Source of the DNA: a virus
IMG/VR virus record: IMGVR_UViG_3300017752_005234
Span: 1-20,679 of that record
DNA length: 20,679 bases
Reading direction: 5' to 3' (one strand)
The translations under genes were made by a program, and so were the position numbers. Below, piece after piece: positions 1-20,679 of the stretch (positions are counted from its first letter, which is position 1; every line of letters starts with the position of its first letter). The notes under the pieces are model-generated. The model was not told where the DNA came from. It searched no databases and was given only the letters and a program-made list of their open reading frames with translations.

Positions 1-229
1 TACAGATTTAAAAGCATTTGTAAACGGTACACAAATAGGTAGTACTATAACTGATTCGACTAATTTTTCAGGTGCTGCAGGAACTAGACCGCTTAGATTA
101 GGACGTTGGCAATATGGTGGAGGAACTAACGCTTATCTAAATGGATATGCTCAGGATGTTAGAATTACAAAAGGCTTAGCAAGATATACTGCAAACTTCA
201 CACCACCTACAACAGAATTTAAGGGTTAA
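1..229 (+). CDS. LamG-domain fibre/adhesin protein, 3' end only
   Basis: Open reading frame entering from the left edge (codons begin at base 2) and ending at TAA 227-229. About 75 residues are visible. They contain the end of a LamG/concanavalin A-like jelly roll: a VNGTQIG strand, an RLGRWQYGG strand, and the closing GYAQDVRITKGLARYTANFTPP signature. The same closing signature ends each LamG unit in the downstream 843-residue protein, so this is a paralogous LamG fibre whose N-terminus lies outside the window. The terminal AAGGG just before the stop also serves as the ribosome binding site of the next gene. Role inferred: surface or carbohydrate binding on a tail fibre or decoration structure. 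Confidence 0.8.
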   Translation, partial: TDLKAFVNGTQIGSTITDSTNFSGAAGTRPLRLGRWQYGGGTNAYLNGYAQDVRITKGLARYTANFTPPTTEFKG

Positions 230-232
230 AAG

Positions 233-2764
233 ATGACAACTAAAAGTAGATTGATATCAAAATTAATAGATGGTAAAGGTGTTGTAAAAGCATCTGTTTT
301 AGATTCAGATAGTATTGGTGTATCAACTCAGAAAAGTCTTGCAACTATTTCAGGTACTGCTACTTATTCATCTGCAGATACTTTACCAACATCTGCTTCT
401 GATGGTGATCAAGCTCTTGTAACATCTACAAACAGACTATACATATACTCAGGTTCTGGTTGGTATAACATTGCTTTGGTAAACAATACACCATATTGGT
501 CAACTGAAGCTAGCGCTAACTACGATCTTAATAAAAACGGTACATCTACGACTATTACTATTCTAGCAATTGATAGTGACGGTACTCATCCTTCTTACAG
601 CGCTGTTACAGATAGTGACTTTGATGCTATAGCAACCATATCAAAAGATAGTGATAACGGAAGAGTGTTTATTGTTACACCTATCGATAGTGATAATGGA
701 ACAGCTATTGGAGGTACTGGTACCGTTACGTTTAAAGCTAGTGATGGTGTAAATTTAGTATCTACTGTTAGTACTTTTAGTATAGCATTCAAAATTGCTA
801 ATTCTCAATATATTACTCTATTAGTAAAAGCAAATACAGGAGGTACAGATAACCAAGTTGATGCATCAACTAATAATCTTAGTATTACTGAATATGGCGA
901 TGTAACTTCAACAGCATTTTCTCCATATCATCCTGCTGGATATAGTGTATACTTTGATGGTAGTGGTGATAATTTAACAGCTCCAAATATTGCCATGGCC
1001 GGTGATATTACATTTGAATTTTGGTTCTATCAAGATGTTGCACAAAGTGCAGCTTATAGATGGTTATTAGGAACTGATATATATGGTGCTAGTGCACCGA
1101 TAGCTATTTACACAAATAATACTGTAGTGCAGGTATGGCTAGATGGTAGTGGTAGTGCTGATATAAGCGGAGCATTTACTGCGCATACATGGCATCATGT
1201 TGCAGTGGTACGAAATTCCGGAACATGGACCTTATACATTGATGGTACATCACAAGGTACATCAACTTCTTATGGTTCTACTGATTTTGCTGCTACTGTG
1301 GATTGGTGGATAGGTGAAAGACCAAATGGATCATATGATTTTACTGGATATATAAAAGACGCTAGATTTGTAAATGGAACTGCAGTCTATACTTCAGCAT
1401 TTACTCCACCAACCACACAACTTACAGCTGTTAGTGGTACATCATTATTAACATGTCATCTTCCTTATATCGCTGATGGATCAACCAACAGTCATGCCAT
1501 TACGGTTAATGGCAACCCGTCAACTAAAAGATTTAGTCCTTACGATTATCCAGTTGCATATACAAAAGCGGATCACGGTGGTTCTGTGTACTTTGACGGT
1601 AATGGTGATTATATGGACGTTAGTACCAGTACTGCAGCAGATTTTGGAACAGGTGACTTTACAGTAGAAGTATGGTGGTATCCGACAACTCCTACACAAA
1701 ATGGTGTTCTTTGGGGAGGATTTACTAATGCCACAAATACCAGTAATAATGTTTGTGAGTTCTATTTAGGATTATCTACTGGGTGGTTAAGGCCTCATAT
1801 TAATACCAATTTTGGTGGTACATGGACTACACGTATATCAACGACTGAATTTTGTAAGGATAAAACTTGGAATCATGTAGCGTATGTGCGTAACGGAAAT
1901 GTAGGTAACATTTATATTAATGGCAAAAAGGGTCCAGATAATGCAATTGATGCCACAGCAGAATTTAATAACCCGTTTAACTCCTTACGAGTTTTTAGAA
2001 GTTGGCAAACAACAACATCTTATGGTAAAGGATATTTAGCAGATCTTAGAATTGTAAAAGGTACTGCAGTTTATACAGCAGACTTCACACCTCCAACTGT
2101 ACCTTTGACTGCGATTAGTAATACTGAATTGCTTACAATGACAAATAAGAATAATATTTGGGATGCTAATGGCCAATTACTATCTAAAAGCGGTAACGTA
2201 ACTGCTAGTAATACACAAAGAAAGTTTACCACATCTTCTTCAATGTACTTTGATGGAGGAGGAGATTATTTAAGTTTACCAAACGCTTTACGACCTCTTA
2301 GTGAATGGGTAAATGGAGATTGGACTGTTGAACTCCAGATTTACACTACTAAAACTGCTAATCAAAATATTTGGGCCGTTTCTAGCGCACATGGCGCTGC
2401 TGGAACTTCGTTTGGTTTATGGACAGGCCATACAACAAACAAACCATCAATATATGTAAGTAATGGCTCTGGATATTTTATTGTTAACCTTGCTGGAACT
2501 ACTACTGTGACTGACGGCGCTTGGTATCATATTGCTGTGACTAAATCAGGAAATGTTTATCGTATATTTGTTAATGGGACTCAAGAAGCAACTACAACTA
2601 ATTCTGGTACAATAAGCACAGCAGCAACAAATATTTTTCAAATTGGTCGACAAGGAAGTGGTACAGGAGAAGATTTTAATGGTTACATACAAGATTTAAG
2701 AGTATCAGAATTTGCAAGATACACAACTAACTTTACTGCCCCTACAGCTGAATTTGAGGGTTAA
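233..2764 (+). CDS. Putative tail fibre/adhesin with three LamG domains
   Basis: An 843-residue protein, likely a distal virion adhesin. Residues 1-190 form a module shared with the 463-residue gene downstream: a basic start (MTTKSRLISKL), a segment ending in GWYNIALVN, then an Ig-like region with DSD motifs at 114, 127, 139 and 152. Three LamG/concanavalin A-like domains follow at about 236-393, 450-621 and 669-838. Each has an opening YFDG(S/N/G)GD motif, a central W(H/N/Y)H(V/I)A strand and a closing F(V/T)xxPT motif. LamG folds bind glycans or proteins, so host-surface recognition is inferred. The AAGGG Shine-Dalgarno 8 bases upstream supports the ATG at 233. No signal peptide or membrane segment is seen. 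The gene belongs to a same-strand fibre block with the preceding LamG gene. Confidence 0.8.
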   Translation: MTTKSRLISKLIDGKGVVKASVLDSDSIGVSTQKSLATISGTATYSSADTLPTSASDGDQALVTSTNRLYIYSGSGWYNIALVNNTPYWSTEASANYDLNKNGTSTTITILAIDSDGTHPSYSAVTDSDFDAIATISKDSDNGRVFIVTPIDSDNGTAIGGTGTVTFKASDGVNLVSTVSTFSIAFKIANSQYITLLVKANTGGTDNQVDASTNNLSITEYGDVTSTAFSPYHPAGYSVYFDGSGDNLTAPNIAMAGDITFEFWFYQDVAQSAAYRWLLGTDIYGASAPIAIYTNNTVVQVWLDGSGSADISGAFTAHTWHHVAVVRNSGTWTLYIDGTSQGTSTSYGSTDFAATVDWWIGERPNGSYDFTGYIKDARFVNGTAVYTSAFTPPTTQLTAVSGTSLLTCHLPYIADGSTNSHAITVNGNPSTKRFSPYDYPVAYTKADHGGSVYFDGNGDYMDVSTSTAADFGTGDFTVEVWWYPTTPTQNGVLWGGFTNATNTSNNVCEFYLGLSTGWLRPHINTNFGGTWTTRISTTEFCKDKTWNHVAYVRNGNVGNIYINGKKGPDNAIDATAEFNNPFNSLRVFRSWQTTTSYGKGYLADLRIVKGTAVYTADFTPPTVPLTAISNTELLTMTNKNNIWDANGQLLSKSGNVTASNTQRKFTTSSSMYFDGGGDYLSLPNALRPLSEWVNGDWTVELQIYTTKTANQNIWAVSSAHGAAGTSFGLWTGHTTNKPSIYVSNGSGYFIVNLAGTTTVTDGAWYHIAVTKSGNVYRIFVNGTQEATTTNSGTISTAATNIFQIGRQGSGTGEDFNGYIQDLRVSEFARYTTNFTAPTAEFEG

Positions 2765-2769
2765 ATTAA

Positions 2770-2877
2770 ATGGATGAAGTAATACTTTGGGAACATAGGA
2801 AGGCTTTGGTCAAATGGATATGTATCAATAACTATTCACCACGCCATGCAAGACTTATCTTGATGGGGGCTGTCTAA
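2770..2877 (+). CDS. Possible 35-codon small protein between fibre genes
   Basis: ATG at 2770 opens a 35-residue reading frame (MDEVILWEH...LILMGAV) that stops with TAA at 2875-2877, directly abutting the ATG of the next fibre gene at 2878. A GAGGG sequence (about 2756-2760, inside the end of the previous gene) lies at reasonable Shine-Dalgarno spacing, and start-stop abutment is typical of translational coupling. The product is basic and has two Trp, two His and one Cys, quite unlike the Ser/Thr/Gly-rich fibre proteins. I recognise no family. It could be a real coupled small protein, a leader peptide setting fibre expression, or the remnant of a longer gene left by recombination in the fibre cluster. 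Confidence 0.35.
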   Translation: MDEVILWEHRKALVKWICINNYSPRHARLILMGAV

Positions 2878-4269
2878 ATGGCTGGAAAAAATAGATTACT
2901 TGCTAAAATACTTGGTAATAATAATGGTTTAATAACACCTGATTCAGATCTATTAGCGGTGGCATCAACAAAAAATATTCCTACCGCGGTAGGTACATCA
3001 GTATATTCAAGTATCGACGATTTACCTAGCACAGCACCCGCGGGTGAAAAAGCACTTGTAACATCGACAAACACTTTATATCTTTACAATGGTGGTTGGT
3101 ATAGAATTGCTGTTATTAATAATTTTAATCCACAATGGCTTACAGAACCTGATTCAGAATACACCTTAGAATTATCAAGTGTAGATAGTGATTTAAAAAT
3201 AGTTGTATACGCTACTGATAGTGATGATGTACCGATAACATATACAGCTGTTGTTGATTCAGATTTTAATGTTGCAGCTACTGTTACACATGATAGTGAT
3301 AAAGATAATATATGGGTTGTAAGAAGAAGAGATAGTGAATTAGGTGCTGGTACAACAGGAGATGTTACATTTAAGGCATCAGATGGAACTAATTTTGTAC
3401 AAAAAGTTACCACTTTTGCTATTGCCGCTAACAGTTCATTAACAGCTGGTACATTACAAGCTCGCAATCAACAACGAACAGTAAACGGGTATAGTAGAGT
3501 TTCTGGTACGGGTTATAGCTCTAGTGATACAATTCAATATTCTATATCTGGAACTGGATCTTCTGATGCCGATTATGATTTCCCTACATCTATTTCAGGA
3601 GCAACTAGTAATGCGTTTTCTTCTGGCATATTTTCTTTGCGCGTACAGCCATCTGCGTCTACCAACAACGCAGGTGATTACGAAACTCATACATTAACTG
3701 TTCCTGGCCAATCAGGAACTTTTAAAATATATCCTTTCGGTCATCGTTTAGCATATGCCAGTAACAATTTTATTAATTGGAACATTTATTCAAACAGTGA
3801 TCTTTCAAGTGCTCACACTTGGTCAGTAAGAGCATGGGATTCTACAACAAGGGAAAAAATATATAATATGTTCGCGAAGGTCGGTAATCAAGGCAGCGCT
3901 GGTAATAGAAGATCATTTCAGGGATTGAAAATTTATTGTATTATTCAGGGTGATGGTTATACTACAACAGGAACTAAATCAGTACAAGGAACCACTGTTC
4001 ACCAAACCTCTGTAGTTTGGGCAGGTACTCCTGATTTAACTTGGTCTCAAGGAACGAGTGGCTATAACCATTCTATTGCTTTTGGAGATTGGAATGCAAA
4101 TAGCGTTACAAGAACAGCATCTGCTTCAACAGTGACAAACCTAATAGACAATCAAAGTAACCAAAATATCCAATTGTGGAAAATTGAAGCATACTCTAAT
4201 AGCGGATTAACTTCTTTAATTAATACAGTTTACGCAAATCCTTCATCACCAAATTATTTTGTAGTTTGA
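2878..4269 (+). CDS. Putative fibre/structural protein sharing an N-terminal module with the upstream LamG fibre
   Basis: A 463-residue protein. Residues 1-185 are collinear with residues 1-190 of the 843-residue upstream protein: (M)xxKxRLxxK start, NGGWYRIAVI segment, and DSD/DSE motifs at exactly the same positions (114, 127, 139, 152). After the FKASDGTNF strand the proteins diverge. Here the rest is a Gly/Ser/Thr-rich beta region (about 190-285) and a C-terminal domain (about 290-463) with no LamG signature, ending in NYFVV. Two proteins with one shared N-terminal module and different C-termini suggest a common virion attachment domain carrying alternative binding tips (inference). The GGGGG stretch 8-12 bases upstream supports the start. 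The gene ends just before the bidirectional terminator. Confidence 0.7.
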   Translation: MAGKNRLLAKILGNNNGLITPDSDLLAVASTKNIPTAVGTSVYSSIDDLPSTAPAGEKALVTSTNTLYLYNGGWYRIAVINNFNPQWLTEPDSEYTLELSSVDSDLKIVVYATDSDDVPITYTAVVDSDFNVAATVTHDSDKDNIWVVRRRDSELGAGTTGDVTFKASDGTNFVQKVTTFAIAANSSLTAGTLQARNQQRTVNGYSRVSGTGYSSSDTIQYSISGTGSSDADYDFPTSISGATSNAFSSGIFSLRVQPSASTNNAGDYETHTLTVPGQSGTFKIYPFGHRLAYASNNFINWNIYSNSDLSSAHTWSVRAWDSTTREKIYNMFAKVGNQGSAGNRRSFQGLKIYCIIQGDGYTTTGTKSVQGTTVHQTSVVWAGTPDLTWSQGTSGYNHSIAFGDWNANSVTRTASASTVTNLIDNQSNQNIQLWKIEAYSNSGLTSLINTVYANPSSPNYFVV

Positions 4270-4273
4270 ACAT

Positions 4274-4301
4274 AAAAAAAGGAGGCAGTAGCCTCCTTTT
4301 T
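4274..4301. terminator. Bidirectional rho-independent terminator
   Basis: A run of seven A, the stem GGAGGC, the loop AGTA, the stem GCCTCC and a run of five T form a perfect 6-bp GC-rich hairpin, extendable by A:T pairs, with a T tract on both strands. It lies between the convergent fibre gene (stop at 4269, +) and gp32 (stop at 4321, -), so it can terminate both transcripts. Confidence 0.88.
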
Positions 4302-4320
4302 CTAACGCTACAATGGCATA

Positions 4321-5232
4321 TTAGTCCGCAGCAAGCGATTTAAAATAGTCTTCTAAGTCATCTTCATCAGTAGAGCTTGTTGTAGTATCCGTAGGTTTTT
4401 TGAACACAGCATCAAACTCTTCTTTTGTATTTGTAGTCTCAGCAGTAGGTACTGATACATTACTAGAAGTTTCTTGATAGCTATCACCCGATGTCTGACC
4501 AATAACACCCATTAGCTTAGTATTAAGTTCTTCATATGACTTGAACGTAGTTGGGTCAACCATTTCATGTACATCATGTTGAGCATTAAACACAGCTTCT
4601 AGCTTACTTTCTTCTTCAGATAACGCAGAAGGGCGTTCGAACTCAGAAGAGTCGTAATTCCAATAACCAGATACAATTTTAATCTTGATACGGAAATTAG
4701 CACCTTCAATAAGATCAAAAGGATTTACAGCTTCTTCATCTGCAAACTCGGGTTGCATCGCACCCATAACCTTATCAAAAATCTTTTGTCCAAATTGATA
4801 GATCATTACTTTACCTTCGTTAGAAGGGTTAGCTGGATCCTTTACTACTAAAACGTTAGCGTAGTATGAAGTACGACGTTTTTGTTTACGAGCAATCTCT
4901 TTATTAGACTCGATACCAGTATTCCATAGTTTAGAATTGTATTCTGATACTGGATCTTGTTGACCAACAGTAGTAAGAGATTTTTCGATATACCACTTAC
5001 CAGTCGGGCCTTGAAAACCATGAGAGTAAACTCTTACCCATGGTGTTTTATTTACATCACTACCCGGTAAAAACCTTACTACTGCATAACCGGTATTATC
5101 AGAACCCATTTTAGGTTTCCAAATACGATCATCATCACCTGAACGGTTTTCTGTGTTTACTTCTTTTTTGAGAGTTTCCGTCATAGTGCTGAAAGCTTCT
5201 TGACGGTTCTTTAGATAATCTTGAAACGACAT
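4321..5232 (-). CDS. 32: Single-stranded DNA-binding protein gp32
   Basis: A 303-residue homologue of T4 gp32 (301 aa), the cooperative ssDNA-binding protein that coordinates replication, recombination and repair. The basic/hydroxyl LAST-type motif KRRTS (residues 118-122) matches T4 KRKTS. Core landmarks are GYAVVRFLP (48-56), YSHGFQGP (69-76), WYIEKSLTT (80-88), EYNSKLWN (97-104) and NPFDLIEGANFRIKI (170-184). The acidic C-terminal tail (288-303) is the usual protein-interaction segment. The protein contains no cysteine, so the T4 His-Cys3 zinc site is absent. A strong AGGAGA Shine-Dalgarno precedes the ATG. It is the last gene of the minus-strand operon, directly downstream of gp59, as in T4-type clusters. 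Its leader carries a three-copy 8-nt repeat that may be an autogenous operator. Confidence 0.95.
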   Translation of the reverse strand: MSFQDYLKNRQEAFSTMTETLKKEVNTENRSGDDDRIWKPKMGSDNTGYAVVRFLPGSDVNKTPWVRVYSHGFQGPTGKWYIEKSLTTVGQQDPVSEYNSKLWNTGIESNKEIARKQKRRTSYYANVLVVKDPANPSNEGKVMIYQFGQKIFDKVMGAMQPEFADEEAVNPFDLIEGANFRIKIKIVSGYWNYDSSEFERPSALSEEESKLEAVFNAQHDVHEMVDPTTFKSYEELNTKLMGVIGQTSGDSYQETSSNVSVPTAETTNTKEEFDAVFKKPTDTTTSSTDEDDLEDYFKSLAAD

Positions 5233-5240
5233 TTATATTC

Positions 5241-5268
5241 TCCTGTTTCTCTGTTTCGTAGTTTCGTT
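5241..5268 (-). promoter_or_regulatory. Three-copy GAAAC repeat in gp32 leader; candidate autogenous operator
   Basis: On the minus strand the 34-base gap between gp59 and gp32 contains three GAAAC units (plus-strand GTTTC at 5245-5249, 5253-5257 and 5261-5265) with an exact 8-base period. The last unit leads straight into the AGGAGA Shine-Dalgarno of gp32. T4 gp32 represses its own translation by binding cooperatively to an unstructured, repeat-containing mRNA leader over the ribosome binding site, at about 7 nt per monomer. The position, lack of structure and period here match that arrangement, although the repeat sequence differs from the T4 one. A weak imperfect hairpin can be drawn upstream (5277-5292). 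I could not identify the pseudoknot that nucleates binding in T4. Confidence 0.45.
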
Positions 5269-5854
5269 ATAATAAGACATTGCGTGCAACATCTATAATA
5301 TTTATAAGGTTATTTGAAAGTTTTTTCTTTACAAATGGTTTATACTTTACGACCTTGTTAATGTAATCAGGCCAAACAAAAGGAACCTTAACCACCTTTT
5401 GATGTTTCTCTATGTATGGAAAAATTTCATCTAACATACAAACTGTTTCAATTGAAATAGTGTTATTAATACAGTACTTATGAATCTCTGGTATTTTGTC
5501 TTCGTTACAAAAAATCATATTAGCTGGATTGTTTAATTTTATAAAATGTAAATCTTGCTCAAATTTAGATGGGAAGTTTTTGAATATAGATCTATATTCT
5601 TCCATTTTGGGTTTAGACATATTACGAATCCATTCTTTAGGGTTTTCTAAAAAATGAGCTACAAAGAAATCTTCTCTATCTTCTTTGCGTATAATTTTCG
5701 TAAGTTTTTCAAAGCTAAAGATATCATTGCGAGCTGAATACGCGTCCGCAGAAGCCTTAACTTTTCCGTTGTACTGGAAGTAATCATAATTAGTACTGAA
5801 ATGACGTTGCAAAGCCAAGTACATAATATATATTTCATAACCATCTTTCGTCAA
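5267..5854 (-). CDS. 59: Helicase loader gp59
   Basis: A 195-residue protein resembling T4 gp59 (217 aa), the all-helical factor that loads the gp41 replicative helicase onto gp32-coated forked DNA. Recognisable blocks are YLALQRHFSTNYDYFQYNGKV (12-32), SARNDIFSFEKL (40-51), NPKEWIRNMS (71-80), FPSKFEQDLHFI (94-105) and TISIETVCMLDEIFPYIEKH (132-151). T4 gp59 has the corresponding KYDVIKYNW, KFEEDI and ISFETFILLDSF segments. It is shorter than T4 gp59, mainly at the N-terminus. Its start overlaps the stop of gp33 by 4 bases (ATGA), indicating translational coupling. It lies directly upstream of its partner gp32, the T4 gene order 33-59-32. Confidence 0.88.
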   Translation of the reverse strand: MTKDGYEIYIMYLALQRHFSTNYDYFQYNGKVKASADAYSARNDIFSFEKLTKIIRKEDREDFFVAHFLENPKEWIRNMSKPKMEEYRSIFKNFPSKFEQDLHFIKLNNPANMIFCNEDKIPEIHKYCINNTISIETVCMLDEIFPYIEKHQKVVKVPFVWPDYINKVVKYKPFVKKKLSNNLINIIDVARNVLL

Positions 5855-6090
5855 ACAATTTTACCTGTCTTATACTTAAGCATGTTCAATTCCATTGCAT
5901 CAGCTTCAATCTTTTCTTTAATTACTTTAGGTAGTGCTTTCTTAACCGATTCAAATTCGATATTATATCTTTCGCATATCTCAACTGTACATTCAATATA
6001 GTTAAGTTCAGGAGATATCTTTTTTAATGATTCTATTTCCTCTGACAAATTTTTTACTCTTCTAGTTATTTCACTATCGGTAGAAAACAT
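5851..6090 (-). CDS. 33: Late-transcription co-activator gp33
   Basis: A 79-residue protein matching the core of T4 gp33 (112 aa), which binds the RNA polymerase beta flap and, with gp55 and the sliding clamp, activates late promoters. The stretch LNYIECTVEICERYNIE (29-45) followed by LPKVIKEKIEADAMELNMLK (53-72) aligns with T4 MSYLEATTAFLEENSIP and SGIIEKIQSEAIDENLL. The protein ends at LKYKTGKIV, so the T4 C-terminal hydrophobic clamp-binding motif (LDFLL) is not obvious. The start codon overlaps the stop of the upstream 72-aa gene by one base (TAATG) and the stop overlaps gp59. The identification rests on short but collinear similarity plus the conserved 33-59-32 order. Confidence 0.8.
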   Translation of the reverse strand: MFSTDSEITRRVKNLSEEIESLKKISPELNYIECTVEICERYNIEFESVKKALPKVIKEKIEADAMELNMLKYKTGKIV

Positions 6091-6308
6091 TATTCTTCAA
6101 AACCTGTCTGTGGATAATGTTTGTCAATAGTACGTTGAGCTAATGTAGCTAAATATTGATCAATAATATGTTCGTTTTTATCTTGATAAAAATCGCGAAC
6201 CATTTCCAATATTTTTTGTTTATCATTATCTGCTAACTGATTAGCAGTAACGAAGTTTGTAATATCCATAGCCGCTTCTGCTATATCACTTGGCTTGAGA
6301 AGATTCAT
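6090..6308 (-). CDS. Small conserved-type protein of unknown function (72 aa)
   Basis: A 72-residue, mostly helical, acidic protein ([16 protein letters not shown]...QTGFEE). There is no Cys, no signal peptide and no membrane segment, and I do not recognise a family. An AAGGA Shine-Dalgarno about 9 bases upstream supports the ATG. The gene overlaps the end of the exonuclease gene by 23 bases, and its stop overlaps the gp33 start by one base. It is therefore embedded in a translationally coupled operon of exonuclease, this gene, gp33, gp59 and gp32, which suggests a replication, recombination or transcription accessory role. Confidence 0.75.
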   Translation of the reverse strand: MNLLKPSDIAEAAMDITNFVTANQLADNDKQKILEMVRDFYQDKNEHIIDQYLATLAQRTIDKHYPQTGFEE

Positions 6309-6963
6309 ATTGTTTAATCCTTTCTCTCAATTGTTCAGTCCAATGAATAATATCTTTACCTCTAATAAAGAACTCTTGAACTGAGCCATCTTGTACAGAT
6401 ATTAAAACTAATATCTGTTTTGGTAGTTGACCTGTTAACTCGTAGAATGAAGTGAAGTAGAACGCGCCTTGTATGTAGTAGTCGTGTATATAAGACTCTC
6501 GCTTAACAGACTTCGCTGTCTTGAAGTCAATAATTGTGAGCTCACCGTCATAGTCCGCAACGCAGTCAACAGTTCCGGCGACATGTAATTTATGAGAGAA
6601 CAATCCTGATTCAAGTGCTTGTACATTATCTATCCTATCTAAGTAAGGTCGAATTCCCCTAAACAATAACTCGCCAGAAGTAGAACCAAGATCATCCAGA
6701 GTTTGATTGAGCAAGTAATCTTCACAAAGCTTATGCATAGAAGTACCGCGTGTTGTAGCAGCTGTAGTAATTTTGTTTGCCATTTCTTCGCCAACTCTCT
6801 TACGCCACGCTTTAAGTGCAGTAAGATCTTTAGTTTTAGAAAGGACAGTTGTAATAGAAGGATATTTAGTTTCCTCATTAACTGCATATCTACGACCCTC
6901 ATTAGAGTTTATCTGTTTAAGCTTCGGTAGATCTACCCAAATGTGATTGAACTTTTTTAACAT
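6286..6963 (-). CDS. PD-(D/E)XK exonuclease (MGME1/Cas4/RecB-like)
   Basis: A RecB-superfamily exonuclease, probably ssDNA-end processing for replication or recombination. Numbered from the chosen Met, it has [12 protein letters not shown] (33-44), the helical motif [14 protein letters not shown] (72-84, with H77 and E81), GTVDC (motif II, D133), IIDFKTAK (motif III, D146 and K148) and the QGAFYF motif (Q165, Y169). This set is typical of MGME1-like and Cas4-like nucleases common in marine T4-like phages. The frame can also start 7 codons upstream at 6984. The ATG at 6963 was preferred because MLKKFNHIW looks like the family N-terminus, a purine-rich AAAAGAAG precedes it, and the overlap with the ClpX-like gene falls from 68 to 47 bases. 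No cysteine cluster for an Fe-S site is seen. Confidence 0.82.
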
Positions 6964-8056
6964 CTTCTTTTGTAATCGTAGCATCGCTTAGTTCAAACAT
7001 ATGTTCTAATAATATATTTTCTAAAATACTTCGCAAACCACGAGCTCCTGTTTTCTGTTGTTTAGCTAACACGGCTATCTCATATAAACTATTATCGTCA
7101 AAACTAAGAGTTTTTTCTGAATGATTGAAAAGTTCTTTGTATTGGTATATTAAATTGTCATCAACTTTAGATAAAATATTAACTAAATCTTCTACTGTTA
7201 ATTCATTGAGTACCGCGAGTAATGGTATACGACCTAGTATTTCTGGAATGAAACCAAACTCCTCTAGATCTTCTGGTTTAGCTTGATGTAGTAAACCAAG
7301 ATCAGATGTAGATTGATTAAGTGCTGCACCAAAACCAAAATTAGTTGTAGGACCTACTTTAAGTCTTTTAGCTACTATTTCTTCTAAATCAACAAAGGCT
7401 CCACCTACAATGATAAGTATATTAGACGTATCAATAGTAAATTTTACTTTTGCAAATCCTGTTGATCTTTCTACATCTACTTTAGTACCTTCAATAAGTT
7501 TAAGTAGAGCTTGTTGTACAGCTTCACCACCAACATCTCTATTTTTACCAGGTATTTTTCTTTTAGCTATTTTATCAAACTCGTCAATAAAAATTATACC
7601 GGTACTAGCTGCATCATAGTTACCTTGTGAAGCATCTACTAAACCTTCAATAAGAGAATCAACATCTTTACCTACATAACCTGCTGCAGTTAAACTATTA
7701 GCGTCAGCAATATGACAAGGTATCTTTAAAAATTCAGCTAACTTTTTAACTAAAAATGTCTTACCAGAACCTGTAGGGCCTAATAACATTAGATTAGTTT
7801 TATCTAATCTTTTTTCATAATCTGATTCTTTGTAGATAAGTAATCTTTTGTAGTGATTATGAGCAGATACTGATAGCATTTTTTTAGCTCTATCTTGACC
7901 TACTACGAATTTATCTAAGTATTCATAAATTTCTTTAGGGTCAGGTAAGTTAAAAATACCACCTTCCACATCGTCAAAAGTTAATTCAACTTTATCTCTA
8001 ACAGCAGCTAGCTTACGTTCAAAGAACGCTTTTTCGTCTTTTGAAATTGGTTTCAT
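6917..8056 (-). CDS. clpX-like: ClpX-like AAA+ unfoldase lacking the zinc-binding domain
   Basis: A 379-residue protein collinear with the AAA+ part of E. coli ClpX (424 aa). It has [23 protein letters not shown] (37-59), Walker A GPTGSGKT (93-100), pore-1 loop GYVG (126-129), Walker B IIFIDEFD (154-161), [14 protein letters not shown] (178-191), a GR arginine finger (about R276) and sensor-2 GARGLRS (337-343). The N-terminal C4 zinc domain, which binds adaptors and some substrates, is replaced by about 36 unrelated residues. The RKH loop used by E. coli ClpX for ssrA tags is missing (STGFAKVKF lies there). The IGF ClpP-docking loop reads FGF (240-242). The ATPase and translocation machinery looks intact, but substrate choice and ClpP coupling are probably altered. 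It lies in the replication/gp33 operon, and its start overlaps the FmdB-like stop by one base. Confidence 0.9.
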
Positions 8057-8292
8057 TATATAAGATGATCCACAGCTTTTGATAATGGGTTTTGTTGTTT
8101 AAGTAGTCTCATTCTATCTTTAAAACCTTCAGGTAACCTTCCACTCTCTACAGACTTACCACCTATAAAGGAAGGAGTACTTAAAGTGTATTTTAAATCC
8201 GGATTATTATTCTTAAATTCAGCTAGATCATCATAGCTTAAAGTGTGTTGTTCTATTTCACCGGATTTGTTTATAAAATTATAAACAGGCAT
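8056..8292 (-). CDS. FmdB-like small phage protein without zinc ribbon
   Basis: A 78-residue protein beginning MPVYNF and followed by a Glu/Asp-rich strand, [11 protein letters not shown] (23-33), then [22 protein letters not shown] (43-64). This layout (MPxYxF start, xNPxL, then a GRxPxGFK helix) recalls a small protein common in marine T4-like phages and often annotated as FmdB-like regulatory protein. It has no cysteine, so the zinc ribbon that defines FmdB is absent. Function unknown. One-base TAATG overlaps join it both to the upstream 56-aa ORF and to the downstream ClpX-like gene, so it could plausibly be an adaptor or partner of the unfoldase. That link is inferred from position only. 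Confidence 0.7.
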
Positions 8293-8462
8293 TATAATGA
8301 TTTTCCTTCTTCTTCAAATAGTTTTCTACACAACTGTTCGTAGAATTCTTTAAAACTATTATAGTCATCAAACAGTTCAGGTTCTAAATCCATTATATCA
8401 GACAGCTTATTCCATGCAATTCTACCGGATTCTATAACATCTTTGTTGTCTTGTGGTTCCAT
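8292..8462 (-). CDS. Small acidic protein, first gene of the minus-strand operon (56 aa)
   Basis: ATG at 8462 opens a 56-residue frame (MEPQDNKDVIESGRIAWNKL...LFEEEGKSL) ending with TAA at 8294-8292. The TAA shares one base with the ATG of the FmdB-like gene (TAATG), the same coupling used throughout this operon. An AGGAGA Shine-Dalgarno sits 6 bases upstream, one of the best in the window. The protein is acidic and predicted helical, with one Cys and no membrane segment. I recognise no family. Because it is short it is easily missed, but ribosome site, coupling and position argue strongly that it is expressed. Confidence 0.78.
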   Translation of the reverse strand: MEPQDNKDVIESGRIAWNKLSDIMDLEPELFDDYNSFKEFYEQLCRKLFEEEGKSL

Positions 8463-8506
8463 TTAATATCTCCTAAAACAATTATAAAATTTGTCATAAA
8501 TAATTT
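8463..8506. promoter_or_regulatory. Divergent intergenic region between early-type and late-type operons
   Basis: A 44-base AT-rich gap separates the start of the minus-strand replication operon (8462) from the start of the plus-strand tail block (8507). On the minus strand there is a consensus TATAAT (8486-8481) without a convincing -35 box, followed by the AGGAGA ribosome site. On the plus strand CATAAATA (8495-8502) matches 7 of 8 bases of the T4 late -10 element TATAAATA. However, the expected start point would fall at the ATG of the 182-aa gene. At least the minus-strand operon probably starts here, because no gene lies immediately upstream on that strand. Confidence 0.4.
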
Positions 8507-9055
8507 ATGCCTAATAACTTATTTAATAGATATAGAGAATTAGCAGCCAAAGCGGAAATTTCAATGGGATCAAAAGAATCCATTGAATGGTTTAGAAATA
8601 GAATAAGAAAAGATTCTAGAATAAGAAACCACGATAGAGTTACTAAGAATCTCAAGAAAGAAAGACCTGGTCCAGGAAAACTTATGACGTATGCTTATGA
8701 TCCTAAGTTTAAAGAGACGCTAAAGTATTATGATGAATACCCTCTAATAATTATGCTTGATACTAATCAAACAGGATGGTACGGTGCTAATTTACATTAT
8801 CTTCCTCCACAGTTAAGAGTAACTTTATTAGAAGAAATTGATTATAGAAAGAAACCTTTAAGAGCTATCGCTTCGGCGTTAGAGAACAATCCCATTACTA
8901 GAGTTTGTTTAAAAAGATATCTAGTAAAACAAGTAAAATCTCCTCCTGTAACAATTCCTAAAGATGAATGGGAGATAGCTATACAGTTACCATTTGAAAG
9001 CTTTGTAAAAGCAGGTCAAAAGAAAGTATGGAGAGATAGTAGGTTAGGTATATGA
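8507..9055 (+). CDS. Conserved T4-like phage protein of unknown function, tail block (182 aa)
   Basis: A 182-residue basic protein. Its signature blocks are SKESIEWFRNRI (22-33), PGKLMTYAYDPKFKETLKYYDEYPLIIML (56-84), WYGANLHYLPPQLR (91-104), VCLKRYLVKQVKSP (132-145) and DEWEIAIQLPFESFVKA..KVWRDS (152-178). I recall the same series in unnamed proteins of marine T4-like phages but cannot assign a function. A capsid or tail assembly role is inferred from its place at the head of the gp54, gp26 and tape-measure cluster. The start has no clear Shine-Dalgarno. Met20 (8564) is an alternative, but the residues before it look like family sequence. Its stop overlaps the gp54-like start by 4 bases. Confidence 0.75.
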   Translation: MPNNLFNRYRELAAKAEISMGSKESIEWFRNRIRKDSRIRNHDRVTKNLKKERPGPGKLMTYAYDPKFKETLKYYDEYPLIIMLDTNQTGWYGANLHYLPPQLRVTLLEEIDYRKKPLRAIASALENNPITRVCLKRYLVKQVKSPPVTIPKDEWEIAIQLPFESFVKAGQKKVWRDSRLGI

Positions 9056-9750
9056 ATATAGGAGAAATGAAAGCAAAGCTGTCTACGCAAGGGATAGCAA
9101 GGGACAACAGGTGGTTATGTAGGATATACCCACCTAAAGGTTTAACTTCTACTAATAATGCTATAAGTAATTTGTTGTCTAGAGGACCTTTAAATGTTAA
9201 TGTTAACTTACCTGGTTTAGATGCTGCTGATGCTGCTGTAAATGGATTGAATGATATATTAGATATTGGTAATGATATAATAGGTTCTAATTTATCTTTA
9301 CCAACTCTTGGTTCTGTATTAACTAATACAAGAGGTGTAACAGAAAGTCTTAATTTATTTTGTAACGCAGCTGAATTACCTGGAAGAGATATCTTAAGTA
9401 TGGAATACAGGGATTATGGTAAATCAAGACAGATAGGTGTCAGACACCAACACGGTGATTTAACATTGGTTTATTACAGTGCAGAAGATTTAAGAGAAAG
9501 AAGATTTTTTGAAAATTGGCAAAATATAATTTTTAACCCTAAAGCTAAACAACATGGTTATTATAATGAATATACAGCAAGGATGGAAATATCTAAATAC
9601 AATCAAAGCTGGAGTAAAGAAACTGCTGAATATAGATTTAATGAGGTATATCCTACTAACGTTGGCGCACAGGCGTTACAATCAGATCAAGGCGACTTAC
9701 TTAGACTAACAATGACGTTTAAGTATCATAATTATGAAAGGATCAAATAA
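9052..9750 (+). CDS. 54: Baseplate tail-tube initiator, gp54-like (gp19-fold)
   Basis: A 232-residue protein of the gp19/gp48/gp54 tail-tube fold. Family landmarks are DNRWLCRIYPP (18-28), ESLNLFCNAAELPGRDI (98-114), the segment IGVRHQHGDLTLVYYSAEDLRERRFFENW (127-155), YYNEYTARMEISKYNQ (170-185) and the closing YRFNEVYPTNVGAQALQ...LLRLTMTFKYHNYE (194-229). T4 gp54 caps the baseplate and starts tail-tube polymerisation. T4 gp54 is longer (320 aa), so the gp54 assignment over another tube-like protein rests on position next to gp26 and the tape measure and on the separate gp48 downstream. The ATGA overlap couples it to the upstream gene, and a TAATG overlap couples it to gp26. Confidence 0.7.
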   Translation: MNIGEMKAKLSTQGIARDNRWLCRIYPPKGLTSTNNAISNLLSRGPLNVNVNLPGLDAADAAVNGLNDILDIGNDIIGSNLSLPTLGSVLTNTRGVTESLNLFCNAAELPGRDILSMEYRDYGKSRQIGVRHQHGDLTLVYYSAEDLRERRFFENWQNIIFNPKAKQHGYYNEYTARMEISKYNQSWSKETAEYRFNEVYPTNVGAQALQSDQGDLLRLTMTFKYHNYERIK

Positions 9751-10448
9751 TGAGTCAGCTTAAGAATATTAAAATTAATACACCTACATATAGAGAAATT
9801 ATACCTTCTAATAAAACAGAAGTAAAAATTACTCCTTTTAAAGTAGGAGATGAAAAAGTATTACTACTAGCTTCAGAATCAAAAGATGTAGCACAAATGG
9901 TTGACGGTCTTAAATCAGTTATCTCTAATTGTGTTGATGGTATAGGTGTTAATGAATTAGCATCTTTCGATGTTGAATATTTGTTCTTAAAAATTAGATC
10001 TGTGTCTGTTGGAGAGACCGCAGATATAATGATGACATGTCCAGAATGTGAGACAGCAAATGAAGTTAAAATTGATCTAACTAAAGTTGAATTAAGAGGT
10101 CTAGAAGAGTTTAAAACAAATATTAAAATTACTGATGATCTTATGTTTAAAATGAAAACTCCGGATATTGATAGTTTTTCTAAAGCAGAAAACAATCCAG
10201 ATAGTATAATTAATTTTATTGCCGGTAATGTTGAAAAAGTTTTTTATGGAGAAGAAACTATTGATGTAGGTTTAAATGAGATACCAGATGTAGAAGGTAT
10301 TATTAATCAATTAACTTCTGCACAGTTTTCCGATCTACAAAATTATGTTTTAAAAATACCAAAAGTATCATATGATACAGAGTACACATGTAAACATTGT
10401 GGTACTGAAAACAAAAATACATTAGAAGGATTATCTGATTTTTTTTAG
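9750..10448 (+). CDS. 26: Baseplate hub assembly/tail chaperone, gp26-like
   Basis: A 232-residue protein of the T4 base-plate (gp26, Pfam T4_baseplate) type. It has an N-terminal strand-rich region with VKITPFKVGDEKVLLLASES (25-44), a central VEYLFLKIRSVSVGE segment (75-89), and two CxxC pairs, CPEC (97-100) and CKHC (214-217), that could form a zinc knuckle. T4 gp26 acts in hub assembly and is not well characterised. An AAGGA Shine-Dalgarno and a one-base TAATG overlap with the previous gene support the start. The gene ends in GAT-TTTTTT-TAG, where eight T precede the stop. A -1 slip here would extend the protein by 64 residues, as in tail-assembly chaperone G/GT pairs that precede tape-measure genes. 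Confidence 0.78.
   Translation: MSQLKNIKINTPTYREIIPSNKTEVKITPFKVGDEKVLLLASESKDVAQMVDGLKSVISNCVDGIGVNELASFDVEYLFLKIRSVSVGETADIMMTCPECETANEVKIDLTKVELRGLEEFKTNIKITDDLMFKMKTPDIDSFSKAENNPDSIINFIAGNVEKVFYGEETIDVGLNEIPDVEGIINQLTSAQFSDLQNYVLKIPKVSYDTEYTCKHCGTENKNTLEGLSDFF
10439..10446 (+). promoter_or_regulatory. U8 slippery sequence, probable -1 ribosomal frameshift site
   Basis: Eight consecutive T (10439-10446) cover the last two Phe codons of the gp26-like gene and the first base of its TAG stop. In the -1 frame a TGA at 10436-10438 closes everything upstream. The frame then stays open from 10439 to the TGA at 10637-10639, so the overlap of the two frames coincides with the slippery run. A stop codon directly after the run would also promote slippage by pausing the ribosome. 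Confidence 0.68.
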
Positions 10449-10639
10449 TAAGCCTCTCTCACATTGACCTGATTAACTACTATCAGTTAATTTTTAATAT
10501 GAAACAACATCATAATTGGTCAGTAGAAGAAATAGAAAATATGATACCGTGGGAGAGGGAAGTATATGTCTCTCTTTTGAGACAACATATAGAAGAAGAA
10601 AATGAGAAAATGAGAAAACAAAATGGCAGAGTCTCCTGA
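10445..10639 (+). CDS. gp51/GT-like C-terminal extension reached by -1 frameshift
   Basis: A 64-codon frame entered from the gp26-like gene by a -1 slip, with TTA (10445-10447) as its first codon, giving a fusion of about 296 residues. The product contains SLSHIDLINYYQLIFNMKQHHNWSVEEIENMIPWEREVYVSLLRQ followed by an acidic helix (positions about 3-64, broken here only for description). The WSxEEIExMxPWEREVYVxLL pattern is characteristic of the C-terminal parts of tail-assembly chaperones. The only ATG in the frame (10499) has no Shine-Dalgarno and would discard 18 coding-like codons, so independent initiation seems unlikely. The end overlaps the tape-measure start by 17 bases. Alternative: a separate gp51-like gene with a weak non-ATG start. 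Confidence 0.65.
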   Translation, partial: LVSLSHIDLINYYQLIFNMKQHHNWSVEEIENMIPWEREVYVSLLRQHIEEENEKMRKQNGRVS

Positions 10640-12323
10640 ACTTAAAACTCTTAATTCGATTAAAGCTGTATTAGCAGATAAAAACGCTAATGAAAAAGCA
10701 TTAAAAGAAGCATTTGAAAGTAGTCAAAGAGCATTCCCTGCTCAAGAGTTTAAAAACTTGACTACTAAAATGGGTGATGATATTAAAGATACTAGAAAAG
10801 CTTTAAAAGCTAGAATGGCTGATGATGGTGGTGATGGTGTAGCTTCGGGGTTAGCTAAGTTTCTTGGTGTAGATTTTAAGAGTGAGTTCTTTGATAGACT
10901 AAAAATGATTGGAACTGGCTTTGGCGAAATTAAAAAAGGGTTTAAAGATTTAGGCACAGCTTTAGGTTTAAACAAAGTTGCAAAATCAGTGGGCGGTTTT
11001 TGGGATTTCTTAAAAAAGATATTAGCGGTTGGTCTAGCTACAGTTGGTTTTATTTCTTTCTTAGAAGGTTGGAGTGCTGCTGATAAGATATTTGGAGAAA
11101 ACGCAACGTTTGGAGAAAGACTATCTTCCGGATTAGCTTCTGTTATACAATCTTTCACTGGATTAACAGATGGTGAAACTGCTGATTTAGCTAAAGATAT
11201 AAACGTTGTAGTAACAGATATAATTGAATTCTTAGCAACAGAGTTTGATGCTATAAAAACATCTTTAAAAGCTATGTGGCCTAATGTTAAAAATGCTTTT
11301 GAAGGTATTAAAAGAATACTAGAAGGGGATATAGTTGGTGGTTTAGGTCAATTGACTAGCGGTCTTGGTGGTGTGGGTAGTCAACTTTTAAGTTCAGAAA
11401 GTATGTTACTTAATGTTGTTGGTATACTAGCAGCTGTTAAACTAGCTGGCGCTGCGCTGTCATTTGTAAGTGCTATAGGTCCTATCTTTACCGCTATGTC
11501 TACAATTGCTACTGGTTTAGGAACTGTCTTCGCAGCTGTTGGTGGTAAAGCAGCTTTAGCTACTTTGTTGGCTACTTTTGCGCCTACTCTTGGCGCGGTA
11601 TTAGTACCTCTAGGTATTGCTATTGCAGCTATTGTAGCTTTAAAATCTATATTCGATGGTTTTAGTGCCGGCATGGATGAGTTTGAAAAATCAGGAGATA
11701 TTTCTCAAGCTTTGTCAGTTGGATTAGGTGGTTTTGTTAAGTCACTTCTTAATATGCTTACTCTAGGTCTTTTAAGTGATGAAACATTAGATAAAGTTCA
11801 ACAAAGCGTAAGTAAGTTTCTTGATCCTATGTTTGAAGGTATTGGAGATCTATTCAAAAATATTTGGAGTTGGATTAAGAGTTCCTGGGATGACGCTGTA
11901 TTTGCTGTAAAAGATTTCTTAGGTATGGAGTTAACATCAGAAGAAAGATATAAAAAAGCAGAAAAAGATCTAGAAGAAAAAAGAGCTAAAGTAGCTTTCC
12001 AAAGAGAACAAGGTCGTACTGGAAGGTTTATGGCTAGACAAGAAGCAGAACTAGCTGAGCTGCAAGCAGAATACGATGGAATGGGCGCTGCTAAAGCAAT
12101 AGATAATAAATTGCTAGCTAGTGGTACAGGTACGTATAAAGATTATATCAAGTCGATTCAAGATAGTACAGACCTTACTGACAAGCAAAAAGAAATAGAG
12201 ATAGATGAAGCTAAGGCTGCAAGAGAAAAAATGACCTTCTCAAGTTTTCAGAACACTCAAACTATTCAAAATAATGCTATTATTGCTAAGATCAGACCTC
12301 AACAAGAAAAAGTTGTAATGTAA
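10623..12323 (+). CDS. Tail tape measure protein (gp29-equivalent)
   Basis: A 566-residue protein, similar in length to T4 gp29 (590 aa), that should set tail length and occupy the tail-tube lumen. The N-terminal 120 residues are helical and charged. A hydrophobic segment lies at about 131-148, a long Ala/Gly/Leu/Val-rich hydrophobic region at about 261-340, and another at about 365-384. These are typical tape-measure segments that can insert into the host membrane at injection. A coiled-coil, Lys/Glu-rich stretch covers about 436-487. At 1.5 Angstrom per residue it implies a tail of roughly 85 nm (inference). The start overlaps the frameshift product by 17 bases and lacks a strong ribosome site, suggesting coupled re-initiation. 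Its stop is only 2 bases from the convergent gp4 stop. Confidence 0.8.
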   Translation: MAESPELKTLNSIKAVLADKNANEKALKEAFESSQRAFPAQEFKNLTTKMGDDIKDTRKALKARMADDGGDGVASGLAKFLGVDFKSEFFDRLKMIGTGFGEIKKGFKDLGTALGLNKVAKSVGGFWDFLKKILAVGLATVGFISFLEGWSAADKIFGENATFGERLSSGLASVIQSFTGLTDGETADLAKDINVVVTDIIEFLATEFDAIKTSLKAMWPNVKNAFEGIKRILEGDIVGGLGQLTSGLGGVGSQLLSSESMLLNVVGILAAVKLAGAALSFVSAIGPIFTAMSTIATGLGTVFAAVGGKAALATLLATFAPTLGAVLVPLGIAIAAIVALKSIFDGFSAGMDEFEKSGDISQALSVGLGGFVKSLLNMLTLGLLSDETLDKVQQSVSKFLDPMFEGIGDLFKNIWSWIKSSWDDAVFAVKDFLGMELTSEERYKKAEKDLEEKRAKVAFQREQGRTGRFMARQEAELAELQAEYDGMGAAKAIDNKLLASGTGTYKDYIKSIQDSTDLTDKQKEIEIDEAKAAREKMTFSSFQNTQTIQNNAIIAKIRPQQEKVVM

Positions 12324-12325
12324 TA

Positions 12326-12871
12326 TTAAGATCTTCTTTTAGGTCTATTGGGTTTCTTTTTATTAATGTGTTTAAGTTTTGGTTTATTAGAGTTTTTACT
12401 CTCTTGCATTAGTACCGCTTTATCCGTTTCCCAATTAAGTATCCCAAACTTTTTTAGTTTTATTTCTGTCCATATCTCAAAATCCATCTTATTACGAGCG
12501 CTGAACTCTTGAGCAGCAGCCCATTTTTCTTGATTAACAGCGAATGTCATAACTTCACTTAAATATTTTTGAGTTTGTCTATTAGGTTTATTAGGTCTTC
12601 TTGTTTGTGCAAAAGGTTTAACTTCAATTAATTTTATCTGACCGTTACTCCATTTTACTATAAAATCAGGATAGTATTTAGCTTTACCACCTCTTATAGG
12701 ATGTTCATAAGGAATATATAATTCTTCAGAACCCCATTCAACTACATCAGGGTTAGAATCTAACCATCTCATTACGTTTCTTTCCCATAAAGATCTATAA
12801 GTAACGTTTGTAGTGTCACCTATATACTTTTGAGGGTTATCAAACGTAGAAAATTTTCCTTTATAAGCCAT
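12326..12871 (-). CDS. 4: Head completion nuclease gp4
   Basis: A 181-residue homologue of T4 gp4 (also called gp50/65), which finishes DNA-filled heads before tail joining. NPQKYIGDTTNVTYRSLWERNVMRWLDSNPDVVEWGSEE is the family N-terminal block (residues 12-50, cited as landmarks). It is followed by YYPDF (66-70) and IKLIEVKPF (79-87), which make a PD-(D/E)XK nuclease core with E30, D69, E83 and K85. The C-terminal 25 residues are very basic (Lys/Arg/Pro/Asn) and may bind DNA. An AAGG Shine-Dalgarno 5 bases upstream supports the start. It is a lone minus-strand gene inserted between the tape measure and gp48, both on the plus strand, with its own short upstream region carrying a late-promoter-like element. 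Confidence 0.85.
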   Translation of the reverse strand: MAYKGKFSTFDNPQKYIGDTTNVTYRSLWERNVMRWLDSNPDVVEWGSEELYIPYEHPIRGGKAKYYPDFIVKWSNGQIKLIEVKPFAQTRRPNKPNRQTQKYLSEVMTFAVNQEKWAAAQEFSARNKMDFEIWTEIKLKKFGILNWETDKAVLMQESKNSNKPKLKHINKKKPNRPKRRS

Positions 12872-12909
12872 ATTAACCTTATTAAATAGTGTAACGAGGT
12901 ATTTATTTA
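12872..12909. promoter_or_regulatory. Divergent late-promoter-like region between gp4 and gp48
   Basis: A 38-base gap between two divergent morphogenesis genes. On the minus strand AATAAATA (12907-12900) matches 7 of 8 bases of the T4 late -10 element TATAAATA. The predicted start lies near 12894, giving a leader of about 22 bases that contains the AAGG ribosome site of gp4. On the plus strand ATTAAATA (12881-12888) matches 6 of 8 and would start near 12894, before the CGAGG ribosome site of gp48. Both genes need a promoter here because no same-strand gene lies upstream within reach. Confidence 0.4.
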
Positions 12910-14073
12910 ATGGCTTTTAATTTTAAATCGCTTAGATTTCCTAGAAATGTTGGTACTGATCAAGTACCAAACTACATTAGGTTTGTTCCTAAAGTAATAA
13001 AATACGGTGGTTCGGAAAGTCTAAGAAAAGGTTCTAACGGAGTAGGTGCACCGTCGGTAGGTGGTGGCTCTGCAAATGGTATAATTCCTGGATCAGTAGT
13101 TCAAGGTCTTGGTGGATTAGTAGGTAATGCTACTGCTGCTTTAGGTAACTTTCAATCAGCAGCAGCTGGTGTACAACAAACAATTGGTGCAGTAACGGGT
13201 GCTATGACAGAAGCTGCTAACGCATTTAGTAATAGTCCTACTGCAGTAGGTGGATTAATAGGAGCGGGTCAAAGTTTAGTTAAAAATATATTTGATATAA
13301 ATTCTAAACACCTTAGTTTTGGTATATCAGTTAAGCCAGATACTCTACAATCAGCTGGTAGTATTAACCTTTACTTACCTCAAAGTTTAGAAACTAATTC
13401 TTCAGTAGATTATGAAACTGCTGCTTTAGGTGGTGTAGGTGTGGGTGCTGCAGAAGCTTCAAGAGCTGAAAGAGCAGATTTTAGTTCTACAGTAGGACAG
13501 TTGTTACCAGGTGCAATACAAGATCTAGTATCTTCTGGTAATAGAAGAGCTATTTTAGGAGTAGCAACCAATAGAGTTAGCAACAATTTTTCTTTTCAAG
13601 TCTTTAATAGTGTGTTACACAGACAATTTGCTTATGAGTTTAGATTAGTAGCAAAAGATGAAAATGAATCTGCTTCTATTAAAGAAATATGTGATATGTT
13701 TTTATACTTTATGTTACCGAGCAGAGTAGAAGAATCAGGTATTGGTTTGTATGAAGTACCTTGTCAGTGGGAAATACAATACCAAAGAAAAGGTAATGCT
13801 ATGCAATTTCATATGCAACCTAAAAATTGCTTTCTTCAAAGTGTGGATGTATCTTATGGCGGCGAAGCAGGTAACTCTACATATAATGATGGCGCGCCAA
13901 TGGATGTTACATTGAGATTACAATTTATTGAAATAGAACCTCTGTACAGAAAAGGTGATCCTTTTACTCCAGAACCTCTATCTAAAACGGAAAAATCATT
14001 AAGCACTTCTTCAGTCCCACCTGGAATTGGACCTACAGGTCCAATAAATGATGGAAGATTAGCAGGAGATTAA
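12910..14073 (+). CDS. 48: Baseplate tail-tube cap gp48
   Basis: A 387-residue protein, close in length to T4 gp48 (364 aa), which caps the baseplate and, with gp54, starts the tail tube. It begins MAFNFKSLRFPRN, has a Gly/Ala/Ser-rich flexible region (about 35-130), then a LSFGISVKPD...INLYLPQSLETNSSVDYE strand block and a C-terminal gp19-like fold. That fold contains VLHRQFAYEFRLVAKDENES, DMFLYFMLPSR, PCQWEIQY, MQFHMQPKNCFLQSVDVSYGG and MDVTLRLQFIEIEPLYR. The FxF(R)LxAKxExEs...i..i...F strand-helix arrangement is typical of this family. The gene is followed after one base by gp53, consistent with a baseplate cluster. The tail after residue 350 is Ser/Pro/Gly-rich and probably disordered. 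Confidence 0.78.
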   Translation: MAFNFKSLRFPRNVGTDQVPNYIRFVPKVIKYGGSESLRKGSNGVGAPSVGGGSANGIIPGSVVQGLGGLVGNATAALGNFQSAAAGVQQTIGAVTGAMTEAANAFSNSPTAVGGLIGAGQSLVKNIFDINSKHLSFGISVKPDTLQSAGSINLYLPQSLETNSSVDYETAALGGVGVGAAEASRAERADFSSTVGQLLPGAIQDLVSSGNRRAILGVATNRVSNNFSFQVFNSVLHRQFAYEFRLVAKDENESASIKEICDMFLYFMLPSRVEESGIGLYEVPCQWEIQYQRKGNAMQFHMQPKNCFLQSVDVSYGGEAGNSTYNDGAPMDVTLRLQFIEIEPLYRKGDPFTPEPLSKTEKSLSTSSVPPGIGPTGPINDGRLAGD

Positions 14074-14074
14074 T

Positions 14075-14722
14075 ATGAGTTATTTTAAACATTTTAATTA
14101 TATTAACTACTCTTTTCCAGATGGTAAATCTAGATTTTTTAAAAATCTTTCTGTTAGATTAAATTTAAAAGATAACGTCATAAAAAAAGATACTAGATTT
14201 TCTAAATATTATATTAAAGATGGTGAGACTCCTGATATTATAAGTGCTAAAACGTACAACAAATCTGATTATCACTGGTGTATTTTATTAGCTAATAATA
14301 TTACTAATATGTATACACAGTGGCCTAAAGCCCCTCAACAGTTAAATGATCATCTAGTTAAAAAATACCAAACACAAACAAATCAAGCAGGTAATAAAGT
14401 AGTTTTATCTAGATTAAAAACTTTAGAGTTTATAAACTTTACAGGTTCACCTTCAAATAATTATGAAGACTCAGACGGTTCAGGTGTAATTTATAGACCT
14501 AGACATTTTGTTGACATAGAAGAAAATATCTATTCTTTTGAAACTGCTAGCGGTGAATATAGAGATGCTTACAATAGGTTATTAGTAAGACCTACTTTAA
14601 CCCCTGTGTCTTATTTTACACATGAATTTAATATTAATGAAAAAAACAGAACAATAGCTTTACCTTCTATTAATTTAATTGAGCAGATGGAAAAAGAACT
14701 TAGAATCTTAACCAACGAGTAA
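14075..14722 (+). CDS. 53: Baseplate wedge gp53
   Basis: A 215-residue protein like T4 gp53 (196 aa), the clamp that locks baseplate wedges around the hub. The N-terminal FKNLSVRLNLKDNVIKKDTRFSKYYIKDGETPDIISAKTYNKSDYHWCILLANNITNMYTQWPK region (about 22-85) follows the family pattern of a conserved aromatic strand, YxIKDGExPDxIA-like turn and Y-W-x-ILLANNI helix, a LysM-like fold. The C-terminal part is helical and ends near a MEKELRIL helix, as T4 gp53 does. GGAG Shine-Dalgarno at good spacing. It lies between gp48 and gp27. Confidence 0.85.
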   Translation: MSYFKHFNYINYSFPDGKSRFFKNLSVRLNLKDNVIKKDTRFSKYYIKDGETPDIISAKTYNKSDYHWCILLANNITNMYTQWPKAPQQLNDHLVKKYQTQTNQAGNKVVLSRLKTLEFINFTGSPSNNYEDSDGSGVIYRPRHFVDIEENIYSFETASGEYRDAYNRLLVRPTLTPVSYFTHEFNINEKNRTIALPSINLIEQMEKELRILTNE

Positions 14723-14725
14723 ATT

Positions 14726-15961
14726 ATGAGTGGTGAATTTCAATATTTTCCAGGTAGAGTTAAAATATCAAATGTTACCATAACAAATGGTTCTGATAAA
14801 GCTGATATTACTGAGCTCTTTAAAGAGCTTAATCTTAACACAAGTATTAATAGTGTATCTGCTTCTGCTGAAATTTTAATATCTGATGGTGTAAATTTTT
14901 TACACAGCTGGAAACCTAATGCGGGTGATGTTGTTGGTGTGGAATTAGGATATAAAGACGAAACTAAATTATTTAGTTTTAAAGTAATTAGTGTAAATAA
15001 CATTGCAGATTTTACTAGACAGAGATCATATATTTTAAATTGCGTGTCTCATTTTTATTACGATAGTCTTTACAAAGATGTTATTGGAAGTTTTACGGGT
15101 ACTACCTCTAGTATAGCTAAAGGTTTATTTTTAGAAAACAGTGAAATAGATAAAATTAATATATGGGAAGAAAGTGTAGGTACTCAAAAATTAGTTATAC
15201 CTAGATGGAGCACTATAGAAACTATAAGATGGTTAGCTAGAAGATCGTCTTGGGCAAATGATTCCGTAAGAATGATGTTCTTTCAAGATTCAAACTTAAA
15301 ATATAATTTTATGCCTATTGAAAAAGCTGCAGTTTTATATAAAGATAATCCAGTATTTAAATACACATACAATCAAATAGCTAGTTCAAAAGGTCAAGAT
15401 CAATTACCAAACTCTCAAGACACATATACAGCTATAAAAGATATCACTTTTAATACAGATCAATTTAATATTGCTGACGCTTTCGCTAAAAGAAAAATAA
15501 ATTCAGTGAGGTATGCACCAGATATTATTAACAAAAGCTATGAACCTGTTGGGTATAATTATTTTGATAGTTTTAGCAGGGATAATTATTTAAATAATTT
15601 TCCTCAATTTAATAAATTTAATTACTTAGATGGTAAAGCTCAGTATGATATTAATACATCTTTTACACATGAAGATGTATCTCAAATTAATAAAGTGAGT
15701 GATGCTAGTAATCTTAAAGTTTCTAGTATTGACAATAGTCAGATAATAGATATTACAGTAGTGGGTAATCAAGCTATAGATATTGGTCAAGTAGTAGAGA
15801 TAGATATCAGCTCACCAGAACCAGCATCTGAAAATCGTGAAGGTAAAATAGATAAAAGATTTTCAGGTAAATATTATGTTTACGCTAAAAGAGATGTTTT
15901 TAATGAAGATACACATAACATGTCTTTAGGTTTAGTAAAAGAATCACAATTGGAAGGTTAA
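14726..15961 (+). CDS. 27: Baseplate hub gp27
   Basis: A 411-residue protein, near the size of T4 gp27 (391 aa). The gp27 trimer forms the cylinder that joins the tail tube to the gp5 spike. Visible hub-like features are an N-terminal beta barrel with VTITNGSDKADITELFKEL and SASAEILISDGVNF (about 17-55), a GDVVGVELGY strand (67-76), IPRWSTIETIRWLARRSSW helix (about 157-175), and a C-terminal barrel ending GKYYVYAKRDVFNEDTHNMSLGLVKES. The last block resembles the YxVxxVxHxxxxxxxxxxLxL pattern of phage hub proteins. The assignment is supported by its place directly before the gp5 spike gene (one base between stop and start). Sequence identity to T4 gp27 is low. Confidence 0.78.
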   Translation: MSGEFQYFPGRVKISNVTITNGSDKADITELFKELNLNTSINSVSASAEILISDGVNFLHSWKPNAGDVVGVELGYKDETKLFSFKVISVNNIADFTRQRSYILNCVSHFYYDSLYKDVIGSFTGTTSSIAKGLFLENSEIDKINIWEESVGTQKLVIPRWSTIETIRWLARRSSWANDSVRMMFFQDSNLKYNFMPIEKAAVLYKDNPVFKYTYNQIASSKGQDQLPNSQDTYTAIKDITFNTDQFNIADAFAKRKINSVRYAPDIINKSYEPVGYNYFDSFSRDNYLNNFPQFNKFNYLDGKAQYDINTSFTHEDVSQINKVSDASNLKVSSIDNSQIIDITVVGNQAIDIGQVVEIDISSPEPASENREGKIDKRFSGKYYVYAKRDVFNEDTHNMSLGLVKESQLEG

Positions 15962-15962
15962 T

Positions 15963-17252
15963 ATGATTTATTCAGGCGAAATGGTATGGTTCGTAGGAGC
16001 CGTTGAAGATAGAAAAGATCCTTTACAAATGGGAAGGGTTAAAGTCCGTTGTTTTGGTATACACCCAGAAGATAAAAACGTATTAAAAACAGAAGATTTA
16101 CCATGGTCATCTTTAATGTTACCTGCAAACTCAGCTGGTACAGGTTCTATTGGTCAATCTGCAACAGGTATTGTACAAGGAGCTTGGGTAGTTGGTTTCT
16201 TTACTGATGGTCAAAACATGCAACAACCACTTATTATGGGTGTGCTTCCTTCTCAACCTTATGAAAAAGAAGATAAAGCAAAAGGCTTTTTAGATCCCGA
16301 TTCAGTTAATCCAGTAAACAACGAATTTGAAAACGATCAACCATTGACAGCGACAGGTAATTATTCACGGCACCCTTCCTATTTTGCAAGAGAAGACTTA
16401 AGACAACTTGATGTTGACACCGCTGTACCACCTAGAGTATCAACTGTTGCTGTTGATAGTACTGACGAATATTATGAAAGACAAGTTTGGTCTACACCAG
16501 AAACTCATCAAGGTGTTACTCCAGTATATCCTTACAACAAAGTATTAGCCAGCGAATCAGGTCATACCACTGAAATAGATGACACACCAGACAATCCAAG
16601 ATTAGCACAGTTTCATACTTCTGGTACTAGCTATGAAATAAACGGTGATGGTGAAAAACACGAAACTATTGTAGGAGATAATTATCAAATAATTATTAAA
16701 GATAATAACATCTTAGTAAAAGGTAATATGAATCTTACAGTTGAGAATGATATGAAAGTTTTAGTTAAAGGCAATTATCACTTAGAAGTAGAAAAAGATT
16801 ATACAGTTAATGTAAAAGGTTCAAAACAAACTAAGATAACAGGATCTGAATTCAAAGAAATAGACGAAGGTGATTATGTAAGTAATATAGCATCCGGTGA
16901 TTACACTCAACGTATTGCTGGTATTGAAACACGAATTGTAGATTCGGATATAAGAACTACTATTGGTGGAAAAGAAGAGCGCTTGATAAAAAATGATTAT
17001 GATAGAATTGTTATGGGTGATACGACTACAGTAACGAAGAAAAACTATAATAAAACTGTTACTGGTACATTAGATCTATTATCGATGGGGGATCTAACAA
17101 TCGAAACAGCAGCTAATATGATAACTGATGTAGATGGTAACAAAACTGTTACAGTACAAGACGGTAATGTTACTGAAAATATTAATGGTAATCAAACTAC
17201 ACAAATAACAGGTAACTTAGATGTTGACGCAACAAGGATTGATTTAAACTAA
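15963..17252 (+). CDS. 5: Cell-puncturing spike gp5, lysozyme-less
   Basis: A 429-residue spike (T4 gp5 is 575 aa). Residues 1-95 form the OB-fold domain that docks on gp27 (WFVGAVEDRKDPLQMGRVKVRCFGIHP; WVVGFFTDGQNMQQPLIMGVLP). Residues 96-190 are a Pro/Asp-rich linker. Residues 195-429 are the triple-stranded beta-helix with about 8-residue alternating repeats (VKGNMNLTVENDMKVLVKGNY, broken here only as landmarks at 252-271), ending VDATRIDLN. The T4 lysozyme domain between OB-fold and helix is absent, so peptidoglycan must be opened by another protein or by force. GGAAGG Shine-Dalgarno. The PAAR gene follows with a one-base TAATG overlap, as expected for spike and tip. Confidence 0.88.
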   Translation: MIYSGEMVWFVGAVEDRKDPLQMGRVKVRCFGIHPEDKNVLKTEDLPWSSLMLPANSAGTGSIGQSATGIVQGAWVVGFFTDGQNMQQPLIMGVLPSQPYEKEDKAKGFLDPDSVNPVNNEFENDQPLTATGNYSRHPSYFAREDLRQLDVDTAVPPRVSTVAVDSTDEYYERQVWSTPETHQGVTPVYPYNKVLASESGHTTEIDDTPDNPRLAQFHTSGTSYEINGDGEKHETIVGDNYQIIIKDNNILVKGNMNLTVENDMKVLVKGNYHLEVEKDYTVNVKGSKQTKITGSEFKEIDEGDYVSNIASGDYTQRIAGIETRIVDSDIRTTIGGKEERLIKNDYDRIVMGDTTTVTKKNYNKTVTGTLDLLSMGDLTIETAANMITDVDGNKTVTVQDGNVTENINGNQTTQITGNLDVDATRIDLN

Positions 17253-17548
17253 TGCCAGAAGTAACTAGAGTAGGATTAGATAGTCATGTAGGTCACGCTT
17301 CACCTACACCGAGTCCATTTCACCAGTTTGCATATGCTTCTGGTTCTCCAGACGTGTTTACTAATAATGCCAAAACAACACGAATAGGAGATTCAACAAG
17401 TTGTGGTGATCCTGCTACTGGTGGTAGTGGAACAGTATTTGTAAATGGTATAGGTGTTCATAGAAAAGGAGATGGAACTGGAGGTCACGGTTCGTGGGTA
17501 CCTAACGCATCTGCTTCTGGTTCTCCTAATGTGTTTGCAGGAGGTTAA
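17252..17548 (+). CDS. 5.4: PAAR spike-tip protein gp5.4
   Basis: A 98-residue PAAR-repeat protein, the same size as T4 gp5.4 (97 aa), which forms the sharp metal-stabilised cone on the spike. PAAR features are the repeated G-S-P-x-V-F motifs at 31-36 and 90-95, VNGIGVHRKGDG (64-75), RIGDSTSCG (44-52), and candidate metal ligands His12, His15, Cys51, His70 and His79. The start overlaps the gp5 stop by one base, and the end carries an AGGAGG that serves the next gene. The spike-tip role is secure from family and context. Confidence 0.92.
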   Translation: MPEVTRVGLDSHVGHASPTPSPFHQFAYASGSPDVFTNNAKTTRIGDSTSCGDPATGGSGTVFVNGIGVHRKGDGTGGHGSWVPNASASGSPNVFAGG

Positions 17549-17550
17549 TA

Positions 17551-19674
17551 ATGGGTTGTAATATTAAAAATGAAGTTGTAGCTGCTCAAAGAGATATATT
17601 TAAAGAACTCAAAGAATCAGCTAAGTTTAAAAAAGCTCAAGGTAAACTAAATGGTATTCTTGATGGCAGTATTACTTTAGAAGACTTACAAAAAGAACAA
17701 AAAGCCAATGGTAAGAAAAGATTAGTAACCAGAACAGCAAGAGGAAAAGATACAGATACGGTACCTATATACGAACACGTAGAAGTTGAACAAGTCCAAG
17801 TTAAGAAAACTGGTACTAATTTCTTTTTTAGATTGTCTGAAAACCAATGGGAATCTACTATTGAAGATGAAGTAGAAGTTGTTATAACTAAGAAGACCTT
17901 CAAGGAAATTAAAGTAACCTATAAAATGGAAGACACGTCAGAAAAAAAAGACATGCAAACCGAAATAGGAGATCTTCAGAAATTAGCAGATAATGTTGCT
18001 AAAGGCGGACAAGAAGCTATAAAAATCTTTGAAAAAAAGATAGCAGAAATCGGAGATACTTTTGAAGGTGCTTATAGTGGTGTACACACTCTGTTAGAAA
18101 AAGTTCGTACTGATGCTAACATACCTATACCACCATCTGAAGCTGTAGTGATTGTAGATAAAGAAAAAAGACACTCAGCTTCTAATGTGATTAATTTAGA
18201 AGACCCTATCAGTATTACACGTGTTAGAGCAAGAAAAGCAAATACTAATTTCTTTTTTAATGTTACTCAATATAAATTTTTAAAAGAATCCGCAAGTATT
18301 ATTGCAACAAATTCTTATGCAGAATACATTGTTAATTATAGAGGTAAAGGTAGTAATACTAAAAATAATGATCCTGCAAAACTACCTTCAAAAGATTCAA
18401 TCATGTCAGATTTGAATGAGGGATTAAGCGCTCTAAATGAAAATATAGGTAATGTAACTCAAGCAATAGGAGAAGCAGCAGGTCAATTTGGTAAAGATCT
18501 TTCTGGTTTGGTTGCCTCCGCTAGTTCGGGATCTTTAATTCAAGACGCTTTAGCTAAAGCACAAGATCAGCCGGCTACTTATACTGTAGAAACTACCAAA
18601 AGAGATAGTAACACTAATGCTATTAATCTTGAATCTTTAGCAGGTGGTGAAAAAGGTATACTTCAAGTACAAACTAGAAGAGAAGATCAACCGTTTTTTA
18701 GTAATATGAATAAAGGAAATATAGCTGGTTGGCGTTTAGATGGCGAAGATTTGTACTTGTTTGAACCTAGAGCAGAAGTAAAAGTTAAGTATACAAAAGA
18801 AGTAGACCCGCCTGCATCTGCTGGAGTGCCAGCGATGAGTAATGATCCTGACATTCCTAAACTAAACCCGTGTAAAGATATCCCTGCTATAAAAGTTAAA
18901 ATTTTAAAAGAAATTAAAAAAGATCCTGGTACAGGTGAGACAATAGAAACTGTTGTAAAAACTCCTTCAGCAGCACCAGTAACTGCAAAAACACCTGTAA
19001 TAAAAACTGAAGCAGCTACTTCAGTTGCAGAGACATCTTCGGCTGTTGATGCGCAATCTTCACCTACAGCAAATAATGTTACAGGTTTAGATATGTCAAG
19101 AACTGATGCATTGAGCGCGGCTATAGGTGTATATGGTAGAACTAGTACAATGACGCGCACTTATTGGAGTGAGAAGTCAGAAGGGTATAATGCTAAAGTA
19201 AAAAAAGCTATGCAAGATCCTTTATATAAGTCTTTATTAAAGAAAAAGAAGGCTAAAAAAATAGATGGTATTAGAAAATTTATTACTGAGTTTGAAGGAA
19301 AACCTGGCGGGCCTAATGATGAAGAAATTAAAGCGGCTAATTATGTAATTCAGAATTACGTAGGTTTAATAGATTTTTCAAATCATTTAGCATCATTTAA
19401 AGCGGCAGTAGCTGCTAGTAGTATGGAACAATCAGGTAAAATGTCTACAGAAGAATATGAAAAAATTAGAGATGGTTTTATAAATTTCATAGGTGTGGTT
19501 CCAGCTGATGCAAAATCTAACGCTAGCGGTAGAGAGATAAAGACGCCAATTACTAATGAACTAGATATAGTAATTCTTGACAACATAAGAAGAGTACATG
19601 TAGATAACAGAAAAATTCTTCGTACAGCTGCTGTATATCAAGGTGAATTAGATATATCTTTATTAAACGAATAA
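17551..19674 (+). CDS. Large baseplate-associated protein with three internal repeats (707 aa)
   Basis: A 707-residue protein of unknown function directly after spike and PAAR tip, with an ideal AGGAGG ribosome site. Three related modules lie at about 58-126, 197-265 and 343-416. Each has a lead-in strand, a V(K/R/T)xRKxxxxFF-type centre (VKKTGTNFFF, VRARKANTNFFF, VQTRREDQPFF) and a closing V(N/K/T)Y strand. Helical, probably coiled-coil spacers separate them (about 130-190 and 280-340). A Pro/Ala/Thr-rich linker (about 420-525) leads to a C-terminal helical, Lys-rich domain (about 526-707). No membrane segment. Proteins at this position in marine T4-like phages are sometimes named VrlC-like, but I cannot confirm homology. 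A baseplate-peripheral or fibre-attachment role is inferred. Confidence 0.75.
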   Translation: MGCNIKNEVVAAQRDIFKELKESAKFKKAQGKLNGILDGSITLEDLQKEQKANGKKRLVTRTARGKDTDTVPIYEHVEVEQVQVKKTGTNFFFRLSENQWESTIEDEVEVVITKKTFKEIKVTYKMEDTSEKKDMQTEIGDLQKLADNVAKGGQEAIKIFEKKIAEIGDTFEGAYSGVHTLLEKVRTDANIPIPPSEAVVIVDKEKRHSASNVINLEDPISITRVRARKANTNFFFNVTQYKFLKESASIIATNSYAEYIVNYRGKGSNTKNNDPAKLPSKDSIMSDLNEGLSALNENIGNVTQAIGEAAGQFGKDLSGLVASASSGSLIQDALAKAQDQPATYTVETTKRDSNTNAINLESLAGGEKGILQVQTRREDQPFFSNMNKGNIAGWRLDGEDLYLFEPRAEVKVKYTKEVDPPASAGVPAMSNDPDIPKLNPCKDIPAIKVKILKEIKKDPGTGETIETVVKTPSAAPVTAKTPVIKTEAATSVAETSSAVDAQSSPTANNVTGLDMSRTDALSAAIGVYGRTSTMTRTYWSEKSEGYNAKVKKAMQDPLYKSLLKKKKAKKIDGIRKFITEFEGKPGGPNDEEIKAANYVIQNYVGLIDFSNHLASFKAAVAASSMEQSGKMSTEEYEKIRDGFINFIGVVPADAKSNASGREIKTPITNELDIVILDNIRRVHVDNRKILRTAAVYQGELDISLLNE

Positions 19675-19695
19675 ATAAGTTAGGAGAATAATATT

Positions 19696-20148
19696 ATGAT
19701 AGCAACAATTTTATCAACAGCATTAGGTTTCGGTACATCTTTTGTGCCTAAACTACTTGACTTTGCCCAAGATGGTAAAGATAAAAAACACGAACTGGCG
19801 GTTATGAGTCTCCAGATTGAAAGAGAAGAGAAGTTACAGTCTCAAAAAGCTGAAGCTATGTTATTACAAGCTGAAATTCAAAGAGAAACAGCATTGTTAG
19901 ATCATGATGCTAAATCAGCTGAGCATGCATCTACTTGGGTTAATAATATGAGATCTACAGTTAGACCGATTATTACTTATCTTTTCTTTGCATTATTTTT
20001 CTTTGTAGAAGGAGTAGCAGTTTATGTGGTCTTGCGTGATGGTGGTGATCTCACAACAATCGCAGACACACTCTGGTCAGAAGAGACGCAGTCAATCTTT
20101 GCTGCAATCATTGCTTTCTGGTTTGGGTCTCGAGCGGTTAAAAAGTAA
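19696..20148 (+). CDS. Three-TM holin-like protein
   Basis: A 150-residue membrane protein. An N-terminal hydrophobic/amphipathic segment (2-21) is followed by a charged coiled-coil rich in Glu, Gln and Lys (27-75), the STWVNNMRSTVRP junction (79-91), TM2 (91-112) and TM3 (131-146) ending FWFGSRAVKK. The junction, two closing TM helices and FWFGSR ending match the 3-TM holin family first described in gene transfer agents (GTA_holin_3TM). Role inferred: inner-membrane permeabilisation to time lysis. GGAG Shine-Dalgarno. The stop overlaps the next gene by one base. No endolysin is visible in the window, so the lysin lies elsewhere or beyond the right edge. Confidence 0.75.
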   Translation: MIATILSTALGFGTSFVPKLLDFAQDGKDKKHELAVMSLQIEREEKLQSQKAEAMLLQAEIQRETALLDHDAKSAEHASTWVNNMRSTVRPIITYLFFALFFFVEGVAVYVVLRDGGDLTTIADTLWSEETQSIFAAIIAFWFGSRAVKK

Positions 20149-20570
20149 TGGCGACAAAGCTAAATGAAGGTACTGAGGTAGCTTTACCTCTTCGTAATAT
20201 TATTAGCATGATTGCTTTTACATCATTAGCAACTTGGGCATACTTCGGTATTGTTGAAAGATTAAATTCAGTTGAAACTCAACAGACTATGATGAAAACT
20301 GATTTGGAACAAAACACTGAGTTTCGTATTAAATGGCCAAGAGGTGAGATGGGTAGTTTGCCAGCAGATAATGAACAATTTATGTTGATTGAACATTTAG
20401 CTGGAGAACTAGAAAGTTTAACTGTTGAGATTGAAGAAGGTAAAGCACCATACGATCAACAACAAAAGTTAACATTGGAATTTTTTGAAAAACGAATTAA
20501 TCATTTAGAAGAAGCAATTGAGAAAATTAAAGACGCTCAATTAGAAATTAAACAAAGGAACGGACATTAA
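20148..20570 (+). CDS. Single-TM coiled-coil membrane protein, possible i-spanin/lysis accessory
   Basis: A 140-residue protein with one N-terminal membrane helix (about 15-34, IISMIAFTSLATWAYFGIV) and a charged, helical, coiled-coil remainder (38-52, 75-95 and 105-137) ending KQRNGH. N-in topology with a long periplasmic coiled coil is the design of Rz-type inner-membrane spanins, and the gene is coupled to the holin by a TAATG overlap. The start MATKLNEGTEVALPLRNI resembles small membrane proteins often found beside holins in marine phages. There is no cysteine and no family I can name with certainty. Other options are an antiholin or a holin partner. Confidence 0.6.
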   Translation: MATKLNEGTEVALPLRNIISMIAFTSLATWAYFGIVERLNSVETQQTMMKTDLEQNTEFRIKWPRGEMGSLPADNEQFMLIEHLAGELESLTVEIEEGKAPYDQQQKLTLEFFEKRINHLEEAIEKIKDAQLEIKQRNGH

Positions 20571-20571
20571 A

Positions 20572-20679
20572 ATGGCAACAGAAATGGTTTGTATAACTCT
20601 ATTATTATATGTTAATGGCGTAGTGGAATCACACGTTGGACATCATAAGATGGTAGATTGCTTAAAGGCAAAAAAAACA
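20572..20679 (+). CDS. Start of small cysteine-containing, possibly exported protein, cut by window end
   Basis: ATG at 20572, preceded by AAAGGA at workable Shine-Dalgarno spacing, opens a frame that stays open for 36 codons to the window edge. The visible sequence has a hydrophobic stretch (VCITLLLYVNGVV, residues 6-18), a His-rich segment (HVGHH) and a second Cys (30) before a Lys-rich stretch. A hydrophobic N-terminus with a Cys before position 10 and a second Cys in a helix resembles small secreted or lipoprotein-like phage proteins next to lysis genes, including possible o-spanins, but the fragment is too short to decide. Confidence 0.6.
   Translation, partial: MATEMVCITLLLYVNGVVESHVGHHKMVDCLKAKKT

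Follow-up and report, generated by a model that had tools for sequence, protein, structure and literature searches.

Evidence for programmed -1 frameshifting between gp26 and a gp51-like extension in the putative tail chaperone gene of T4-like marine myoviruses

Results

A T4-like marine myovirus appears to make the long form of its tail assembly chaperone by programmed -1 ribosomal frameshifting, in which ribosomes would pass from the end of a gp26-like gene into a gp51-like extension; judged from the sequences, we put the probability of this reading at roughly nine in ten. The anatomy of the junction, its conservation, the selection on the extension, the homology to both gp26 and gp51 of T4 and the predicted fold are established computationally. 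The frameshift had been proposed in an initial annotation of the same DNA, and it is now well supported by the conservation of the heptamer, the selection on the -1 frame and the accompanying signals.

The stretch analyzed, in the following called the window, comprises 20,679 nt of an IMG/VR virus record (Table 1). The 0-frame 3' end of its gp26-like gene reads GAT TTT TTT TAG, with the stop at 10446-10448 and a run of eight T at 10439-10446. In the -1 frame, a TGA at 10436-10438 is followed by an open stretch over 10439-10636, i.e., two phenylalanine codons (FF) and a further 64 codons, and it is in this frame that the extension peptide WSVEEIENMIPWEREVYVSLL is found. The gp26/gp51-like pair of reading frames sits immediately upstream of a tape-measure-like gene, which is the position of the chaperone class, and the extension overlaps this gene, whose ATG is at 10623, by 17 nt including the stop. 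The matches of the 566-aa product to tape-measure PHROGs are weak but mutually consistent, all of them being to tail length tape measure proteins, and they agree with the placement of the extension directly upstream of, and overlapping, the tape measure that had originally been noted. When the sequence was rechecked, the T run, the -1-frame stop, the open stretch and the overlap were all found at the coordinates first given for them. In the -1 frame, a start codon first occurs at 10499 (ATG, +53), with no SD-like sequence upstream of it, in keeping with the earlier statement that the extension lacks a plausible start of its own; initiation there would also leave out a conserved segment of the extension.

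Table 1. Features of the gp26-gp51 junction in the window
Feature	Position	Strand	Remarks
gp26-like gene, short form (TAC-N), 232 aa	9750..10448	+	PF12322, phrog_150, predicted N-terminal fold
SD-like element AGAAGGA	10424..10430	+	AAGG ends 9 nt upstream of heptamer
Slippery heptamer T TTT TTT (relatives mostly T TTT TTC), TAG directly after	10439..10445	+	
gp51-like extension (TAC-C), -1 frame, stop TGA 10637-10639	10439..10639	+	phrog_634; purifying selection from slip site on
5' arm CCTCTCTCAC of downstream stem	10453..10462	+	7 nt after heptamer
3' arm GTGGGAGAGG of downstream stem	10549..10558	+	within PWER codons
Tape-measure-like gene, 566 aa, overlapping end of extension	10623..12323	+	phrog_991 1.4e-06, phrog_167 5e-06, phrog_1272 1.7e-05

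Three of the 23 window genes that were checked end near an in-frame heptamer of the form X XXY YYZ, and the gp26-like gene is the only one of the 23 with a long open -1 frame that is not explained by a neighbor with its own start. The third heptamer-ending gene has a -1 frame that closes after two codons. The remaining one, a gp5-like gene (window 17243-17252), ends near an in-frame T TTA AAC, and its -1 frame runs into a PAAR gene; since the PAAR gene has its own ATG at 17252, this heptamer may be due to chance.

The gp26-like product matched PF12322 (T4_baseplate, 4.4e-57) and phrog_150 (4.9e-56). The extension matched phrog_634, the 'baseplate hub assembly catalyst' (gp51), at 1.1e-26, as well as the C-terminal end of phrog_150. 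With an HMM of the conceptual fusion, T4 gp51 was matched across the junction and T4 gp26 up to the junction only. Searches of PDB sequences with gp26 and with T4 gp51 gave nothing meaningful, nor did a search of NCBIfam. An AlphaFold2 model of the gp26-like protein (pLDDT 89) gave no match at E <= 0.001 when compared with the PDB by Foldseek alone, the HK97 tail assembly chaperone 2ob9 being placed, without significance, at rank 13. Upon re-alignment of the Foldseek PDB candidates, 2ob9_B came out on top with a Z of 8.1 over 84 of 104 residues, a match that covers residues 1-97 of the gp26-like protein only, and a Z of 8 is by itself moderate evidence. It was followed by two proteins of Bacillus species, 3fgx (Z 7.9) and 3klu (Z 7.0), which we take to be prophage chaperone-like proteins, and then by an unrelated row at 4.4. 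Homology, genomic place and predicted fold together suggest that the gp26 short form and the fusion are tape-measure chaperones, and they lend good support to the earlier assignment of gp26/gp51 as a tail assembly chaperone of the G/GT kind.

Two features of these proteins may be mentioned in their own right. The gp26-like protein contains two CxxC pairs, CPEC and CKHC (window 10038-10049 and 10386-10397), which could form a zinc ribbon; most of these cysteines are missing from the cyanophages S-PM2 and P-SSM2. The extension (window 10448-10636) resembles Pfam DUF6760 (PF20546) at an E of 0.04, which is below the cut-off, and this is a possible lead to relatives outside the T4-like phages.

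Two scans of IMG/VR, together with the window, yielded 89 junctions. The comparison with relatives that had been suggested for the T run gave a uniform picture, as T TTT TTN is present in every one of the 89 and the gp51-like extension always follows in the -1 frame, with the register unchanged (74 heptamers end in TTC, 13 in TTT and two in TTA). Statistics were computed on 80 junctions that are pairwise less than 90% identical and include six named isolates. In each of these 80, T is the last letter of the codon preceding the Phe pair, and TTT is used for the first Phe. The second Phe is TTC in 66 of 78 cases, as compared to 25% of the Phe codons in these genes. Altogether, XXT TTT TTC is present at 66 of the 80 junctions versus 9 of the 269 Phe-Phe pairs elsewhere in the same loci; the corresponding P of about 7e-47 is too small because related sequences are treated as independent, but the comparison with Phe-Phe pairs within the same loci gives the same picture. 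The two junctions in which TTA (Leu) takes the place of Phe still keep the slippery motif. Among named phages, T TTT TTC is found in S-PM2, P-SSM2, PhiW-14, phiAS5, D481 and Marzo, and T TTT TTT in phiM7, while the Ackermannviridae Maynard and Kuja have kept the -1 extension with a heptamer that is not canonical. In Salmonella phage Maynard (3235-3405), the extension after gp26 carries the gp51-type motif ESMPWHLDLL, is unannotated and has no canonical heptamer.

Homopolymer runs are error-prone, and the gp51 protein of T4 has the same make-up in one uninterrupted chain, so one might suspect that an assembly or sequencing indel has split a single continuous gene. However, 89 contigs as well as named isolates share the arrangement, for the most part as six T and a C, and with differing stop codons and stop positions; on the sequences of the relatives, such an artifact is already refuted, and we grant it practically no weight. 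Slippage of RNA polymerase on the T run, which would generate a shifted message, is very improbable as well. The window does have a run of eight T, and U runs can cause transcriptional slippage, as has been noted for UUUUUUU (PMC4066793). Yet most relatives have six T followed by a C, which is short for transcriptional slippage, and both the SD-like element and the downstream stem described below, which are conserved, are of a kind that stimulates ribosomal frameshifting.

In order to follow the selection on the extension, pN/pS was determined for nine members of the window's clade over the 17 codons from the slip site to where the window has its first ATG (+53). The -1 frame gave a pN/pS of 0.206 before this first possible start and of 0.213 after it, whereas the two other frames had 1.16 and 1.53 for the 17-codon segment. 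The low value in the -1 frame indicates that the segment is translated in this frame, and in the window no start codon precedes it.

These data bear on the possibility that gp51 is a separate product, for which ribosomes re-initiate in a coupled fashion or use a start codon of its own, and that the T run is no more than the coding sequence of a conserved Phe-Phe with which gp26 ends. Many cyanophages are publicly annotated with a distinct gp51 whose ATG lies just past the gp26 stop, and a start codon at the stop or at most 12 nt from it, which leaves room for independent initiation, is present at 44 of the 80 junctions. Furthermore, Phe-Phe is also found near the end of T4 gp26, for which no frameshift is required, so that the FF is in part a protein requirement. 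However, T4 gp26 has the 3' end GAG TTC TTT GAG TTA CTA, i.e., it writes the FF without a heptamer, while in the phages studied here the heptamer is fixed as a nucleotide motif and persists, with TTA, where the Phe is lost. Moreover, no start codon lies within 12 nt of the stop in the other 36 of the 80 junctions, the window's clade among them, and in that clade the selection on the -1 frame sets in before the first start. An observation that would tell against the frameshift had been named beforehand, namely relatives in which the extension has its own start and Shine-Dalgarno sequence and no slippery run; the 44 junctions with a start all retain the heptamer and have no such SD, the mean anti-SD energy in the ribosome-binding window of these starts being -0.46 kcal/mol, i.e., close to zero, as compared to -8.2 at the site preceding the heptamer. 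An extension that is coded from the slip site on and has no start of its own is therefore found in the window's clade, though not in all relatives. Taken together, we regard a separately initiated gp51 as unlikely in the extreme, if slightly less so than polymerase slippage, and favor the programmed frameshift.

The slippery run had been recognized as the signal from the outset, while an SD-like element upstream of it and a stem downstream of it were missed. In the window, the upstream element AGAAGGA has an anti-SD pairing energy of -5.5 kcal/mol, which is weaker than the consensus. At 41 of the 80 junctions, GGAGG precedes the heptamer with a spacing of exactly 10 nt, and GAGG is present at 58. 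Across the 80 junctions, anti-SD pairing at this position is stronger by 2-4 kcal/mol than after synonymous recoding (z about -13), and no comparable peak was found elsewhere in the last 20 codons of the gp26-like genes. The Glu codon within the element is GAG in 58 of 73 cases versus 58 of 273 (21%) at other Glu-Gly pairs (P 6e-20). Where there are gp51 starts nearby, they are about 19-25 nt away from the element, which is too far for it to serve them, and the element is also present where no such start exists. In the more distant phages phiAS5, D481 and Marzo, it is weak or absent.

Downstream of the heptamer, folding of the first 60 nt is more stable than that of dinucleotide shuffles (mean z -1.5; control windows, -0.35 to +0.36), and nucleotides 8-15 have a mean pairing probability of 0.80-0.95 as compared to 0.54 in controls. 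Uninterrupted stems of -10 kcal/mol or better that start 2-10 nt (mostly 4-8) past the heptamer are found at 41 of the 80 loci, but in only one of 240 control windows. The window's own stem, CCTCTCTCAC/GTGGGAGAGG, comprises 10 bp with the partner about 86 nt away; a short hairpin about 25 nt downstream had been considered in its place and was dropped, as the long-range stem is stronger. In the nine relatives of the window's clade, 98.9% of the cells are paired, as compared to 49-77% when the stem is slid along the alignment, and two pairs have changes on both sides; against control (a) the result is modest (17/500), since this sample contains just nine related sequences. A second group of 30 sequences has a local partner arm with a 9-nt loop. 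Here, 88% of the cells are paired versus 30-44% when slid, and 10 cells are changed on both sides versus 3.3 +/- 1.3 upon shuffling. These covariation tests correct for relatedness in part, and the sample from the window's clade is small.

Discussion

Based on these results, we picture the expression of the junction as follows. Most ribosomes would end at the TAG and release gp26 (TAC-N, 232 aa). Some would pause at the heptamer, where the SD-like element would pair with 16S rRNA and the stem would also hold the ribosome, and the two Phe tRNAs could then re-pair one base back, for which both T TTT TTC and T TTT TTT permit full re-pairing. In E. coli, the corresponding U_UUU_UUC and U_UUU_UUU are both active as -1 motifs (PMC4066793). 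The shifted ribosomes would read through the gp51-like extension and produce a fusion (TAC-NC) of about 296 aa. In analogy to lambda G/GT, both forms would coat the tape measure protein encoded by the next gene and recruit the tail tube. We infer that the slip takes place, as well as its rate and the chaperone function.

The closest comparison is T4 itself, in which gp26 matches the short form and gp51 consists of a gp26-like domain plus the same extension, making it the covalent equivalent of the frameshift product. However, the two forms of T4 are separate genes on opposite strands without a slippery heptamer, whereas the window has one gene and a -1 extension. In Aeromonas phage phiAS5, also a member of the Straboviridae, GAT TTT TTC is followed by a -1 extension (2711-2890), i.e., by the frameshift arrangement. 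Since T4, of the same family, has two genes, the switch probably took place within the Straboviridae.

Like the gp26/gp51-like pair, lambda G/GT, P2 E/E' and the HK97 chaperone genes consist of two ORFs just upstream of the tape measure with a -1 shift near the end of the first. The likeness seen to lambda G and T is one of gene arrangement, while the HK97 chaperone (2ob9) is resembled by the predicted N-terminal fold of gp26. As compared to the lambda, P2 and HK97 chaperones, the gp26-like protein of the window has an extra C-terminal part with the two CxxC pairs. With regard to the signal, the nearest parallel is E. coli dnaX, which has the same three parts, an upstream SD-like element, a homopolymeric heptamer and a downstream stem (PMC5600365, PMC3711429), and in our set, too, the SD-like element lies about 10 nt upstream (9 nt in the window) and the stem a few nucleotides downstream of the heptamer. 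It differs in that dnaX uses A AAA AAG rather than T TTT TTC/T, in that the shifted product is here the longer one, and in that some phages have a local partner arm of the stem, whereas in other phages it is about 60-90 nt distant. The TAC frameshift of the Vandenendeviridae/Andersonviridae concerns other phage families and a motif reported as GTTTTT (PMC12846349).

According to a 2016 review, long-tailed phages 'except T4' share a conserved G-T frameshift (PMC5009743). The initial annotation suggested that the arrangement was undescribed for gp26/gp51, which turned out to be mistaken. Vladimirov, Gautam & Davidson (2022, Virology 566:9) reportedly identified the tail assembly chaperone genes of T4-like phages, and are said to have found frameshifting to be conserved in several T4-like groups, with T4 using genes 26 and 51. 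In the citing passages of later papers, this study is credited with the finding that the TAC-N genes of T4-like phages have poly-T -1 signals (PMC12846349), and also with the finding that some T4-like phages instead carry short and long (fusion) TAC genes (PMC10274946). Going by these passages, the central idea of a gp26/gp51 frameshift is already published, and it concerns the same gene family, the same place, the same proposed short and long products and a poly-T -1 frameshift, though the window's uncultivated marine clade may not have been included. The same passages make no mention of an SD-like element together with a downstream stem. No mention of a composite signal for T4-like chaperones was found in the literature searched, which is weak evidence, and the composite stimulatory signal may thus be new. 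On balance, we lean towards the view that a three-part, dnaX-like signal, undescribed for phage tail chaperones, drives the gp26/gp51 frameshift in a broad marine T4-like group comprising the window's clade and cyanophage-like relatives, in which the position of the stem after the heptamer would be fixed and the partner arm be local or about 60-90 nt away, depending on the lineage.

Our data speak in favor of a role of gp26 and gp51, the 'hub assembly' proteins of T4, as tail-tape chaperones. From the conservation of the SD-like element and the stem, the ratio of the two forms is predicted to be tuned. The window's clade, in which a start of the long form on its own is not plausible, would allow a clean test of the frameshift. 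Cyanophage records in which gp51 is given as a separate gene, or in which the extension is unannotated, probably need correction. Elsewhere in the window, a 150-aa protein (19696-20148) has two apparent C-terminal membrane segments and looks holin-like by eye.
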